A DNA stretch of 64,000 nt from Bacteroidales bacterium (GTDB lineage Bacteria; Bacteroidota; Bacteroidia; Bacteroidales; UBA932): assembly GCA_017519185.1 (NCBI GenBank), contig JAFWSX010000023.1, positions 124,001-188,000 on the forward strand, read 5' to 3'. Under the pieces are notes generated by a model, which saw only the letters and a list, made by a program, of their open reading frames with translations, was not told the origin of the DNA and ran no database searches. This document shows, one piece after another, positions 1-64,000 of the stretch. The stretch's first letter is position 1. Every line of letters begins with the position of its first letter. The position numbers and the translations under genes were made by a program.

Positions 1-416
1 TGTTTCACAAGGCGGACCGCCGCCAGGGCCGTGCCGCCGGTTGCGAGGATGTCGTCGTGGATGAGGACTACGTCGTCAGGTCCGAGTGCGTCGGTATGCA
101 TCTCGATGGTGTCGAGGCCGTATTCCTTCGAATACAGTTCGCGGACTGTCTCGGCAGGCAGTTTGCCGGACTTGCGAATAGGGACGAAGCCGATGCCGAG
201 TTTTGCGGCTACGGCAGCTGCTACCACGAAGCCGCGGGATTCGATTCCGGCCACTTTGGTGACACCCTTGCCGCGATAAAGGTCGCAGGTGGCGTTCACT
301 ATCTCATTGAAACATTCAGCATCCTTGAACAGTGTCGTAACGTCGAAAAACGTTATTCCCTTGACGGGATAATCAGGCACTGTACGGAGATTTTTAGTCA
401 GTTTTTCCTTATTCAT
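1..416 (-). CDS. apt: Adenine phosphoribosyltransferase, 3' end cut by window
   Basis: Salvages adenine with PRPP to AMP in the cytosol. The reverse strand from the ATG at 416 reads MNKEKLTKNLRTVPDYPVKG and stays open to base 1 (about 138 codons), so the C-terminal quarter or so of the roughly 175-residue family lies outside. Two family signatures are visible: the AGIESRGF segment near residue 57, and the PRPP-binding loop VLIHDDILATGGT near residues 119-131. The usual VDDLLATGGT loop has Ile-His-Asp-Asp here, which is a normal variation. The gene stands alone behind a 600-bp gene-free region. A -7-like element ends only 4 nt before the ATG. Identity is firm because both signatures sit at the expected spacing. 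Confidence 0.95.
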   Translation of the reverse strand, partial: MNKEKLTKNLRTVPDYPVKGITFFDVTTLFKDAECFNEIVNATCDLYRGKGVTKVAGIESRGFVVAAAVAAKLGIGFVPIRKSGKLPAETVRELYSKEYGLDTIEMHTDALGPDDVVLIHDDILATGGTALAAVRLVK

Positions 417-420
417 ACTA

Positions 421-428
421 TAAAGATA
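421..428 (-). promoter_or_regulatory. -7-like element of apt
   Basis: The reverse strand reads TATCTTTA, seven of eight matches to the Bacteroidetes -7 consensus TAnnTTTG. It ends 4 nt before the apt ATG. No TTTG is seen at the -33 distance. If it is used, the apt mRNA would be leaderless or nearly so. Confidence 0.4.
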
Positions 429-582
429 GTCCTAAACAAGGAGTCCGCCCTCCTACCCCCTTTACGTTTTATTCACAACTTTTGAACATAAAACAAATAC
501 AATAGCTAAAAAGACATCCTGAGTTATATCAGATAAGAAGAAAGCAAGGCCAACAAGGATCCATCAAGGCAAGCGGCTTGGA

Positions 583-643
583 GGGCACGAGTTCGCTCGG
601 CCGGTGGATTTCGCTTCGCCCGCCTGTCGCGACGAACTCGCCC
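583..643. repeat. Inverted repeat, 11-bp arms with 2-nt bulge
   Basis: The left arm 583-595 reads GGGCACGAGTTCG. The right arm 633-643 reads CGAACTCGCCC, the reverse complement apart from the extra AC in the left arm. The 37-base loop is itself GC-rich and contains GTCGCGAC and CGGCCG self-complementary segments. The right arm is followed by TTTTAG on the plus strand. A stable long stem could form in RNA from either strand. Confidence 0.6.
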
Positions 644-943
644 TTTTAGTCTGCATCTTTCGTTTTCGTCAGACTATGCCTGCTAACGCAGTCATGTCTG
701 TCTCCACCTCAATCTGCGCCTAACGTGGCTCAGACAGCATCGCTCCCGAGCGGCGTTCTCTGCTCATCCACTGTTTCGGCCTCGCTCAAGTGCCCTTTAC
801 GCCGCTGCCTTTGGAGACCCTTGCTTGCTCTAATTTACGTCCATGGAATAAGCTGGCGTGCCGGCAGAATGCCGCAAGGCAACATTGTGCCCCACTTTGC
901 GAGGCCGGCCTTTTTGCCGAGCAAAGAAGGGGGTCTGGAGGGG

Positions 944-968
944 CGCGAAATTGTGGAATAATTTCGCG
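944..968. repeat. Perfect 9-bp hairpin, 7-nt loop
   Basis: The left arm CGCGAAATT (944-952) and right arm AATTTCGCG (960-968) are exact reverse complements with a 7-base loop. No T-run follows on either strand, so it does not look like a simple intrinsic terminator. It is part of the palindrome-rich block between the decarboxylase operon and apt. Confidence 0.6.
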
Positions 969-1026
969 GTTGCCCTAGGCATTACTGCCGCACGACATTG
1001 CCTGCCAATCATATAACGAGTATTTA

Positions 1027-1074
1027 CTATATAAAACGAAACACCCCGGAGGCGGAGGCCTTCGGGGCATTTCG
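1027..1074 (-). terminator. Terminator of the methylmalonyl-CoA decarboxylase operon
   Basis: An imperfect hairpin spans 1037-1074. The outer arms are CGAAA/TTTCG and the inner arms CCCCG/CGGGG plus AGG/CCT. It is followed on the minus strand by the T-rich run TTTTATATAG. It lies 22 bases past the mmdB stop codon, as expected for an intrinsic terminator ending the minus-strand operon. Confidence 0.7.
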
Positions 1075-1095
1075 AAATATCGTATGTGCCAGGGA

Positions 1096-2238
1096 CTATG
1101 CGAGGAAGCCGAGGAGCATACCGGCTGCAACTGCAGAACCGATCACACCGGCCACGTTCGGACCCATAGCGTGCATCAACAGGTAGTTCTTGTCATCATA
1201 TTCCCTGCCGACGTTGTTCGAAACGCGGGCGGCATCAGGCACAGCGGATACACCTGCATTACCGATGAGCGGGTTGATCTTGTTACCCTCCTTGAGGAAG
1301 AGGTTGAAGAACTTCACGAACATCACGCCAGTGAAAGTAGCGATCACGAATGAAAGCGCGCCAAGACCGAAGATTAGCACAGACTTGAGCTGCAGGAACT
1401 GGTCAGCCTGGGTAGAAGCACCCACGGTAACACCGATGAGGATAGTCACGATGTCGACCAGCGGACCGCTTGCAGTATTGGCAAGACGACGGGTCACACC
1501 GCTTTCCTTGAGGAGGTTACCGAAGAACAGCATACCGAGCAGAGGAAGACCTGAAGGCACGATGAAAGCAGTCAGGAGGAAACCTACGATCGGGAATATC
1601 TTCTTCTCGGTCGGAGAGACGGCTCTCGGAGGTCTCATTCGGATAAGACGCTCTTTCTTTGTAGTGAGGAGTCGCATGATCGGCGGCTGGATCACCGGAA
1701 CCAAGGCCATATAAGAATATGCAGACACTGCGATGGCACCCATCAGGTCAGGAGCAAGACGTCCTGAGATGAAGATGGCGGTCGGACCGTCGGCACCACC
1801 GATGATACCGATGGCACCTGCCTCGCTGGGGCTGAAACCGAGCAGCAAAGCAAGTGCATACGCACCGAAGATACCGAACTGTGCGGCAGCACCGATCAAA
1901 AGCAGCTTGGGATTGGATATCAGAGCGCTGAAGTCTGTCATCGCTCCGATGCCGAGGAAGATGAGCGGAGGGTAGAAACCTCTCTGCACTCCTTGATACA
2001 GGATATTGAATACCGAGCCTTCCTCGTAGACGCCTACATTCAAACCGGCGAACAATGGAATGTTACCGATAAGAATACCAAATCCGATAGGGATAAGCAG
2101 CATCGGTTCCCAGTCAAACTTGATTGCCAAGAAAATGAACAGGATTCCCACAGCTATCATTATCAGATATTGGAGATTGCAGTTGGCAAAACCTGTGTAT
2201 TGCCAGAACTGGATCAGATTATTGATAATATTTTCCAT
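1096..2238 (-). CDS. mmdB: Na+-transporting methylmalonyl-CoA decarboxylase, beta subunit
   Basis: Integral membrane subunit that decarboxylates carboxybiotin and exports Na+ (OadB/MmdB/GcdB family). At 380 residues it is a normal length for the family. The Na+-site motif GGADGPTAIF is present near residues 148-157, carrying the aspartate equivalent to OadB Asp203. The conserved C-terminal helix segment AGVSAVPDAARVSNNVG is near residues 329-345. Many hydrophobic segments run through the protein. It is the last gene of the mce-mmdA-mmdD-mmdC-mmdB operon, 10 bp after mmdC, followed by a terminator. The neighbouring epimerase makes methylmalonyl-CoA the likely substrate rather than oxaloacetate or glutaconyl-CoA. 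Confidence 0.93.
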   Translation of the reverse strand: MENIINNLIQFWQYTGFANCNLQYLIMIAVGILFIFLAIKFDWEPMLLIPIGFGILIGNIPLFAGLNVGVYEEGSVFNILYQGVQRGFYPPLIFLGIGAMTDFSALISNPKLLLIGAAAQFGIFGAYALALLLGFSPSEAGAIGIIGGADGPTAIFISGRLAPDLMGAIAVSAYSYMALVPVIQPPIMRLLTTKKERLIRMRPPRAVSPTEKKIFPIVGFLLTAFIVPSGLPLLGMLFFGNLLKESGVTRRLANTASGPLVDIVTILIGVTVGASTQADQFLQLKSVLIFGLGALSFVIATFTGVMFVKFFNLFLKEGNKINPLIGNAGVSAVPDAARVSNNVGREYDDKNYLLMHAMGPNVAGVIGSAVAAGMLLGFLA

Positions 2239-2248
2239 TGACTTTTAT

Positions 2249-2692
2249 CTATCCAATAACGAAAAGAGGAGCACCTTCAAGGACTGAATCGCCTTTCTGT
2301 GCAAGGAATTTCACAATTTTACCACTGGTAGTAGCCTCGATGCTGTTTTCCATCTTCATGGCCTCAAGAATCAGGACAGTGTCACCCTTGTTGACAGTAT
2401 CGCCCACGTTCTTGTTGATGCTGAGAACTACGCCCGGCAGAGGAGAGTTGACGATAGTCTCGCCGGCAGCTGCTGCGGGAGCAGATACCTTCTGTGCAGG
2501 AGCCACGGGAGCTGCGGGAGCAGCCTTGGCCTTGTTGACAACCTTGACGATCTTTCGGGGTTTAACCTCTGACCTCTCGAATTCCACTGAATAAGGGGTA
2601 CCATTGACCTCGACCTTTGCTGAAGTCTCTTCTACCTCGTCGATAACGACATTGTAATCGTTGCCGTTGATTTTGATTTTATATTCTTTCAT
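2249..2692 (-). CDS. mmdC: Biotin carboxyl carrier subunit of methylmalonyl-CoA decarboxylase
   Basis: Carries the carboxyl group from the carboxyltransferase (mmdA) to the membrane pump (mmdB). The 147-residue layout is typical: an N-terminal domain of about 50 residues, an Ala/Pro-rich flexible linker (residues about 54-77), then a biotinyl domain with the biotinylation motif EAMKMEN. The target lysine is Lys113. It sits 5 bp after mmdD and 10 bp before mmdB, so translation is probably coupled within the operon. The linker composition and short length separate it from acetyl-CoA carboxylase AccB, as does the operon. Confidence 0.92.
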   Translation of the reverse strand: MKEYKIKINGNDYNVVIDEVEETSAKVEVNGTPYSVEFERSEVKPRKIVKVVNKAKAAPAAPVAPAQKVSAPAAAAGETIVNSPLPGVVLSINKNVGDTVNKGDTVLILEAMKMENSIEATTSGKIVKFLAQKGDSVLEGAPLFVIG

Positions 2693-2697
2693 AATGC

Positions 2698-3603
2698 TTA
2701 TTTTCTATTGATTTGAGGAAGTTGACGGAGAGAATAAATCTTGCTGCTCCACGGTGAATATGTCCTGTCGGTATGATTGAGCGTCACAATGAAGCTTTCC
2801 TCATCGTGAGTGTCATTCTCTTCCCTGAAGAGATGCAGGGCCATTGCGATTGCAGCATAAGTCTCGCCGGTCGTAGCTTCTTCTGCGGCAGCGACGGCAG
2901 CCTTGACTGCTTCGGGTGCGTTGGATGCTGCGGTTTTCTTCCTGCTGCGTCTGATGGAAGCGTTACCGATCTGCTTGAAGATCAGATAGAGGATAACCAG
3001 GGCAGTGAACACTACGGACATGGCAGTGAGAGCCATGATCCATCCGTAAGGGTCGATGCGAGCCATCTTCTGGCTCTTGGTTTCCTCGGTATGGGTTACG
3101 TTGGCTGCCCTCGGAGTTGTGCTCTGGGCAATGTTCCACTCACCGTTACCGTCTGTTTTCCTCGCGAACGACTGGTTCTCGCCGAGATTGGCGGGAATTG
3201 TAACGCGGTCGATGATAGTCTTGCCGTCACCGCCGACAAAGAGGATCTCTTCGCCGGGTGCAAGGTTGAAGTTGGTATACAGAGTTCCTTTATGAGGGTT
3301 GTCATCAGTCCAGATAACCACGAACTGGCGGGGTTTGATCTTGGTGATGAGGTCACCCTTGGGGAACATGTATTTCTTGAGGTTGTTCGGGTCGTTGGTC
3401 AGATAGCAGCCCGAGATGTCAACAGTTCCATAGGAAGAGTTGAACAGCTCGACCCACTGGCCGTGCTCTCCGAAATCGTCCATCAGGTCGCTTGTGTTTG
3501 TCACCATGAACTCATTGATGCGCATCGCATTCTGCTGTTGTGCTGCGGCACCGAATGAGACAAGAAGCAAACCCAGAACGACAAGTTTCTTTATGTGTTT
3601 CAT
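2698..3603 (-). CDS. mmdD: Lamin-tail-domain/OadG-type fusion, delta (gamma) subunit of the decarboxylase
   Basis: Probable membrane anchor that holds the carboxyltransferase and pump together, the OadG/MmdD role. This 301-residue protein is far longer than the roughly 80-115 residues of classical OadG. Residues 1-21 look like a signal peptide. Residues about 28-165 resemble a lamin-tail (LTD) beta-sandwich, with INEFMVTN at the start and WVELFNSS. A single membrane helix (about 188-212, YGWIMALTAMSVVFTALVIL) is followed by a basic cytosolic tail rich in Ala/Glu. The domain order implies the LTD is periplasmic. It lies between mmdA (20 bp) and mmdC (5 bp). The OadG assignment rests on the helix plus operon position. 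Confidence 0.8.
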   Translation of the reverse strand: MKHIKKLVVLGLLLVSFGAAAQQQNAMRINEFMVTNTSDLMDDFGEHGQWVELFNSSYGTVDISGCYLTNDPNNLKKYMFPKGDLITKIKPRQFVVIWTDDNPHKGTLYTNFNLAPGEEILFVGGDGKTIIDRVTIPANLGENQSFARKTDGNGEWNIAQSTTPRAANVTHTEETKSQKMARIDPYGWIMALTAMSVVFTALVILYLIFKQIGNASIRRSRKKTAASNAPEAVKAAVAAAEEATTGETYAAIAMALHLFREENDTHDEESFIVTLNHTDRTYSPWSSKIYSLRQLPQINRK

Positions 3604-3623
3604 ATCGAATTGCTTCTTGATTG

Positions 3624-5186
3624 TTACAAAGGAAGGTTATCGTGCTTCTTGGCAGGGTTGGTGAGCTTCTTGGTAGAAAGCATCTCGAACGCGCGGATTA
3701 CGCGGAAACGAGTGTTGCGAGGCTCGATGACGTCATCGATGTAGCCATAAGAAGCTGCCTTGTAAGGATTGCAGAAGAGGTCGTCGTACTCTTTCTTCTT
3801 GGCTTCCTTGAGTTCAGCTGCTTCCTCAGGGCTTGCACAAGCCTTGAGTTCCTTGGCGTAGAGAACTGCAACTGCACCGTCTGAACCCATCACTGCGATG
3901 TTGGCGGTAGGCCAAGCGTAGTTGATGTCGCCGCGGAGCTGCTTGCAGCTCATCACGATATGGCTTCCGCCGTATGACTTGCGGAGAGTAACGGTAACTT
4001 TCGGAATGGTAGCCTCACCATAGGCGTAGAGCAGCTTGGCACCGTGAAGGATGACGCCGTTGTACTCCTGCTGTGTGCCGGGAAGGAAGCCGGGCACGTC
4101 AACGAGGGTGAGGATAGGAATGTTGAAAGCGTCGCAGAAACGGACGAAGCGGGCACCCTTGCGGCTTGAGTTGCAGTCGAGCACACCGGCAAGAACCTTG
4201 GGCTGGTTGGCAACCACACCTACGGTAGAGCCGCCCATACGGGCGAAACCTACGATGAGGTTCTTGGCATAATCAGCGTGGATCTCGAAGAATTTGCCGT
4301 CGTCGACGATGCTGCCGATCACCTCATACATATCGTAAGGTGCGTTCGGACTGTCGGGGATGATCTCGTTGAGAGAATCCTCTGTACGGTCGATGGGGTC
4401 CTCGGTGGGAACATACGGAGGTTCCTCCATATTGTTCTGGGGTATATAGCTGAGGAGTTCGCGGATCGTGCTGATCACATCCTCTTCGTTGTCGCATGCG
4501 AAATGAGCCACACCACTCTTGCTTGCGTGAACGCTTGCACCGCCGAGCTGCTCCTGGGTAACCTTTTCGCCGAGCACCTGCTCAACTACTGCAGGACCTG
4601 TGAGGAACATATAGCTGGTGTTCTTGCACATAATGGTGAAGTCGGTCAGCGCGGGTGAATAAACTGCACCGCCTGCGCAGGGACCGAGGATGGCGCTGAT
4701 CTGGGGAACTACGCCTGAGGCAAGGATGTTGCGCTCGAAAATCTCAGAGTAGCCGGCGAGGGCGTTGACGCCTTCCTGGATACGGGCTCCGCCTGAGTCG
4801 TTGAGACCGATGACCGGTGCACCAACCTTCATAGCCTGGTCCATGACCTTGCAGATCTTGAGGGCGAGGGTCTCTGAAAGGGAACCTGCGTTAACTGTGA
4901 AATCCTGTGCGAAGACATATACCAGACGGCCGTTGACAGTACCGTAACCAGTTACGACACCGTCACCGAGGTATTGTTTCTTTTCCATTCCGAAGTTCGT
5001 GCAACGATGCTGCATGAACATATCGAATTCTTCGAAGCTGCCTTCATCGAGGAGCATTGCGATCCTTTCACGAGCGGTATATTTACCTTTTTCGTGCTGT
5101 GCATCGATACGGGCCTGTCCACCGCCAATGCGGGCTTTCTCTCTGAGAGCAATGAGGCCTTTTACTTTTTCGAGTTGTTGACTCAT
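3624..5186 (-). CDS. mmdA: Methylmalonyl-CoA decarboxylase alpha subunit (carboxyltransferase)
   Basis: Transfers the carboxyl group of (S)-methylmalonyl-CoA to biotin on MmdC, giving propionyl-CoA. The 520 residues cover the two crotonase-like halves of the acyl-CoA carboxylase beta-subunit family. The N-terminal oxyanion-hole segment is [18 protein letters not shown] (about 165-182). Other visible motifs are [12 protein letters not shown] (about 128-139) and the C-terminal [13 protein letters not shown] (about 372-384). On sequence alone it could also be propionyl-CoA carboxylase beta. The downstream pump subunits and upstream epimerase favour the decarboxylase. It starts 28 bp after mce. 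Confidence 0.93.
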
Positions 5187-5214
5187 ATCTGTTAGTTTGT
5201 TATTTGATGATTGA

Positions 5215-5634
5215 TTATTTCTCTTTGGGATTCTCGCAGATTTCAGTCAGGACGCTCTGAGTTGACTTCGGGTGGAGGAAAGCGATGTTGAGGCCTTCTG
5301 CACCGGGACGGGGAGCCTTGTCGATGAGGACTACGCCCTTGCTCTCAGCGTCGGCGAGGCAAGCTGCCACGTCTTTGGTCTTGAATGCGATGTGATGGAT
5401 ACCTCCGCGGCCGTTGTTCTTCTCGATGAACTTGGCGATGGTGCTTTCAGGGCTTGTGGGTTCAAGCAGTTCGAGCTTTACTTCACCGATCTTGAAAAAA
5501 GCGGTTTTAACTTTCTGGTCAGCTACTTCTTCGATAGCGTAGCATTTGAGACCGAGAACATTTTCATAGTAGGGAATTGCCTGTTCCAATGAGGGAGTAG
5601 CGATTCCAAGGTGTTCTATTTGAGAGATTTCCAT
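5215..5634 (-). CDS. mce: Methylmalonyl-CoA epimerase
   Basis: Interconverts (R)- and (S)-methylmalonyl-CoA, linking the mutase product to the decarboxylase encoded just downstream. This is a vicinal-oxygen-chelate (glyoxalase) fold protein of 139 residues, the usual size. It opens with [20 protein letters not shown], where the histidine of IEHLGIA is a metal ligand. [10 protein letters not shown] near residue 82 supplies the next. The frame is open 28 codons further upstream, but the longer form starts with hydrophobic, lysine-rich residues lying over the preceding terminator and promoter, so the ATG at 5634 is preferred. First gene of the operon. Confidence 0.93.
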
Positions 5635-5675
5635 AGCGTTGATATTTAATAATTGAAATTTTAGCTCTAATCCTG

Positions 5676-5683
5676 CAAAAATA
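5676..5683 (-). promoter_or_regulatory. -7 element for the mce-mmd operon
   Basis: The reverse strand reads TATTTTTG, a full match to TAnnTTTG, with about 41 nt to the mce ATG. The -33 position carries only a T-run (TTTT), part of the T-tract of the yebC terminator, so terminator and promoter are fused back to back. Confidence 0.55.
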
Positions 5684-5702
5684 ATCAATAATCGCAACTT
5701 TA

Positions 5703-5743
5703 AAAATAAAAAAAGCATTTGCGGGAAAGTCCCTGCAAATGCC
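5703..5743 (-). terminator. Intrinsic terminator after yebC
   Basis: Hairpin 5715-5742 with arms GCATTTGC and GCAAATGC extended by GGG/CCC around a short loop. On the minus strand it is followed by TTTTTTTATTTTT. It closes the TPR-yebC transcript 32 bases past the yebC stop. Confidence 0.85.
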
Positions 5744-5774
5744 TTTTATAGTCTGACTTTATGGAGCTCCGCCT

Positions 5775-6521
5775 TTAGGCGATTTCCATATTGTGATATA
5801 CGTTCTGGACGTCTTCGTCCTCTTCGATCATGTCGATGAGTTTCTCTACTGAAGCCTGGTCTTCGGGAGACAGCTTCTTGAGCTCTACGTTCGGGAAACG
5901 CTCGAAGGTGGCGGACATAATCTCGTAGTTGTTGCTCTCGAGATACTGCTGTATCTTGTTCATTGCAGTGAATTCGCCGTAGATCATGATTACCTTCGGA
6001 TCGTCATCCTCGTCGGGATCTCCGCCCTCGCGGAATACTTCTTCTGCTCCGTAGTCGATGAGTTCGAGCTCGAGTTCGTCGAGGTCGATGTCGTCACGGT
6101 CCTTGATCTTGAAGACGCACTTGCGGTCGAACATGAACTCGACACTGCCTGAAGTACCGAGAGAGCCTCCGAACTTGTTGAAATAGCTGCGGACATTGGC
6201 AACGGTGCGGTTGGTGTTGTCAGTAGCTGTTTCCACCAGGATTGCGATGCCGTGAGGGCCGAAGCCTTCGTACAGCATTTCCTTGTAATCGCTCTGGTCC
6301 TTGTCGGTAGCCTTCTTGATGGCACGCTCGATGTTCTCTTTCGGCATGTTCTCAGAACGGGCTGTCTGCAGCAGTGCGCGCAGACGGGGGTTGCCTGTTA
6401 CGTCAGGGCCGCCCTGCTTCACGGCGATGGTGATTTCCTTGCCGATCTTGGTAAACGTCTTGGCCATATGGCCCCAACGTTTGAATTTTCTTTCCTTGCG
6501 GAATTCAAAAGCTCTTCCCAT
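5775..6521 (-). CDS. yebC: YebC/PmpR family protein
   Basis: A widely conserved cytosolic protein, known as a DNA-binding regulator in some bacteria and more recently tied to translation of polyproline stretches. The start is set at 6521 because the family begins MGRAFEFRKERKFKRWGHMAK. The frame runs 42 codons further up, but those overlap the preceding gene and look random. Family segments GPHGIAILVETATDNTNRT (about 93-111) and GGSLGTSGSVEFMF (about 120-133) are intact. At 248 residues it is full length. It follows the TPR gene by 5 bp and ends before a strong terminator. The C-terminal part is acidic, with an aspartate run near residue 185. Confidence 0.95.
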   Translation of the reverse strand: MGRAFEFRKERKFKRWGHMAKTFTKIGKEITIAVKQGGPDVTGNPRLRALLQTARSENMPKENIERAIKKATDKDQSDYKEMLYEGFGPHGIAILVETATDNTNRTVANVRSYFNKFGGSLGTSGSVEFMFDRKCVFKIKDRDDIDLDELELELIDYGAEEVFREGGDPDEDDDPKVIMIYGEFTAMNKIQQYLESNNYEIMSATFERFPNVELKKLSPEDQASVEKLIDMIEEDEDVQNVYHNMEIA

Positions 6522-6526
6522 AGCTG

Positions 6527-7198
6527 CTATTTGTTGATTCGGGCAATGTATTTGTCGATATCGTAAGCCTCGAGACTCTGGGGATACATATCCTTGATCT
6601 CCTGATAATACTCGAGAGCCTTGGCGTTGTTGCCGAGTTCTTCGCAAACGAGGCCGGCCTTCAGCATATAGGCTGCTGCATACATATTGTCAGCTTTCTT
6701 GATGGCTTTTTCATAAGAAGCGAGAGCAGCATTGAGGTCACCTGTACCGACATAAGCGTCGCCGAGGCAGCTGAGTGCCCTGGCTGCGAGGATATCGTCT
6801 TTGCCGTTGTATTTCTTGAGATATTTGATGGCTTCTTCGTAGTTCTTGAGCTGAAGTTCGCTGACACCTGCATACATATAGACTGCCTTGCCTGCCTTGG
6901 CACCGTACTGGGCGATGATGTCACGGAATCCGAGTGATGATCCGTCACCTTCGAGGGCTGTCTGGTATTCTCCTGATGCAAAGTAGCGCTCTGCTGCGAA
7001 AGTTTCATCAACAGCGGCTGCCCTGGCGGGTTTTACCACCCAGTTGATAACTGCGAGGCAGATAGCCACTGCTATGAGCACGCAGAGGGCGATCAGGCCC
7101 AACATCTTGCCGTTCTTTTTCAAAAATTCTTCAGTCCCGCTGACTGCCTGTCCTACTGCCTGTTGATTTTCTGTAGGTTTCTGATTCTTGTTAGCCAT
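6527..7198 (-). CDS. Membrane-anchored tetratricopeptide repeat protein
   Basis: Function not known. The start is placed at 7198 (MANKNQKPTENQQ), because the open frame upstream runs through the promoter. Residues about 34-56 form one membrane helix (MLGLIALCVLIAVAICLAVI), so the protein is likely anchored with a long periplasmic domain. Residues about 60-220 hold three or four degenerate TPR units; the clearest are near residues 111-215 (ELQLKNYEEAIKYLKKYNG, GDLNAALASYEKAIKKA, GNNAKALEYYQEIKDMYP). The topology resembles the YfgM (TPR_21) group, chaperone-associated inner-membrane proteins, but this is inference. First gene of a two-gene operon with yebC. Confidence 0.85.
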   Translation of the reverse strand: MANKNQKPTENQQAVGQAVSGTEEFLKKNGKMLGLIALCVLIAVAICLAVINWVVKPARAAAVDETFAAERYFASGEYQTALEGDGSSLGFRDIIAQYGAKAGKAVYMYAGVSELQLKNYEEAIKYLKKYNGKDDILAARALSCLGDAYVGTGDLNAALASYEKAIKKADNMYAAAYMLKAGLVCEELGNNAKALEYYQEIKDMYPQSLEAYDIDKYIARINK

Positions 7199-7239
7199 TA
7201 TGATTTTAATATTGATTAATCCACAAAAATTGCGAGTCG

Positions 7240-7269
7240 CAAAATTACAATAAAAATGCAAAACGCAAA
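7240..7269 (-). promoter_or_regulatory. Promoter of the TPR-yebC operon
   Basis: On the minus strand, TTTG (7266-7269) is followed after 18 bp by TAATTTTG (7240-7247), an exact match to the Bacteroidetes -33/-7 pattern. The -7 element ends 41 nt before the ATG at 7198. Confidence 0.7.
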
Positions 7270-7347
7270 GTTTTATTTTGACGAGTTTTTCTGCGAGTTT
7301 ATTGCTAACTTGCAAGGAAATATGCATCAGTCAAATTTATTCCCCAT

Positions 7348-9660
7348 ATGAGACATTTTTCCACATTACTTCTTGCCCTGCTGCTGCTCGCCGGAATGGC
7401 TTCCTGCAAGCAGGAGCCGCAGGTAAAACCAGAGTATCCTTTCAATGACCCGAGCCTTTCCAAGGAAGAACGCGTCAACGACCTTCTGGGCAGGCTTACC
7501 GCCGAGGAGAAGGTGACGATGATGATGAACAACTCGGCCGCCATCGAGCGCCTCGGCATTCCCGCCTACAACTGGTGGAACGAAGCCCTTCACGGTGTCG
7601 CACGTGCCGGTGAAGCGACAGTCTTTCCACAGGTGATCGGTATCGCAGCCACTTTCGACGAGGATCTCAACCTTGAGACCTACACCATCGCATCGGACGA
7701 AGCCCGCGCTAAATACAATGACGCAATTGCCAACGGCACTTACAGGCAATATTACGGTCTAACTTTCTGGACTCCCAACATCAACATATTCCGCGACCCG
7801 CGCTGGGGACGCGGACACGAGACCTACGGCGAAGACCCGTACCTCACCTCAAGGATGGGCCTGGCAGCCGTCAAAGGCCTTCAGGGAAATGACAAGAACT
7901 TCTTCAAGGCACACGCCTGCGCCAAGCACTATGCAGTGCACAGCGGTCCGGAGCCCCTCCGCCACTCATTCGACGTGACGGTGTCGCCCACCGACCTGTG
8001 GGAGACATACCTTCCGGCTTTCAAGGCTCTTGTGACCGAAGGCAACGTCCAGGAAGTGATGTGCGCCTACAACCGCTACGAAGGCAACCCCTGCTGCGGC
8101 AGCACCAAGCTCCTGATAGACATCCTGCGCAACCGCTGGAAATTTGAAGGAGTGGTCGTTTCCGACTGCGGCGCTATCGACGATTTCTATCGTGAAGGCC
8201 GTCACGGAACCCATCCCGACGCACTCACTGCATCGAAGGACGCCATAATGAGCGGCACCGACCTCGAGTGCGGCAGCTCATACAGGTCTATGATTGAAGG
8301 CGTGCAGAAAGGCGTCATCACCGATGCTGACCTCGACCCGCACGTAGCGCGCCTGATCGCAGACCGCATCGAGCTTGGAATGCTCGACCCCGTTGATCTC
8401 ACCCCCTGGAAAGACTACAACATCGGCGACATCTGCACTCCCGAGCATATCGCCCACTCTCTCAAGGTTGCAAGGGAAAGCATGGTGCTTCTCAAGAACA
8501 ACGGCAATGTCCTTCCTCTGAGCAAAGACATCAGGAAAATCGCGATAGTCGGAGTCAACGCTGTCGATTCGGCAATGCTCCTGGGCAACTACAACGGAAC
8601 CCCCAGAAGCGTAGTCACCATCTACGATGGCATCAAGGCCAAATTCCCGAAGGCCGAAATCACATATGCACAAGGCAGCAAACTTGTTGACGGTTATGTG
8701 GAGCGTGTCCGCAATTCCGCCGACACCCGCCAGAGAAGGACTCCCGAGTTCTACGAGGGAATCGTGGAGGGAGCCCAGAGCGCTCCGCAGCAGCCGGCGA
8801 CTCCTCCCGGCCCCTGGAAGGCTCCTGAGAACTTCGACGATGTCGTTGCAAGGGTGAAAGATGCTGAAGTAATCATATATGTAGGAGGCCTCAGCCCGAA
8901 CCTTGAGGGCGAAGAAATGCGCGGCGTCAGCTACGATGGCTTCAAGGGCGGCGACCGCACTACCATCGAGCTTCCTGAAGTGCAGAGCAGGCTTCTTGCA
9001 GCACTGCGCTCAACCGGCAAGCCCGTCGTATTCGTGCTCACCACCGGCAGTGCCATCGGACTTGAAAGGGATGAACCCAACTATGACGCCCTTCTGGTGG
9101 CCTGGTATCCCGGCGAGCAGGGCGGCAATGCCGTTGCTGACGTTCTTGCAGGTGATTACAACCCTGCAGGCCGCCTGCCTCTGACTTTCTACAAGTCGAC
9201 CGCACAACTTCCCGACTTCGAGGATTACAATATGGCCGGCCACACCTACAGATATTTCACAGGCGAGCCTCTCTATCCCTTCGGATATGGCATCGGCTAC
9301 ACCTCTTTCTCATATGGCAAAGGCAAGCTCTCATCCTCAAGCATACGCAAGGGCAAGTCAGTCAAGGTTTCGTTCGATGTCACCAACAATGGCGGCAAGG
9401 ACGGAGACGAAGTGGCCCAGGTATATGTAAGGCGTCTCGGTGACCCTGCAGCTCCGCTCAAATCCCTGCGCGGCTTCAAGCGTACAGCCATCAAGGCCGG
9501 AGCATCACGCAAGTTCGAGTTCACCCTCGGTCCAGACGCATTCTCGTTCTACGACGCAAGCGTCGACGACTTGGCCGTGAAAGCCGGTGAATATGAAATC
9601 CTCTTCGGTGGTTCTTCAGACGACCGCAGCCTGCAGAAACTCACTCTTACCGTCAAATAA
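7348..9660 (+). CDS. GH3 family beta-glycosidase lipoprotein (beta-xylosidase-like)
   Basis: Retaining glycoside hydrolase of family 3, 770 residues, probably outer-membrane or periplasmic. A lipoprotein signal runs to Cys20 (LAGMASC). The N-terminal TIM barrel carries WWNEALHGVARAG, typical of the xylosidase-like subgroup, and the nucleophile motif VVVSDCGAID with Asp273. The alpha/beta sandwich follows (about 375-615), with an extra proline/glutamine-rich insertion near residues 450-490. A fibronectin-III-like domain ends the protein (about 655-765). Substrate is not certain: xylosidase, arabinosidase and glucosidase all fit. It heads a seven-gene operon, with rpiB-like 9 bp downstream, suggesting it releases the sugar that the operon degrades. 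No clear promoter was found upstream. Confidence 0.9.
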   Translation: MRHFSTLLLALLLLAGMASCKQEPQVKPEYPFNDPSLSKEERVNDLLGRLTAEEKVTMMMNNSAAIERLGIPAYNWWNEALHGVARAGEATVFPQVIGIAATFDEDLNLETYTIASDEARAKYNDAIANGTYRQYYGLTFWTPNINIFRDPRWGRGHETYGEDPYLTSRMGLAAVKGLQGNDKNFFKAHACAKHYAVHSGPEPLRHSFDVTVSPTDLWETYLPAFKALVTEGNVQEVMCAYNRYEGNPCCGSTKLLIDILRNRWKFEGVVVSDCGAIDDFYREGRHGTHPDALTASKDAIMSGTDLECGSSYRSMIEGVQKGVITDADLDPHVARLIADRIELGMLDPVDLTPWKDYNIGDICTPEHIAHSLKVARESMVLLKNNGNVLPLSKDIRKIAIVGVNAVDSAMLLGNYNGTPRSVVTIYDGIKAKFPKAEITYAQGSKLVDGYVERVRNSADTRQRRTPEFYEGIVEGAQSAPQQPATPPGPWKAPENFDDVVARVKDAEVIIYVGGLSPNLEGEEMRGVSYDGFKGGDRTTIELPEVQSRLLAALRSTGKPVVFVLTTGSAIGLERDEPNYDALLVAWYPGEQGGNAVADVLAGDYNPAGRLPLTFYKSTAQLPDFEDYNMAGHTYRYFTGEPLYPFGYGIGYTSFSYGKGKLSSSSIRKGKSVKVSFDVTNNGGKDGDEVAQVYVRRLGDPAAPLKSLRGFKRTAIKAGASRKFEFTLGPDAFSFYDASVDDLAVKAGEYEILFGGSSDDRSLQKLTLTVK

Positions 9661-9669
9661 ACCACAGTT

Positions 9670-10125
9670 ATGAGAGTAGTCATAGATTGCGACGACGCTG
9701 CCATCGAACTGAAAAAGGTCATAGTAGCCCATCTTGAAAAAAGCGGTGTCGAGGCCATCGACCTCGACTATCTCGGGGCGCATCCCGGTGCGTTCTACCC
9801 TGAAATCGGATACAACCTCGCGCTCAAGATCCAGGACGGCACTTTTGAAAGAGGCATCCTCATCTGCGGCACAGGCCTCGGCATGGCGATGATCGCCAAC
9901 AAGGTGAAAGGTGTCTATGCCGGTGTGTGCCACGACGTCTTCTCTGCCGAAAGACTCCGCAAGAGCAATGACGCACAGGTGCTCACGATGGGCGCCCGCG
10001 TAATAGGCCCCGAGCTTGCAAAGACCATCGTCACCGCCTGGCTGGCATCTGAGTTCCAGGGCGGCGGTTCGCTTCCCAAAGTGCAGCAGATGCACGAACT
10101 GGAAAACAAATCATTCGGATCATAA
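9670..10125 (+). CDS. RpiB/LacAB family sugar-phosphate isomerase (tetrulose-phosphate isomerase candidate)
   Basis: Aldose-ketose isomerase of the RpiB family, 151 residues, complete. The catalytic Cys66 and Thr68 are in ILICGTGLGMAM. The family C-terminal segment SNDAQVLTMGARVIG is kept. The N-terminal signature, usually DHAG in ribose-5-phosphate isomerase B, is DDAA here (residues 8-11), so a substrate-contacting histidine is replaced by aspartate. That fits RpiB paralogues acting on other sugar phosphates such as erythrulose 4-phosphate (DerI/EryI-type). The kinase genes that follow (13 bp) are also of the type that phosphorylates tetruloses. Ribose-5-phosphate isomerase remains possible. 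Confidence 0.88.
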   Translation: MRVVIDCDDAAIELKKVIVAHLEKSGVEAIDLDYLGAHPGAFYPEIGYNLALKIQDGTFERGILICGTGLGMAMIANKVKGVYAGVCHDVFSAERLRKSNDAQVLTMGARVIGPELAKTIVTAWLASEFQGGGSLPKVQQMHELENKSFGS

Positions 10126-10138
10126 CAACCCCAACTAT

Positions 10139-11146
10139 ATGCAAAAGATTATCAATGACCCTTCGTGCGTCGTTGACGAGATGCTGGAAGGCTTCGTCAA
10201 GGCGAACAGTGAACTCGTCTCTGCTACGGAGAACGAGCGCGTCCTTAAATACAAAAAAGCTCCCATAGAGGGCAAGGTCGGCATAGTCACCGGCGGCGGC
10301 TCCGGCCACAAGCCGGCGTTCATCGGCTATATAGGCAAGAATATGGTGGATGCCGTGGCCGTAGGAGAACTTTTCTCTTCTCCGCCTGCCCAGATGTTCT
10401 ACGACGCCATCCACGAGGCTGATGCCGGCAAGGGTGTGGCTATACTCTACGGTAACTATGCCGGCGACAATATGAATGTCGCAATGGCAATGGAACTTGC
10501 CGAAGATGACGGCATCAAGGTGGGCAAGGTAGTCGCAAACGACGACGTCCCTTCTGCCCCCAGGGAGACCCGCGAGAAAAGGCGCGGCGTAGCCGGCGAA
10601 ATCCTTATGTGGAAGGTCGGCGGAGCCATGGCTGCTATGGGCGGAAGCCTGGAGGAGGTCATTGCAGCCGCACAGAAGGCCATTGACAACACCCGCAGTA
10701 TGGGTGTCGGTCTGAGCCCCTGCACCATTCCCGAAGTCGGCCATCCTAACTTCACCATCGAGCCCGGCAATATGGAAGTCGGCATAGGGCATCACGGAGA
10801 GCCCGGCATCGAGGTCGCAAAACTCGAAACTGCCGGCCAGATTGCCAAGCGTATGTGCGACGTCATCCTGCCCGACCTGCCTTTCGCCGCCGGCGACGAA
10901 GTGGTAGTCCTCGTGTCAGGCCTCGGCTCAACTCCCCTTCTCGAGCAGTACATCTTCTACGGCGAAGTCGAGAAGATTCTCTGCGAAAAGGGCATCAAGG
11001 TGCACCAGGCCTTCGTGGGCAACTATTTCACTTCCCTCGAGATGGCCGGCATCACCCTCACTCTTATGAAACTCGACGATGAGCTGAAGGAGTGCATCGA
11101 TCTGGAATGCAACTCAATCGGACTCACCCAATATCCGAAAGACTGA
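10139..11146 (+). CDS. dhaK: DhaK-type dihydroxyacetone/tetrulose kinase subunit
   Basis: Substrate-binding subunit of a two-part kinase; binds a short ketose covalently through a histidine. The start at 10139 (MQKIINDPSCVVDEMLEGF) matches the family. The longer frame beginning at 10016 lies inside the preceding gene. Signatures: GGGSGHKPAFIGYIG (about 52-66), YGNYAGDNMN (about 105-114) and GHHGEPGIEV with His219 at the hemiaminal position. At 335 residues it equals E. coli DhaK in size. dhaL follows 6 bp later. No dhaM (PTS phosphoryl donor) gene is present in the window. The isomerase context suggests erythrulose rather than dihydroxyacetone as substrate. Confidence 0.9.
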   Translation: MQKIINDPSCVVDEMLEGFVKANSELVSATENERVLKYKKAPIEGKVGIVTGGGSGHKPAFIGYIGKNMVDAVAVGELFSSPPAQMFYDAIHEADAGKGVAILYGNYAGDNMNVAMAMELAEDDGIKVGKVVANDDVPSAPRETREKRRGVAGEILMWKVGGAMAAMGGSLEEVIAAAQKAIDNTRSMGVGLSPCTIPEVGHPNFTIEPGNMEVGIGHHGEPGIEVAKLETAGQIAKRMCDVILPDLPFAAGDEVVVLVSGLGSTPLLEQYIFYGEVEKILCEKGIKVHQAFVGNYFTSLEMAGITLTLMKLDDELKECIDLECNSIGLTQYPKD

Positions 11147-11152
11147 CGCAGT

Positions 11153-11794
11153 ATGGACAAATTCACGCAGCAGGCCGGAAGCCTGATAGTCGACAGGCTC
11201 ATAGTGGCCATTCAGGAAAACAAGCAATATCTGAGCGACATTGACGGAGCCATCGGCGACGGCGACCACGGCATCAATATGAACAAGGGCTTCACGCTCT
11301 GCCGCGAGGCTTTGGACAAACAGCCGGGAGACTTCACCTATGGGCTCAAGACTCTCGGCAAGATACTTATGATGAAGATAGGCGGCTCTATGGGACCTCT
11401 GTACGGCAAGTTCTTCCTTTCTATGGGCAAGGCTCTGGAAGGTGTGGACGAGATAGGCCGCGACGAGTTCGGCGCAGCCCTGAAGGCTTCTCTCGACTCC
11501 ATCCACGCAATCTCTCCCGCACAGGTCGGAGACAAGACTCTGATGGATGTGCTCATTCCAGCCGAAGAGGCATACAGCAATGCCGCAGCCGAGGGGCTTC
11601 CTTTCGGCAAGGCACTCGAGGCTATGGACGCCGCTGCCCTCAAGGGCCGTGACAGCACGGTCGACATGGTAGCCAAGCTTGGTCGTTCAAGCCGGCTCGG
11701 AGAACGCTCGAGAGGCGTGATGGATGCGGGAAGCGCATCCTGCTACCTGATTCTCCACACTATGGCTGATACCATCAAGGAACTTCTCGCATAG
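11153..11794 (+). CDS. dhaL: DhaL-type nucleotide-binding kinase subunit
   Basis: Nucleotide-binding partner of the preceding DhaK-type subunit, 213 residues. The metal-binding motif IGDGDHGINM is near residues 35-44, with Asp31, Asp36 and Asp38 as likely Mg2+ ligands. GDKTLMDVL (about 125-133) and RGVMDAGSASC (about 184-194) are the other family marks. In PTS-linked systems DhaL keeps ADP bound and is rephosphorylated by DhaM; in ATP-dependent kinases the same domain exchanges nucleotide. Without a dhaM neighbour I cannot say which applies. Spacing is 6 bp from dhaK and 5 bp to the permease. Confidence 0.9.
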   Translation: MDKFTQQAGSLIVDRLIVAIQENKQYLSDIDGAIGDGDHGINMNKGFTLCREALDKQPGDFTYGLKTLGKILMMKIGGSMGPLYGKFFLSMGKALEGVDEIGRDEFGAALKASLDSIHAISPAQVGDKTLMDVLIPAEEAYSNAAAEGLPFGKALEAMDAAALKGRDSTVDMVAKLGRSSRLGERSRGVMDAGSASCYLILHTMADTIKELLA

Positions 11795-11799
11795 TCGAA

Positions 11800-13134
11800 A
11801 TGCTCATCATCCTGCTCATAGCGGCCATCGCCTTCATCGTCATCTCGACGACGAAATTCAAGCTGCACCCGTTCCTGGCCCTTATCATTGCTGCCATAGG
11901 GTACGGCCTGTGCGCCGGCATCCCGCTTGACAAGATCATTTCATCTGTCAACAACGGATTCGGCAGCACGGTAAGCTCCATCGGAATAGTGATCGTGGTC
12001 GGCTGCATCATCGGGACTTTCCTGGAGGAATCCGGAGGTGCTTACGTAATGGCAAGGAGCGTCCTGAAACTGGTCGGAGAAAAACGCGTCCCTCTGGCGA
12101 TGCTGATTCTCGGCTATTTCATCTCCATACCCGTCTACGCAGACTCCGGCTTCGTCATCCTGACTCCTCTCAACCGCGCACTTTCGAAGAAAGCCAAGAT
12201 AACCCTTGCCAGTTCGGCCTGCGCCCTCGGCCTGGGTCTTACCATCACCCACTGCCTCGTGCCGCCGACTCCTGGCCCTATAGCCGCCGCCGGCATAATG
12301 GAGGCAGATCTCGGCCTGGTCATCCTCACCGGCATAGCAGCCAGCATACTTCCGCTGCTGGTGGCCTGGCTGTTCGTGACCAAGTGGGCTTCCAGGACAT
12401 ACATCGACCCGTCGCCGAACGAGACCGATGCCGACATCGAAAAGAAAGTGGCCGAGGCTCCCTCCGCAGCCAGGTCTTTCCTGCCGATCATAGTTCCGCT
12501 GGTTCTCATAGTACTCAAATCCTTATCTTCATTCCCTTCCGCTCCTTTCGGCACGGGGACTTTCGCGAAAATCATCGGTTTCATCGGTGAGCCTGTCACC
12601 GCCCTTCTTATAGGAATGGTTCTGGCTTTCACCCTCCCGAAGAAATTCGACCGCGAGATGATTTCTTCAACCGGATGGGTGGGCAAGGCTCTCACTTCGG
12701 CTGCGATTATCATTATGATCACTGCGGCCGGCGGCTCTTTCGGTATGATTCTCAGGGATTCCGGCATCGCAGATGTCCTTGGGGACTCTCTTTCCAGCCT
12801 TAACCTGGGCATCTGGCTTCCCTTCCTGATTGCTGCAGCGCTCAAAACCGCACAGGGCTCATCTACGGTCGCCATCATCACTACAGCTTCGATCATCGCC
12901 CCGCTGATGGGCGTGATGGGCTTCGTGGCCCCGCTTGAGAAAGCGATTCTCGTCACTGCGCTCTGCTCAGGTGCAATGGTTGTCGCCCACGTCAACGACA
13001 GCTTCTTCTGGGTAGTCACACAGATGTCCGGAATGAGCATCAAGACCGGCTACAAGCTGCACACGCTGGGCACCCTTCTATGCGGTTTGACCGCAATGCT
13101 GCCCATGTGCCTTTTATATGCTATATTTTGCTAA
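11800..13134 (+). CDS. GntP-family permease (sugar acid or polyol symporter)
   Basis: Inner-membrane permease of 444 residues with about 12-14 hydrophobic segments. It opens with a helix directly at the start (MLIILLIAAIAFIVISTTKF). The family's conserved GFGSTVSSIGIVIVVGCIIG (about 52-71) and TPGPIAAAGIM (about 157-167) segments are present, together with a late SSTVAIITTASI stretch (about 352-363). GntP proteins usually import aldonic acids such as gluconate, threonate or erythronate, so the imported compound may be a C4 or C5 acid rather than a neutral sugar. It lies 5 bp after dhaL and 6 bp before the propeller-like gene. Confidence 0.9.
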   Translation: MLIILLIAAIAFIVISTTKFKLHPFLALIIAAIGYGLCAGIPLDKIISSVNNGFGSTVSSIGIVIVVGCIIGTFLEESGGAYVMARSVLKLVGEKRVPLAMLILGYFISIPVYADSGFVILTPLNRALSKKAKITLASSACALGLGLTITHCLVPPTPGPIAAAGIMEADLGLVILTGIAASILPLLVAWLFVTKWASRTYIDPSPNETDADIEKKVAEAPSAARSFLPIIVPLVLIVLKSLSSFPSAPFGTGTFAKIIGFIGEPVTALLIGMVLAFTLPKKFDREMISSTGWVGKALTSAAIIIMITAAGGSFGMILRDSGIADVLGDSLSSLNLGIWLPFLIAAALKTAQGSSTVAIITTASIIAPLMGVMGFVAPLEKAILVTALCSGAMVVAHVNDSFFWVVTQMSGMSIKTGYKLHTLGTLLCGLTAMLPMCLLYAIFC

Positions 13135-13140
13135 TCAACA

Positions 13141-14136
13141 ATGAATAAAAAATCCATTCTCGAAATCCAATCAGTCTATACCGCCAATGCTTTCCAGGTT
13201 GACGGTGTGACTTTCATAGGCGCAGGGTCTGAGACGACTCCCGCCGTTTATCTGCACAATCTGCCTGCCGGCACCTCAAGTTTTGTTGACGGATGCCCGG
13301 GAGGCGTGATGAGTTTCGTTCCGGCGCCGGGACATCCCGACCTGTTCTATTCCATAATGGGCCTCTTCCCTCCTTTCAAAGGGCTCGAAGCCGGTGTCTT
13401 CATGCATCGCCGCACTGGCGACAAATGGGAGACTTCTAGGATAATGCATCTCCCCTTCGCGCACCGATGCGACATTCTGGAAAAGGACGGCAAGAGCTGG
13501 ATTTTCGCTGCTTCGTGCAGCAAGTTCAAGGCTGATCCCCTGGACTGGGCCAATGCCGGTGAACTTTACGCGATTCCTCTGGACGAGGCAGGTCTTCCCG
13601 GCACGCCCGAACTGATATATGACAAAATCTGGAGGCATCACGGCATGCTGAAGGCCAATATCGCAGGCGATGACACCCTCCTATTCTCGGGAGCAGAAGG
13701 TGTCTTCTATATGGCACGCAAAGATGGCAAATGGGAAGTCTGCCAGCTGTTCGACCACGAGGTCAGCGAATTCGGCCTTATCGACCTGGATGGTGACGGC
13801 GTGGACGAACTTGTGACCATCGAGCCCTTCCACGGCAACACTCTCAATGTATACAAGAAGAATGGTTCCGGATGGAACAAGCTTTTTACCGACGAGCTTC
13901 GGTTCGGACACGGCCTGAGCTGCGGAATGTTCAAAGGCGAGGCGATAATCGTGGTCGGCAACCGTCGCGGTCCGCTGACGCTCAATCTCTACAAGCGTCT
14001 GGCCGACGGCAGCTTCTCACACGAGATTCTGGAGGACGAAGTGGGTCCCACCCAGACTCAGGTTTTCACTGCTGACGGCGTCGATTATATTCTCAGCGCA
14101 AACCAGCTTAAAAACGAAGTAGCACTTTATTATTAA
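13141..14136 (+). CDS. Predicted beta-propeller protein of unknown function in the tetrulose operon
   Basis: I do not recognise a named family. The 331-residue protein has no signal peptide and no membrane helix, so it is probably cytosolic. Short beta-strand repeats with aromatic-glycine turns run along it. One FG-GAP/VCBS-like calcium loop, IDLDGDGVDELV, is at about residues 217-228. Conserved-looking histidines occur at FAHRCDI (about 104) and RHHGML (about 167), and a charged FRFGHGLSCG-type segment near 255. Histidine spacing across blades could form a metal or substrate site at the centre, as in propeller lactonases and epimerases. Placement inside the operon, 6 bp from both neighbours, suggests a catalytic step such as lactone hydrolysis or epimerisation. 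This is inference only. Confidence 0.7.
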   Translation: MNKKSILEIQSVYTANAFQVDGVTFIGAGSETTPAVYLHNLPAGTSSFVDGCPGGVMSFVPAPGHPDLFYSIMGLFPPFKGLEAGVFMHRRTGDKWETSRIMHLPFAHRCDILEKDGKSWIFAASCSKFKADPLDWANAGELYAIPLDEAGLPGTPELIYDKIWRHHGMLKANIAGDDTLLFSGAEGVFYMARKDGKWEVCQLFDHEVSEFGLIDLDGDGVDELVTIEPFHGNTLNVYKKNGSGWNKLFTDELRFGHGLSCGMFKGEAIIVVGNRRGPLTLNLYKRLADGSFSHEILEDEVGPTQTQVFTADGVDYILSANQLKNEVALYY

Positions 14137-14142
14137 TTTCAT

Positions 14143-15048
14143 ATGGACAACAAATCAAAACAGATAGGTCTCATCGGACTTGGCGTTATGGGCAAGCCGA
14201 TGGCCAAGAACCTCCTCAAGGGAGGTTTTTCCCTCACAGTGTATGACATCAAACCGGAACCTGTAGCTGAGGTTGCGGCTCTTGGCGCAAAGACTGCCTC
14301 TTCGCCTGCCGAGGTGGCTTCAAAATGCGACATCATCATCACGATGCTGCCCAATTCACCTCACGTCGAGGCTGTGGTGTGCGGTGCGAACGGCATTCTG
14401 GAAGGAATCCGTCCGGGCTCGATCTACATCGATATGAGTTCAATCTCTCCCGTACTCGACAAGAAACTCTATGACATTATGGCTGAAAAGGGTGTCGAGA
14501 TGCTCGATGCTCCGGTCAGCGGCGGCGAGCCGAAGGCTAAGGACGGCACGATGTCGATTATGGTCGGTGGCAAGCAGGAGGTCTTTGATTCTGTCTACGA
14601 CGTTTTCAAGGCTATGGGTGACGCTGTTACTCTCGTCGGCGACATCGGCAGCGGCAATACCTGCAAGCTTGCGAACCAGATTATGGTGGCGCTCCATCTT
14701 GCGGCTGTGTCTGAGGCGATGGTGTTTGCCGAGAAGGCTGGAGTGGACCCGGAGAAGGTTTACAAGGCCATCCGTGGCGGTCTGGCCGGCAGCACGGTGC
14801 TTGATGCCAAGATGCCGATGATCCTGGACCGCAACTTCAAGCCGGGCGGTCCCATCTGGATGCACACCAAGGATCTGCTCAACGTGCGTGACGCTGCTCT
14901 CGCCATCGATGCTCCGATTCCGCTCACGACTCAGGTGCTCGAGGCTTTCAAGGCCTGCAAGTGCGACGGCCACGTCAATGACGACCACTGCGGTGTTATC
15001 CAGTACTGGGAGAAGCTCGCCAACGTAAAAGTAGAACGCAGAAAGTAA
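14143..15048 (+). CDS. Beta-hydroxyacid dehydrogenase, GarR/LtnD/HIBADH family
   Basis: NAD(P)-dependent oxidoreductase of the 3-hydroxyisobutyrate dehydrogenase/tartronate-semialdehyde reductase family, 301 residues. The Rossmann motif GLIGLGVMGKPMA is at residues 9-21, the substrate loop DAPVSGGEPKAKDG at 122-135, and the catalytic lysine region GSGNTCKLANQ holds Lys175 and Asn179. Candidate reactions include reduction of tartronate semialdehyde to glycerate, or oxidation of a C4 aldonate such as threonate. The GntP permease next to it supports an acid substrate. It ends the operon. Its stop codon abuts the stop codon of the convergent gene with no base between, and no terminator was seen. 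Confidence 0.9.
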   Translation: MDNKSKQIGLIGLGVMGKPMAKNLLKGGFSLTVYDIKPEPVAEVAALGAKTASSPAEVASKCDIIITMLPNSPHVEAVVCGANGILEGIRPGSIYIDMSSISPVLDKKLYDIMAEKGVEMLDAPVSGGEPKAKDGTMSIMVGGKQEVFDSVYDVFKAMGDAVTLVGDIGSGNTCKLANQIMVALHLAAVSEAMVFAEKAGVDPEKVYKAIRGGLAGSTVLDAKMPMILDRNFKPGGPIWMHTKDLLNVRDAALAIDAPIPLTTQVLEAFKACKCDGHVNDDHCGVIQYWEKLANVKVERRK

Positions 15049-16740
15049 TCAGTTCAGCATAAGTGTCATAGTCGCATCCAGCTCGTGGAAGATCATTTCT
15101 GCGAGGGATGCGATTGTGATTTTATGCGCTGATTCGTCGGGTTCCTCAGACTGAAGGACCTTGCCTGCGGAGATTGTGAAGTAGGCGTTGTTGGCAGGGA
15201 TGACATCGTCGTCTGTGACGCGGAGTTTCATTTCGGCTTCGGGATGCAGGCTTGCATAAAGCTGCAGGGCCTGGAACGCATCGATAACGCGAAGCATTCC
15301 CGTCACAGGGGCAGGCGTCTGTCCGCCGCTTCGACGAAATTCTTCCTGCGCGACTGCAAACCATTCTCTTCCGGCCAGCAATGAGCAGCGCTGCTTCCGC
15401 AGAAATGCCGCCAACTCTTCCCAGCTCATCTCAGAAGCTTCTGCCGGAGGATTTACGCACTCAATGCAGCTGGCATAGCCAAGCCTGCCGTACCAATCCC
15501 GCAGCCACGGCTCGGCCGGAATCAGCACGGCGAAAGCCACCTTGCGGTTATAGAGATTGTAATGTGCCTGGTGCATAAGCTCCGCACCTATGTTCTGCCC
15601 GCGGTATTCATCTTTCACCGCCACTCCGCTTATGTATGCAGCAGACAGTTCCTGCCCTGAACATAGCAGCGTGAAAGGTATAGTCTGCAAAGCTGCAATG
15701 ACACTGCCTCTATTGCGGATGCAGACATTGTCTTCGCTGCGGTATATCCTCGAGAAGTAAGTCTCGACATATTCGTCGGGGTCGTGGAAGGTATCCCTCC
15801 AGAGTTGCGCGCATTCAAGCCTGATAGTCTCGCTGTCTACGCTCTGCCTGAGGTGAGACTTCTCTCTCACCAGCAGTTTCTCCTGCAGGATGTCGGGGCG
15901 GTAACTGAGTTTTGCCTTGCGGAGTCCCGCCTCTCCCATATCCTCCTCGCGGTTGATGTATTTGAACTGATCCGGAAGATGTCTCACGAACTCACGGTTG
16001 ATGATGGTGTATGCTCCCTCATAAGCCACATTAGCCTTCTCCACACACACATCGAAAGTGTCGTGGTTGATCGGACAGCCGTAAGTGAAGGCCACCAGTT
16101 CGCCGTCCACCCATATGGTACCGCCTGACATACCAAGCTGGTCCCAGCGGTGGAACACACGGGTCATAGCCCTCAGTTCCATATTCTGGCTGTCGGCCTG
16201 CTCGTCATCGTCCTGCCCGGCCTTCCATTGACGTTCAAGCCGCAGGCAGTCGGAAATCATTTCCTTCGTCAGCGGCTTGTACTCATACTGAGGATACAGG
16301 CTCAGGAACTTGTTGATATGGTTGCGCTTGCTCTGCAGTTTCTTGCCGCTGAGATTCTCCAGCTTCTCCCGGAAATAGACATAGTCTGAGTAGTCGCGGT
16401 TCTGGTCGACATCGAACACACCGGGCATCGCCGCCTCGAGCGCTTCCGCCATCTGCTCGGTGACGCCGCTCATAAGGAACGGCTGTCCCAGCGAGGCGGA
16501 ATCTTCCATCAGAGCCTTTATTACATCTATGTCGATGACCGGGACGATATATGCCAGGTCACCGAAGAAATGCAGACGGAACACCAGCTGCCCTTCGACT
16601 TCTGCAATCTGGGTGTTGAACAGGAACTGCCAGCCGATGAGGTTGGCCACGGACAGGTCGCATCCGCGTCTGTCGCCGTTCCAGGCATAGCGGCGGATCC
16701 GGTCTATATCATCTGCTGTAAGTGGTCGGAAATGAATCAT
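15049..16740 (-). CDS. DUF2156 plus Eis-like GNAT fusion protein
   Basis: A two-enzyme-like fusion of 563 residues. Residues about 1-290 match the DUF2156/phosphatidylglycerol lysyltransferase C-terminal fold (tandem GNAT-like), with LSGKKLQSKRNHINKF near 129-144 and REEDMGEAGLRKAKLSYRP near 263-281. Residues about 300-440 are a GNAT acetyltransferase with the acetyl-CoA loop VKDEYRGQNIGAELM. Residues about 475-563 resemble the SCP2-like C-terminal domain of Eis-type acetyltransferases. No membrane segments, so cytosolic. The ATG at 16740 is preferred over a TTG at 16761. Substrates are unknown; aminoacyl or acetyl transfer to small molecules or peptides is plausible. It may share a divergent promoter region with the FucI-like gene. 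Confidence 0.8.
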   Translation of the reverse strand: MIHFRPLTADDIDRIRRYAWNGDRRGCDLSVANLIGWQFLFNTQIAEVEGQLVFRLHFFGDLAYIVPVIDIDVIKALMEDSASLGQPFLMSGVTEQMAEALEAAMPGVFDVDQNRDYSDYVYFREKLENLSGKKLQSKRNHINKFLSLYPQYEYKPLTKEMISDCLRLERQWKAGQDDDEQADSQNMELRAMTRVFHRWDQLGMSGGTIWVDGELVAFTYGCPINHDTFDVCVEKANVAYEGAYTIINREFVRHLPDQFKYINREEDMGEAGLRKAKLSYRPDILQEKLLVREKSHLRQSVDSETIRLECAQLWRDTFHDPDEYVETYFSRIYRSEDNVCIRNRGSVIAALQTIPFTLLCSGQELSAAYISGVAVKDEYRGQNIGAELMHQAHYNLYNRKVAFAVLIPAEPWLRDWYGRLGYASCIECVNPPAEASEMSWEELAAFLRKQRCSLLAGREWFAVAQEEFRRSGGQTPAPVTGMLRVIDAFQALQLYASLHPEAEMKLRVTDDDVIPANNAYFTISAGKVLQSEEPDESAHKITIASLAEMIFHELDATMTLMLN

Positions 16741-16761
16741 AGAGTCACTTGACCCGGCCAA

Positions 16762-16793
16762 TTTAGAAATAAATATCGAATTCTTTATATTTA
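16762..16793 (+). promoter_or_regulatory. Candidate promoter of the FucI-like gene
   Basis: TTTA (16762-16765), then 20 bp, then TATATTTA (16786-16793). Each element differs by one base from the -33/-7 consensus. The -7 element ends 19 nt before the ATG at 16813. Confidence 0.4.
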
Positions 16794-16812
16794 CTGCAGC
16801 AATCAGACAGCA

Positions 16813-18072
16813 ATGAACGCAACGCTATACACTCTCACATCCAGCCTTCACACCGAAATGGCCGATGACGTCCGCAGGGAACCTTTCATCAAAAACATTG
16901 AGGCTGCTCTCGGAGCTGACTTCGAAATTGCCGGGGCAGATTTCTCAAAATACGGCACAAGGCCCTGTGAACTGATATATGTCCGCACGGGTGGCACTGA
17001 GGGGGCGTTCAAGGCAGTCTTCTGCAAGGATGGCGGCAAGCCCTGCATTCCGGAACCGGTGAGGCTGCTCACCAGCGGCAAAAGCAATTCGCTGGCGGCG
17101 AGCATGGAGATTATGTCCTACCTCAACCTGCACGGCATCAAGGGAGAGATCCTGCACGGCAGTCCGGCATACATTGCCGCAAGAATCAGGAGTTCCAAGG
17201 ACGACACCGTACCTGCAGATTCGGGGCTCGTCCTAAATGTGCACCCCGACAAGATCCTTCAAGGACAGCGGCTGGGTGTAGCAGGCCGTCCGTCGGACTG
17301 GTTGATTTCAAGTGACGTGGATTATGCCGCAGCACACGATGTGCTCGGAGTGGAGCTGGTTGACATCGGTATGGAAGAACTGCTGGATGAAATTGCAGCG
17401 CACAGCCACCCTGCCGTGGAAGTTCCGCCTCTGAACGCCCCGAAGTTCGGCAACCCGATTCCGGCCGGTGACCTTGATGTTGCACTTGACATTTACGGCG
17501 CGCTGCTGCGCATCATAGCCCGTCACCGCCTCGACGGACTGACCATCCGCTGCTTCGACCTACTCGGCACTGTACACAACACCGGCTGTATGGCGCTTGC
17601 GCTGCTGAATTCCCAAGGTTACAATGCGACCTGCGAAGGCGACGTTCCCGCGATGCTCTCGATGGCAGTGGCACGCAAGTTCTGCAACCAGAGCGGCTTC
17701 CAGGCGAACCTGTCTTCCATAGATGGCGACAGGCTGCTCTTCGCGCATTGCACCGTTCCTCTGTCGATGGTCCGGCGCTGGGTCTATGACACGCACTTTG
17801 AATCGGGCTTCGGAGTGGCCGTTCACGGTGAACTGCCCTGCGGCCCGGCCACCATCTTCAAGCTGGCACCCGACTTCAATACAGCCTTCATAGCAGAAGC
17901 AGAGTTGATGCAGAACTGCTACGAAGGAATGCTCTGCCGCACCCAGGTCATCCTGAAAGCAGAAGGTCTCGCCCCCTACTTTCTTCGCACTCCCATCGGC
18001 AACCATCACGTCATACTCACCGGCAGCTATGCCTCGCAGCTGAGAGACGCATTGGGATTCGCTCAAAAATGA
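16813..18072 (+). CDS. L-fucose/L-arabinose isomerase-like protein
   Basis: A 419-residue protein resembling the FucI/AraA superfamily of metal-dependent aldose-ketose isomerases. The N-terminal half has IYVRTGGTEGAF (about 55-66) and the segment LGVAGRPSDWLISSDVDYA (about 155-173). The C-terminal half has the diagnostic TGCMALALLNSQGYNATCEGD (20-residue window about 257-276), with the glutamate that binds metal in related enzymes. It is shorter than true L-fucose isomerase (about 590) and L-arabinose isomerase (about 500), so it belongs to the short fucose-isomerase-like group whose substrates are poorly known. The esterase downstream may be cotranscribed (32 bp gap). Confidence 0.75.
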   Translation: MNATLYTLTSSLHTEMADDVRREPFIKNIEAALGADFEIAGADFSKYGTRPCELIYVRTGGTEGAFKAVFCKDGGKPCIPEPVRLLTSGKSNSLAASMEIMSYLNLHGIKGEILHGSPAYIAARIRSSKDDTVPADSGLVLNVHPDKILQGQRLGVAGRPSDWLISSDVDYAAAHDVLGVELVDIGMEELLDEIAAHSHPAVEVPPLNAPKFGNPIPAGDLDVALDIYGALLRIIARHRLDGLTIRCFDLLGTVHNTGCMALALLNSQGYNATCEGDVPAMLSMAVARKFCNQSGFQANLSSIDGDRLLFAHCTVPLSMVRRWVYDTHFESGFGVAVHGELPCGPATIFKLAPDFNTAFIAEAELMQNCYEGMLCRTQVILKAEGLAPYFLRTPIGNHHVILTGSYASQLRDALGFAQK

Positions 18073-18104
18073 TTACTTTTGGGGATAAGGATTTTAACGC
18101 AACT

Positions 18105-19631
18105 ATGAAACGGTTTTTTATCATAATGGCGGCTGCGCTGTGCCTGTGCGCTTGCTCCAGACAGGTGCCCGGTCAGGTAAAGGTAACCGGCGGCACCATC
18201 CAGGGTGTCGTCCTGGACGATATGACAATATATAAGGGTATCCCGTTCGCCGCACCGCCTGTGGGTGAGCTGCGCTGGAAAGCCCCCCAGCCCGTAGTGG
18301 CCTGGGACGGAGTGCTTGAGTGCAAGGATTTCGGTCCCGACCCTATGCAGGGAAACGGTGACAACTGCAGCGAAGACTGCCTTTACCTGAATGTATGGAC
18401 GCCTGCAAAGAGCCCCAAGGATAAGCTTCCCGTGATGGTATGGATCTACGGCGGCGGTTTCGCAGGCGGAGCCACTTCGCTCTATGACGGTGCTGACCTT
18501 GCGCGCAAGGGCGTCATCCTGGTGAGCGTAGCTTACCGCGTAGGCAAGCTCGGTTTCCTGTCGCTGCCAGAGCTCAGTGCCGAGGATCCTCACGGCGTGA
18601 GCGGCAACTACGGCATCCTCGACCAGATCGCCGGCCTGCAGTGGGTACACGACAACATCGCAAAGTTCGGCGGTGACCCTGAGAAGGTGACCATCTTCGG
18701 TGAGTCTGCCGGCGGCATCTCCGTCAGCATGCTCTGCGCATCTCCCCTTGCAAAGGGTTTGTTCCGCGGCGCCATCTCCCAGAGCGGCGGCTCTTTCGGC
18801 CCCACCAACCCCCAGTCCTATCCCGGCGAGAATATGCAAACCCTCGCAGTAGCACAGCAGGAGAATGTCTCTTGGGCCAAGGCTGCATTCGGCGACAATT
18901 ATACTCTCGAGCAACTGCGTGCCGCTGATGCAAAGGCTGTAATGGGCGGTTTCGGAGGCTCAGGCGGATGGCCTGTGACCGATGGCTATGTAATTCCCGA
19001 CGACCAGTTCAAACTATATGAAGCCGGCAGATACAACGACGTCGACGTGCTCATCGGATATAACTCCGACGAGGGCATGAGCTTCGGCTTCGCATTCGGC
19101 GGCGGAACTCACGAGGAGTCTGTCCGCGCACGCTACGAAGACTATGCGGACGCACTTCTGGCCGCATATCCCGTGGAACCAGACGGCAAGGTGGGCAAGA
19201 CCGCCCGCGACCTTACCCGCGACGCTGCCTTCGGATGGCAGACCTGGAGCTGGGCCCGCCTGCAGGAACGCACCGGCAAGGGCCGCGTATGGCTCTACTA
19301 CTTCGACCAGCATCCCGACTATCCCGCAGATTCACCTCGCTATGGCCAGGGTTCTCCCCACGGACAGGATGTTGCTTACGTATTCGGCAATCCCCAGGAA
19401 ACCCTGCCCACCGACAAGGCCCTTTCTGGCTGGATGATGGACTACTGGACCAACTTCGCAAAGACGGGCGACCCCAACGGCGAAGGCCTTCCGGTCTGGC
19501 CGCGCTTCCGCAACGACGACCCGAAGACGATGGTGCTCACCGGCAGCGGTTGCCACGAAGCTCCCGTTCCTTCGGAAGCCGCAATGAAAGTGCTGGACGA
19601 ATATTTCGCCTGGAGACGCAGTCAGGAATAG
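18105..19631 (+). CDS. Carboxylesterase type B lipoprotein
   Basis: Alpha/beta-hydrolase esterase, 508 residues, exported as a lipoprotein (LCAC, Cys17). The start at 18105 (MKRFFIIMAAALCLCAC) gives a proper signal peptide; an ATG 36 bases upstream would add twelve hydrophilic residues in front of it. The nucleophile elbow GESAGG has Ser201, the acid lies in YNSDEGMSF and the histidine in SPHGQD. The oxyanion segment WIYGGGFAGGA is near residue 114. Bacteroidetes relatives include acetyl- and feruloyl-esterases acting on plant xylan or pectin, but the natural ester is not readable from sequence. The FucI-like gene sits just upstream. Confidence 0.92.
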   Translation: MKRFFIIMAAALCLCACSRQVPGQVKVTGGTIQGVVLDDMTIYKGIPFAAPPVGELRWKAPQPVVAWDGVLECKDFGPDPMQGNGDNCSEDCLYLNVWTPAKSPKDKLPVMVWIYGGGFAGGATSLYDGADLARKGVILVSVAYRVGKLGFLSLPELSAEDPHGVSGNYGILDQIAGLQWVHDNIAKFGGDPEKVTIFGESAGGISVSMLCASPLAKGLFRGAISQSGGSFGPTNPQSYPGENMQTLAVAQQENVSWAKAAFGDNYTLEQLRAADAKAVMGGFGGSGGWPVTDGYVIPDDQFKLYEAGRYNDVDVLIGYNSDEGMSFGFAFGGGTHEESVRARYEDYADALLAAYPVEPDGKVGKTARDLTRDAAFGWQTWSWARLQERTGKGRVWLYYFDQHPDYPADSPRYGQGSPHGQDVAYVFGNPQETLPTDKALSGWMMDYWTNFAKTGDPNGEGLPVWPRFRNDDPKTMVLTGSGCHEAPVPSEAAMKVLDEYFAWRRSQE

Positions 19632-19654
19632 GCAGCGTCTTCGCGCCGAATTGC

Positions 19655-19662
19655 TATCTTTG
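19655..19662 (+). promoter_or_regulatory. -7 element of recF
   Basis: TATCTTTG, a full match to TAnnTTTG, ends 5 nt before the recF ATG at 19668. No TTTG sits at the -33 distance. The spacing predicts a leaderless or almost leaderless recF mRNA. Confidence 0.5.
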
Positions 19663-19667
19663 CAAAT

Positions 19668-20762
19668 ATGTACCTCAAGCGGATCAGCCTCACCAATTTC
19701 AAGAATATCCCGGAAGCTCAGATCGAGTTTTCGAGCGGGCTGAACTGCATCAACGGAAACAACGGACAGGGCAAGACCAACCTGCTTGACGCCATCTACT
19801 ACCTGTCGATGACAAAGAGCTATTTCGACGTCCTGGACCGTTTCACATTCAGGCACGGAGAGCAGACCGCATCGGTGCAAGGCACCTACCTGAACGATGA
19901 CGGCACGGAAGAGACCATCACAGTGCTGCTAAGCAAGCAGGCGCCCAAACAGGTGCGCAGAGGGAAGAAGCAATACTCGAGGTTCTCCGACCACATCGGC
20001 CTGATTCCCATCGTGATGTCGTCTCCCACCGACACCGCGCTCGTGAACGACGCAAGCGGGGAACGCCGCCGCTTCGTCAATATGTTCCTGTCCCAGACCG
20101 ACAAGGAATATCTTCGCAACCTGCAGGACTACAACCAGCTGCTTATGCAGCGCAACAAGCTTCTCAAGCAGGAAGCCGTACCCGCAGACCTGCTTGACGT
20201 TTTCTCGGCCAGACTGTCCGAATATGCCGACTACATCTTCCGCAGAAGGTCCGAGCTCTGCGAAAGGCTTACCCCGCTGGTGGACAAATATCATCATCTG
20301 CTTTCCGGAGACAAGGAAAAGGTATCTATACAGTACGTTTCAGACCTTCAGAACGGCCCTCTGGAGGATATTCTGCGCAAGGAAGCCGAAAGGGAAAGAA
20401 TTTTGAAATATACGACTGCAGGCGTTCATCACGACGACATCCTGCTCCAGCTCGACGGCTATCCGCTGCGCAAGTGCGGCTCACAGGGCCAGCAGAAAAG
20501 TTTCCTGATTGCCCTGAAGCTGGCGCAGTTCTCGATTATGAGGGAAAGCTACCCCTTCCCTCCCATCCTGCTGCTGGACGACGTTTTTGATAAACTTGAT
20601 TCAGAAAGGGTATCAAATTTGCTGTCCATCGTCTCCGGCGAAGATTTCGGACAGATATTCATCACTGACAGCAACAAGGTGCGGCTCGGGCAGATTGTCA
20701 ACACCCTTGGCGCCGAATGCACGATGTTCGATGTCGAAGACGGACGATACACCATAATGTAA
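19668..20762 (+). CDS. recF: DNA replication/repair protein RecF
   Basis: Structural-maintenance-type ATPase that helps load RecA at gaps and stalled forks. At 364 residues it is full length. The start MYLKRISLTNFKNI is typical, with Walker A GNNGQGKTN at about residues 30-38. The ABC-type signature lies in CGSQGQQKSFLIALKLAQ (about 268-285), and Walker B is PILLLDDVFDKLD (about 299-311). It begins a three-gene operon with a DciA-like gene (4 bp) and pdxB (1 bp). The recF-DUF721 pairing is common in Bacteroidetes. A -7-like element lies directly before the start codon. Confidence 0.96.
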   Translation: MYLKRISLTNFKNIPEAQIEFSSGLNCINGNNGQGKTNLLDAIYYLSMTKSYFDVLDRFTFRHGEQTASVQGTYLNDDGTEETITVLLSKQAPKQVRRGKKQYSRFSDHIGLIPIVMSSPTDTALVNDASGERRRFVNMFLSQTDKEYLRNLQDYNQLLMQRNKLLKQEAVPADLLDVFSARLSEYADYIFRRRSELCERLTPLVDKYHHLLSGDKEKVSIQYVSDLQNGPLEDILRKEAERERILKYTTAGVHHDDILLQLDGYPLRKCGSQGQQKSFLIALKLAQFSIMRESYPFPPILLLDDVFDKLDSERVSNLLSIVSGEDFGQIFITDSNKVRLGQIVNTLGAECTMFDVEDGRYTIM

Positions 20763-20766
20763 TAAG

Positions 20767-21060
20767 ATGAGAAAGCAGCAATCAGTCCTCATAGGTGACA
20801 TCCTCGGCGAATACATCCCTCGCGACAGCGCGCTGGGCAAAGGTCTGCTGACTGCAAAGGTCCGGCAGGCCTACAACCAGGCCGTCGGCAGCTCTGCGGC
20901 CGCAGCCACTATGGGCGTCACTTTCAAGGACGGCACTTTGCGGTGCCGCATCTCATCGTCAGTCTACAGGATGCACCTGACATCGGTCAAAGATGAAATC
21001 CTGCAATCCATTAACGGAATCTTAGGCAAAGAAGAAGTAAAATCATTAATATTCACATAA
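20767..21060 (+). CDS. DUF721/DciA-like protein
   Basis: Small cytosolic protein of 97 residues in the DUF721 family, which contains the DnaB helicase loader DciA. The core fold of DciA-like proteins is visible: KGLLTAKVRQAYNQAVG near residues 24-40, then a strand pair around FKDGTLRCRISSSVYRMHL (about 55-73) and the amphipathic helix VKDEILQSINGILG. It lacks the long C-terminal extension of proteobacterial DciA. Its place right after recF supports a replication role. Helicase loading is inferred from the family. Confidence 0.85.
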   Translation: MRKQQSVLIGDILGEYIPRDSALGKGLLTAKVRQAYNQAVGSSAAAATMGVTFKDGTLRCRISSSVYRMHLTSVKDEILQSINGILGKEEVKSLIFT

Positions 21061-21061
21061 T

Positions 21062-22021
21062 ATGAAAGCCATCATCGACAAAGCAATCCCCTACATTCAG
21101 GGCGTCCTGGAGCCATTTTTCGACGTTGAATACTTGCCTGGCAAAGACATAGACCGCGCAAAGGCGGCAGATGCGGACGTGCTGCTGATACGCACGCGCA
21201 CTCATTGCAACGAAGCGCTGCTGGACGGTTCGAAAGTAAAACTTGTAGCGACTGCAACTATCGGATGCGACCACATCGATATGCCGTGGTGCGAAAAAGC
21301 AGGCATCAAGGTGGTGAACGCACCGGGATGCAACAGTTCCGCTGTTATGGAGTATTTCTTCACTGCCATATACAAGCTGGCTGAGATGAAGGGTATAGAC
21401 CTTCTAGGACAGACCATCGGTGTCGTCGGAGTAGGACACGTGGGAAGCAAGGTGGCCAATATGGCCGAAGAACTCGGATTCAGGGTGCTGCGCAACGACC
21501 CGCCGAGGATGGCCAGAGAAGGACACAAAGGCTTCGTGGACCTCGACACACTTCTGAAGCATTCCGACATAGTCACCATCCATATACCTCTTGAGAACAA
21601 CCTTGACTTCGCAGGTGACCATTTCTTCGACAGTATGAAGGATGATGCCATTTTCGTCAACGCATCAAGAGGTGAGGTCATCGTGGAGGAAGCTTTCCTG
21701 AGAAACCGTCCCCGTTTCGCTGGCGTTATAATGGACGTTTGGAGGCACGAGCCCGACATTACCCCCGCAATGCTTGAAGCAGCTGACATCGCCACACCCC
21801 ACATCGCAGGTTATTCGATGCAGGGCAAGATCAACGGCACCACAGCCGTAGTCCGAGCCACGGGAGAATTCTTCGACATACCGGAACTCAAGGCCTTCAG
21901 CCTGCCTTCAGCAGAAAAGCCGTTCTCGCTTACGAGATACGACATAATGGCCGACGACGCAGCACTGCGGTCGAACCCCGGGAACTTCGAAGCGCTCAGA
22001 AGCAACTACAATTACAGATAG
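21062..22021 (+). CDS. pdxB: 4-phosphoerythronate dehydrogenase
   Basis: Second step of the DXP-independent pyridoxal phosphate pathway: oxidises 4-phospho-D-erythronate. The opening IIDKAIPYIQGVLEPFFDVE matches PdxB. TATIGCDHID (about 63-72), the NAD motif GVVGVGHVGSKVA (about 120-132) and the catalytic histidine in DIATPHIAGYSMQGK (about 242-256) are present. At 319 residues it is shorter than the roughly 380 of E. coli. The C-terminal dimerisation part is reduced to the YDIMADDAALRSNPGNFEAL segment. The gene overlaps the 3' end of the convergent HAD gene by 10 bp. Confidence 0.92.
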   Translation: MKAIIDKAIPYIQGVLEPFFDVEYLPGKDIDRAKAADADVLLIRTRTHCNEALLDGSKVKLVATATIGCDHIDMPWCEKAGIKVVNAPGCNSSAVMEYFFTAIYKLAEMKGIDLLGQTIGVVGVGHVGSKVANMAEELGFRVLRNDPPRMAREGHKGFVDLDTLLKHSDIVTIHIPLENNLDFAGDHFFDSMKDDAIFVNASRGEVIVEEAFLRNRPRFAGVIMDVWRHEPDITPAMLEAADIATPHIAGYSMQGKINGTTAVVRATGEFFDIPELKAFSLPSAEKPFSLTRYDIMADDAALRSNPGNFEALRSNYNYR

Positions 22022-22611
22022 GAAACAAGTTCGTGGCGAAGGGCGTCAGCCGATTCGAAAAGAATTGTCTTGAAACCGAGTTTTGACGCGACGGCTATAT
22101 TGTCCGGATTGTCGTCCACGAACAGACATTCTTCTGCCTTGAGACCATAGCGGTCAAGCAGGATCTGGTATATCCTCTCATCCGGCTTGGCCACTTTCTC
22201 TTCTCCGGAGATTACCATTCCGTCAAGGAGGTTGAACACCGGGTAGGACGACTGCACGTATGTGCGGAACTTCTTGTCGTTCCAGTTGCTCAGTCCGTAC
22301 ACTGCATGGCCCGTTTCTTTCAGCTCGCTGACAAGAGCATACATTCCGGGTATGGCATCGCGCATCATACGCCACCAGCCCGTGTCATACAGTTCTATTT
22401 CAGCTGCCCACTGGGGATATTTGCGCTGGAGCAATACGACTTCCCTGCGGAAAGAAGCGCCGGCATCCATCCTTGCGTTCCACTCATAAGTGCAGATATT
22501 GCTCAGGAACCAGTCGGCCTTGCGCTTGCTTCCGAACACATCATCATAGAGATAATGGGGATTCCAGTCAACAAGGACACCGCCAAAATCCAGGACTATA
22601 TTTTTAATCAT
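22012..22611 (-). CDS. HAD-superfamily phosphatase, subfamily IA
   Basis: A 199-residue haloacid-dehalogenase-like hydrolase, probably a small-molecule phosphatase. Motif I, DFGGVLVDW (residues 8-16), has Val where many phosphatases have a second Asp at +2 (DxD), as in the haloacid dehalogenase/YihX-type group. Motif II is GLSNW (about 111-115), the motif III lysine lies in EEKVAKPDERIY, and motif IV is FVDDNPDNI. Relatives such as YihX act on alpha-glucose 1-phosphate. The substrate here is not determinable. A TAATTTTG element lies upstream, back to back with the V-ATPase promoter. Confidence 0.88.
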   Translation of the reverse strand: MIKNIVLDFGGVLVDWNPHYLYDDVFGSKRKADWFLSNICTYEWNARMDAGASFRREVVLLQRKYPQWAAEIELYDTGWWRMMRDAIPGMYALVSELKETGHAVYGLSNWNDKKFRTYVQSSYPVFNLLDGMVISGEEKVAKPDERIYQILLDRYGLKAEECLFVDDNPDNIAVASKLGFKTILFESADALRHELVSYL

Positions 22612-22657
22612 TTTTCACCATATCTCGAGGCATTGTCATATGCCCCAAAAATCGCCG

Positions 22658-22690
22658 CAAAATTATCTTAAATCAATTGATATCTGCAAT
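22658..22690 (-). promoter_or_regulatory. Promoter of the HAD gene
   Basis: The minus strand carries TAATTTTG (22658-22665), a full -7 match, and ATTG (22687-22690) 21 bp further upstream. The -7 element ends 46 nt before the ATG at 22611. It interlocks with the V-ATPase promoter on the other strand. Confidence 0.5.
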
Positions 22691-22707
22691 TTTTTTATTT
22701 AGATTTG
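22676..22707 (+). promoter_or_regulatory. Promoter of the V-ATPase operon
   Basis: ATTG (22676-22679), 20 bp spacing, then TAGATTTG (22700-22707), a full -7 match. The -7 ends 27 nt before the ATG at 22735. A TTG at 22705 could extend the atpE frame, but it lies inside the -7 element and would be upstream of the transcript, which decides for 22735. Confidence 0.65.
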
Positions 22708-22734
22708 CAAGGTATCATCCAAAATTTCGATAAA

Positions 22735-23349
22735 ATGCAGAATAAGTTGCAAGAATTGACCGATAAACTTTATAACGAAGGTTTGTCAAAGGGTAAGCAG
22801 GAGGCCGAGCAGCTTCTGGCTGACGCACAGGCCAAAGCAGCAAAAATACTAGAGGATGCACAGGCCGAGGCCGAGCAGATCGTCGGCAAGGCCCGCAAAG
22901 ATGCTGAAGACCTCAAATCCAAGGTTTCAGCCGACGTCAAGATGGCGTCAAGCCAGTCCATCTCAGCTCTCAAGCAACAGATAGAGAAATCATTAATGGC
23001 GAAAGTGGTAGGAGGTGAAGTCAAGGACGCCCTTAAGGACGCCAACTTCGTCAAACCGCTCATCGAGACAGTCATCAAGTCTTTCAATGCCGCCGACATT
23101 GCGCCTGCCGGCCTCGACGTCATACTTCCCGAAAGTATGAAGGAGAGCCTGGGCAAGTCGCTTCAGGCAGGCCTTGCCAAAGAGCTCAAATCAGGTGTTG
23201 ACGTAAGTTTTGCGAAGAACATCGCCGGTGGCTTCAAGATTGCCCCTAAAGACGGCGGCTACTTTATCAGTTTCGCCGACGGCGACTTCGAGAAGATGTT
23301 CAGCGATTATCTCCGCCCCGCTGCTAAGAAGATTCTGTTCTCAGAATAA
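22735..23349 (+). CDS. atpE: V/A-type ATPase subunit E (peripheral stalk)
   Basis: Peripheral-stalk subunit that ties the catalytic head to the membrane sector. The 204 residues have a long N-terminal coiled coil (about 1-95; GKQEAEQLLADAQAKAAKIL shows the Ala/Glu/Lys heptads) and a globular C-terminal domain. The start at 22735 is chosen because the promoter overlaps the longer frame. First gene of the operon, 6 bp before the DUF2764 gene. No separate subunit G/H gene was found as its stalk partner. Confidence 0.9.
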   Translation: MQNKLQELTDKLYNEGLSKGKQEAEQLLADAQAKAAKILEDAQAEAEQIVGKARKDAEDLKSKVSADVKMASSQSISALKQQIEKSLMAKVVGGEVKDALKDANFVKPLIETVIKSFNAADIAPAGLDVILPESMKESLGKSLQAGLAKELKSGVDVSFAKNIAGGFKIAPKDGGYFISFADGDFEKMFSDYLRPAAKKILFSE

Positions 23350-23355
23350 GCGCCG

Positions 23356-23922
23356 ATGAACAACTATCCCTATATAATTGCCAGCCTGCCGGACTATGTC
23401 CTGGATTTCGAGAAGAAAGACTGCGACTACCGTGCGGTGAGGGATGACATTTATGAGTTGTGCGAGCCTCTGGACCGCAGGATGATAGAGTGGATGGAGT
23501 ACGGTTTCGACGATGCGAACCTCTCCCCCCACTTCTACCGCACCTGCCGCAAATGCAAGAACGACTTCATACGCGAGTATTTCGAGTTCGACCACAAGGT
23601 CCGCACAGAAAAAGTCGCTTTCCTCAAGAAGGAGGAGACTGGCGAATACTTCGACGAAAAGGCAGCCCTGCTCAAGATCTTCGGGAACAAGAACATCCTG
23701 GAGAGGGAACGTGAGCTGGATATGCTGATGTGGAACAAGATCTCGGACCTGGTGGTTTTCGACGTCCTCGACTTCAACATCATCCTCGCCTTCCTGGCCA
23801 AGGCCAACATCATTGCGCGCTGGAACAAGCTCGACCGGGCTTCGGGAGAGAAACTCTTCCGCCAGTTCGTCAATGAAGTAAATGACACTTACAATTCATC
23901 GAAAAACAGAAACAATATATGA
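23356..23922 (+). CDS. DUF2764 protein of the V-ATPase operon
   Basis: A 188-residue soluble protein of the DUF2764 family, found in Bacteroidetes and chlamydial V-ATPase operons between subunits E and A. It opens MNNYPYIIASLPDYVLDFEK and is mostly helical and charged, with a CRKCKND pair of cysteines near residues 63-69. Subunits C and F have no recognisable gene in this operon. The size and helical character make DUF2764 a candidate for the missing subunit C (central-stalk socket) role, but this is inference. Its stop overlaps the atpA start by 4 bp (ATGA), so translation is coupled. Confidence 0.85.
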   Translation: MNNYPYIIASLPDYVLDFEKKDCDYRAVRDDIYELCEPLDRRMIEWMEYGFDDANLSPHFYRTCRKCKNDFIREYFEFDHKVRTEKVAFLKKEETGEYFDEKAALLKIFGNKNILERERELDMLMWNKISDLVVFDVLDFNIILAFLAKANIIARWNKLDRASGEKLFRQFVNEVNDTYNSSKNRNNI

Positions 23923-25676
23923 AAAAAACAACAGGTATAGTTACCGGCATCATCTCGAACCTCGTCACGGTTGAATATGACGGGCATGTAGCTGAGAACG
24001 AAATATGCTACATCGATCTCGGTGGTGTCAAACTGATGGCCGAAGTCATCAAGGTAACTGGAAAGAACGCCTTCGTGCAAGTCTTCGAAAGCACACGCGG
24101 CCTGCGTCAGGGCAACAGCGTGGAGTTCGAAGGCCATATGCTTGAAGCCACCCTCGGTCCCGGTCTGCTCTCAAGCAGCTACGACGGCTTGCAGAACAAC
24201 CTGGAGACCATGGAAGACGTTTTCCTCAAGAGAGGAGAATATACCTCCCCCCTCGACCACTCCAAGCTGTGGGAGTTCACCCCGCTAGCCAAGGCTGGCG
24301 ACAAGGTGTTCGCTGCAGACTGGCTTGGTGAGGTCAAGGAAGGCTGGCTGCCTCACAAAATAATGGTTCCGTTCTCTTTCAAGGGCTCTTACACCGTCAA
24401 GAGCGTTGTTGCAGCCGGAGAATACAAGATTGACGACACCATAGCAGTCCTCATCAACGAGGACGGTGAGGAAGTCAATGTGACGATGGTCCAGAAATGG
24501 CCTGTCAAAGTTGCCATCGGAGGCTATGTGGAGAAACCCCGTCCCTACCGCATTATGGAAACCGGCGTCCGCACCATCGACACCCTCAATCCCATTGCCG
24601 AAGGCGGAACTGGTTTCATTCCCGGACCTTTCGGCTGCGGAAAGACCGTGCTCCAGCACGCCATCGCAAAGCAGGGTGACGCCGAAGTCATCGTGATGGC
24701 CGCCTGCGGCGAGCGTGCCAACGAGGTTGTGGAGATCTTCAAGGAGTTCCCCGAGCTTGTCGACCCGCACACCGGACGTATGCTGATGGAAAGGACTGCC
24801 ATCATCTGCAACACTTCCAATATGCCTGTGGCTGCCCGCGAGGCTTCAGTATACACCGCGATGACCATCTGCGAATACTACCGCGCGATGGGAATGAAGG
24901 TGCTGCTGCTGGCCGACTCGACTTCACGATGGGCACAGGCCCTGAGGGAGATGTCCAACCGTATGGAGGAACTTCCCGGAGCCGACGCCTTCCCTGTCGA
25001 CCTGTCAGCCATCATATCTAACTTCTACGCCCGCGCCGGCATCGTCAACCTCCGCAACGGCAAGACCGGTTCCGTGACTTTCATCGGTACCGTATCCCCT
25101 GCCGGCGGTAACCTCAAGGAGCCTGTGACCGAGTCTACGAAGAAAGCTGCAAGATGCTTCTACGCCCTCGCCCAGGCACGTGCCGACAGCAAGCGCTATC
25201 CTGCCGTGGACCCGCTGGATTCATACTCGAAATATCTGGAATACCCTGAAATCGTCGACTACCTCAACCAGAGGGTCGACCCGCATTGGGTTGAGAACGT
25301 TTTCAAGGCCAAGAACATAGTACGCCGCGGAAAGGAGATGTCCGAGCAGATCAACATCCTCGGTGACGACGGTGTGCCCATCAGCTACCACGAGGCATTC
25401 TGGAAATCCGAACTCATCGACTTCGTGATCCTCCAGCAGGATGCCTTCGACAAGATCGACTGCGTCACCCCTATGGACCGTCAGGAGTTCATGCTCAAGG
25501 AAGTGCTGAACATCTGCGACAAGGAGTTCAAATTCGACAATTTCGAAGACTGCCGCAATTTCTACAAGGAGCTCATCAACGCCTTCAAGCAGATGAACTA
25601 CTCCGAGTTCAAGAGCGAACAGTTCAACAAATATTTTGAACAGGTTAAAAACATAACTGGCAATGGCAACAAATAA
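23919..25676 (+). CDS. atpA: V/A-type ATPase catalytic subunit A
   Basis: Catalytic head subunit that makes or hydrolyses ATP; 585 residues, normal length. The P-loop GPFGCGKT is at residues 236-243. The bulge (non-homologous) domain typical of A subunits is around residues 110-185. The ADSTSRWAQALRE segment (about 332-344) is the family signature. It overlaps the upstream gene by 4 bp and atpB by 14 bp. Confidence 0.97.
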   Translation: MKKTTGIVTGIISNLVTVEYDGHVAENEICYIDLGGVKLMAEVIKVTGKNAFVQVFESTRGLRQGNSVEFEGHMLEATLGPGLLSSSYDGLQNNLETMEDVFLKRGEYTSPLDHSKLWEFTPLAKAGDKVFAADWLGEVKEGWLPHKIMVPFSFKGSYTVKSVVAAGEYKIDDTIAVLINEDGEEVNVTMVQKWPVKVAIGGYVEKPRPYRIMETGVRTIDTLNPIAEGGTGFIPGPFGCGKTVLQHAIAKQGDAEVIVMAACGERANEVVEIFKEFPELVDPHTGRMLMERTAIICNTSNMPVAAREASVYTAMTICEYYRAMGMKVLLLADSTSRWAQALREMSNRMEELPGADAFPVDLSAIISNFYARAGIVNLRNGKTGSVTFIGTVSPAGGNLKEPVTESTKKAARCFYALAQARADSKRYPAVDPLDSYSKYLEYPEIVDYLNQRVDPHWVENVFKAKNIVRRGKEMSEQINILGDDGVPISYHEAFWKSELIDFVILQQDAFDKIDCVTPMDRQEFMLKEVLNICDKEFKFDNFEDCRNFYKELINAFKQMNYSEFKSEQFNKYFEQVKNITGNGNK

Positions 25677-26991
25677 CGCATACAGGAGAATTTACACCCA
25701 GCTTGAGGCAATCACCAAAGCTACGGTCACCCTCAAGGCCAGCGGTGTCAGCAATGACGAGCTCGCAACAGTTGCCGGCCGTGCAGCCCAGGTCGTAAAG
25801 ATCAAGGGCGATTTGATTACGCTTCAGGTATTCGCCGGTACGGAAGGTATTCCGACCAACGCTGAGGTAGTGTTCCAGGGCGAGCCCCCTACCCTCAACG
25901 TCAGCGACGAACTTGCCGGCCGTTTCTTCAACGCATACGGCGAACCTATCGATAACGGTCCCGCAGTGGAAGGCGAACGCCGCCAGATCGGCGGTCCTTC
26001 GGTGAACCCCTACAAGAGGGAGCAGCCGAGCCAGCTGATTCCCACAGGTATCGCGGGCATCGACCTCAACAACACGCTTGTGTCCGGCCAGAAGATTCCG
26101 TTCTTCGCAGACCCCGACCAGCCTTACAACCAGGTAATGGCCCAGGTGGCTCTCCGTGCGGACGTTGACAAGATCATCCTCGGCGGAATGGGCCTCAGCA
26201 ACGATGACTACCTCTATTTCCGTCAGGCTTTCGAGAACGCCGGCGCCCTCAACAGGATCGTCAGCTTCGTAAACACTACCGACGAACCCCCTGTAGAGCG
26301 TCTGCTGGTTCCGGATATGGCTCTTACCGCAGCCGAATATTTCGCTGTCGACAAGAACGAGAAAGTGCTCGTGCTCCTCACCGACATGACGCTTTACGCC
26401 GACGCCCTGAGTATTGTGTCCAACCGTATGGACCAGATTCCTTCGAAAGACTCTATGCCCGGATCGCTGTATTCCGACCTCGCAAAGATTTACGAGAAGG
26501 CCGTGCAGCTGCCCAGCGGCGGTTCCATCACCATCATTGCCGTGAACACGCTGAACGACGGTGACATCACTCACGCCATCCCTGACAACACGGGTTACAT
26601 CACTGAAGGCCAGTTGTTCCTCCGTACAGACACAGACACAGGAAAGGTCATCGTCGACCCGTTCCGAAGCCTGTCCCGTCTGAAACAGCTTGTGATCAAC
26701 AAGCAGACCCGCGAGGACCACAGCCAGGTGATGAACACTGCCGTGCGTCTGTATGCAGATGCGTCGAACGCGAAGACCAAGCTGGAGAACGGTTTCGACC
26801 TCAGCGACTACGACCTTCGCTGCCTCGACTATGCGAAAGAGTATTCCAACAGGCTGCTGGCCATCGACGTCAACATCTCGATCACCGAGATGCTCGACAC
26901 GGGCTGGGAGCTGTTCGCCAAATATTTCACCAAGGCCGAAACAGGTCTGCGTGATTCACTCATTGAAAAATATTGGAAAGATAACAAATAG
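25663..26991 (+). CDS. atpB: V/A-type ATPase subunit B
   Basis: Non-catalytic head subunit alternating with A, 442 residues. It opens MATNNAYRRIYTQLEAITKA. The degenerate nucleotide site region is PTGIAGIDLNNTLVSGQKIP (about 127-146) and the family segment is LTDMTLYADALSIVSNRMDQ (about 243-262). It lacks a true P-loop, as expected for subunit B. The start overlaps the 3' end of atpA by 14 bp. atpD follows after 5 bp. Confidence 0.96.
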   Translation: MATNNAYRRIYTQLEAITKATVTLKASGVSNDELATVAGRAAQVVKIKGDLITLQVFAGTEGIPTNAEVVFQGEPPTLNVSDELAGRFFNAYGEPIDNGPAVEGERRQIGGPSVNPYKREQPSQLIPTGIAGIDLNNTLVSGQKIPFFADPDQPYNQVMAQVALRADVDKIILGGMGLSNDDYLYFRQAFENAGALNRIVSFVNTTDEPPVERLLVPDMALTAAEYFAVDKNEKVLVLLTDMTLYADALSIVSNRMDQIPSKDSMPGSLYSDLAKIYEKAVQLPSGGSITIIAVNTLNDGDITHAIPDNTGYITEGQLFLRTDTDTGKVIVDPFRSLSRLKQLVINKQTREDHSQVMNTAVRLYADASNAKTKLENGFDLSDYDLRCLDYAKEYSNRLLAIDVNISITEMLDTGWELFAKYFTKAETGLRDSLIEKYWKDNK

Positions 26992-26996
26992 CGTCA

Positions 26997-27608
26997 ATGG
27001 CCATTAAATTCCAATTCAACAAGACTTCCATGAACGAGCTCAACAAGCAGTTGAAGGTTCGTCTGCGTGCCTTGCCTACCCTCAAGAACAAGGAATCTGC
27101 CCTGAGGGTTATGGCGAAGCTTGCAAAAGACCGTTCACAGCAGCTCCAGGAAGAATTGGAAGAGGCTTTGCAGAGCTATGGTTATATGTCTGGGCTTTGG
27201 AATGAATTCGAGCCCAATCTGATCAGCGTCGACGACGTCATCCTGGAGACCGTGAAGGTTGCCGGAATCAAGACCCCCGAACTGAAAGAGGTTATCTACA
27301 GCGTCAAGCCTTTCAACACTTTCTCAAAGCCGATGTGGTACACTGAGGGTGTGGAGATTCTCAAGAGGCTTGCACAGCTGGGCATCGAGAGCGAGGTATG
27401 CATCGAGAAAGCCCGCATTCTCGACTTCCAGCGCAAGAAGACCACCCAGAAGGTGAACCTCTACGAAAAAGTTCAGATTCCAGGCTATCAGGAGGCCATC
27501 AGAAAGATCAAGAGATATATGGAGGATGAAGAGAACCTCTCCAAGGCGTCCCAGAAGATCGTCAAGAGCCGTCACCAAATAGAAGAAGAGGAGGAGAACG
27601 AACAATGA
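26997..27608 (+). CDS. atpD: V/A-type ATPase subunit D (rotor shaft)
   Basis: Central rotor shaft, 203 residues, predicted as two long antiparallel helices. The N-terminal KFQFNKTSMNELNKQLKVRL and C-terminal QKIVKSRHQIEEEEENEQ segments are charged and coiled-coil-like. No subunit F gene, its usual shaft partner, follows. It overlaps atpI by 4 bp (ATGA), which suggests coupled translation. Confidence 0.92.
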   Translation: MAIKFQFNKTSMNELNKQLKVRLRALPTLKNKESALRVMAKLAKDRSQQLQEELEEALQSYGYMSGLWNEFEPNLISVDDVILETVKVAGIKTPELKEVIYSVKPFNTFSKPMWYTEGVEILKRLAQLGIESEVCIEKARILDFQRKKTTQKVNLYEKVQIPGYQEAIRKIKRYMEDEENLSKASQKIVKSRHQIEEEEENEQ

Positions 27609-29428
27609 TCACACAAATGACAAAATACTCCATCATCCTCATGAGCGGGGAGATGGATGCGTTCCTCTCCGACCTTCAGACTCTGGGACTGGTGGACGTG
27701 ACCAGGAAGCAGAAACCTTTCGACAAGGATTCAGGAGAGAAATTCCTTCAGATACAGCAATATAACAAGCTATGCAAGGCACTCAAGGGCTTTGCGGACC
27801 CGGAAGCCAAGGCTCCGGCCGCTGCCCTGGCTTCCGCCGCCGAAGTGCTTTCGAGCGCTGAAAGCAAGCTCGAGGAGCTCAAGGAGCTGGAAGCAGCACT
27901 CAAGGACTGCCGTACGCTGGCAAAGCGTGCAGCCGTATGGGGAGAGTTCAACAGTTCAGACATAGACCGTCTCGACAAGCTGGGACTCATACCCAGGTTC
28001 TATCATCTCAAGAACAAGAAATTTGACGAAAGCCTTCTCTCGGAATATCCCTGCGAAGTTATCGCAAGGGACGATGATTCTGTCTACCTCATAGCCCTGC
28101 AGACCAAGGGTGAACCTTTCGACTTCCCTTATTCGGAATGCGATTTCCCCAACAAGTCCGCCGCAGAATACGAGGCCGAAGCAGTTGACCTGGAGAAGAA
28201 GATAGAAGAGACCCGTCAGGAGCTTGCTTCTCTCGCCGCCTGCACCCCTATGCTTGAGGACGAGCAGCAGAACCTCGCCGAACAGCTCGACTTGTATTTC
28301 GCTTCCAATTCCGCAAAGAAGGAAGCCGAAGACGTGCTGTCCATCATCGAAGGCTTCGCTCCTACCGAGGCTGACGACAAGGTGAAAGCCTTCCTGGATG
28401 AAGCCCCTGTGGTCTATCTCTCAGGAAAGGCAAAAGTAGAGGACAATCCCCCGATCAAGCTCCGCAACAGCAAGTTTGCGAAGATGTTCGAGGTCCTCAC
28501 AGGAATGTACGGAATGCCCGACTACAACGAGTTCGACCCCACTCCCATCCTCGGACCTTTCTTTATGCTGTTCTTTGCGATGTGTATGGGTGATGCCGGA
28601 TACGGCATCCTGCTGATACTGATCGGCATCCTGCTCGGCCGCTCGAAGATGGGTATGGCCAAGCTCGGTCCGCTGGTCACGACACTGGGTGTCGCCACTC
28701 TGGTCATCGGCTTCTTCCTCGGAACATTCTTCGGCATCAGCCTGTATGATGCCGCCTGGTTCCCGGAGCCGCTCAAGAAATTCATATTCCACGGCAAGAT
28801 AATGGGTTACGACACGCAGATGGTGCTCGCACTGGGCATCGGTGTGTTCCATATCATCCTTGCGATGATCATCAAGGGAATTGTCTATACCCAGGCCTAC
28901 GGCTTCAGACAGGCCGTCAGCACCTGGGGATGGGTACTCCTGATCATCGGAGGCATTGTCATCGCCGCCCTGTCACTGCTCAAGGTTATGCCTTCTGAGG
29001 TCACCAAGTGGGCAGTAATCGTGGTCGGCGTGATCTCCGCCCTCGGAATATTCATATTCAACACTCCCGGCAGGAATCCTCTCCTCAATGTAGGAGCGGG
29101 ACTGTGGGACACATACAACAAAGTCACCGGCATACTCGGCGACGTGCTCAGTTACATTCGTCTCTATGCCCTCGGCCTTGCCGGAGGTATGCTCGGAGGT
29201 GCGTTCAACGACTTGGGAATGATGGCGTTCAACGGAATGCCTGTTCCCGGAGTCAATTACCTCGTGCTCATCCTGATTCTCGTGATAGGCCACGCTCTTA
29301 ACCTTGCGATGTCCTGTCTGGGAGCATTCGTCCACCCGTTGCGTCTGACGTTCGTGGAATACTTCAAGAACTCGGGATATGAAGGCAAAGGCAAACTTTA
29401 CAAACCATTGACAGTAAAAAAACAATAA
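27605..29428 (+). CDS. atpI: V/A-type ATPase subunit I/a (ion channel stator)
   Basis: Membrane stator that carries the ion half-channels, 607 residues. The N-terminal half (about 1-300) is soluble with a coiled coil near 60-100 and 190-240. The C-terminal half has about seven or eight membrane helices. GPFFMLFFAMCMGDAGYGIL (about 316-335) and SYIRLYALGLAGGMLGGAFN (about 516-535) are the family signatures; the arginine of SYIRLYAL is the conserved residue facing the rotor carboxylate. It starts inside atpD by 4 bp and ends 19 bp before atpK. Confidence 0.95.
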   Translation: MITQMTKYSIILMSGEMDAFLSDLQTLGLVDVTRKQKPFDKDSGEKFLQIQQYNKLCKALKGFADPEAKAPAAALASAAEVLSSAESKLEELKELEAALKDCRTLAKRAAVWGEFNSSDIDRLDKLGLIPRFYHLKNKKFDESLLSEYPCEVIARDDDSVYLIALQTKGEPFDFPYSECDFPNKSAAEYEAEAVDLEKKIEETRQELASLAACTPMLEDEQQNLAEQLDLYFASNSAKKEAEDVLSIIEGFAPTEADDKVKAFLDEAPVVYLSGKAKVEDNPPIKLRNSKFAKMFEVLTGMYGMPDYNEFDPTPILGPFFMLFFAMCMGDAGYGILLILIGILLGRSKMGMAKLGPLVTTLGVATLVIGFFLGTFFGISLYDAAWFPEPLKKFIFHGKIMGYDTQMVLALGIGVFHIILAMIIKGIVYTQAYGFRQAVSTWGWVLLIIGGIVIAALSLLKVMPSEVTKWAVIVVGVISALGIFIFNTPGRNPLLNVGAGLWDTYNKVTGILGDVLSYIRLYALGLAGGMLGGAFNDLGMMAFNGMPVPGVNYLVLILILVIGHALNLAMSCLGAFVHPLRLTFVEYFKNSGYEGKGKLYKPLTVKKQ

Positions 29429-29444
29429 CATATTAAATCATTAA

Positions 29445-29870
<426 letters not shown>

Positions 29871-29883
29871 GGCCAAAGGCCTG

Positions 29884-30474
29884 ATGCCGAAGATATATAT
29901 CATAGGAGGATGCAACGGAGCAGGAAAAACCACTGCTTCGTACACCATACTCCCTGATATGTTCAACTGCCACGATTTTGTCAATTCAGACGAGATCGCG
30001 ATGAGACTCTCCCCGGATAATCCGGAGTCTGCGGCCATAAGGGCCAGCAGGATCATGCTTGAGAGAATGCACGAGCTGATAGAGCAAGGCGCCGATTTCG
30101 GAATAGAGACAACGCTGGCAACCAGGACGCTGATCAAAATCATAAAGGAAGCTCAGATGAGCGGTTATGTTGTGACTCTCATCTTCTTCTGGCTGAATGT
30201 TCCTGAGCTTGCCCTGCAAAGGGTCAAACTCAGGGTCGCGTCCGGAGGCCACAACGTCCCTGAAAGGACGATACTGAGAAGGTACCATATGGGAATAACC
30301 AACCTCTTCGAGTTGTACATCCCCGCTGTGGATTACTGGATGATCGTGGATAACTCCAATACGCCGAGTGCAATGATTGCAGAAGGCGGTAAAGATGTAA
30401 GTACTAAACTTCACAACAAAACCATTTACAATCTGCTTATCAACTATGAGCGAACAAGAAACGAGACAGCTTAG
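29884..30474 (+). CDS. Zeta-toxin-like P-loop kinase
   Basis: A 196-residue member of the zeta toxin/UDP-GlcNAc kinase-like group. Walker A GGCNGAGKTT is at residues 8-17. NSDEIAMRLSP (about 38-48) holds the substrate-binding aspartate. GIETTLATRTLIKII (about 73-87) follows, with a C-terminal basic lid (RVASGGHNVPERTILRRYHM, about 118-137). True zeta toxins phosphorylate peptidoglycan precursors, and chromosomal relatives may have other substrates. It is only 13 bp behind atpK and overlaps a 54-residue ORF by 29 bp. A terminator follows that ORF, so this pair is probably the tail of the V-ATPase transcript. Confidence 0.85.
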   Translation: MPKIYIIGGCNGAGKTTASYTILPDMFNCHDFVNSDEIAMRLSPDNPESAAIRASRIMLERMHELIEQGADFGIETTLATRTLIKIIKEAQMSGYVVTLIFFWLNVPELALQRVKLRVASGGHNVPERTILRRYHMGITNLFELYIPAVDYWMIVDNSNTPSAMIAEGGKDVSTKLHNKTIYNLLINYERTRNETA

Positions 30475-30610
30475 AGAGAATCTACTCAAAGGGCTGGATA
30501 TCACGTTCGATAAATTGGTCGAGCAGAAAAAGCGGAAAAACGAACCTCTCGCTTTCTCGAACAAAGGAAACGTGGTACAGGTAGATGCAAGTAAACTGGA
30601 AAACAAGTAA
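30446..30610 (+). CDS. Small ORF paired with the zeta-like kinase, putative antitoxin or partner
   Basis: A 54-residue frame starting at 30446 (MSEQETRQLRENLLKGL) and ending at 30610, overlapping the kinase 3' end by 29 bp. The N-terminal half is a charged amphipathic helix (DITFDKLVEQKKRKNEP). The C-terminal half reads like a short beta hairpin, FSNKGNVVQVDASKL. I recall similar small proteins (helix, then a strand pair ending in a xxVxVxAxxL pattern) beside zeta-like kinases in Bacteroidetes and proteobacteria. It does not resemble the epsilon antitoxin. An intrinsic terminator starts 14 bp after its stop, so it is in a transcribed unit. Function not established. Confidence 0.65.
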   Translation: MSEQETRQLRENLLKGLDITFDKLVEQKKRKNEPLAFSNKGNVVQVDASKLENK

Positions 30611-30624
30611 AACTCTGCCAACAG

Positions 30625-30655
30625 AAAAGGACTGACCCGAGCGTCAGCCCTTTTC
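30625..30655 (+). terminator. Terminator after the zeta-like kinase pair
   Basis: Hairpin 30625-30654 with arms AAAAGG/CCTTTT and CTGAC/GTCAG separated by one mismatch, loop CCGAGC, then a T-containing tail. It ends the V-ATPase/zeta transcript 14 bp after the small ORF. Confidence 0.75.
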
Positions 30656-30667
30656 AGTATTGATAGG

Positions 30668-32065
30668 ATGGACTTTTTCAACGTAGATATAGAAATGCTG
30701 CAAAGGCTCATTGCCATCGCGATGGGCCGAGGCGGCGATTATGCCGACATCTTCTTCGAATACAGCTCACTGGACGAGATGCAGTTCAAAGACCGCAAGG
30801 TCAGTTCCGTGGGACAGCACATAGACTATGGCGTCGGCATCCGGGTACTCAAGGGAGAGCAGACCGGATATGCATACTCCGAAAGCACAGAGTGGGACAA
30901 GATGGAGAAGGCCGCCCGTACGGCGGCTGCCATTGCCGACGGTCTGGTGCAGGCCTCCTGCCCTGTCGATGTCACGGAGATCAGTCACGCATGCTATTAC
31001 CCGGCCAACGACAGCTGGAGCGGTTTCGATGCGGCAAAACGCATTGACTTCCTGCAACGTATGAACGATCAGGTCTACGGGCTCGACGCACGCATAACTA
31101 ATGTGATGGAGTCCCTGACAAGCTCTTTCGAAAGGACACTGTTTTTCAACTCGCTCGGAGAACTTGCCGAAGACTGCGGGCCGATGTCGTCGCTGAGCAT
31201 AAGCATCGTCGCCAGGGAAGGCAGCCGCAGGGAAAATGCCTCACTGTCGCGAAGTTTCCGTATGGGCAGCGAATTCCTCACGGACAGCCTTATGTCAGAA
31301 ATGACTTCCGAGGTTGTCAGGAAATGCTCGCTGCTTTTCCAGGCCAGGACCGTCAAAGGCGGCACGATGCCGGTGGTTATGGGAGCTGGCGGCTCTGGCA
31401 TACTGCTGCACGAAGCCATAGGCCACGCATTCGAGGCTGACTTCATACGCAAGGGAACTTCCATCTTCACCGACAGCCTCGGAAAGAAGATCTGCAACGA
31501 AAAGATCTCAGTGGTGGATGACGGCACCATCCCTTTCAACCGCGGCAGCATAAACATCGACGACGAGGGAGTGCCTTCGCAGAAAACCTATATGGTGAAG
31601 GATGGCATCCTCACTTCATTCCTCCACGACCGCGTGAGCGCAAAGCACTACTGCGTGGCCCCGACAGGCAATGGCCGTCGCGAATCATTCCGCTTTAACC
31701 CTATTCCGAGGATGCGCGCCACCTATATGGAGAACGGTGACTCCACGAAAGAAGACATCATTGCATCTGTCAGGGAAGGTGTCTTCCTCGACACATTCTC
31801 CAACGGCCAGGTGCAGATTGGAGCAGGAGATTTCACTTTCTATGTGAAGAGTGGCTGGCTCATCGAAAACGGAAAGCTGACGCAGCCGCTGAAGGACATC
31901 AATGTCATCGGCAACGGTCCCCAGGCTCTGGCCGACATCGTGGCCGTGGCTTCCGACTGTCTGATCGACAACGGCAAATGGACCTGCGGCAAGGAGCAAT
32001 ACTGCCCGGTAAGCTGCGGAATGCCTACCGTACTTGTCAGCAAACTATCAGTGGGTGGAGTTTGA
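30668..32065 (+). CDS. tldD: TldD-type metalloprotease
   Basis: Zinc peptidase that with TldE cleaves small unfolded or modified peptides in the cytosol. 465 residues, family-typical. The metal motif HEAIGH is at 248-253, with Glu249 as the likely general base. Family segments GGSGILLHEAIGHAFEADF (about 241-259) and GNGRRESFRFNPIPRM (about 335-350) are present. Its partner TldE is encoded 2.8 kb away on the other strand. The stop codon abuts that of the convergent DUF1343 gene with no spacer. Confidence 0.94.
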   Translation: MDFFNVDIEMLQRLIAIAMGRGGDYADIFFEYSSLDEMQFKDRKVSSVGQHIDYGVGIRVLKGEQTGYAYSESTEWDKMEKAARTAAAIADGLVQASCPVDVTEISHACYYPANDSWSGFDAAKRIDFLQRMNDQVYGLDARITNVMESLTSSFERTLFFNSLGELAEDCGPMSSLSISIVAREGSRRENASLSRSFRMGSEFLTDSLMSEMTSEVVRKCSLLFQARTVKGGTMPVVMGAGGSGILLHEAIGHAFEADFIRKGTSIFTDSLGKKICNEKISVVDDGTIPFNRGSINIDDEGVPSQKTYMVKDGILTSFLHDRVSAKHYCVAPTGNGRRESFRFNPIPRMRATYMENGDSTKEDIIASVREGVFLDTFSNGQVQIGAGDFTFYVKSGWLIENGKLTQPLKDINVIGNGPQALADIVAVASDCLIDNGKWTCGKEQYCPVSCGMPTVLVSKLSVGGV

Positions 32066-33079
32066 TTATTTGATTCTGGTGAGGGGTTCGGGATAAAGCA
32101 GGTATTTCTTGGCCTTGCGCAGCCAGCGCTGCTCCTGCTGCTTTATCTGCTCCTTGAGGTCTTCCCAGCTGCACTCGTCGTTGAAATAGGCACCTATCAG
32201 CGGTTCTCCGAATATCTCTTCGGCATCATCACTCAGCGCGAATTCTCCGCAGCTGTCCTTGACAAGTTTTATGAGGCGCACTGCGTGCAGTACGCTGTTG
32301 TAAGGTTCAGTAGGATTGGCCAGCATCTGATAGCCGAAGCACTTCTCGCCGCTGTACAGTCCGTTTGCCGGAGTAAACGACGCCCTGCGCATAAAAACGC
32401 CTTTGTTGTAGGCAGCTTCCACTGAATTGAAATCCCGCATAAAGGGAGCTCCGAACAGCTCATAGGGTCTGTCTGTTCCGATACCGCAGCTGACATTCGT
32501 CGCGTGCCAGAGGTACTGCCCTGCGTGGAAATAGGCGGTGAAGTAACCTGCGAAATCATCCGAAGCGGGTATGCTCCAGGTCAGCAGTTCCCTGCCCGCC
32601 ATCGTCGCGTCGGCCGAGATCACGTGAAGGGGGAACTTGCATCCCAGGTCGGTGAAGAACATATTGGCCATCTCGGCTATGGTCATTCCGTGCTTGTGGC
32701 ACATCCCGTATTTGAAGCTGCCTTCCACGGAACGGCCGCAGGGATTCGGACGGTCTAGTATGTACACAGGAACATCGCTGCCAGCATCCTTGCACTGGCG
32801 GAAAAAGTTGAAGAGCTTTCCGTAGAACGGGTCGAAGCAGTCCGCCGTTCCCTGCCTTTCTATGACAAGTGCGTCTATGTGCTCAGCTGCCAGGGTATCG
32901 GTGTCCAGCCTGTCTTCCGACAGCAGCACGACTTCATTCCCCCTGCCGGAGAGAATTTCCCAAAGGTAGCTTTCTATTTCAGGATACCAGGCCGTAGGGC
33001 TGTCCAGCACTGCCAGGCGCCCCTTGGAGAGAGCCCTGTCCTGCTGTTCGAAGAGTGATGACGTGCGGAAGGAAAACAT
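32066..33079 (-). CDS. DUF1343/NamZ-like protein, short and leaderless of signal peptide
   Basis: Related to exo-beta-N-acetylmuramidase NamZ (DUF1343). The C-terminal two thirds keep family hallmarks: ILDRPNPCGRSVEGSFKYGM (about 106-125), then HGMTIAEMANMFF (about 129-141), SCGIGTDRPYELFGAPFM (about 197-214) and CFGYQML (about 248-254). The N-terminal third is unlike the family: the EHGFRG and TGLPVYSLYG segments I expect are not visible, and at 337 residues it is shorter than the roughly 400 usual. No signal peptide is seen. The enzymatic activity is therefore doubtful, or altered and cytosolic. It is transcribed after glmM, whose stop overlaps its start by 1 bp. Confidence 0.75.
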   Translation of the reverse strand: MFSFRTSSLFEQQDRALSKGRLAVLDSPTAWYPEIESYLWEILSGRGNEVVLLSEDRLDTDTLAAEHIDALVIERQGTADCFDPFYGKLFNFFRQCKDAGSDVPVYILDRPNPCGRSVEGSFKYGMCHKHGMTIAEMANMFFTDLGCKFPLHVISADATMAGRELLTWSIPASDDFAGYFTAYFHAGQYLWHATNVSCGIGTDRPYELFGAPFMRDFNSVEAAYNKGVFMRRASFTPANGLYSGEKCFGYQMLANPTEPYNSVLHAVRLIKLVKDSCGEFALSDDAEEIFGEPLIGAYFNDECSWEDLKEQIKQQEQRWLRKAKKYLLYPEPLTRIK

Positions 33080-34458
33080 TACAGGATACTGTCGGCTACT
33101 GCTATTACTTCATCCGCAAGCGCCTCGGCCTGACTGCGGCCAGGAGCCTCGGCATAGATACGGATTATAGGTTCGGTGTTAGACTTGCGCAGGATCACCC
33201 ACTTGCGGTCCTTCTCGAAATCGATGCGGACTCCGTCCATAGTGTTGATTTTCTCTGAGGCATATTTGTCCTTGAGGGCCTCGAAAATCTTGTCAGCCTG
33301 CGAAGCGTCGTTGAGGGAAATCTTCTTTTTTGCTATAAAATAGTCGGGATAGGTCTTGCGCAGGTTAGATGCGCTGAGACCTTTCTGGGCCAGATTGCTC
33401 AGGAAAAGAGCCGTGCCGATGAGTGCATCGCGCCCATAATGGAGTTCGGGGAAGATCACACCACCGTTGCCTTCGCCCCCTATTACAGCTCCGACCTCAC
33501 GCATCTTGGTTGTGACATTCACCTCGCCCACTGCGGCAGCGAAATACTCACAGCCGTGCGCCTCGGTCACGTCACGAAGCGCCCTTGAAGAAGAGATGTT
33601 TGAGCAGGTCGGACCCTTCTTGTGCCGCAGCACATAGTCGGCAACGCTGACAAGGGTATACTCTTCGCCGAAAGGTTCGCCGTCTTCGCAGATGAAAGCC
33701 AGCCTGTCCACGTCGGGATCGACTGAAATTCCGAGACTGGCGTGTTCGCAGCAGACAGTCTCGCTGAGACCCCTGAGGTTAGCCGGCAGGGGTTCGGGAT
33801 TGTGCGCGAAGCAGCCGTTGGGCTCGGCATTGATCGTGATGCATTCCACTCCGAGTCTTTCCAGCAGTCTGGGCATCACTATCGCTCCTACAGAGTTGAT
33901 GGGGTCGAGCACAACCTTGAAGCGTGCATTGCGGATAGCTTCCAGGTCCACGAGATGATTGCTGAGGACCTGCTCTATATGGATGTCCGTGTAGTCTTTG
34001 TAAGTCACAGAACCGAGCGAGCGGACTTCGGCGAAATCGAAGTCCTCTTTAGCTGCTGTCTCCAGTACCTGTGCTCCGTTCGCAGCAGAAAGGAACTCGC
34101 CGTCGCTGTTAAGGAGCTTGAGGGCGTTCCATTGCTCCGGATTGTGGCTGGCGGTGATTATGATGCCGCCGTCGGCTTTTTCGCCTGTCACTGCCAATTC
34201 TGTGGTAGGGGTTGTCGCCATACCGATGTTTACCACATCGGCTCCGCAGCCGACCAGAGTGCCGCATACGAGATTTTCTACCATGCTGCCTGAGATGCGT
34301 GCGTCACGGCCGACGACCACCTTGGCTTTTTTGCCCTGTTTGGGCAGGCATTTCACATATGCAGCGGTGAATTTGACTATGTCTAACGGAGTGAGGGCAT
34401 CCCCGCAACTGCCTCCTATTGTGCCGCGTATGCCCGATATGGATTTTATCAGTGTCAT
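33079..34458 (-). CDS. glmM: Phosphoglucosamine mutase-like phosphohexomutase
   Basis: Interconverts glucosamine 6- and 1-phosphate for UDP-GlcNAc synthesis. 459 residues, four-domain alpha-D-phosphohexomutase. The active-site phosphoserine is in IIITASHNPEQ (about 97-107), the Mg2+ loop is DPDVDRLAF (about 239-247), the sugar loop is GGEGNGGV (about 318-325), and the phosphate-binding loop is RKSNTEPIIRIYAEA (about 428-442). GEGNGG favours GlmM over phosphomannomutase. Overlaps the NamZ-like gene by 1 bp, so both are one operon touching amino-sugar chemistry. Confidence 0.88.
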   Translation of the reverse strand: MTLIKSISGIRGTIGGSCGDALTPLDIVKFTAAYVKCLPKQGKKAKVVVGRDARISGSMVENLVCGTLVGCGADVVNIGMATTPTTELAVTGEKADGGIIITASHNPEQWNALKLLNSDGEFLSAANGAQVLETAAKEDFDFAEVRSLGSVTYKDYTDIHIEQVLSNHLVDLEAIRNARFKVVLDPINSVGAIVMPRLLERLGVECITINAEPNGCFAHNPEPLPANLRGLSETVCCEHASLGISVDPDVDRLAFICEDGEPFGEEYTLVSVADYVLRHKKGPTCSNISSSRALRDVTEAHGCEYFAAAVGEVNVTTKMREVGAVIGGEGNGGVIFPELHYGRDALIGTALFLSNLAQKGLSASNLRKTYPDYFIAKKKISLNDASQADKIFEALKDKYASEKINTMDGVRIDFEKDRKWVILRKSNTEPIIRIYAEAPGRSQAEALADEVIAVADSIL

Positions 34459-34504
34459 GTCTTGAGTTAAAGGAGTCGCTAAGGTACAAAATCATAAGAA
34501 ATGA

Positions 34505-34535
34505 TTTGCAAGATTTGAGAATGTTTGTATCTTTG
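34505..34535 (+). promoter_or_regulatory. Promoter of rpmE2
   Basis: TTTG (34505-34508), 19 bp, TATCTTTG (34528-34535): an exact match to the Bacteroidetes promoter pattern. The leader to the ATG at 34573 is about 30 nt and ends in an A/T-rich stretch. Confidence 0.8.
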
Positions 34536-34572
34536 CGTCCCCAAAAGAATTTAATTATTTAAAACATAAGTC

Positions 34573-34827
34573 ATGAAAAAAGGAATTCATCCCGAAAGTT
34601 ACCGTCTTGTTGCTTTCAAGGACATGTCGAATGATCACGTGTTCCTTACTCGCTCATGCGCCAATACCAAAGAGACCATCGAGATCGACGGTGTCGAGTA
34701 TCCGGTGGTAAAGGTCGAGATCTCAAACACTTCTCACCCGTTCTATACTGGTAAGATGAAACTTGTCGACACTGCAGGTCGCGTAGATAAATTCTACAAC
34801 CGCTACGGCAAGAGGAATCAGAAATAA
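34573..34827 (+). CDS. rpmE2: 50S ribosomal protein L31 type B
   Basis: 84-residue ribosomal protein, type B: it opens [20 protein letters not shown] and lacks the CxxC zinc-binding cysteines of type A L31. Family segments [16 protein letters not shown] (about 49-64) and [13 protein letters not shown] (about 69-81) are present. Single-gene transcription unit with a strong promoter and a bidirectional terminator. The zinc-free form means no Zur-type swap is implied unless a type A gene exists elsewhere. Confidence 0.97.
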
Positions 34828-34850
34828 CAAGACTACTCAAACCTACGATA

Positions 34851-34882
34851 AAGAGAGGCCGACGATTCGTCGGTCTCTTTTT
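34851..34882. terminator. Bidirectional terminator between rpmE2 and tldE
   Basis: Stem AGAG-CCGACGA/TCGTCGG-CTCT (34852-34878), followed by TTTTTT on the plus strand and preceded by a shorter A-tract for the minus strand. It lies 24 bp past the rpmE2 stop and reaches the tldE stop codon. Confidence 0.8.
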
Positions 34883-36186
34883 TATGTAAGAGACAGTCCT
34901 TCAAATGAGACAGACGGGAGTTGCATCGAGAAGAGCGTTAGAGGGTCGTTGCCGACGGCGGCCAGACGGTTCCAGAGTTCCAGGTAGTTGCCCGTGACAT
35001 TCATCTCGTGGATGGGGAACTGCTTCTGCCCGTTCTCAAACCAGAAGCCCTCGATGCCATATGAGAAATCGCCCGTGATGGGATTGTGGTTACCGCCGTT
35101 GAAACCGGTGATCAGCACACCCTTTCCCAGAGCAGCCATCTGTGAAGCCATATCTCCAGCGTCAGGCACCATCTCTACTACAGAAACCGCATCGATGGTC
35201 GGCTCCATCCTCAGCTTGTCAGCATAATAACTGTTGAGGAAATAACGGTTTACCACACCAGAGTCAATCACATTGCATTTCCTGGTAGCAATACCTTCCC
35301 CATCGTAGAACCTGGCTCCGAACGTAGCCGGCTTGTGGGGATTGTCGACGATGGTGAGCCTCGAAGGGAAAAGTTTCTTGCCGAGAGAGTCGAGCATGAA
35401 AGAATTGTTCTGCTGAAGGGAAGCACCGCTCAGTGCCGAGAGCAGAGGAGACACAAATTTGGCGACAGAACCATTCTCAACCACTACATCGTATTTTCCG
35501 GCATTGATGCGCCTTGCTCCGAGCCGTTCCAACCCGCGGGAATATGCAGTCTCGGCACAACGATCCGCATCAAGTTTAGAAAACAGCACATTGGCGTCAG
35601 GCCACCAGCTCTGAGGCCGGCTGCCGTCCTTGTCCATAAACGAACAACCAGCAGAAAGGGTGAAGAAAGAAGCATCCCTCTCCTGACAGAAACCGGCAGT
35701 GTCAGCCAACACCTCGTGCTCCGTCGAACTGCCGAATTCGGTTTCGCACGACTGGAGCGGTCCTGTGCCGATACGGCTGCAGAGAGCCTCGGCCATCCGC
35801 ACAGCCAGCGCCTTGCCCTGCTCGGCGCTGACCTGTCCGGCTTCGGGATCCAGAATCTGCAGGTCACCTCCGCCCCTGTAGCAGAGCTCCTTGGGTGCTA
35901 GATGACGGCACTCGTCCTTCTCAAGAAGCCTTGTAAGCCGCACTGCGTTGCTTATGAAAGGCCGCAGGCTGGCCTCATCCAGCATATTGGTGGAGAAAGT
36001 GCCGTAGCGGCCGTCCACGAACAGCTGGAGAAACACCGAGCAGTCACTGGCATTGTGTATCTTGTCGACTTCCCTGTTGAAGAGAGAAACCGCAGTCTGG
36101 TCACTTTCGTTGTAGATTATCCTTGCGTCGCTGGCACCCGCCTCGCGGCAAAAGTCCAGAACCTTCTGTACCTGATTTGTCTGCAT
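34882..36186 (-). CDS. tldE: TldE/PmbA-type metalloprotease partner
   Basis: Partner of TldD in the heterodimeric peptidase; it lacks the HExxxH metal motif, as known for TldE. 434 residues with the start at 36186 (MQTNQVQKVLDFCREAGASD). The longer frame upstream is hydrophobic and covers the promoter. Family segments: GASLQQNNSFMLDSLGKKLF (about 280-299), TRKCNVIDSGVVNRYFLNSY (about 325-344), GGNHNPITGDFSYGIEGFWF (about 377-396). The -7-like element TAACTTTG ends 5 nt before the ATG. Confidence 0.92.
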   Translation of the reverse strand: MQTNQVQKVLDFCREAGASDARIIYNESDQTAVSLFNREVDKIHNASDCSVFLQLFVDGRYGTFSTNMLDEASLRPFISNAVRLTRLLEKDECRHLAPKELCYRGGGDLQILDPEAGQVSAEQGKALAVRMAEALCSRIGTGPLQSCETEFGSSTEHEVLADTAGFCQERDASFFTLSAGCSFMDKDGSRPQSWWPDANVLFSKLDADRCAETAYSRGLERLGARRINAGKYDVVVENGSVAKFVSPLLSALSGASLQQNNSFMLDSLGKKLFPSRLTIVDNPHKPATFGARFYDGEGIATRKCNVIDSGVVNRYFLNSYYADKLRMEPTIDAVSVVEMVPDAGDMASQMAALGKGVLITGFNGGNHNPITGDFSYGIEGFWFENGQKQFPIHEMNVTGNYLELWNRLAAVGNDPLTLFSMQLPSVSFEGLSLT

Positions 36187-36207
36187 AGTTACAAAGTTAT
36201 ATATTTG
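36176..36207 (+). promoter_or_regulatory. Promoter of slyD
   Basis: TTTG (36176-36179), 20 bp, TATATTTG (36200-36207), exact matches to -33 and -7. The -33 element lies inside the first codons of the divergent tldE gene. Leader to ATG 36245 is about 30 nt. Confidence 0.7.
36192..36199 (-). promoter_or_regulatory. -7 element of tldE
   Basis: Minus strand TAACTTTG, full match to TAnnTTTG, 5 nt before the ATG at 36186 and directly abutting the slyD -7 element on the other strand. No TTTG at the -33 distance. Confidence 0.45.
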
Positions 36208-36244
36208 CCGGACATTATTCCAGACAAACAATAACGATACGATA

Positions 36245-36808
36245 ATGAAAATTGAAGACAACAAAGTAGTTCACCTCACCTACCAGTTGAAGGTGGACGG
36301 AGAGATAGCTGACAGCGCAACCGCTGAAAAACCCCTGCAGTTCATTTTCGGAATGGGCTATCTGCTGCCCAAATTCGAAGAGAACATCGCCGGCAAGGAA
36401 GTCGGAGACGAATTTGAATTCATGCTCACGGCAGAGCAGGGATACGGGCTCGTGAACCCCTCAGCAATCGTCGACATTCCCAGGAGCGCATTCGAGATTG
36501 ACGGCGAGTTCCAGGAGGCTTACGTTCAGCCCGGCAGGACAATTCCGATGATGAGCGCCCAGGGCGTGATCCACGGCACAGTCCTTTCAGTCGGCGCAGA
36601 AACCGTCAAGATGGACTTCAATCACCCTATGGCAGGCAAAGACCTCCATTTCACAGGCAAGGTTGAACTCGTGCGCGACGCCACCGAGGAAGAACTCAAG
36701 AACGGTCTTTTCGGAGAGCGCAACAAATCGTGCTCAGGCAGCTGCGGTTCTTGCGAAGGCGGATGCGGAGACGGAGAATGTTCTAAAGAAGGTTGCGACT
36801 GCAAATAG
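36245..36808 (+). CDS. slyD: FKBP-type peptidyl-prolyl isomerase, SlyD-like, cysteine-rich tail
   Basis: Prolyl isomerase and chaperone of the SlyD group, 187 residues. The FKBP half-domains flank an insert-in-flap domain: KVVHLTYQLKVDGEIADSA (about 7-25), FIFGMGYLLPKFEENIAGKE (about 33-52), the flap about 70-125, and NHPMAGKDLHFTGKVELV (about 124-141). The tail (about 160-187) has seven cysteines in a Cys-Gly pattern and no histidine, where E. coli SlyD has a His-rich metal-binding tail. That suggests binding of nickel, copper, zinc or another thiophilic metal. It overlaps the 3' end of the convergent flavoprotein gene by 26 bp, and the last Cys residues of the tail lie in that overlap. Confidence 0.93.
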   Translation: MKIEDNKVVHLTYQLKVDGEIADSATAEKPLQFIFGMGYLLPKFEENIAGKEVGDEFEFMLTAEQGYGLVNPSAIVDIPRSAFEIDGEFQEAYVQPGRTIPMMSAQGVIHGTVLSVGAETVKMDFNHPMAGKDLHFTGKVELVRDATEEELKNGLFGERNKSCSGSCGSCEGGCGDGECSKEGCDCK

Positions 36809-38333
36809 CATTCACGACAGCTATACCGTCGAGGGCGCTGGACACTATGCCACCCGCATAGCCGGCGCCCTCGCCGCATGGATAGAGGCCTTCGAGAGCA
36901 ATGTGGCACAAAGTGTTTTCATCGCGGGGAATGCGGACAGGCGAAGATGTGCGGGACTCGACTCCGAGGACGAGCGCTTCCTGGGTATAGAAGCCGTGCA
37001 TCTTGCGGTCAAAAAGAGGAAAGACTCTCCTCAGCCTCGAAGCCACGAAATCCGGCAGCAGTCCGGTCAGTGCGGCAGAATCCACTCCCGGGGCATAGGA
37101 GCAGGAAGGCAGCGAAGAAGACATCTTTCCGCGGCAGAAATCAGTCATTCTCTGGGCTGGAGCTCGGAAACTTCCGGAGTTGGCGAACATCCTGTTCTCC
37201 ACAGACTTCTGGAACTCCAGCAACGCCAGAGGACCATATTTCTCAAAACCGGCGACATCCTGCGGCTCCACTGAGCAAACGATGCCGGCATTGGCCTTCT
37301 TGCCGGAACGTGTCGACGGCGACATCCCGTTGAGCACGACTGCGTCACTTTCAGTCGTAGACGGCACAAGCACTCCACCCGGACACATACAGAACGAGAA
37401 TACGCCGCGGCCTTCCACCTGCTCCACCAGGGCATATTCTGCGTGTGGATAGCCCGGCTGCCAGCGTTTGTGGTACTGGATCTCGTCAATCAGGTGCTGG
37501 GGATGCTCCACCCTCACTCCAAGCGCAAAGCCCTTGGCCTGCAATGCCCATCCCTTCGAGACGAACAGTTCGTAAATGTCCCTCGCCGAGTGGCCCGTGG
37601 CCAGGATGACATTCGCCGCGCTGTAGCAGCATCCGTCGGCACACAACACCTTCCACTTGCCACCTTTTGAAGCAGGAGGCGTCAGGTCCACTACCTTTGA
37701 GCCGAAATGATACTCTCCGCCGTGAGCGACGATGCAGTTGCGTATGCTCTCCATAACCCTCGGAAGCACGTCGCTTCCTATATGCGGGTGAGCATCGGTC
37801 AGTATTGTCTGCTGGGCGCCGAAAGCGACTAACTGACGGAGCACTTCCTGGATGTCACCTCTCTTGGAAGACCTGGTATAAAGCTTACCGTCCGAGAACG
37901 TGCCGGCGCCGCCTTCACCGAAACAATAGTTCGAATCGGCATTCACCACGCCTTCTCGGACTATCGCGGAGATGTCCACCTTGCGGCTGTGTACATCCTT
38001 TCCCCTTTCCAGTATGACTGGTTTCAGGCCCTTTTCAAGAAGTTTCAGCGAAGCGAAAGTACCCGCCGGGCCGCCCCCCACAACGATGACCTCTGGAGAA
38101 TCGTGGACATCCTTGTAGTCGAAGACATACTCACGGGGTGGTTCATCCCCCTCAAGAAATGCACGCAGCCTGTAGCGGTAGACCGGGCGGCTGCGGGCAT
38201 CGAGAGAGCGGCGCACTACGACGCACTGCCTTACCCTCGACACGGGAACTCCACAAGCCACGGATGCGGCCTTTACAAGCTCCTCCTGCGAAGGGTTGTG
38301 AAGGATGTCGAACGTCTGCTCGAACTCTTTCAT
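36783..38333 (-). CDS. COG2509-type FAD-dependent dehydrogenase
   Basis: A 516-residue flavoprotein of the conserved uncharacterised FAD-dependent dehydrogenase group. An N-terminal domain of about 90 residues is followed by the FAD Rossmann motif EVIVVGGGPAGTFASLKLLE (about 80-99). NYCFGEGGAGTFSDGKLYTR (about 135-154) is characteristic. A second FAD contact is GEGAGYAGGIVSSALDG near the C-terminus (about 487-503). Cytosolic, no signal peptide. The substrate is unknown. It starts 4 bp after tsaD on the same strand, so the two are cotranscribed. Confidence 0.87.
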   Translation of the reverse strand: MKEFEQTFDILHNPSQEELVKAASVACGVPVSRVRQCVVVRRSLDARSRPVYRYRLRAFLEGDEPPREYVFDYKDVHDSPEVIVVGGGPAGTFASLKLLEKGLKPVILERGKDVHSRKVDISAIVREGVVNADSNYCFGEGGAGTFSDGKLYTRSSKRGDIQEVLRQLVAFGAQQTILTDAHPHIGSDVLPRVMESIRNCIVAHGGEYHFGSKVVDLTPPASKGGKWKVLCADGCCYSAANVILATGHSARDIYELFVSKGWALQAKGFALGVRVEHPQHLIDEIQYHKRWQPGYPHAEYALVEQVEGRGVFSFCMCPGGVLVPSTTESDAVVLNGMSPSTRSGKKANAGIVCSVEPQDVAGFEKYGPLALLEFQKSVENRMFANSGSFRAPAQRMTDFCRGKMSSSLPSCSYAPGVDSAALTGLLPDFVASRLRRVFPLFDRKMHGFYTQEALVLGVESRTSSPVRIPRDENTLCHIALEGLYPCGEGAGYAGGIVSSALDGIAVVNAICSRNLL

Positions 38334-38337
38334 CGGG

Positions 38338-39378
38338 TTATTTCATATTGAGGTCCGCCGCACGTGACACTGGAGCCACGTCAAGCGGGGTGAACAGTCC
38401 CTTTTCGTATTTGAAATGTCCGACTGCAGCAATCATCGCCGCATTGTCGGTGGTAAAGCGCAACTCGGGCAGGAAAGTGGTCCAGCCTCTGCGGCGGCCC
38501 TCCTCTTCGATCCTGCTGCGCAGCCCGCTGTTGGCCGAGACGCCGCCGCCTATCACAATCTGCCGGATGGATGTCTGTTTCACGGCAAGCAACAGTTTCT
38601 TCATCAGGATGTCAATGAGGTCCTTCTGGAAACTTGCGCACAGGTCGGCCTTGTTTTTCTCGACGAAGTCAGGATCCTTTGCAACCTCATCCCTCAGGAA
38701 ATACAGAAGCGATGTCTTGATGCCGCTGAAACTGTAATCCAGACCGGGCACGTTGGGTTTAGCAAAACGGAAGCGGGCTGAATCTCCTTCCTTTGCAAGA
38801 CGGTCTATCACAGGGCCGCCCGGATAGCCAAGGTCCAGCAACTTGGCGCACTTGTCGAAAGCCTCTCCCACCGCATCGTCTATCGTACGGCCGAGAACTT
38901 CGAAATCCAGATAGTCGTTGACTTTAACAATCTGGGTATGCCCACCGGAAACGAGCAGCGCAAGGAAAGGGAACTGCGGCTCGCGGTGAGGCTTGCCTTC
39001 TTCTATTACAAAATGAGAGAGGATGTGTCCCTGAAGGTGGTTGACCTCTATCAGCGGTTTGCCGGAAGACAGGGCCAGACCCTTGGCGAAAGACACTCCT
39101 ACCAGCAGTGAACCCAGCAGCCCCGGTCCGCGGGTGAAGGCTATTGCATCAACCTCGTCCATTCCCACTCCGGCCTGTTTCAGGGCCTGGTCGACCACCG
39201 GCACTATGTTCTGCTGATGTGCTCTTGAAGCCAGCTCGGGAACCACTCCGCCATACTGCTCGTGGACCTTCTGGGATGCCATCACGTTCGACAGCAGACA
39301 GCGGTCGGCAAGGACAGCTGCCGAAGTGTCGTCGCAAGACGATTCAATACCGAGAATAACAGTTCTTTTTCCCATCAT
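38338..39378 (-). CDS. tsaD: tRNA N6-adenosine threonylcarbamoyltransferase
   Basis: Transfers threonylcarbamoyl to A37 of ANN-decoding tRNAs. 346 residues, full length. N-terminal ILGIESSCDDTSAAV (about 8-22), metal-binding histidines in VNHLQGHILSHF (about 112-123), ALLVSGGHTQIV (about 142-153) and the C-terminal GGGVSANSGLR (about 279-289). Two adjacent ATG codons are possible; the first is used. Upstream -7-like TACCTTTG ends 17 nt before it. The divergent neighbour is tamB. Confidence 0.96.
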   Translation of the reverse strand: MMGKRTVILGIESSCDDTSAAVLADRCLLSNVMASQKVHEQYGGVVPELASRAHQQNIVPVVDQALKQAGVGMDEVDAIAFTRGPGLLGSLLVGVSFAKGLALSSGKPLIEVNHLQGHILSHFVIEEGKPHREPQFPFLALLVSGGHTQIVKVNDYLDFEVLGRTIDDAVGEAFDKCAKLLDLGYPGGPVIDRLAKEGDSARFRFAKPNVPGLDYSFSGIKTSLLYFLRDEVAKDPDFVEKNKADLCASFQKDLIDILMKKLLLAVKQTSIRQIVIGGGVSANSGLRSRIEEEGRRRGWTTFLPELRFTTDNAAMIAAVGHFKYEKGLFTPLDVAPVSRAADLNMK

Positions 39379-39395
39379 ATTAGCCTCAAGGCATG

Positions 39396-39403
39396 CAAAG
39401 GTA
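39396..39403 (-). promoter_or_regulatory. -7 element of tsaD
   Basis: Minus strand TACCTTTG, full match to TAnnTTTG, 17 nt before the tsaD ATG. No clear -33 TTTG. Confidence 0.4.
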
Positions 39404-39417
39404 TCAAATTAAAAGTG

Positions 39418-39425
39418 TATCTTTG
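39418..39425 (+). promoter_or_regulatory. -7 element of tamB
   Basis: TATCTTTG, full match, ending 8 nt before the ATG at 39434. No TTTG at -33. It predicts a very short leader. Confidence 0.45.
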
Positions 39426-39433
39426 TTAGATTG

Positions 39434-42400
39434 ATGAAAGTTTTGCGCAAAATATTGCTCGGCCTCCTGCTCCTTCTGCTGCTGCTTCCGGTAGTGGCTG
39501 TGGTGGCTTTGCAATTGCCCAGAGTGCAGAACCACATATGCAGGGTAGTCTCGAAGAGCGTATCTTCGAACCTCAACGGCAGCATAGATTTCGGCGAAGT
39601 CTACTACCAGCTTTTCGACAGGGTAATCCTCAAGGATGTGGTCCTGAAAGATGAGGCTCAGGACACCGTGGCCCGCCTCGGCAAACTTTCCCTCAACGTG
39701 AAGCTCCTCAAGGCCATCACCGGCCACGTCACCGTCAACAGTCTTGAACTCAGCGACGCCCTGCTGAACCTTGAAGTCGACGAGGAAGGGACTCTCAATA
39801 TAGCGAAGATATTCCCCCCCTCAGACAAGGAGCGGGACACAACGTCGAAGGGCATCCTGGCCTATTTCGACAACGTGCTTGTGGACGTCCGCAACATCAA
39901 GCTCAACAACTCTGAAGTCAACCTTGTAAGGCACACGCCCGACAAGCCGGGAATCAAGAAGCTGGAGCTCGGGGAACGCACCATAGACTGGAAAGACCTG
40001 CACGTCAAAAACCTCAACCTGGACATCTCCGACATTAGATACAACCTGCGCAACCGAAGCGTCTCGGCCAACGTTAACGGGATAACCCTCGAAGAAAGCC
40101 GCGGACTCAGGATCGAAGACCTGAAGTTCAAGGCTGCCCTGGATGCCGCCGGCATCCACCTCGAGAAGTTCAGATATCTGGACAATTTCTCGGACATAAA
40201 GCTGGATTACGCAAATGCCCTTTTCGAAGACTTCAGCGATTTCTCGGACTTCCTCCACAAGGTTTCGCTGGACTGCAGCCTTGACGATGCCAAAGTAAGC
40301 CTTGCATCGCTCGGGCTTTACCTGCCGGCCCTGGACTACCTGACACTGACCTTGAAAGCCAACGGCAAGGTCAAGGGTCCTGTCGCAAATATGAAGATAT
40401 CTTCCTTCACCGTTGACGGCCCCGGCACCTCCCACGTCGAACTGTCAGGACAGCTGAACGGACTGCCGCTGTCTGACCTGACTATAATGTCCGCCAATAT
40501 CTCCAAGTGCCATTTCACTACCACCGATCTCGAGCAGATCATATCCAGCGTGGCACAGCAGCCCCTGAAGAAAGGCACCCTCAGCAAATTCGCCCCCGGC
40601 ACCACCTTCAACTTCACGGGCTTCATGGATGGTTTCTTCACAGACTTCGTGGCCTACGGAGGTCTTTCTTCCAACATAGGCCGGGTGGACGTCGACCTGC
40701 TCTGCCAGAGCACTCCGAACGTGGGATTTTCGATGGACGGTTTTATGGATGCCAGCAACTTCCACCTTGGCAAGTTCCTCCAGAACGACAAGATGGGAGA
40801 ACTTTCGTGCAGCGCAGACCTGAGCGGATTCGCATCTCCAGCCAAAGATCAATCCTATTTCAGGATGGACTCGCTCTACGTCTCTAAGTTCAACTTCAAC
40901 GAATACGACTACAAGGGCATCACCGCATCGGGCAAGCTCGACTCAGAGGGCTTGGAAATCTTGGCCAGGGATGACGATCCGAACCTCGATTTCGACCTGA
41001 AGGCCGACATTTCCAATGCAAAGGACGGACAAAGGACATACGACGTTGACATGGATCTCCGCAAGGCCAATCTCGTCGCCCTCAATCTGGACAAGCAGGA
41101 AGTTTCGATAGTCGGGATGAAGCTCAACGGGTCCGTGCTGCAGACCGGCAAGGATACTTTCGAGGGAGACATCTTCATCAACGACCTGGACTGCATCAAC
41201 GCCACCGGCCTTCACGACCTGGGAGACATTCGGCTGAACGCCAGCCTGCTCCCTTCCAACCAGAATCTGACACTGTCCTCTTCGTTCCTCAACGCAAGAC
41301 TGACCGGCACCACCTCTATTTCCGACATAGTCAAAGATGCGAAATACGCCCTGCTTCACAACAAGCTTGACACTCTGCTCAAGGCGCCGAAAGACGCGCT
41401 GAAATACTCCGGCGGCCAGTTCGGCATTGACCTCAGGGTGGCTGACATAAGGCAGCTGCTGGCTTTCGTAATGCCCGACCTCCACATAGAGAACGGAACC
41501 AGTCTTTCTTTCCAGACTGACAGCACGGGAAGCTCCACTTTCACACTCAAATCAGATCTGCTTTCGTTCAAGGATATCTATTCACGCGACCTCCTGCTCA
41601 CATTCGACAGCATTGATTCTACCGCTTTCGCCTCGATTGACGCTGACCTCATCCGCATCGGATCCCTGGTTGCATACAACAACCACCTCGGTGCCGGAAT
41701 AGAAGACAACCAGGTGAAACTGGACATCAGCTACGACAACACAGGCAACGAACAGTCTAGCAAAGGCAACCTGAAGGCGACAGTAGCGTTCCCCGATTCT
41801 TCTGCCGCATACAAGGTCCTCGTAGCACTGGACAAATCCGGATTCGTCGTTGACGGAAAGGAATGGCAGATAGACCCTTCTTCAATTCTCATTGACAAGG
41901 GCCGCTTCAACATCCGTGACTTCGCGCTGGAAAGCTCGGGACAGTATATGAAGGTGAACGGCGTCATCTCAGACAATCCTGAAGAAGAATGCACGGTTGA
42001 CCTCAACAATTTCGACATGTCACTGGCCAACATCTTCCTCAAGGAACCCCTCTCACTGGCCGGACGTCTGACAGGAAACGCCAGGGCAAGCGCCTTGCTT
42101 GGGGATTATGAAATGTCGGCAGACCTGGCCGCCGACTCTGTATACCTGTCCGGCAACCTGCTGGGCGACCTGCTCGTCAAGGCCAATTGGGAAGAACAAA
42201 ACGACAAGATCGACTTCTCCCTGCTGAACACCTTGCAGGACCGCAAGGTAGTCGACATCACAGGCGGCCTGCAGCCTAAAGACAAGCTATTGTCTGCAAC
42301 TGCCAGGATTGACAGCCTTGCAGCGTCAGTGCTCACTCCTTTCATTTCCTCGATAATGTCCGACCTCACCGGCAGCCTCTCCCTGACGGCTGAAGTGAAC

Positions 42401-43981
42401 GGTCCGCTCGACAAGTTGGATATCACCTCAAGCTACGGACATCTCAACAACTTTGCAGGAAAGCTCAATTACACCCAGGTAAGGTATGGCATAGACGGCG
42501 ACTTTGACATAACTCCTCAGGGTGTCACTGTCCGCTCCGCAAGGATAACCGACGGCGTGAACGGCAACGGAACGATCAGCGGAGGCGTCAAGTTCGACCA
42601 TTTCCAGGATATCAGTCTTGACCTGAGGATGCGGGTCCGCAATATGGCAGCACTCAACACTACTGCCTCGGACAACCCCACTTTCTATGGAAAAGCCGTG
42701 GCGAGCAACGGAGACATCTCGCTGTCTGGCCCCATAAATGACATCAAGCTGAACGTGAACGCTGCCACCGGTCCTTCTTCGCTCCGTATCCCGCTCGGTT
42801 CAGTTACCGCTGCAACTCAGTCCATTCTCACGTTCATCAACAATGAAACGGCCCCGATACTCAGCACATATGACTCGCTGCTGCTGCGCCATTCCGCCGT
42901 GAAGAAAGGAAAGGACAAGACCCAGGGCAATTTCGGAGTCAACCTGCGTCTGCAGGCCACCAACGATGCCGAGATCAATATCGACATCGACAGGACCTCG
43001 GGCAACACGCTCAAGGCCAAAGGTGCCGGAGACATCAACATCAGCGTTCTAAACAATCAGTTTGACATAAGGGGCAACTACGGCATCGACGAGGGAAGCT
43101 TCAACTACAAGCTGCTCGGCCTCACCAACAAGTTGTTCACGATCAACAAGGGAGGTACCGTCAACTTCACCGGAGACGTGATGAACACGGACCTGGACAT
43201 TACGGCCCAGTACGACACCAAAGCTTCCATATCTCCTCTCCTGACCGACTCGATCTCTAATTCGGCGCGCAAGAATGTCAAGTGCCTGCTTGATGTGACC
43301 GGAAAGCTGTCGAATCCCCAGCTCGGATTCGACGTGGTGGTCCAGGACCTGGAGCCCACCATCCAGGCCCAGATACAGCCCGCCCTGATGACTGAGGAGA
43401 AACGCATGAAGCAGTTCGTCTCAGTCCTGCTTACCGGAAACTTCCTGCCTGACGACCAGTCCGGAATCTACAATGCCGCAACCAGAGTGAACTACCTCAA
43501 CATCGGCGAGCTGATGGCAAACCAGCTGAACGACATACTCGAGCAGCTCAACATCCCGATAGACCTCGGGCTCAACTACCAGAACAACGACAGCGGAAAT
43601 GACGTCGTAGACGTGGCCATCAGCACCCAGCTGTTCAACAACCGCGTGACCATCAACGGCAACATCGGCAACAGGCAGTACAACACCGCAGGCAAGAGCG
43701 ACGTGATGGGCGACATAGACATATCCATCAAGCTTGGAAAGAAAGGACGCACGAAACTCACTCTGTTCTCACACTCGGCCGATGATTTCAGCAGCTACCT
43801 CGACCAGACTCAGCGCAACGGCGCCGGTATTGCCTTCGGCAAGGAGTTTGACACTCTCAAAGAATTGTTCCAAGGTAATTCCGACAGGCCGCAACGTCGT
43901 GAACCCGGAGATAGGCAGCGCCCTGAAGGACGGCCTGCCCCTCGAGAGCGAGGGTCGCGTCCAGACAGGAATCGGGAGTAA
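39434..43981 (+). CDS. tamB: TamB/DUF490-type translocation and assembly protein
   Basis: Large AsmA/TamB-type protein, 1515 residues, which bridges inner and outer membranes and takes part in lipid transport or outer-membrane assembly. An N-terminal membrane anchor (about 6-26, LLGLLLLLLLLPVVAVVALQ) is followed by more than 1200 residues of beta-strand repeats forming the hydrophobic groove. The C-terminal DUF490 region is visible around residues 1180-1450 (RGNYGIDEGSFNYKLLGLTN, then FVSVLLTGNFLPDD). The last 40 residues are Arg/Pro-rich and lie opposite folP. The ATG at 39434 follows a TTG in the same frame. No tamA gene is adjacent. Confidence 0.93.
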   Translation: MKVLRKILLGLLLLLLLLPVVAVVALQLPRVQNHICRVVSKSVSSNLNGSIDFGEVYYQLFDRVILKDVVLKDEAQDTVARLGKLSLNVKLLKAITGHVTVNSLELSDALLNLEVDEEGTLNIAKIFPPSDKERDTTSKGILAYFDNVLVDVRNIKLNNSEVNLVRHTPDKPGIKKLELGERTIDWKDLHVKNLNLDISDIRYNLRNRSVSANVNGITLEESRGLRIEDLKFKAALDAAGIHLEKFRYLDNFSDIKLDYANALFEDFSDFSDFLHKVSLDCSLDDAKVSLASLGLYLPALDYLTLTLKANGKVKGPVANMKISSFTVDGPGTSHVELSGQLNGLPLSDLTIMSANISKCHFTTTDLEQIISSVAQQPLKKGTLSKFAPGTTFNFTGFMDGFFTDFVAYGGLSSNIGRVDVDLLCQSTPNVGFSMDGFMDASNFHLGKFLQNDKMGELSCSADLSGFASPAKDQSYFRMDSLYVSKFNFNEYDYKGITASGKLDSEGLEILARDDDPNLDFDLKADISNAKDGQRTYDVDMDLRKANLVALNLDKQEVSIVGMKLNGSVLQTGKDTFEGDIFINDLDCINATGLHDLGDIRLNASLLPSNQNLTLSSSFLNARLTGTTSISDIVKDAKYALLHNKLDTLLKAPKDALKYSGGQFGIDLRVADIRQLLAFVMPDLHIENGTSLSFQTDSTGSSTFTLKSDLLSFKDIYSRDLLLTFDSIDSTAFASIDADLIRIGSLVAYNNHLGAGIEDNQVKLDISYDNTGNEQSSKGNLKATVAFPDSSAAYKVLVALDKSGFVVDGKEWQIDPSSILIDKGRFNIRDFALESSGQYMKVNGVISDNPEEECTVDLNNFDMSLANIFLKEPLSLAGRLTGNARASALLGDYEMSADLAADSVYLSGNLLGDLLVKANWEEQNDKIDFSLLNTLQDRKVVDITGGLQPKDKLLSATARIDSLAASVLTPFISSIMSDLTGSLSLTAEVNGPLDKLDITSSYGHLNNFAGKLNYTQVRYGIDGDFDITPQGVTVRSARITDGVNGNGTISGGVKFDHFQDISLDLRMRVRNMAALNTTASDNPTFYGKAVASNGDISLSGPINDIKLNVNAATGPSSLRIPLGSVTAATQSILTFINNETAPILSTYDSLLLRHSAVKKGKDKTQGNFGVNLRLQATNDAEINIDIDRTSGNTLKAKGAGDINISVLNNQFDIRGNYGIDEGSFNYKLLGLTNKLFTINKGGTVNFTGDVMNTDLDITAQYDTKASISPLLTDSISNSARKNVKCLLDVTGKLSNPQLGFDVVVQDLEPTIQAQIQPALMTEEKRMKQFVSVLLTGNFLPDDQSGIYNAATRVNYLNIGELMANQLNDILEQLNIPIDLGLNYQNNDSGNDVVDVAISTQLFNNRVTINGNIGNRQYNTAGKSDVMGDIDISIKLGKKGRTKLTLFSHSADDFSSYLDQTQRNGAGIAFGKEFDTLKELFQGNSDRPQRREPGDRQRPEGRPAPRERGSRPDRNRE

Positions 43982-44642
43982 GCCCAAGCGGTTCCCACAC
44001 CATCCTCTTCCTCGATATTCCGACCAGCAGCGGCTTTCCGAGCTCCTTGAACTCACCGAGCCTTGCCAGCATCTCGAGATTCTGCCGGACATTCTTGGCG
44101 AAACCAAAGCCTGGATCCAGTATCCAATCCTCCACTCCTGCTTCTTCAGCCCTGCGGCCGAATGCCCTGAAATAGTCCTTGACGTCAGCGACCACATCGC
44201 CGTATGTGCACAACGAATCCATCGTCCGGCCATTCCCGCGGCTGTGCATCGCTATGTATGGCAGCCCGAGTTCGGCCACCGTATCGAGCATCCTGCCGTC
44301 GGCCTCTCCAGCCGAAATATCGTTCACCATAAAGGGGCCTATGCGGTCATAGCAGCGTCTGACGATTTCAGAAGAAAAAGTATCGACAGAGAAGCTGCAG
44401 TCCTGGAAATCGGACGAAATCACTCCGAGAACCGGACGAAGCCTCTTCCATTCCTCGGTCTCCCCGGGATAGACGCTTCCCGGCCGGGAACTGCAAGCAC
44501 CGATGTCGATGATGTCAGCTCCGTCACTGAACATGGAAGCGGCCCTGGCGCGGAAAGAATCCTCGTTTTCAACCCTGCTGTGTCGATAAAATGAATCGTC
44601 ATTCAGGTTAATGATTCCTATTATGTTAGTATCTTTGTACAC
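43857..44642 (-). CDS. folP: Dihydropteroate synthase
   Basis: Condenses p-aminobenzoate with dihydropterin pyrophosphate in folate synthesis; 261 residues. Motifs: IIGIINLNDDSF (about 7-18; usual form is GILNVTPDSF, so the conserved Asn-x-x-Asp is kept as N-L-N-D-D), GADIIDIGACSSRPG (about 41-55), the aminobenzoate lysine region at LGKPLLVGISRKRMV (about 204-218) and the C-terminal RVHDV (about 247-251). The start appears to be GTG at 44642 with no better ATG. The gene overlaps the 3' end of tamB by 125 bp, an unusually long convergent overlap. Confidence 0.93.
   Translation of the reverse strand: MYKDTNIIGIINLNDDSFYRHSRVENEDSFRARAASMFSDGADIIDIGACSSRPGSVYPGETEEWKRLRPVLGVISSDFQDCSFSVDTFSSEIVRRCYDRIGPFMVNDISAGEADGRMLDTVAELGLPYIAMHSRGNGRTMDSLCTYGDVVADVKDYFRAFGRRAEEAGVEDWILDPGFGFAKNVRQNLEMLARLGEFKELGKPLLVGISRKRMVWEPLGLTPDSCLDATLALEGQAVLQGAAYLRVHDVAACRNYLGTIL
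44630..44637 (+). promoter_or_regulatory. -7 element of tmk
   Basis: TATCTTTG, full match, 26 nt before the tmk ATG at 44664. It lies inside the first codons of the divergent folP gene. No TTTG at -33. Confidence 0.45.
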
Positions 44643-44646
44643 AATG

Positions 44647-44654
44647 CAAATATA
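44647..44654 (-). promoter_or_regulatory. -7 element of folP
   Basis: Minus strand TATATTTG, full match, 4 nt before the GTG start of folP. It lies within the leader of tmk, so the two divergent promoters overlap. Confidence 0.45.
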
Positions 44655-44663
44655 TACAATTAA

Positions 44664-45344
44664 ATGCTCATAGTTCTCGAAGGGCTGGATGGCGCAGGCA
44701 AATCCACCCAGGTAAAAATGCTTGACGAATATCTGCAGTCAGCAGGCAAGAAGACCAGATTCCTGCATTTCCCAAGATATGAAGCTCCCATATACGGAGA
44801 CCTGATCGCCAGGTTCCTCAGAGGCGACTTCGGTGACAACGACACGGTGCATCCGCAACTGGTAGCCCTGCTGTATTCACTCGACCGGATCGACGCCGCT
44901 CCTGTCATAAGGCAATGGCTGGATGACGGATACTGCGTGATCCTGGACAGATATGTATATTCCAACATTGCTTTCCAGTGCGCAAAGCTGCCTGACAAGG
45001 AGCAGTCCGACAAGCTCCGCGAGTGGATTTTCAATTATGAATACAAAGTGTCAGGCATTCCCGAGCCCGATTTCAACATCTTCCTCGACGTGCCCATCGT
45101 GTTTGTAGACCGCCAGCTTAAGCGCAACCGCGTCGGCAGCGACCGCGACTACCTCGACGGCAAGAGCGACATCCACGAGTCCAGCATCGAATTCCAGAAG
45201 AAAGTCAGGAACATCTACCTCAGGCAGTGCGAACTCGACAGCCAGTTCATCCGCATAGACTGCGCCGGCACAGACGGAGACATCCTTCCGGCAGAAGTCA
45301 TTTTCAACGATCTTAAACAAATCATATCCCAAAGACTCAAATGA
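44664..45344 (+). CDS. tmk: Thymidylate kinase
   Basis: Phosphorylates dTMP to dTDP. 226 residues. P-loop GLDGAGKST (7-15), the DR(Y/H) motif in ILDRYVYSNIAFQCAKL (about 93-109) and the lid segment RQLKRNRVGSDRDYLDG (about 150-166). It starts an operon with a MauE/DoxX protein (ATGA overlap of 4 bp) and dipeptidyl peptidase III. Confidence 0.95.
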   Translation: MLIVLEGLDGAGKSTQVKMLDEYLQSAGKKTRFLHFPRYEAPIYGDLIARFLRGDFGDNDTVHPQLVALLYSLDRIDAAPVIRQWLDDGYCVILDRYVYSNIAFQCAKLPDKEQSDKLREWIFNYEYKVSGIPEPDFNIFLDVPIVFVDRQLKRNRVGSDRDYLDGKSDIHESSIEFQKKVRNIYLRQCELDSQFIRIDCAGTDGDILPAEVIFNDLKQIISQRLK

Positions 45345-46570
45345 GATTCCTCCGGGCCATATGCAGGCTGGTCTTCGGCCTCACCTTCATTTTTTCAGGT
45401 TTCGTAAAACTTTTGTCCCCTGTCGGGACTTCACTCATCCTTCAGGAATATTTCTCAGCCTTGCATCTGGGCTTCCTCTCCGGAACCGCCCTGTATGCAG
45501 GTATGCTGCTGGCGGTATGCGAATTCGTGACAGGTATGTGCGTCCTGCTGTCTGTCCGCATTAGGGTGTTCTCGGGCATAGGTTTCTATATGTGCTGCTT
45601 CTTCACCCTGCTTACGCTGTATCTCGCTCTGTTCAACCCCATCAGCGACTGCGGATGCTTCGGTGAGGCCGTGCATCTCACCAATTGGCAGACCTTCTTC
45701 AAGAACCTTATCCTGCTGCCGTGCATAGCACTGATCTATTTCCAGCGCAAGAAGATTCCCCCCATCGCAAACCGTGCGGTGGAATGGGTTTTCGCAGGGT
45801 TCTTCATCGTGGCGGCAGTGGCCTTGTGGCTTCATTCCCATCTGGCGGTTCCGATGTACGAGTTCACTCCCTACAAGACCGGAGCTTATGTTTCAACCGA
45901 AGAGGACGAGGCCGACTTCGAGACCACTTTCATCTACGAGAAGGATGGCAGGCAGGAGAGTTTCAGCCTTGAGAACCTTCCCGACTCAACCTGGAACTAT
46001 GTGGAGACCGTCACTAATATGACCGGCACCGCCGGACAGTATTCAGACTTCATCATACAGGACAACGAAGGCAATGACGTCGCACCCTTCATCCTGGCCA
46101 GCGAAGATGTCATCCTTGTTTCGATCTACGATCCCGACAAACTCAGGGAGAAAGACTGGCAGCGGATAGTATCCTTTACCGAGAAAGCCCTTGCCGCAGG
46201 AGCTGACATTTTCTTCGCCTCAGCTACCGGCAGTAACGGCATCCCTGCAGGCTTCCCCTTCGAAGTAGGATATGCGGACCGCAAACTGCTGCTGACCTTG
46301 AACCGTGCCAACGGAGGAGCGACGCTATTCAGCGACAGCTATATCGCCCAGAAATGGACGCCTGCCACTATGGACAAGGCCAGCCTCGAGGACATCCTGG
46401 CTGACGACGGAGAGACCCTGGTGGTCCGTAACGCCATCCGAGGCAATGTCCTGGCATCCTGCCTTGTTCTCGGAATAGTCCTGGCGCTGTTCCTCATCTA
46501 CTACATCTGCAAGATCAGCTATAAATACTCTACCCTTAACAAGGGCAACAAAAAAGAAGATGAAGCATAA
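45341..46570 (+). CDS. MauE/DoxX-like membrane protein with a periplasmic domain
   Basis: 409 residues. The first about 175 residues form a four- or five-helix DoxX/MauE-type membrane domain with the redox-type motif DCGCFGE near residue 105. A soluble region of about 190 residues follows, probably periplasmic (from EFTPYKTGAY). A last membrane helix is at about 370-392 (LASCLVLGIVLALFLIYYIC) with a lysine-rich tail. The cysteine pair suggests a role in thiol-disulfide exchange, as in MauE, but this is inference. It is conserved in Bacteroidales next to housekeeping genes. Overlaps tmk by 4 bp and the peptidase by 11 bp. Confidence 0.82.
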   Translation: MRFLRAICRLVFGLTFIFSGFVKLLSPVGTSLILQEYFSALHLGFLSGTALYAGMLLAVCEFVTGMCVLLSVRIRVFSGIGFYMCCFFTLLTLYLALFNPISDCGCFGEAVHLTNWQTFFKNLILLPCIALIYFQRKKIPPIANRAVEWVFAGFFIVAAVALWLHSHLAVPMYEFTPYKTGAYVSTEEDEADFETTFIYEKDGRQESFSLENLPDSTWNYVETVTNMTGTAGQYSDFIIQDNEGNDVAPFILASEDVILVSIYDPDKLREKDWQRIVSFTEKALAAGADIFFASATGSNGIPAGFPFEVGYADRKLLLTLNRANGGATLFSDSYIAQKWTPATMDKASLEDILADDGETLVVRNAIRGNVLASCLVLGIVLALFLIYYICKISYKYSTLNKGNKKEDEA

Positions 46571-48548
46571 AATACTACCTGTTATGGCAATTGTCTGCAT
46601 ACTTGCCTCTTCCTGCGACCGGACACAGGCTCCATCTGAATTCAGATACAGTCTCGACGAATTCGCAGACCTCGAAGTCATAAGATACCAGATACCCGAC
46701 TGGGAGAATCTCTCTTTCGGGCAGAAACAGTATATCTACTACCTGAGCGAAGCCGCCAAATACGGGCGGGACATAATCTGGGAGCAGAACTACCATTACA
46801 ACCTCCCGATCCGCAAGGCTCTGGAAAAGATCATCAGAACGTACAGCGGCGACAAGCAGTCCAAAGAATGGCAGGACTTCATGGTCTATGCCAAGAGGGT
46901 GTTCTTCAGCAACGGAATCCATCACCACTACGGCGAGCACAAGTTCTTTCCGGACTGTCCCAGGGAATTCATGGAATCCCTTTTCTCGGCTGCAGGCTGC
47001 GACAAGTCTCTTGTAGAGATCATCTACAATCCCCAGATCGCCCCTTTCAGGAGATATCAGGGCGAAGGGGTTGACCTTATCAAGGCATCAGCCAATCACC
47101 TTTATGAGGGCGTAAGCCAGAAAGAGGCAGAGGCATTCTACAACGCGATGGAAGACCCGAATGACCCGGAGCCCGTTTCCTACGGCCTCAACAGCCGGCT
47201 CGTGAAACGCCCTGACGGCACGCTTGAAGAGCTGAAATACACCACAGGCGGCCTGTACGGCAAGGCCCTCTCCAAGATTGTGGAGAATCTCGAAGCTGCC
47301 GCAGCAGTTGCGGAGAATGACGCACAGAGGAAGTACATCGCCGAGCTGGTGGACTACTACCGCACCGGCGATCTCAAGACCTGGGACAAATACAACATCA
47401 GCTGGGTGAATGACACCCTTTCCGCCGTAGATTTCATCAACGGTTTCATCGAAGTATACGGTGACCCTCTGGGATTCAAGGGCAACTTTGAGGCAATGGT
47501 CAACGTCCGTGACGAAGACGCATCGCAGCGCACGGTTACGATCAGCGAGAATGCCCAATGGTTCGAGGACCACTCACCTGTCGATCCGAGATTCCGGAAG
47601 GCCAAGGTCAAGGGCATCTCCGCCAAAGTCATAAATGCGTTGTGCCTTGCCGGAGACACCTACCCTTCTACCGCCATAGGCATCAACCTGCCCAATGCAG
47701 ACTGGATCAGGAAGGAGCACGGCTCGAAATCCGTAACGATAGCCAACATCACAGAGGCCTACGACAAAGCAGCGAATGAAAAGGAGAACAGCGTACTCAA
47801 GGAGTTTGCGTGGGACGAGGCCGAAATCGAAAGGGCAAAGGAATTTGAATACATCACGGACAATCTCCATACCGACCTTCACGAATGCCTCGGCCACGGC
47901 TCCGGCCAACTGCTTGAAGGCACTCCTTCAAATGCCCTGAAAGAATACAGCTCTACTCTGGAAGAGGCGCGAGCCGACCTGTTCGCTCTGTGGTACCTTG
48001 CCGACCCTAAACTCGTCGAGCTCGGTCTGCTGGACAATCCTGATGCATACAAGGCACAGTACGACAGCTATATCCGCAACGGCATCTTCACACAGTTCAC
48101 CAGGATTGAACTTGGCAAGCAGAACACCGAGGCGCATATGCAGAACCGTAAGCTTATCGCAGACTGGTGCTTCGAGCAAGGCGCAGCGCAGAATGTCATA
48201 GAAAAGCGCAGACGCGGCGGCAAGACCTATTTCGTGATCAACGACTACCAGGCGCTGAGGAATCTGTTCGGCAGGCTTCTCGCCGAGATACAGCGCATCA
48301 AGAGCGAAGGCGACTACGCTGCCGGCAAGGCATTGGTTGAGAAATACGCAGTGAACATCGACCCGGAACTGCACCGTGAAGTACTCGAAAGATATGCCGC
48401 CCTTCAGCTGAAACCTTACAGAGGATTCGTCAATCCGGACATCGTTCCTGTCGTGAAAAACGGAAAGGTTATCGACTACCGCATAGATTATTGCACGGAT
48501 TTTGTAGCGCAGCAGCTCGAATACGGAGAAAAGTACTCAACTTTATAA
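46560..48548 (+). CDS. Dipeptidyl peptidase III (M49) lipoprotein
   Basis: Zinc exopeptidase that removes N-terminal dipeptides, 662 residues. A lipoprotein signal ends at Cys19 (ILASSC), so it acts outside the cytoplasm. The M49 zinc motif is HECLGH at 441-446 (family form HELLGH), and the second motif is EEARAD (468-473; usual EECRAD/E). The upstream core includes YGLNSRLVKRPDG (about 208-220). Overlaps the upstream gene by 11 bp. No terminator was seen after it. Confidence 0.94.
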   Translation: MKHKILPVMAIVCILASSCDRTQAPSEFRYSLDEFADLEVIRYQIPDWENLSFGQKQYIYYLSEAAKYGRDIIWEQNYHYNLPIRKALEKIIRTYSGDKQSKEWQDFMVYAKRVFFSNGIHHHYGEHKFFPDCPREFMESLFSAAGCDKSLVEIIYNPQIAPFRRYQGEGVDLIKASANHLYEGVSQKEAEAFYNAMEDPNDPEPVSYGLNSRLVKRPDGTLEELKYTTGGLYGKALSKIVENLEAAAAVAENDAQRKYIAELVDYYRTGDLKTWDKYNISWVNDTLSAVDFINGFIEVYGDPLGFKGNFEAMVNVRDEDASQRTVTISENAQWFEDHSPVDPRFRKAKVKGISAKVINALCLAGDTYPSTAIGINLPNADWIRKEHGSKSVTIANITEAYDKAANEKENSVLKEFAWDEAEIERAKEFEYITDNLHTDLHECLGHGSGQLLEGTPSNALKEYSSTLEEARADLFALWYLADPKLVELGLLDNPDAYKAQYDSYIRNGIFTQFTRIELGKQNTEAHMQNRKLIADWCFEQGAAQNVIEKRRRGGKTYFVINDYQALRNLFGRLLAEIQRIKSEGDYAAGKALVEKYAVNIDPELHREVLERYAALQLKPYRGFVNPDIVPVVKNGKVIDYRIDYCTDFVAQQLEYGEKYSTL

Positions 48549-48557
48549 CCCGCTGGC

Positions 48558-48588
48558 TTTGAATTATTAGAATAAATTCTTAACTTTC
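48558..48588 (+). promoter_or_regulatory. Promoter of the Gfo/Idh-DUF1080 operon
   Basis: TTTG (48558-48561), 19 bp, TAACTTTC (48581-48588), one mismatch in -7. Leader about 40 nt, A/T-rich, to the ATG at 48633. Confidence 0.6.
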
Positions 48589-48632
48589 GACGAATTTTTG
48601 GCTTTATTCAACCTTAATATCAAAAACACAAT

Positions 48633-50246
48633 ATGAAAGATTTTTCAAGACGTCAATTCCTCAAGACTGCAGGCGTAGCTACAGCCGGTGCAGTTCTTAC
48701 CGGTTCTGCAGCAAGTGCAGCCAGCAAAGCCGGCGCTTTCAACCCTGTCCAGACTGAGCTGGAAGCTGCAAAGGCTGACGGACAGAAAGTCCGTCTGGCT
48801 TGTATCGGTGCTGCCAACCAGGCTGCATCTGACATCGGTCAGTTCGACCGTTCAGGTATCTGCGAGATCACCTGCATCTGTGATGTGGACATCAAGAGCG
48901 CAGGATGCCAGCGTACCATCGCCAACCATCCCAAGGCAAAAGTTTTCACTGATTTCAGGGAAATGTTCGACAAGGCTCACAACGACTTCGACGCCGTTCT
49001 CGTAGCCATCCCGGACTTCGCACACTTCCCTGCTGCAATGCTCGCCATTTCTTATGGCAAGAGTGTTTATATCGAGAAGCCCATGTGCCGTACATTCAAC
49101 GAAGCCGAGCTCCTCTGCGACATAGCCAACCGTCATCCGGAAGCTGCCACCCAGGTCGGTAACCAGGGTCACTCAGGCGAGAACTACTTCCAGTTCAAGG
49201 CCTGGTATGAAGCCGGTATCATCAACGACTGCCGCAAGATCACTGCTCACTTCAACAACTGGCGCCGCTGGTATCCTTACGATCCGGCTATCACCAAATT
49301 CCCGGAGGCTGAGCCTATTCCCGACGGAATGGACTGGGACACCTGGCTGACTACTGCCAAGTTCCACGAGTTCAACGGCAAATATCACCCTGGCAACTGG
49401 CGTGGCTGGTATGACTTCGGTATGGGAGCAATTGGTGACTGGGCTGCCCACATCATCGACACTCCCCACCAGTTCCTCCGTCTTGGTGTTCCTTACGAAG
49501 TTGATCCTATCCACGTAGTGAACCACAACGACTTCTTCTTCCCGTTCGAGACCACTTTACGTTTCAAATTCGCCGCACGCGGCAAATTGCCTGAGTGCGA
49601 AGTTACCTGGTATGACGGCGAGAAGAACATTCCTGAGCTTCCTAACGGATACTGGGATACTGAAACCAATGCAGACAGCAACATCCCCGCAATCACCGTC
49701 AACGGCCAGACTGTCGACCCGAGAAGCCTCGGCGGCGCAGCCGGTCAGAGACCTCAGGGCGGCCAGGGTGGTCAGAGACCTCAAGGCGGCCAGAGACCTG
49801 CCGGTGGCGGCCAGAGGCCTGCTGCCGCAGCAGCTCCCGCAGCCAACGGTCCGCGCGTTCCTTCACCCGGCAGTGAGCTTTACTGCAAGGGTCCGGACGG
49901 AAAAGACCTCGTTATCAAACGTGGTTCTCACGCCGCTGCATCTCAGATCATCGGCGAAGCAAGGGCCAAGGAACTCGAGAAATATATGCCTCAGGTTCCT
50001 GAGTCACCTTCTAATCACTACGAGAACTTCCTTCTCGGAGCAATGGGAAGAGAAAAGACCCGTTCTTCAATTCAGGTATTCACCCCGCTGGCTCAGATGT
50101 TCTCACTTGGCACAATCGCCATGCGTCTGAACAGGAAGATCATCTTCGACAATGTAACCAAGTCCTGCGTAGGTGACCGCTTCGCAACAGCTCTGCTTTG
50201 CGACCAGCCGCCGAGAAAGGGTTGGGAAGAATTCTACAAACTCTAA
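48633..50246 (+). CDS. Tat-exported Gfo/Idh/MocA oxidoreductase with a GQRP-repeat insertion
   Basis: 537-residue NAD(P)-dependent sugar oxidoreductase of the Gfo/Idh/MocA family. The N-terminus SRRQFLKTAGVATAGAVLTG (5-24) is a Tat signal. The cofactor loop reads CIGAANQAA instead of the usual GxGxxG, and the catalytic-region EKP motif is at VYIEKPMCRT (about 147-156). Residues about 370-410 form a low-complexity insertion built from GQRPQGG units. Cofactor must be carried folded through the Tat system. In characterised Bacteroides systems such enzymes oxidise sugars at C3 before DUF1080 proteins cleave the glycoside, and a DUF1080 gene follows 2 bp later. Confidence 0.88.
   Translation: MKDFSRRQFLKTAGVATAGAVLTGSAASAASKAGAFNPVQTELEAAKADGQKVRLACIGAANQAASDIGQFDRSGICEITCICDVDIKSAGCQRTIANHPKAKVFTDFREMFDKAHNDFDAVLVAIPDFAHFPAAMLAISYGKSVYIEKPMCRTFNEAELLCDIANRHPEAATQVGNQGHSGENYFQFKAWYEAGIINDCRKITAHFNNWRRWYPYDPAITKFPEAEPIPDGMDWDTWLTTAKFHEFNGKYHPGNWRGWYDFGMGAIGDWAAHIIDTPHQFLRLGVPYEVDPIHVVNHNDFFFPFETTLRFKFAARGKLPECEVTWYDGEKNIPELPNGYWDTETNADSNIPAITVNGQTVDPRSLGGAAGQRPQGGQGGQRPQGGQRPAGGGQRPAAAAAPAANGPRVPSPGSELYCKGPDGKDLVIKRGSHAAASQIIGEARAKELEKYMPQVPESPSNHYENFLLGAMGREKTRSSIQVFTPLAQMFSLGTIAMRLNRKIIFDNVTKSCVGDRFATALLCDQPPRKGWEEFYKL
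49738..49845 (+). repeat. In-frame tandem repeat encoding GQRP-type units
   Basis: At least four imperfect copies of an 18-24 base unit around GGCCAGAGACCT/GGTCAGAGACCT, inside the first Gfo/Idh/MocA gene. The repeat keeps the reading frame and encodes Gly/Gln/Arg/Pro followed by an Ala run. Confidence 0.75.
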
Positions 50247-50248
50247 TC

Positions 50249-51028
50249 ATGAAGAATTCTCTCCTCGTTTTTGCAGTTGTTCTGCTGGCCTTCGCACAAA
50301 GTTGCGACAGGCCGGCTGACAACAGCAAATATTTCAATCTTGACCAGGTTGTCACTGAAGACAACGTGCTAACCAAGGCTGAGAAAGCCCAGGGATGGCA
50401 GTTGCTCTTCGACGGCAAGTCTTTCGATGGCTGGCACATTGCCGGCACCGACCACCAGCCCGACAGCGTATGGCACGTGTCTGACGGACAGATTGTCCTT
50501 GACAAAAGAAAACCCTTCGCCCGCGGAGCAGGTGACATTGTTACAGACCAGGTGTTCAAGAATTTCATCGTCAAGGTCGATTTCAAAATTACCGAAGGCG
50601 CCAACAGCGGCCTGAAGTATTTTGTAGACCCCGCTATGGAAAGCATCCCTGGAGGCGCCTCAATCGGCTGCGAGTTCCAGATGCTTGATGACGAGCGCCA
50701 TCCCGACGCCAAAGCCGGCGTCAAGGGCAACCGCACCCTGTCATCACTCTACGACCTGATTCCCGCCCAGAAGGAGAACGCCAATTTCAACCTTTATGAC
50801 TTCAACACCGCTATGGTCTATGTCAACGGCAATCACGTGGAGCATTGGCTCAACGGTGTCAAAGTTGTTGAATACGAGCGCAACACCCAGGAATGGAATG
50901 CTCTTGTTGCCTACAGCAAATACCGCAACTATCCCAACTTCGGCAATGCCGAGTTCGGACATCTGCTGCTTCAGGACCACTCCGACCATGTTTATTTCAA
51001 GAACATAAAGATTAAAGTATTAGACTAA
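50249..51028 (+). CDS. DUF1080 lipoprotein (3-keto-glycoside hydrolase-like)
   Basis: 259 residues, concanavalin-like (DUF1080, 3-keto-disaccharide hydrolase) domain behind a lipoprotein signal ending at Cys19 (AFAQSC). Start at 50249 chosen because it gives the signal peptide and follows the upstream stop by 2 bp. Family hallmarks: GWQLLFDGKSFDGWHIAG (about 50-67), DFKITEGANSGLKYFV (about 111-126), HVEHWLNGVKVVEYE (about 194-208). In known systems these lyase-like enzymes release aglycone from 3-keto sugars made by Gfo/Idh/MocA partners. The stop codon is immediately followed by the next ATG. Confidence 0.88.
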   Translation: MKNSLLVFAVVLLAFAQSCDRPADNSKYFNLDQVVTEDNVLTKAEKAQGWQLLFDGKSFDGWHIAGTDHQPDSVWHVSDGQIVLDKRKPFARGAGDIVTDQVFKNFIVKVDFKITEGANSGLKYFVDPAMESIPGGASIGCEFQMLDDERHPDAKAGVKGNRTLSSLYDLIPAQKENANFNLYDFNTAMVYVNGNHVEHWLNGVKVVEYERNTQEWNALVAYSKYRNYPNFGNAEFGHLLLQDHSDHVYFKNIKIKVLD

Positions 51029-51271
51029 ATGAAAGATCTGGTCATTTCAGGCAAGAGGGTGAAAACCGAGTTGTTGATAGCGCTGGGCTGCTTCGTCTGT
51101 GCCGTGCTCATCAACATCATCTGCATCATCGTCTACCATTCTCAATGGCATGAAATCTTTTCCCAGATTGGATTTACAGTCCTGGTAGCGGTCATCCTGT
51201 ATGTATTGCTGCTGCTCATAAGGCTGCTGGCACTTCTCTGCAAAAAGATTTTCGCAAAGAGGAATAAATGA
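51029..51271 (+). CDS. Small two-helix membrane protein
   Basis: 80 residues, no family recognised. Two membrane helices (about 14-36, LLIALGCFVCAVLINIICII; about 45-70, IGFTVLVAVILYVLLLLIRL) with a basic C-terminus (CKKIFAKRNK), so both ends are probably cytosolic. No flavinylation motif seen. It begins at the base after the DUF1080 stop and overlaps apbE by 4 bp (ATGA), so it is certainly translated with its neighbours. Role unknown. Confidence 0.75.
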   Translation: MKDLVISGKRVKTELLIALGCFVCAVLINIICIIVYHSQWHEIFSQIGFTVLVAVILYVLLLLIRLLALLCKKIFAKRNK

Positions 51272-52143
51272 CATCCTTCAAGTATAGCGACGAAAACATC
51301 TCCGCACCGGTAGCCTATTCAGCATTCGAAACGATGCACTCCGTTGCGGAGATTGTTTTGCCGTTCTACAGCGAAGAGAAATCACGGGCTATCATAGATG
51401 AGATCTGGGCCCGCACAAAAGAAGCGAACGACAAGTTCAACCGCTTCGACAAGGGCAGCCCCCTGGCCCTTGTAAACAAAACGGCCGCTGACGGGCCGGT
51501 TGCCGTCGATGACGAACTGTTCATGGTGCTCGAGATGTGCAGGGTTTTCTGCAACAGCACCGACGGGTATTTCGACATCACGGCGAACAAGGTTTCCCGC
51601 ACTGCGTCAAAGGGGGCGAAGAACTTTGAACTTGACGGCAGCTCCCACACCGTCCGCTTTTTTGACCCTACGGTCAAGCTGGACCTCGGAGGTTTCGCCA
51701 AGGGATACGCGCTGGAGAATGCGTGTAACATTTTGAAACGTGAAAATGTTACCTGCGCTCTGTTGAATTTCGGCAACAGTTCCATCTCCGCCTTGGGCAC
51801 ACATCCATATGGTGACCATTGGCCGATTTCGGTGGAGCACCCGTACTTCAGGGGAAAATGCGCGCACACGTTTGAATTGAAAGATTGTGCTCTGTCCATC
51901 TCGGGCAAGAACGGACGCGGCCTCGGACACATCATCGATCCGGCGACAGGAGACCGTGTGGTAAGGGATGAAATGGTGGCTGTAACCGGCCCCTCCCCTA
52001 TGGTCTGCGAAGTCCTTTCCACCGCGCTTTACGTGGCTCCGAGAGAAAAGAGAAGCGATATATTGGCCCGATTTAAGGGCTACTCGGCAAGCGAAATTTA
52101 CTGCTTGACCAATGGTACGACGAAAGTCATTAAAGTATATTGA
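51268..52143 (+). CDS. apbE: FAD:protein FMN transferase (ApbE-like), no signal peptide
   Basis: Transfers FMN from FAD to Thr/Ser of target proteins. 291 residues. FAD-binding and catalytic segments: KFNRFDKGSPLALVN (about 53-67), GYFDITANKVSR (about 97-108), LDLGGFAKGYALENA (about 131-145), and HIIDPATGD (about 215-223). No signal peptide or lipobox is visible, so it may act in the cytoplasm, unlike most exported ApbE proteins. No substrate with a clear flavinylation motif is encoded nearby. The operon context (exported oxidoreductases) hints at a redox role for the modified protein. Confidence 0.88.
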   Translation: MTSFKYSDENISAPVAYSAFETMHSVAEIVLPFYSEEKSRAIIDEIWARTKEANDKFNRFDKGSPLALVNKTAADGPVAVDDELFMVLEMCRVFCNSTDGYFDITANKVSRTASKGAKNFELDGSSHTVRFFDPTVKLDLGGFAKGYALENACNILKRENVTCALLNFGNSSISALGTHPYGDHWPISVEHPYFRGKCAHTFELKDCALSISGKNGRGLGHIIDPATGDRVVRDEMVAVTGPSPMVCEVLSTALYVAPREKRSDILARFKGYSASEIYCLTNGTTKVIKVY

Positions 52144-52149
52144 TATAAT

Positions 52150-53442
52150 ATGGATAAATTATTAACCCGTAAAGAGTTCCTGTCAAACCTGGGCAGCATG
52201 TTCGCAGTGGGATCTGCCATCTCGCTGTTCCCGTGGCTGACCTCCTGCACCGAAAAGGGACAGAAGGAAATCGAAGGTCAGGCAGCAAAACTGGGCATCA
52301 TCGGCACCGGTTCCAGAGGTCAGTTCCATATCGCGAACCTGCTAGTCGACAAGAGTGCCAAGATCGTAGCCTTGTGCGACGATTATGAGCCCCACCTTCA
52401 GGCTGCAGCTGCTATGTGCCCCGACGCGAAACTCTATAGCGACTACCACAAGCTGCTTGACGACAAGAATGTGGACGGAGTCATCATCGCCACTCCGCTG
52501 AACCTGCACGCGCCTATGACAATAGATGCATTCAGGGCAGGCAAACACGTCTTCTGCGAAAAATCAATGGCATATTCAATCCAGGACTGCAAGGATGTCA
52601 TCGCCGAATGGAAACGCAGCGGAAAGGTGTTCGTCGTAGGACAGCAGAGGCTCTTCGACCCCAAGTACATCAAGGCTATGGAACTGATCCATTCAGGTGC
52701 CATCGGAGAAGTCGTAGGAGTACGCAACTACTGGTACCGCAACAATGACTGGCGCAGAGAAGTTCCGTCACCCGAACTGGAAAGACGCATCAACTGGAGG
52801 CTCTACAACGAGAGTTCAAGAGGCTTGATGACCGAGCTCGCCTGCCACCAACTGCAGAACGGTTCCTGGGCTATGGACCAGTATCCCGAGTGCGTATCTG
52901 GAATGGGAAGCATCCGCTTCTGGAAGGACGGCCGCGAAGTGTTCGACAATGTCGCCGTCACTTATGAATATCCCAACGGCGTGCATATGACCTTCGAATC
53001 GATCATATCCAACAAGCATTTCGGAATGGGTGAATTCATCCTCGGTTCCGAAGGTACGATCGACCTGGTGAAGGGCATTATGTTCAGCGAACAGCCTGCA
53101 TACCGCAGCGGCATCGAGCAGTTCCTGATGCAGATCAAGCAAGGCATCCTGAGCAACAACGCTTTTGCTGGAAGCAGCTGGTCACAGGAAGACGCTTCCA
53201 CCGACCCCGGCATCCGTTTCACCGACAAGATCATCACTACCGACGGTTCAAGCAGTACAGGAGCTACAAATGACGGATCCGTGGAGCTCGCACACGCTTT
53301 CTGCCACGCAGTCATCACAGGTCAGCAACCCGACAAGATCGTGAAGGAAGCCTACTACGCCACTGCGCTTGCCCTTATGGGAGACCAGGCTTCACACGAA
53401 AAATCTACGATTTATTTCAAGGAAGAAGACAGGATACTGTAA
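52150..53442 (+). CDS. Exported Gfo/Idh/MocA oxidoreductase lipoprotein
   Basis: 430 residues, the second oxidoreductase of the operon. The N-terminus TRKEFLSNLGSMFAVGSAI is Tat-like (RK in place of RR) and ends in a lipobox LTSC (Cys33). Cofactor loop GIIGTGSRGQF (about 47-57) is canonical. The EKP motif is changed to EKS at HVFCEKSMAY. Conserved RGLMTELACHQL (about 226-237) holds the probable catalytic His. It follows apbE by 6 bp. Its stop codon abuts the convergent DUF2400 gene directly. Confidence 0.88.
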   Translation: MDKLLTRKEFLSNLGSMFAVGSAISLFPWLTSCTEKGQKEIEGQAAKLGIIGTGSRGQFHIANLLVDKSAKIVALCDDYEPHLQAAAAMCPDAKLYSDYHKLLDDKNVDGVIIATPLNLHAPMTIDAFRAGKHVFCEKSMAYSIQDCKDVIAEWKRSGKVFVVGQQRLFDPKYIKAMELIHSGAIGEVVGVRNYWYRNNDWRREVPSPELERRINWRLYNESSRGLMTELACHQLQNGSWAMDQYPECVSGMGSIRFWKDGREVFDNVAVTYEYPNGVHMTFESIISNKHFGMGEFILGSEGTIDLVKGIMFSEQPAYRSGIEQFLMQIKQGILSNNAFAGSSWSQEDASTDPGIRFTDKIITTDGSSSTGATNDGSVELAHAFCHAVITGQQPDKIVKEAYYATALALMGDQASHEKSTIYFKEEDRIL

Positions 53443-54144
53443 TCAGTCCGCTTTTCCGGTTGCACGCTCCGCCCCGTAGGCGAACAACGCGAAATCTCCC
53501 AGGCAAGGATCGCCTGGGAAGATTTTTTTTAGGCCCTCAGTGATTTCAAGCGCAGTCTTCAAGTCAGCCTGCCGACGTTTTGTCAGCCCTGTTTCGAGAG
53601 CCACCCGATGCACGTGAACATCCAGCGGTATTATGAGATCGGCCGGTGAAATGTGTTTCCAAAGCCCCATATCCACAATGCCGTCGTTGCGCACCATCCA
53701 GCGCCTTAACATATTAATCTTCTTGTTCGCAGCCGAAGGGTCGCTTTTCTGGCCGTAGATGCGGGTGCGCATCTCATCCTGGGACAGGATTTCCAGACTG
53801 TCGTTTTCCTCATAGAACTTCTTCAGGTTGCTGCATATCCTGGCGAACTCGCTCCACTTGACGGTCCGGTGAAGGCTTGTAGCGTCATCTCTGTAACACC
53901 CCTGCCGGACATATTCATAAGGCCTCCATCTCATCTCGTCGAAGGCCCGGTTGCAGTCGCGCACTATCATATCCCTGCGGCCCCAGGCAAGATGAGCTGC
54001 GATCACTGCTGCAATCTCCACATCCTGAAGGCAGGCCTCTCCCCTCTTCAGAAGTTCGCAGAAGTGCTTAGGGAATATTATCGGGTCTGTCTTGAAATAA
54101 TCAGGCGAATTGTACTTGCGGGCGTATGTTTCGAGTTCATGCAT
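53443..54144 (-). CDS. DUF2400/TIGR02757 family protein
   Basis: Conserved cytosolic protein of unknown function, 233 residues from the ATG at 54144 (MHELETYARKYNSPDYFKTD). The family's helix-rich core is visible: AAVIAAHLAWGRRDMIVRDC (about 40-59) and, near the C-terminus, IIPLDVHVHRVALETGLTKR (about 171-190), reminiscent of HhH-GPD DNA glycosylase folds. A further in-frame ATG at 54162 lies upstream of the -7-like element TATCTTAG (54149-54156) and is therefore less likely. Confidence 0.87.
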   Translation of the reverse strand: MHELETYARKYNSPDYFKTDPIIFPKHFCELLKRGEACLQDVEIAAVIAAHLAWGRRDMIVRDCNRAFDEMRWRPYEYVRQGCYRDDATSLHRTVKWSEFARICSNLKKFYEENDSLEILSQDEMRTRIYGQKSDPSAANKKINMLRRWMVRNDGIVDMGLWKHISPADLIIPLDVHVHRVALETGLTKRRQADLKTALEITEGLKKIFPGDPCLGDFALFAYGAERATGKAD

Positions 54145-54148
54145 GTGA

Positions 54149-54156
54149 CTAAGATA
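54149..54156 (-). promoter_or_regulatory. -7-like element of the DUF2400 gene
   Basis: Minus strand TATCTTAG, one mismatch to TAnnTTTG, 4 nt before the ATG at 54144. Same arrangement as apt, recF, tldE and folP. Confidence 0.35.
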
Positions 54157-54169
54157 CGACATTTATCAG

Positions 54170-54177
54170 TATCTTTA
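54170..54177 (+). promoter_or_regulatory. -7-like element of the MalY/PatB gene
   Basis: TATCTTTA, one mismatch to the consensus, 25 nt before the ATG at 54203. No clear -33. Confidence 0.35.
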
Positions 54178-54202
54178 TATGCCTAAACACAGTATATGAC
54201 AA

Positions 54203-55399
54203 ATGGAAGAATTCAACTTTGATGAGATAATAGACCGAAGAAACACCTATTCAGTCAAATATGATGCTTTAAAGACACTTTTCGGAAGGGATGACATCAC
54301 TCCGTTGTGGGTGGCCGACATGGAGTTCCGTTCTCCCAAGTGCATACGTGACGTGCTTGAGAAATATGTCCAGTCAGGCGTTTACGGTTATAACAGCGAG
54401 CCTGCTCAGATGAAGCCTACCATTGCCGGATGGATGCTGCAGGAGCACGAATGGAAAGTGGAGAGTGACTGGATAAGTTTCATCCCCGGCATCGTAAGGG
54501 GCATCGGTCTTGCCGTCAACTTCTTCACCAAACCGGGAGACAAGGTTGTCGTGCAGTCTCCGGTGTACCATCCTTTCACCAACGTTCCTTTAGGAAACGG
54601 CCGCAAAGTGCTGCGCAATCCCCTCAAAGAAGGGAAGATGGACCTGGACAGCCTGGACAGCCTGCTAAGCGCTGAAGGACCTGTGAAGATGATGATCCTG
54701 TGCAGCCCGCACAATCCCGGCGGCTATCTGTGGAGCCGCGAAGACCTCACTCAGCTTGCAGAGATATGCCACAGGCACGGAACACTTGTCATCTCGGACG
54801 AAATCCACGCTGACCTCAACCTCTGGGGCAACCGCAACATCAGTTTCGCATCGGTCAGTGACATCGCCGCCGAAAACAGCATTACCTTCGGAGCTCCTTC
54901 CAAGACTTTCAATATACCAGGGTTTGCTTCGTCATTCTCCATCATTCCAAATCCAGAGCTGGCAAAACCGTTCTATGCCTGGCTGTCGGCCAACGAGCTT
55001 AACTGCCCTTCAATCTTCGCTTCAATGGGAATGATTACGGCATACACCGAAGGCAAACCTTGGCGTGACGCCGCATTGCGCTATATCGAGGGCAACATAA
55101 TCTATCTTGAAGAAAAGTTTGCCGCATTCCGTGCCGGAGGCGAGCAACTCATCAATCCTGTCAGACCGCAGAGTTCATATCTGGTCTGGCTGGACTGCCG
55201 CAACCTGCTGCGACACCTTGCAGGCAGAAATGAGCTGAAGCTCGAAGACCAGCCGCTGCTTGTGGACTACTTCGTCAACAAAGCCCGCATAGGCCTGAAC
55301 GACGGCACGATGTTCGGTCCCGAAGGGCTGGGCTTCATGCGCCTGAACGCCGGCTGCCCGCGCAGTATGCTGGGCTTCGACCTGCCTGAAGTGCGGTAG
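54203..55399 (+). CDS. MalY/PatB-family PLP-dependent C-S lyase
   Basis: Cystathionine beta-lyase-type aminotransferase fold enzyme, 398 residues. It opens MEEFNFDEIIDRRNTYSVKY, the standard PatB start, with PLWVADMEFRSP (about 33-44). The PLP lysine is Lys234 in GAPSKTFNIPGFASSF, and ILCSPHNPGGYLWS (about 168-181) and ISDEIHADL (about 199-207) are conserved. Likely cleaves cystathionine or cysteine conjugates to release thiols. Monocistronic. Convergent with GH43, 2 bp between stop codons. Confidence 0.93.
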   Translation: MEEFNFDEIIDRRNTYSVKYDALKTLFGRDDITPLWVADMEFRSPKCIRDVLEKYVQSGVYGYNSEPAQMKPTIAGWMLQEHEWKVESDWISFIPGIVRGIGLAVNFFTKPGDKVVVQSPVYHPFTNVPLGNGRKVLRNPLKEGKMDLDSLDSLLSAEGPVKMMILCSPHNPGGYLWSREDLTQLAEICHRHGTLVISDEIHADLNLWGNRNISFASVSDIAAENSITFGAPSKTFNIPGFASSFSIIPNPELAKPFYAWLSANELNCPSIFASMGMITAYTEGKPWRDAALRYIEGNIIYLEEKFAAFRAGGEQLINPVRPQSSYLVWLDCRNLLRHLAGRNELKLEDQPLLVDYFVNKARIGLNDGTMFGPEGLGFMRLNAGCPRSMLGFDLPEVR

Positions 55400-55401
55400 C
55401 G

Positions 55402-56496
55402 TCAGTACGAAAGTTTCTGGGGGTCTGTGTTGGGCCCGAAGACCTTGAGGTGACCGTCCTTGATTTCCATCTCGTCGATGAACACGACACGCTCGTCACC
55501 GGTAGCTGCGGTACGGCCGTGGTATACGCAGTAGAGATGCTTCCCGTCGTGAGAGACTGTAATGCTGTTGTGTCCCACTCCGGTGACTATGCCTCCGTCC
55601 TGAGTGTTTTTCTGCAGTACGGGGTTGTCAGCAGACTTTTGGAACGGACCGAGAGGATTTGCAGAGGTCGCATAGCCCACAGCGTAGTTCTCGCCTGCAT
55701 AGAAGTTTGAAGAATACATTATGTAGTAGACTCCGTCGCGCTTGATGAGGAAGGAGCCCTCGGTCCAGCGACGGTTTACTTCGCCTGAAGTAACTGAACG
55801 GCTCTCCCATTCTGCCTGGGCGTCGGCCATCGACTTGGGCGGACAGAGCAGCAGCACGGGTTCTCCGATGATTCCGCTGAAATCGGGCTTCAACTCGACT
55901 CCATACACCCAGCTTTCTTCTATCTCTTCGAAAAGTCCCTGCTTGCGGGCCCATTCAGCCACTTCGCTCTCCACGGGGTGCTTGTAGCAGCAGCGTGAGA
56001 AATACAGATAGCACTTTCCGTCATCATCGAAGAACACATTGGCGTCGATTGCAGGATAGCCAGGCTGGAACAGCGGGCCGCCCATTTCCTTGAAAGGACC
56101 GGTCGGAGAATCCGAAACAGCAACGCCTATGCTGAAACGCTCCTCATCACCATAAGGATCGTCCTTGGTGTTGGCACTGAAGAACATATAGAACTTGCCG
56201 TTCCTTTCATAAACTTCCGGAGCCCAGAAGCAGTCAAGCGCCCACGAATCAGGAGTGTTACCGTGATAGATGGCCCCCTGATACTCCCAGTTTACGAGAT
56301 CTGAAGACTTATAGCAGCCGAAGCCGTCGCGAACTCCTCCGGTGCCGTACATATAGTAGTTACCGTCAGATGCAAGAAGCACATAGGGATCTCCGAACTT
56401 GACGTCCAGCGGATTGGAATATTCTACCTGCTTTTCTGACTTGCAGGAGCACAACAGCAACAGCGCTGTCAGTGATAAAAACAGAACTTTTTTCAT
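55402..56496 (-). CDS. GH43-type arabinosidase/xylosidase lipoprotein
   Basis: Five-bladed propeller glycoside hydrolase of family 43, 364 residues with a lipoprotein signal (LLCSC, Cys18). Catalytic residues by motif: Asp36 as base in KFGDPYVLL, the pKa-modulating Asp in PAIDANVFFDDDGKCYLYFS (about 151-170) and the acid Glu in WTEGSFLIKRDG (about 240-251). Substrate is likely an arabinan, arabinoxylan or xyloside. It begins with a 4-bp overlap with the end of the helicase-nuclease gene, an odd place for a glycan enzyme. Confidence 0.9.
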   Translation of the reverse strand: MKKVLFLSLTALLLLCSCKSEKQVEYSNPLDVKFGDPYVLLASDGNYYMYGTGGVRDGFGCYKSSDLVNWEYQGAIYHGNTPDSWALDCFWAPEVYERNGKFYMFFSANTKDDPYGDEERFSIGVAVSDSPTGPFKEMGGPLFQPGYPAIDANVFFDDDGKCYLYFSRCCYKHPVESEVAEWARKQGLFEEIEESWVYGVELKPDFSGIIGEPVLLLCPPKSMADAQAEWESRSVTSGEVNRRWTEGSFLIKRDGVYYIMYSSNFYAGENYAVGYATSANPLGPFQKSADNPVLQKNTQDGGIVTGVGHNSITVSHDGKHLYCVYHGRTAATGDERVVFIDEMEIKDGHLKVFGPNTDPQKLSY

Positions 56497-59261
56497 ATCT
56501 CTTCAACTTTATTATTCTTTACATACCACAGGAAGCCTTTGACACGGGGATATCCCATCTGCCTGAGCAGTTTCATATACCTTCTTACCTGCCAGGCATA
56601 ATATTTCCTTTCTTCTCCGAACTTGTAGTCGACCACTATGGTCTCTCCGTCCCTGACTATAACCCTGTCGGGACGCTCAACATCGCCGTCTGTATTAATT
56701 ATCGAAAGCTCATTGTATACAGTGCTGCCGCTGTCGAACCAATGTCTGTCAGACACTGAATCCATAGCCTCCCTGAGCATCTCCGACACGCCATCTGCTT
56801 CTTCGGCCGGCAGGAGGCCTTCAGCGACAGCCTCGGCTACAGCCCGGGGCAAATCCTCCGGGACAATGACTGATGCCAGTATGTCGTGCATCACTATGCC
56901 TTTCTGCCTGGCCCCAGGCTCTTCAAAGAAGTCTGCGCCTGAATAAGCCATCTCTATCCTTGGCCTTGCCGGAGTATCTTCCTCACCCTCTTCTTCAACC
57001 AGATAAGGTATGGAAACGAATCGCTCCACTGGCTCCTGCACCCTTGAATCTTCGTCATCTCCCGAAGCCACATATCTCTGCGGCTTACCGAATTCATAGA
57101 CATTCTCCGCTTCGGTTTCCACGCATTTTTCCAGCATCCTCGCCAGACTCTCCGAAACGGCATCGATTCCGGTCTTTGACCTCACTGCGTAGATATACAT
57201 CGCCTGCTTCGCCCTTGTAGTGGCGACATAGGCTGCATTCATCGCATCCACCGCTTTCAGGAAACGTTCCTGCTTATAATCTTCCTCGAAGAAAGTTTTT
57301 CCAAGATCCTTTATGCATTTTACCGGGAACAGACCGATTTCGCATATCTCCGGAGCGGGAGTCGTCCACAGGTAATCTCCTTTGCCTGACTCAAAAGGCT
57401 CATTGAAGAAAGGTATTATAACTGCATCGAGGCTCAGGCCTTTAGACTTGTGATAGGTCATCACCCTGACTGCATCCTGTCCTTCGGGAACTGAGATGTA
57501 TCTTCCGGCTGATGCGGTATCTTCCCACCACCTGATGAAAGCCGAGATGTCGGAGCCATATATCGACGTGTATTCTGTGACTATGTCCAGAAATGCATTG
57601 ATATACGGAATATCCCCTTTTTCAACCTGCGGAATCCATATCCTGATTATGTTCTCACAGAGATCATACAAGGCCCCTTCTGCAGATGCCGACCGGCTGA
57701 GGTCGACGCCCAGCTGACGCAGCTGCTCGTTGCAGATATCGTCGGTCCCGGAGCTGAGATATTTCAGCACTGCCACTACTTTCTGCACCTGAGGGCTGCC
57801 GGACACCAGCAAAGATTCGTCGGTGATGACTGCATATCCTTCTGAAAGTAGTTTCTGCGCCACTGCCGACACCTGCTTGTTGTCCCTTGTCAGGACAGTT
57901 ATGCTGCCTGCAGGAAAACCTTGCGACAGCAACTCCCGGACTGCCGGCACCAGCCACTCCAGCGCACGGGCCCTGAACTCAGGCTTCTGGACATAATCCT
58001 CCAGCTGGATTTTCACATAGCCTTCGGGCTCCTTCCATTCTTCCTGCTTCGCATCCTGGTATAATCCGGAAACCTTATCTGCAAACTCATCGGGCAGCCA
58101 TTCCTTTATCCGGCCATAGAGAAGATTGTTGAACTTGATGATATTGCGGAAACTGCGCCGGTTGACCTTTAGCGTTTCAAAATGGGTCATTGACTTGTCA
58201 AAGTCCTTTGCAATCCCGCTGTTGAGAGTTTCCCAATCGGAGCCACGGAAGCGGTAGATGCTCTGCTTGATGTCTCCAACAATCATACAGTCCTTGCCTT
58301 TCGCCAGGCTTTCACGGTACAGCGGCAAGAAATTCTGCCATTCCACGCGCGACGTATCCTGGAACTCATCGAGCATCAGATGGTCGTAGCGGTTCCCGAC
58401 TTTTTCATAGATGAACGGAGCGTCGGAATCGTCAATCAACTTGCGTATCGTCTCCTTCGACTCGGACAGCATCACGAGGTTCTTCTCCCTGAGGATATCC
58501 GTCATACGGGCGTAAATATCACTGGAGATGCCCATTATGCCGACTGAATTGAAAACAATATTGTCAGTCTCATAGAGCCTTCTGGCATATTCGTCGACAT
58601 TCCTGCTCTTGGGCGGATACTTGTCCCTGAAAGCTGCCATCCTCTCTGAAGTCTTCTGACGGACACGCTCGATGACACTCCTGTCCTGCACGAATGATAT
58701 ACCAGGAAGCCCTTTCTTTATCCTGAAGTCTTCCTGCAGGAAGAGTTTTCCGAACTCTTTCAGGCTGGCCGCTATGTCATACGAGCCACCCTTCTCAACC
58801 GATTCCAGTGCATACGCCACCATCCAGTCGAGCAATGCGGCATTTTCCTCTTCATCAAGAGAATCAAGCATTGAATCGACCGAGGCTCCGATTACTGAAA
58901 CTTCGTCAAGTTCGACCCGATATGAACCATTCTGCCCTATCTCCCTGGCAAAGGCACGTATGATCTGGAGGAAAAACTTGTCTATGGTGGTTATCGAAAA
59001 GTTGGAATAATCGTGCAGTATGCTTATCAGCACCTTGCGTGCCCTGCGGCCCTCTTCGCTGTCTTTCTGCGCCTCTTTCGACAGAGTCTCCAGCACGCGC
59101 TGCTTCATCTCGTCGGTGGCCTTGTTGGTGAAGGTTACGGCGAGGATATGCCTGTACGCATCGGGATCATCCGACTGCAGCAGGTATCGCAGATACTGCT
59201 GTGTGAGGGTATGCGTCTTGCCGCTGCCCGCCGATGCCTTGTATATGTCAACCTTCGCCAT
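56493..59261 (-). CDS. addA: UvrD/AddA-type helicase with C-terminal nuclease
   Basis: Superfamily 1 helicase-nuclease, 922 residues from MAKVDIYKASAGSGKT. Walker A ASAGSGKT (9-16), helicase motif II LMLDEFQDTSRVEWQ (about 304-318), motif III GDIKQSIYRFRGSD (about 338-351), motif VI YVATTRAKQAMYIY (about 670-683), and a C-terminal PD-(D/E)xK-type nuclease strand IVVDYKFGEERKYYAW (about 882-897). With the next gene it forms an AddAB/RecBCD-like end-resection complex. The longer frame at 59294 overlaps addB and is not preferred. It is 2 bp after addB. Confidence 0.9.
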   Translation of the reverse strand: MAKVDIYKASAGSGKTHTLTQQYLRYLLQSDDPDAYRHILAVTFTNKATDEMKQRVLETLSKEAQKDSEEGRRARKVLISILHDYSNFSITTIDKFFLQIIRAFAREIGQNGSYRVELDEVSVIGASVDSMLDSLDEEENAALLDWMVAYALESVEKGGSYDIAASLKEFGKLFLQEDFRIKKGLPGISFVQDRSVIERVRQKTSERMAAFRDKYPPKSRNVDEYARRLYETDNIVFNSVGIMGISSDIYARMTDILREKNLVMLSESKETIRKLIDDSDAPFIYEKVGNRYDHLMLDEFQDTSRVEWQNFLPLYRESLAKGKDCMIVGDIKQSIYRFRGSDWETLNSGIAKDFDKSMTHFETLKVNRRSFRNIIKFNNLLYGRIKEWLPDEFADKVSGLYQDAKQEEWKEPEGYVKIQLEDYVQKPEFRARALEWLVPAVRELLSQGFPAGSITVLTRDNKQVSAVAQKLLSEGYAVITDESLLVSGSPQVQKVVAVLKYLSSGTDDICNEQLRQLGVDLSRSASAEGALYDLCENIIRIWIPQVEKGDIPYINAFLDIVTEYTSIYGSDISAFIRWWEDTASAGRYISVPEGQDAVRVMTYHKSKGLSLDAVIIPFFNEPFESGKGDYLWTTPAPEICEIGLFPVKCIKDLGKTFFEEDYKQERFLKAVDAMNAAYVATTRAKQAMYIYAVRSKTGIDAVSESLARMLEKCVETEAENVYEFGKPQRYVASGDDEDSRVQEPVERFVSIPYLVEEEGEEDTPARPRIEMAYSGADFFEEPGARQKGIVMHDILASVIVPEDLPRAVAEAVAEGLLPAEEADGVSEMLREAMDSVSDRHWFDSGSTVYNELSIINTDGDVERPDRVIVRDGETIVVDYKFGEERKYYAWQVRRYMKLLRQMGYPRVKGFLWYVKNNKVEEI

Positions 59262-59263
59262 TT

Positions 59264-62113
59264 CTAATAACTGCAAAGTATCCTTACCGGACAATAATCA
59301 CACTTGTGGTCTGACGGACCTGCCGGACGGGCGACAAATTCGCCTTCAGACAGTATTTCTCTTATAAGGCCCCTGAGTTTCTCCTCGAACAGCCTCAGCA
59401 TCGCATCATTGCTTCGGAATGTCCTGAGGCTCGAGCTGAACATCTCCTTCAACTGGTAGACGCAGATATCCGTCTCATCTGCCTTCCCGGAACCGAGTCC
59501 GCCTTCTGCCAGAGTCCCTGTTTTGTATCTTGCCATAAGATAGGCATACAGATACATCTGGAAAGAAGAATATGGCCGGTTGTTTTCCAACTCCACGTCG
59601 AAAATCCTTTCAATGATCTCAGCGTCCTTGTCCGACTTGCGGTGCAGCTTGATGCCGCCGGTCTTGTAGTCAACTATCCTCACATCCCCGGCCTTGCTGT
59701 CAAGGCGGTCAATTATACCCATAAGGTTCACTTTCACGCCATCGACATCCAGGTCTGCGTATATCTTCCTTTCTCCGTCCAGATATATGAATGGAGCATA
59801 TTCCTTGTCGTATTCAAGAGTCTGAACCACAATCCTTCTGAGCATCTCGAAGGTAACGAGCCTCTTGCCGGTAATGGGAAGTCCGTTGTACCTGAAGGCG
59901 ACGTCTAGCTGCGAACGTATGAGGGTGTCGAGCTTTTCTTTTTCACCAAGCATCCTGCCGATGATCTCCGGACTGATGATTTCGTTCTTGTAAGGTTCGT
60001 AGAGTTTTTCCAGTATGCTGTGGAAAGCCGTACCGAACGGCCCTGACTCGAAACTCTCGTCCACTTTCTCGCTTTCCTTTATGCCCTTGACCTTTGTGTA
60101 ATAGAACTTGAGCGGACAGCTCATATAGTCGTTGAGACTGGATGCCGAGAAACTGTGCCTTTCGTCCACATAGACATTCTGGAGCTGCTTCATAACTTCT
60201 GCATCCTTTGCTACTGAAGTTATACCCCGCTCTGCAGGACTGATGGTGTAGGTGCACACTTTTTCTACGAGCGGCACCTGGGTGTAATGGTGCTTGAGCT
60301 GCATTATGAAGCGGCTCGGCTCCCCGCTGTGCACGCCGAAGGTACGGCTGTCATACATCAGCACGACATTGCGGGCACGGTAGATGCTGCGGTAGAAGTG
60401 ATATGCCGAGATACTGTCGAAAAGTTCCGGAGTCGGCAGGCCGAAGCCTCTGCGAAGGGAATAAGGGATATATGAATCGATCTGGTTCTTCGCAGGGAAA
60501 GTTCCCTCGTTGACAGAAAGGATTATCACGTTTTCAAAATCCAGCACCCTGGTTTCAAGGGGACCCATAATCTGGAGGCCGTGCAGCGGTTCTCCCCTGA
60601 AGGGAACGTTCAGCCGCGCCGTAATCTGCCTCAGAAAATGGAAATAAGTCTCGAGTCTGTCGAGATATGGAATCTGCAGGTCGCGTATATGGCTGATGGC
60701 CTTGAAAAAGCCGTATGCGAATTCCTTTTCCAGGTCGGAGATGCGTCCTGCAAGCAGTTCAATGACATGCAACTGCCACTCATATACGGCCGCCACCTCA
60801 TTCACGGGCTGGAAAATGGCCGACAGCAGCTCCGGCTGGCCATCGCAGAGGATTCCTGCAGGAACCTGGACCAGATTGTTCAGGTTTATCTTTGTCTGCA
60901 AGGCCTTCACCTCTTCGCTGCAGGCATTCAGCACGAAGGGATGCGACAGTATCGCAGTGACATCCTTATGGTAGAATGTAGTCTCCCCGCCGCGGGACCT
61001 TTTGTTGAGCTGTAGCGGTCCGAGCGAGGACATAAGGGCAGCGAAAGCACTGTTGGAAAGACCGTAGCCCATCGTCACGTTGATCTTCCTGATCTCCTCC
61101 GGAACTGAATTGAGAAGAGGCATCAACAGCGATTCGTCGGGAAGCACTATGGCCGTTGTATCCGGGTTCATACCGTGCAGGTAATCGGCTGTCTTCTTGG
61201 CCTGTCCTATGGCCGAGGGCACGCTGACGACTTCCACCTCCGGATAGCTGTCCTGCTTGTCGTCGAGCTCATATCTCGAAGGATAATCAGTGATGTAGTC
61301 TGAGATGAACTTCGAAGCCTTGTTGTTTACATCCTTGAGCAGTTCTCCGTTGAAATCCCAGTAGAAGTCACCCTTGCCCGTGTTGCGTACGTAGTTGAAA
61401 AGCTTCCTTTCGCACACGCTGAGGGCATTGTGCCCCACGAACACGATGCGGTCGTACTTCGAGAGAGCCTCATCTATCCTTTCATCGTGACTATCAGCCA
61501 TTCCTGCCACTTCGCGGGTAATCATTCCCTCGTAGGCAATGCCGCGCGAAGCCAGGTCTTCCCTGAACGCAGCGTACAGCGGTCCCAGGATGTTCCAGAT
61601 CTGCAGGAACCTCATCTTCCCTGGCCGCTGGGAAGAATTGTCGAGAGTGATTTTCCAGAAATTACGAATGGCTTCCCTCTGGGCTTCGCTCAGATAGTCA
61701 TAATCCATAGACATGCTCTCAAGGTCACGGACATTTGTGAAAAGGCTTTCTGCATCAACCTCATACTGGTCAACGTCATTGAAATCCGAGAGAAGCGTGT
61801 CGGCTTTGTATACAAACTCGTCAAAGCTGTCGCAGATCAAGCCGGCAGCGGCACCGAGCTCGACATAATGCTTGTAGAGAATGGATACAAGCTCTATCTT
61901 GTCCGCCCTTGAATAAGGGGACAACCTGTCGAAAAGGTCGCTGATGGTCAGAAGTTCCGGAGAAAACAACGGTCCGGAGCTGCAAAGACCCAGATATTTG
62001 CGGAAAAACAGACTTGAACGGCGACTTGGAAAGACGAAACATACGTCTTTCAAGTCACCGTCATACTCGCTCACATAATGCTTCGCGATCTGGTATAGGA
62101 AAGCATTAACCAA
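59264..62113 (-). CDS. addB: AddB-type nuclease subunit with Fe-S staple
   Basis: 949 residues, inactivated-helicase plus nuclease partner of AddA. The N-terminus has VFPSRRSSLFFRKYL (about 27-41) in place of a P-loop. The nuclease motif is VRIVDYKTGGIKL (about 816-828). A probable 4Fe-4S staple is made by one upstream cysteine in YMSCPLKFYYTKVKG (about 665-679) and three C-terminal cysteines (938, 941, 947: CDYCPVRILC), the AddB arrangement. Follows pgi by 15 bp. Together with addA it processes DNA double-strand ends. Confidence 0.9.
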   Translation of the reverse strand: MVNAFLYQIAKHYVSEYDGDLKDVCFVFPSRRSSLFFRKYLGLCSSGPLFSPELLTISDLFDRLSPYSRADKIELVSILYKHYVELGAAAGLICDSFDEFVYKADTLLSDFNDVDQYEVDAESLFTNVRDLESMSMDYDYLSEAQREAIRNFWKITLDNSSQRPGKMRFLQIWNILGPLYAAFREDLASRGIAYEGMITREVAGMADSHDERIDEALSKYDRIVFVGHNALSVCERKLFNYVRNTGKGDFYWDFNGELLKDVNNKASKFISDYITDYPSRYELDDKQDSYPEVEVVSVPSAIGQAKKTADYLHGMNPDTTAIVLPDESLLMPLLNSVPEEIRKINVTMGYGLSNSAFAALMSSLGPLQLNKRSRGGETTFYHKDVTAILSHPFVLNACSEEVKALQTKINLNNLVQVPAGILCDGQPELLSAIFQPVNEVAAVYEWQLHVIELLAGRISDLEKEFAYGFFKAISHIRDLQIPYLDRLETYFHFLRQITARLNVPFRGEPLHGLQIMGPLETRVLDFENVIILSVNEGTFPAKNQIDSYIPYSLRRGFGLPTPELFDSISAYHFYRSIYRARNVVLMYDSRTFGVHSGEPSRFIMQLKHHYTQVPLVEKVCTYTISPAERGITSVAKDAEVMKQLQNVYVDERHSFSASSLNDYMSCPLKFYYTKVKGIKESEKVDESFESGPFGTAFHSILEKLYEPYKNEIISPEIIGRMLGEKEKLDTLIRSQLDVAFRYNGLPITGKRLVTFEMLRRIVVQTLEYDKEYAPFIYLDGERKIYADLDVDGVKVNLMGIIDRLDSKAGDVRIVDYKTGGIKLHRKSDKDAEIIERIFDVELENNRPYSSFQMYLYAYLMARYKTGTLAEGGLGSGKADETDICVYQLKEMFSSSLRTFRSNDAMLRLFEEKLRGLIREILSEGEFVARPAGPSDHKCDYCPVRILCSY

Positions 62114-62128
62114 GAATTGGAACGGGGA

Positions 62129-63454
62129 TTATAATCTCTTGGCAAGTTCTTTTGCAAGTTCGTCATATCCCGGCTTGCCGAGAAGTGCGAACATATTTTT
62201 CTTGTAGGCCTCGACACCGGGCTGGTTGAAGGGGTTGATGCCGAGCACATATCCGCTGATGCCACAGGCCTTCTCGAAGAAATAGAAGAGACCTCCGAGA
62301 TGGTATGCGTCGAGAGTTTCGGTTTCCACCATAATCTGCGGAACGCCGCCGTCAATGTGGGCAAGCCTGGTACCGAGCATCGCCTTTTCATTGCAGTATT
62401 CCACCCTCTTGCCTGCAAGATAGTTCAGTCCGTCAAGGTTATCTCCGTCAGAAGGAATCTCGACCTTGCGGGCAGGATTCTTCACACTGACCACAGTTTC
62501 GAACATAACCCTCTCGCCTTCCTGGACATACTGTCCCATCGAGTGCAGGTCAGTGGTATAGCTTACTGATGCCGGGAACAGGCCCTTGCCGTCCTTGCCT
62601 TCGCTCTCGCCGTAGAGCTGCTTCCACCACTCGCTGAAATAGACGAGCTTGGGATTGTAGTTGACGAGCAGCTCAACTTTCTTGCCTTCATCGTACAGGC
62701 AGTTCCTTGCTGCAGCATACTGAATGGCAGGATTGTCTTTGGTCTTGCGGCTGCAGAGAGCTTCCATATCGCGGGCACCTGCAAGCAGGGCGTCGATATC
62801 GAAACCGGCTGCTGCTATCGGAACGAGGCCGACCGGAGTCAGCACTGAATATCGGCCGCCGATATTGTCTTCGATGACGAAAGACTTGTATCCTTCGCTT
62901 GTTGCCAGGGTCTTGAGGGCGCCGCGGGCTTTGTCCGTAACGGCAACTATCCTCTCGGCAGCTTCTTTCTTACCGTATTTCTCTTCGATGTATGCTTTTA
63001 TGATTCTGAATGCGACTGCTGGTTCAGTGGTCGTACCAGACTTGGAGATGACGACTGCAGCGACGTTGCGGACCTTCATAAGATCCATCAGGTCGGCCAG
63101 ATAATCCTCGCTGAGCGTGTTGCCTGCAAAAACCACCTGCACGGGCTCCTGGTCCAGATTGACGGAGAAATTGTGTGAAAGCGCGGCGATGGCAGCCTTG
63201 GCTCCAAGATATGAACCTCCGATACCGACAGCCACTACAAGGTTGACTTTCTTGTCGAGCCAGCTCTTCGCCACTGCCTTGCAGTCATCCAGGAGCTGCT
63301 GGGGCATCTCCGAGGGAAGATGGTTCCATCCGAGGAAATCATTGCCTGCGCCTTCGGCGCTTTCAAGAACGTCATAGGCCGCCAGGGCCTTTTCCAGATA
63401 CTGCTCTTTTTTTGCTTCAAAAGACTTGCAGCCAGTCAAATCGATTTTTATCAT
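62129..63454 (-). CDS. pgi: Glucose-6-phosphate isomerase
   Basis: Interconverts glucose 6-phosphate and fructose 6-phosphate; 441 residues, the short bacterial form. Motifs: GIGGSYLGAKAAIAAL (about 77-92), ISKSGTTTEPAVAFRII (about 136-152), GGRYSVLTPVGLVPIAAAGF (about 199-218) and the C-terminal FNQPGVEAYKKNMFALLG (about 412-429). It starts the minus-strand operon pgi-addB-addA-GH43 behind an exact consensus promoter. Confidence 0.96.
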   Translation of the reverse strand: MIKIDLTGCKSFEAKKEQYLEKALAAYDVLESAEGAGNDFLGWNHLPSEMPQQLLDDCKAVAKSWLDKKVNLVVAVGIGGSYLGAKAAIAALSHNFSVNLDQEPVQVVFAGNTLSEDYLADLMDLMKVRNVAAVVISKSGTTTEPAVAFRIIKAYIEEKYGKKEAAERIVAVTDKARGALKTLATSEGYKSFVIEDNIGGRYSVLTPVGLVPIAAAGFDIDALLAGARDMEALCSRKTKDNPAIQYAAARNCLYDEGKKVELLVNYNPKLVYFSEWWKQLYGESEGKDGKGLFPASVSYTTDLHSMGQYVQEGERVMFETVVSVKNPARKVEIPSDGDNLDGLNYLAGKRVEYCNEKAMLGTRLAHIDGGVPQIMVETETLDAYHLGGLFYFFEKACGISGYVLGINPFNQPGVEAYKKNMFALLGKPGYDELAKELAKRL

Positions 63455-63498
63455 TATTGTTGTTTTAATATATATACTTTGAGATGTCTATATCCTTA

Positions 63499-63529
63499 CA
63501 AAAATATCAAATATCCCGCTCTTTTCAAA
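63499..63529 (-). promoter_or_regulatory. Promoter of pgi-addBA-GH43
   Basis: Minus strand TTTG (63526-63529), 19 bp, TATTTTTG (63499-63506), exact consensus. Leader about 40 nt. The -33 element overlaps the stop codon of xth. Confidence 0.75.
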
Positions 63530-64000
63530 TATCGATTTCGAGAGAAACCGGGCAATGGTCGGAGCCCTCGAACTCGCTGTGGATAGCGGCATCTTTCATA
63601 CGGCCGGCTATGTTCTCGGACACTATGAAATAGTCGATCCTCCACCCTACGTTCCTTTCGCGTGCCCGCATACGGTAGCTCCACCACGAGTAGGCGTCGG
63701 TCTTGTCCGGATAGAAATGTCGGAACGAATCCACAAATCCTGCAGACAAAAGCTCAGTCATTTTCTGCCTTTCCTGGTCTGTGAAACCGGCATTCTCGTG
63801 ATTGGTGGCCGGGTTCTTAAGGTCGATTTCCTCGTGGGCCACATTCAAGTCACCGCACAGCACTACTCCCTTGACGGCTGCCAGCCGCTGCAGATAAGAC
63901 CGCATAGCGTCTTCCCACTCCATCCGGTAGTCCAGCCTGCGCAGCCCGTCCTGTGAATTGGGCGTATAGCTGCAGACCAGATAGAACTCCGGCATCTCAA
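63525..64000 (-). CDS. xth: Exodeoxyribonuclease III, 5' end outside window
   Basis: C-terminal 158 residues or so of an AP endonuclease/exonuclease III (EEP fold) involved in base excision repair. Visible motifs: CSYTPNSQDGLRRLDYRMEW (Tyr-Thr-Pro-Asn), VLCGDLNVAHEEIDL (catalytic Asp and Asn), WSYRMRARERNVGWRIDYF and the final GSDHCPV with the catalytic Asp-His. An internal ATG at 63995 is in frame, but the family needs about 95 more residues and the frame is open to the window edge, so this is a truncated view, not a short gene. Confidence 0.93.
   Translation of the reverse strand, partial: EMPEFYLVCSYTPNSQDGLRRLDYRMEWEDAMRSYLQRLAAVKGVVLCGDLNVAHEEIDLKNPATNHENAGFTDQERQKMTELLSAGFVDSFRHFYPDKTDAYSWWSYRMRARERNVGWRIDYFIVSENIAGRMKDAAIHSEFEGSDHCPVSLEIDI

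Follow-up and report, generated by a model that had tools for sequence, protein, structure and literature searches.

A rumen Bacteroidales bacterium has a six-gene operon that apparently degrades a sugar acid associated with plant xylan, and one gene of the operon, here called PROP, encodes an uncharacterised protein, unnamed in family databases, that is probably the missing enzyme of the operon. Among solved enzymes, profile and fold comparisons both place PROP nearest to the propeller domain of a fungal aldos-2-ulose dehydratase (AUDH), a Zn-dependent lyase of keto-sugars; that PROP is an enzyme of this class, acting between the GarR-type dehydrogenase and the DhaKL kinase, we regard as an even call. 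Decarboxylation of a 3-oxo-pentonate is the best single guess at its reaction, and a tentative one.

What is gained is a concrete, testable set of predicted active-site residues and a predicted chemistry for a protein without a name, and a link between the AUDH propeller and bacterial sugar-acid catabolism. There may be a new branch here in the use of the acidic parts of xylan by gut and rumen bacteria; with six genes and a single unknown, the operon is small enough for reconstitution in vitro.

The operon and its genomic settings

The PROP gene is real. Within the window (the whole 64,000-nucleotide stretch analysed) it begins with ATG, encodes 331 aa and stands in the following order:

7348..9660, + strand: GH3 protein resembling Xyl3A but short of the equivalog cut-off; ends 9 bp ahead of the RpiB gene
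9670..10125, + strand: RpiB/LacAB-family isomerase, with Asp9 and a Ser at the canonical His positions; predicted D-erythrulose-4-phosphate isomerase
10139..11146, + strand: DhaK-type kinase subunit; predicted erythrulose/dihydroxyacetone kinase
11153..11794, + strand: DhaL-type kinase subunit
11800..13134, + strand: GntP-family sugar-acid permease
13141..14136, + strand: PROP, 331 aa, seven-bladed, AUDH-propeller-like; predicted metal-dependent keto-sugar-acid lyase
14143..15048, + strand: GarR-type 2-hydroxy-3-oxopropionate reductase/beta-hydroxyacid dehydrogenase

The original prediction described a cytosolic protein without a signal peptide, placed tightly between permease and dehydrogenase and alone in the operon in having no assignable role; all of this holds. 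The GntP gene stops at 13134 and the GarR gene starts at 14143, leaving 6 bp on each side of PROP. The N-terminus is not hydrophobic: within its first 40 aa no 12-residue stretch exceeds a mean hydropathy of 1.1, as against 2.4–2.8 in L020 and L021, two secreted relatives discussed below. Every other member is assigned to a family by Pfam and NCBIfam (GH3, RpiB/LacAB, DhaK, DhaL, GntP, GarR), whereas PROP draws sub-threshold matches only, to FG-GAP repeats and to the AUDH beta-propeller domain.

The order RpiB-DhaK-DhaL-GntP-PROP-GarR is identical in six genomes (that of the window, those of loci L002-L005, and G843); since the whole unit is kept in five genomes besides this one, it is not there by chance. 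In L003-L005, a hybrid regulator and a divergent SusCD precede the operon, in a locus with GH10 xylanase, GH43, GH120 and GH3 genes; a glucuronoyl esterase of CE15 type is encoded in L004, and an esterase of SASA type in L003. In three of the six genomes the operon adjoins a glucuronoxylan utilisation locus. The four close relatives of PROP found on genome contigs (76–93% identity) all come from Bacteroidales/Bacteroidia MAGs, one of them titled from yak omasum.

Beyond these, distribution is sparse. Full-length orthologues occur in 6 of 393 genomes of the order: its own and five of a second family, f14 (52–56% identity). A sixth f14 orthologue was found within that family, and in PROP's own family (100 genomes) only its own genome and G843 carry the gene. 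No relatives were found in plasmid and viral collections. In G014, G228 and G877, all of f14, PROP and GarR are convergent neighbours, with DhaK elsewhere in the genome; the GarR flank carries an MtaA/CmuA-like gene and, in G014, the PROP flank a GH106 gene. Methyltransferase-like genes of the MtaA/CmuA family (URO-D) adjoin GarR and PROP in f14 at L016:1-948, L042:5839-6879 and L015:3734-4072, and may hint at O-methylated sugar acids. In G131, G307 and G370, PROP follows a class-C beta-lactamase-like serine hydrolase, and no close GarR is found in these assemblies; beta-lactamase-family hydrolases stand directly upstream of f14 PROP at L014:7186-8553, L017:684-2045 and L018:3938-5416. The original prediction had held that wide occurrence outside sugar operons would tell against an enzyme of the operon: full-length orthologues are rare, as it would have it, and yet three of the six in f14 adjoin this hydrolase, outside any sugar operon. 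GarR paralogues in f14 also occur together with a glycerate kinase, an LctP-like permease and a LarA-like racemase (L080, L081, L082; GarR and glycerate kinase apart, the families were judged by eye); these were set aside as a different system.

The kinase and isomerase have a life of their own. G176, G197, G014, G307 and, in part, G228 and G877 hold a close DhaK (73–78%) and its partners without PROP, in company with xylose-isomerase-like TIM barrels, an MFS transporter or both. This looks like two routes feeding one kinase-isomerase pair, with PROP and GarR in place of the TIM barrels. The two uncharacterised TIM barrels of this sort near RpiB-DhaK-DhaL (L035:7552-8412 and 12671-13690; L036; L037) are candidates for the epimerase and the isomerase/decarboxylase of a related sugar-acid route.

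Two other loci of the window deserve mention. At 48633-53439, Gfo/Idh/MocA-like oxidoreductases (48633-50243 and 52150-53439) flank a DUF1080-like protein (50198-51025; families by eye), which looks like a 3-keto-glycoside cleavage cluster. A 419-aa ORF at 16813-18072 belongs to no Pfam family and gives a weak NCBIfam match, far below cut-off, to sulfoquinovose isomerase.

Fold, conserved residues and relation to AUDH

An AlphaFold model (pLDDT 84, pTM 0.84), built from five close sequences with the f14 and G843 relatives left out, contains 28 strands and reads as seven blades of four, the N-terminal strand closing the propeller; the predicted propeller, already suspected in the original prediction, fills the whole 331-aa chain. 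Searched against the PDB with Foldseek, the model finds the EPTP domains of LGI1 first; AUDH (4a7k) is the best enzyme, with a TM score of 0.76. Sequence searches of the PDB with the protein of the window (P0001) or its profile gave no match.

The relation to AUDH can be followed through intermediates. Aligned with AUDH alone by hhalign, the PROP family reaches 38% probability over 64 columns; with L020 and L021, distant PROP homologues from the same phylum, added to AUDH, the figures are 97.2%, E 4.4e-11 and 233 columns, which take in four His motifs. It is thus L020 and L021 that carry the relation, over most of the domain. Unrelated FG-GAP proteins score 73–74%, but over 35–45 columns only, around the Asp loop, and a shuffled-sequence control for AUDH gives 0.1–0.4%. 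Both intermediates exceed the Pfam cut-off for AUDH_beta_propeller (PF22301) and match 4a7k at E 1.5e-5 and 2.7e-5; P0001 scores 17.1 bits and the best member of its family 25.9 bits (E 9.8e-6), each below the 27-bit cut-off. A PF22301 search of 148 genomes of the phylum found one match, in G511. That PROP is AUDH proper was rejected: PROP has neither cupin nor lectin domains and falls short of the Pfam cut-off.

The conserved sites are as follows:

13462..13464, + strand: codon of His108, in the AHRC motif where strand A of blade III starts; paired with AUDH His155 (hhalign via L020/L021); invariant in 10/10
13639..13641, + strand: codon of His167, in the HGM motif immediately ahead of strand A of blade IV; paired with AUDH His215
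13783..13809, + strand: DxDxDG loop of FG-GAP type, D215-E223, on the bottom face; a probable structural Ca2+ site
13822..13833, + strand: Glu228-Pro-Phe-His231, in the IEPFHG motif on the B-C loop of blade V; paired with EAFHGN and His295 of AUDH
13909..13911, + strand: codon of His257, in the GHGL motif where strand A of blade VI starts; paired with AUDH His337

The original prediction had noticed histidines that looked conserved and a single FG-GAP-type Asp loop, and both are there. Five histidines (H89, H108, H167, H231 and H257) are invariant in ten homologues of 52–100% identity. When the invariant residues are mapped onto the blades of the predicted model, the top face (the D-A and B-C loops, 112 positions) holds 19 of the 31 invariant H/R/K/D/E/N/Q residues and the other 219 positions hold 12 (odds ratio 3.5, Fisher p 0.0012). 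Residues 215-223 form the one and only DxDxDG loop, which scores 18–19 bits against curated cut-offs of 22–27 (PF13517/PF01839), all ten members likewise falling short. In the model the loop lies opposite the conserved active-site face, and so is probably not the active site; it is probably structural. The rest of the earlier argument survives in qualified form: PROP is the member of the operon best placed to supply the missing step and is probably an enzyme, and the prediction was right to look for a metal site, which probably lies at the top face.

To our knowledge, the AUDH propeller is represented by one characterised enzyme, of fungal origin. The 2012 paper on its structure (J Mol Biol 417:279) reportedly describes a propeller Zn2+ that binds the intermediate ascopyrone M directly and gives Lewis-acid assistance at the C2 ketone; His155 is reportedly the proposed proton shuttle or catalytic residue. 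As H108 is the equivalent of His155, we infer that PROP carries out metal-assisted keto-sugar chemistry. Which of the four PROP histidines bind the metal is presumed from the AUDH literature.

A proposed pathway and the readings that compete with it

In the proposed pathway, GntP would import a C5 aldonate freed with xylan, D-xylonate being the best guess; GarR would oxidise the C3 hydroxyl, with the 2,3-dihydroxyacid/2-hydroxy-3-oxoacid chemistry of tartronate semialdehyde reductase applied to a longer substrate; PROP would convert the 2-hydroxy-3-oxopentonate to D-erythrulose and CO2; DhaKL would phosphorylate the D-erythrulose; and the RpiB-like isomerase would yield erythrose-4-phosphate. 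Within PROP, a divalent metal (Zn2+ by analogy) near the propeller axis, held by histidines from the set H167, H231 and H257, would polarise the ketone of the acidic keto-sugar and stabilise the enediolate, with H108 as general base/acid by comparison with AUDH. On chemical reasoning, oxidation of D-xylonate at C3 and decarboxylation would give D-erythrulose with the right stereochemistry.

The isomerase argues for a C4 intermediate. In the RpiB copies of all these loci, Asp replaces the first of the two canonical active-site histidines, near the N-terminus (DDA instead of DHG), and Ser replaces the other; they share this Ser and the block SAER..SNxAQ..TMGARVIG with 5ifz, not with the ribose-type 3he8. 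Although RpiB scores 150.7 bits, its active site does not follow the ribose-type pattern; the second-best NCBIfam model is DerI, D-erythrulose-4-phosphate isomerase, far below the DerI cut-off. Such a site, to judge by its residues, suits a tetrulose phosphate. Dihydroxyacetone would leave RpiB idle, and a C4 ketose is therefore the better product for PROP and GarR. A role for RpiB as the uronate isomerase of the operon is weakened, UxaC being present in all six operon-bearing genomes tested (as fragments in G879).

Other observations tell against the proposed pathway. GarR is closest to a true tartronate semialdehyde reductase (1vpd, E 5.6e-114) and exceeds the equivalog cut-off, which argues for a C3 product. 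The three f14 orthologues beside a hydrolase, without a close GarR, also count against the pathway. Beta-keto acids, moreover, can decarboxylate unaided.

One competing perspective supposes that PROP is a dehydratase, as AUDH is: a beta leaving group, either OH or the OMe of a keto-acid derived from 4-O-methyl-glucuronate, would be expelled once the metal has polarised the ketone and H108 has removed the alpha proton. Dehydration is the only reaction known to us for an AUDH propeller, and the His155 equivalent is kept; an O-methylated acid would fit the glucuronoxylan setting, the CE15-type esterase and the methyltransferase-like gene beside PROP and GarR in f14. The deoxy-diketo acid so formed, however, is no obvious substrate for DhaKL, RpiB or GarR, and the operon has no further enzyme for it; we consider this reading unlikely, if worth keeping in view.

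A second perspective makes PROP a class-II-like retro-aldolase that splits a 5-keto-hexonate, such as D-fructuronate, into dihydroxyacetone for DhaKL and tartronate semialdehyde for GarR. The GarR match to 1vpd, whose reaction is the same conversion on a shorter chain, fits both this and the decarboxylase; DhaK resembles dihydroxyacetone kinases; and the operon-bearing genomes encode the uronate isomerase UxaC and a glycerate kinase. The last was dropped as a discriminator, as it occurs with and without the operon. RpiB is left without a role, yet RpiB and DhaK travel together even in loci without PROP and GarR; nor is the RpiB active site ribose-type. We think the aldolase rather improbable.

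The original prediction had offered lactonase, epimerase or aldolase-like activities; the aldolase, like the dehydratase, keeps the modest standing just given it, and the others fare worse. As a lactonase, epimerase or mutarotase, PROP would ready the acid for GarR. Metal-dependent propeller lactonases do exist, and 6-phosphogluconolactonase 3scy (TM 0.63) and lactonase 8djf (TM 0.56) are among the fold matches; both rank below AUDH, Pfam and NCBIfam searches to E 0.1 gave no lactonase family match (SGL and 6-phosphogluconolactonase types included) and none to an epimerase family, and the conserved motifs are those of AUDH. This is improbable, and less likely than a lyase. A non-catalytic binding or scaffold protein, suggested by the LGI1 domains at the head of the fold matches, is very improbable given the strict His/Glu/Arg/Gln conservation on one face and the tight co-operonic position among cytosolic enzymes.

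Decarboxylation of the 3-oxo-pentonate is the reading we prefer. The largest claim that could be built on it would be that no beta-propeller before PROP has been known as the decarboxylase (or keto-acid lyase) in a sugar-acid pathway, and that PROP completes a route new to description in rumen Bacteroidales, from xylan-derived pentonate through 3-oxo-pentonate and D-erythrulose to erythrose-4-phosphate, with the AUDH metal propeller recruited to central carbohydrate catabolism; taken as a whole, that claim is doubtful.

Comparison with known systems

The threonate/erythronate and apionate routes use a dehydrogenase, a separate beta-keto-acid decarboxylase and a kinase. The operon would share with them the dehydrogenase, the decarboxylating step and the kinase; the decarboxylases of those routes are not known to be propellers, and no such known decarboxylase is encoded in the operon.

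At its lower end the proposed pathway resembles the erythrulose kinase-isomerase route of tetritol catabolism (LerK, LerI, DerI), in which erythrulose kinase and the isomerases LerI and DerI lead to erythrose-4-phosphate (PMC10733421, which also describes a selection in an E. coli delta-tktAB strain auxotrophic for erythrose-4-phosphate). The two differ in what feeds in: here it is an acid permease, a GarR-type dehydrogenase and the propeller, and the operon has no LerI/EryC-like gene.

The secreted bacterial AUDH-propeller proteins L020 and L021 (about 400 aa) have the same four His motifs as PROP, including TIEPMHGN and QGHAL, and match its profile at E about 1e-9, with 26–29% identity across half the length. 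Unlike PROP, they are secreted and have three FG-GAP stretches, and the L021 and L044 copies adjoin Gfo/Idh/MocA oxidoreductases. At L044:3087-6687, the secreted homologue lies beside two such genes (those two by eye), a possible bacterial keto-sugar dehydrogenase-dehydratase set.

AUDH itself (the aldos-2-ulose dehydratase/isomerase of Phanerochaete chrysosporium; 4a7k/4a7y/4a7z, PF22301), a Zn2+-dependent enzyme active on glucosone and 1,5-anhydrofructose, has the seven-bladed propeller of PROP, and its motifs GMHR, VHE, EAFHGN and HQV answer to AHRC, HHGM, EPFHGN and GHGL. PROP differs in lacking the two cupin domains and the C-terminal lectin domain: it is a single cytosolic domain of 331 aa, set in a sugar-acid operon.
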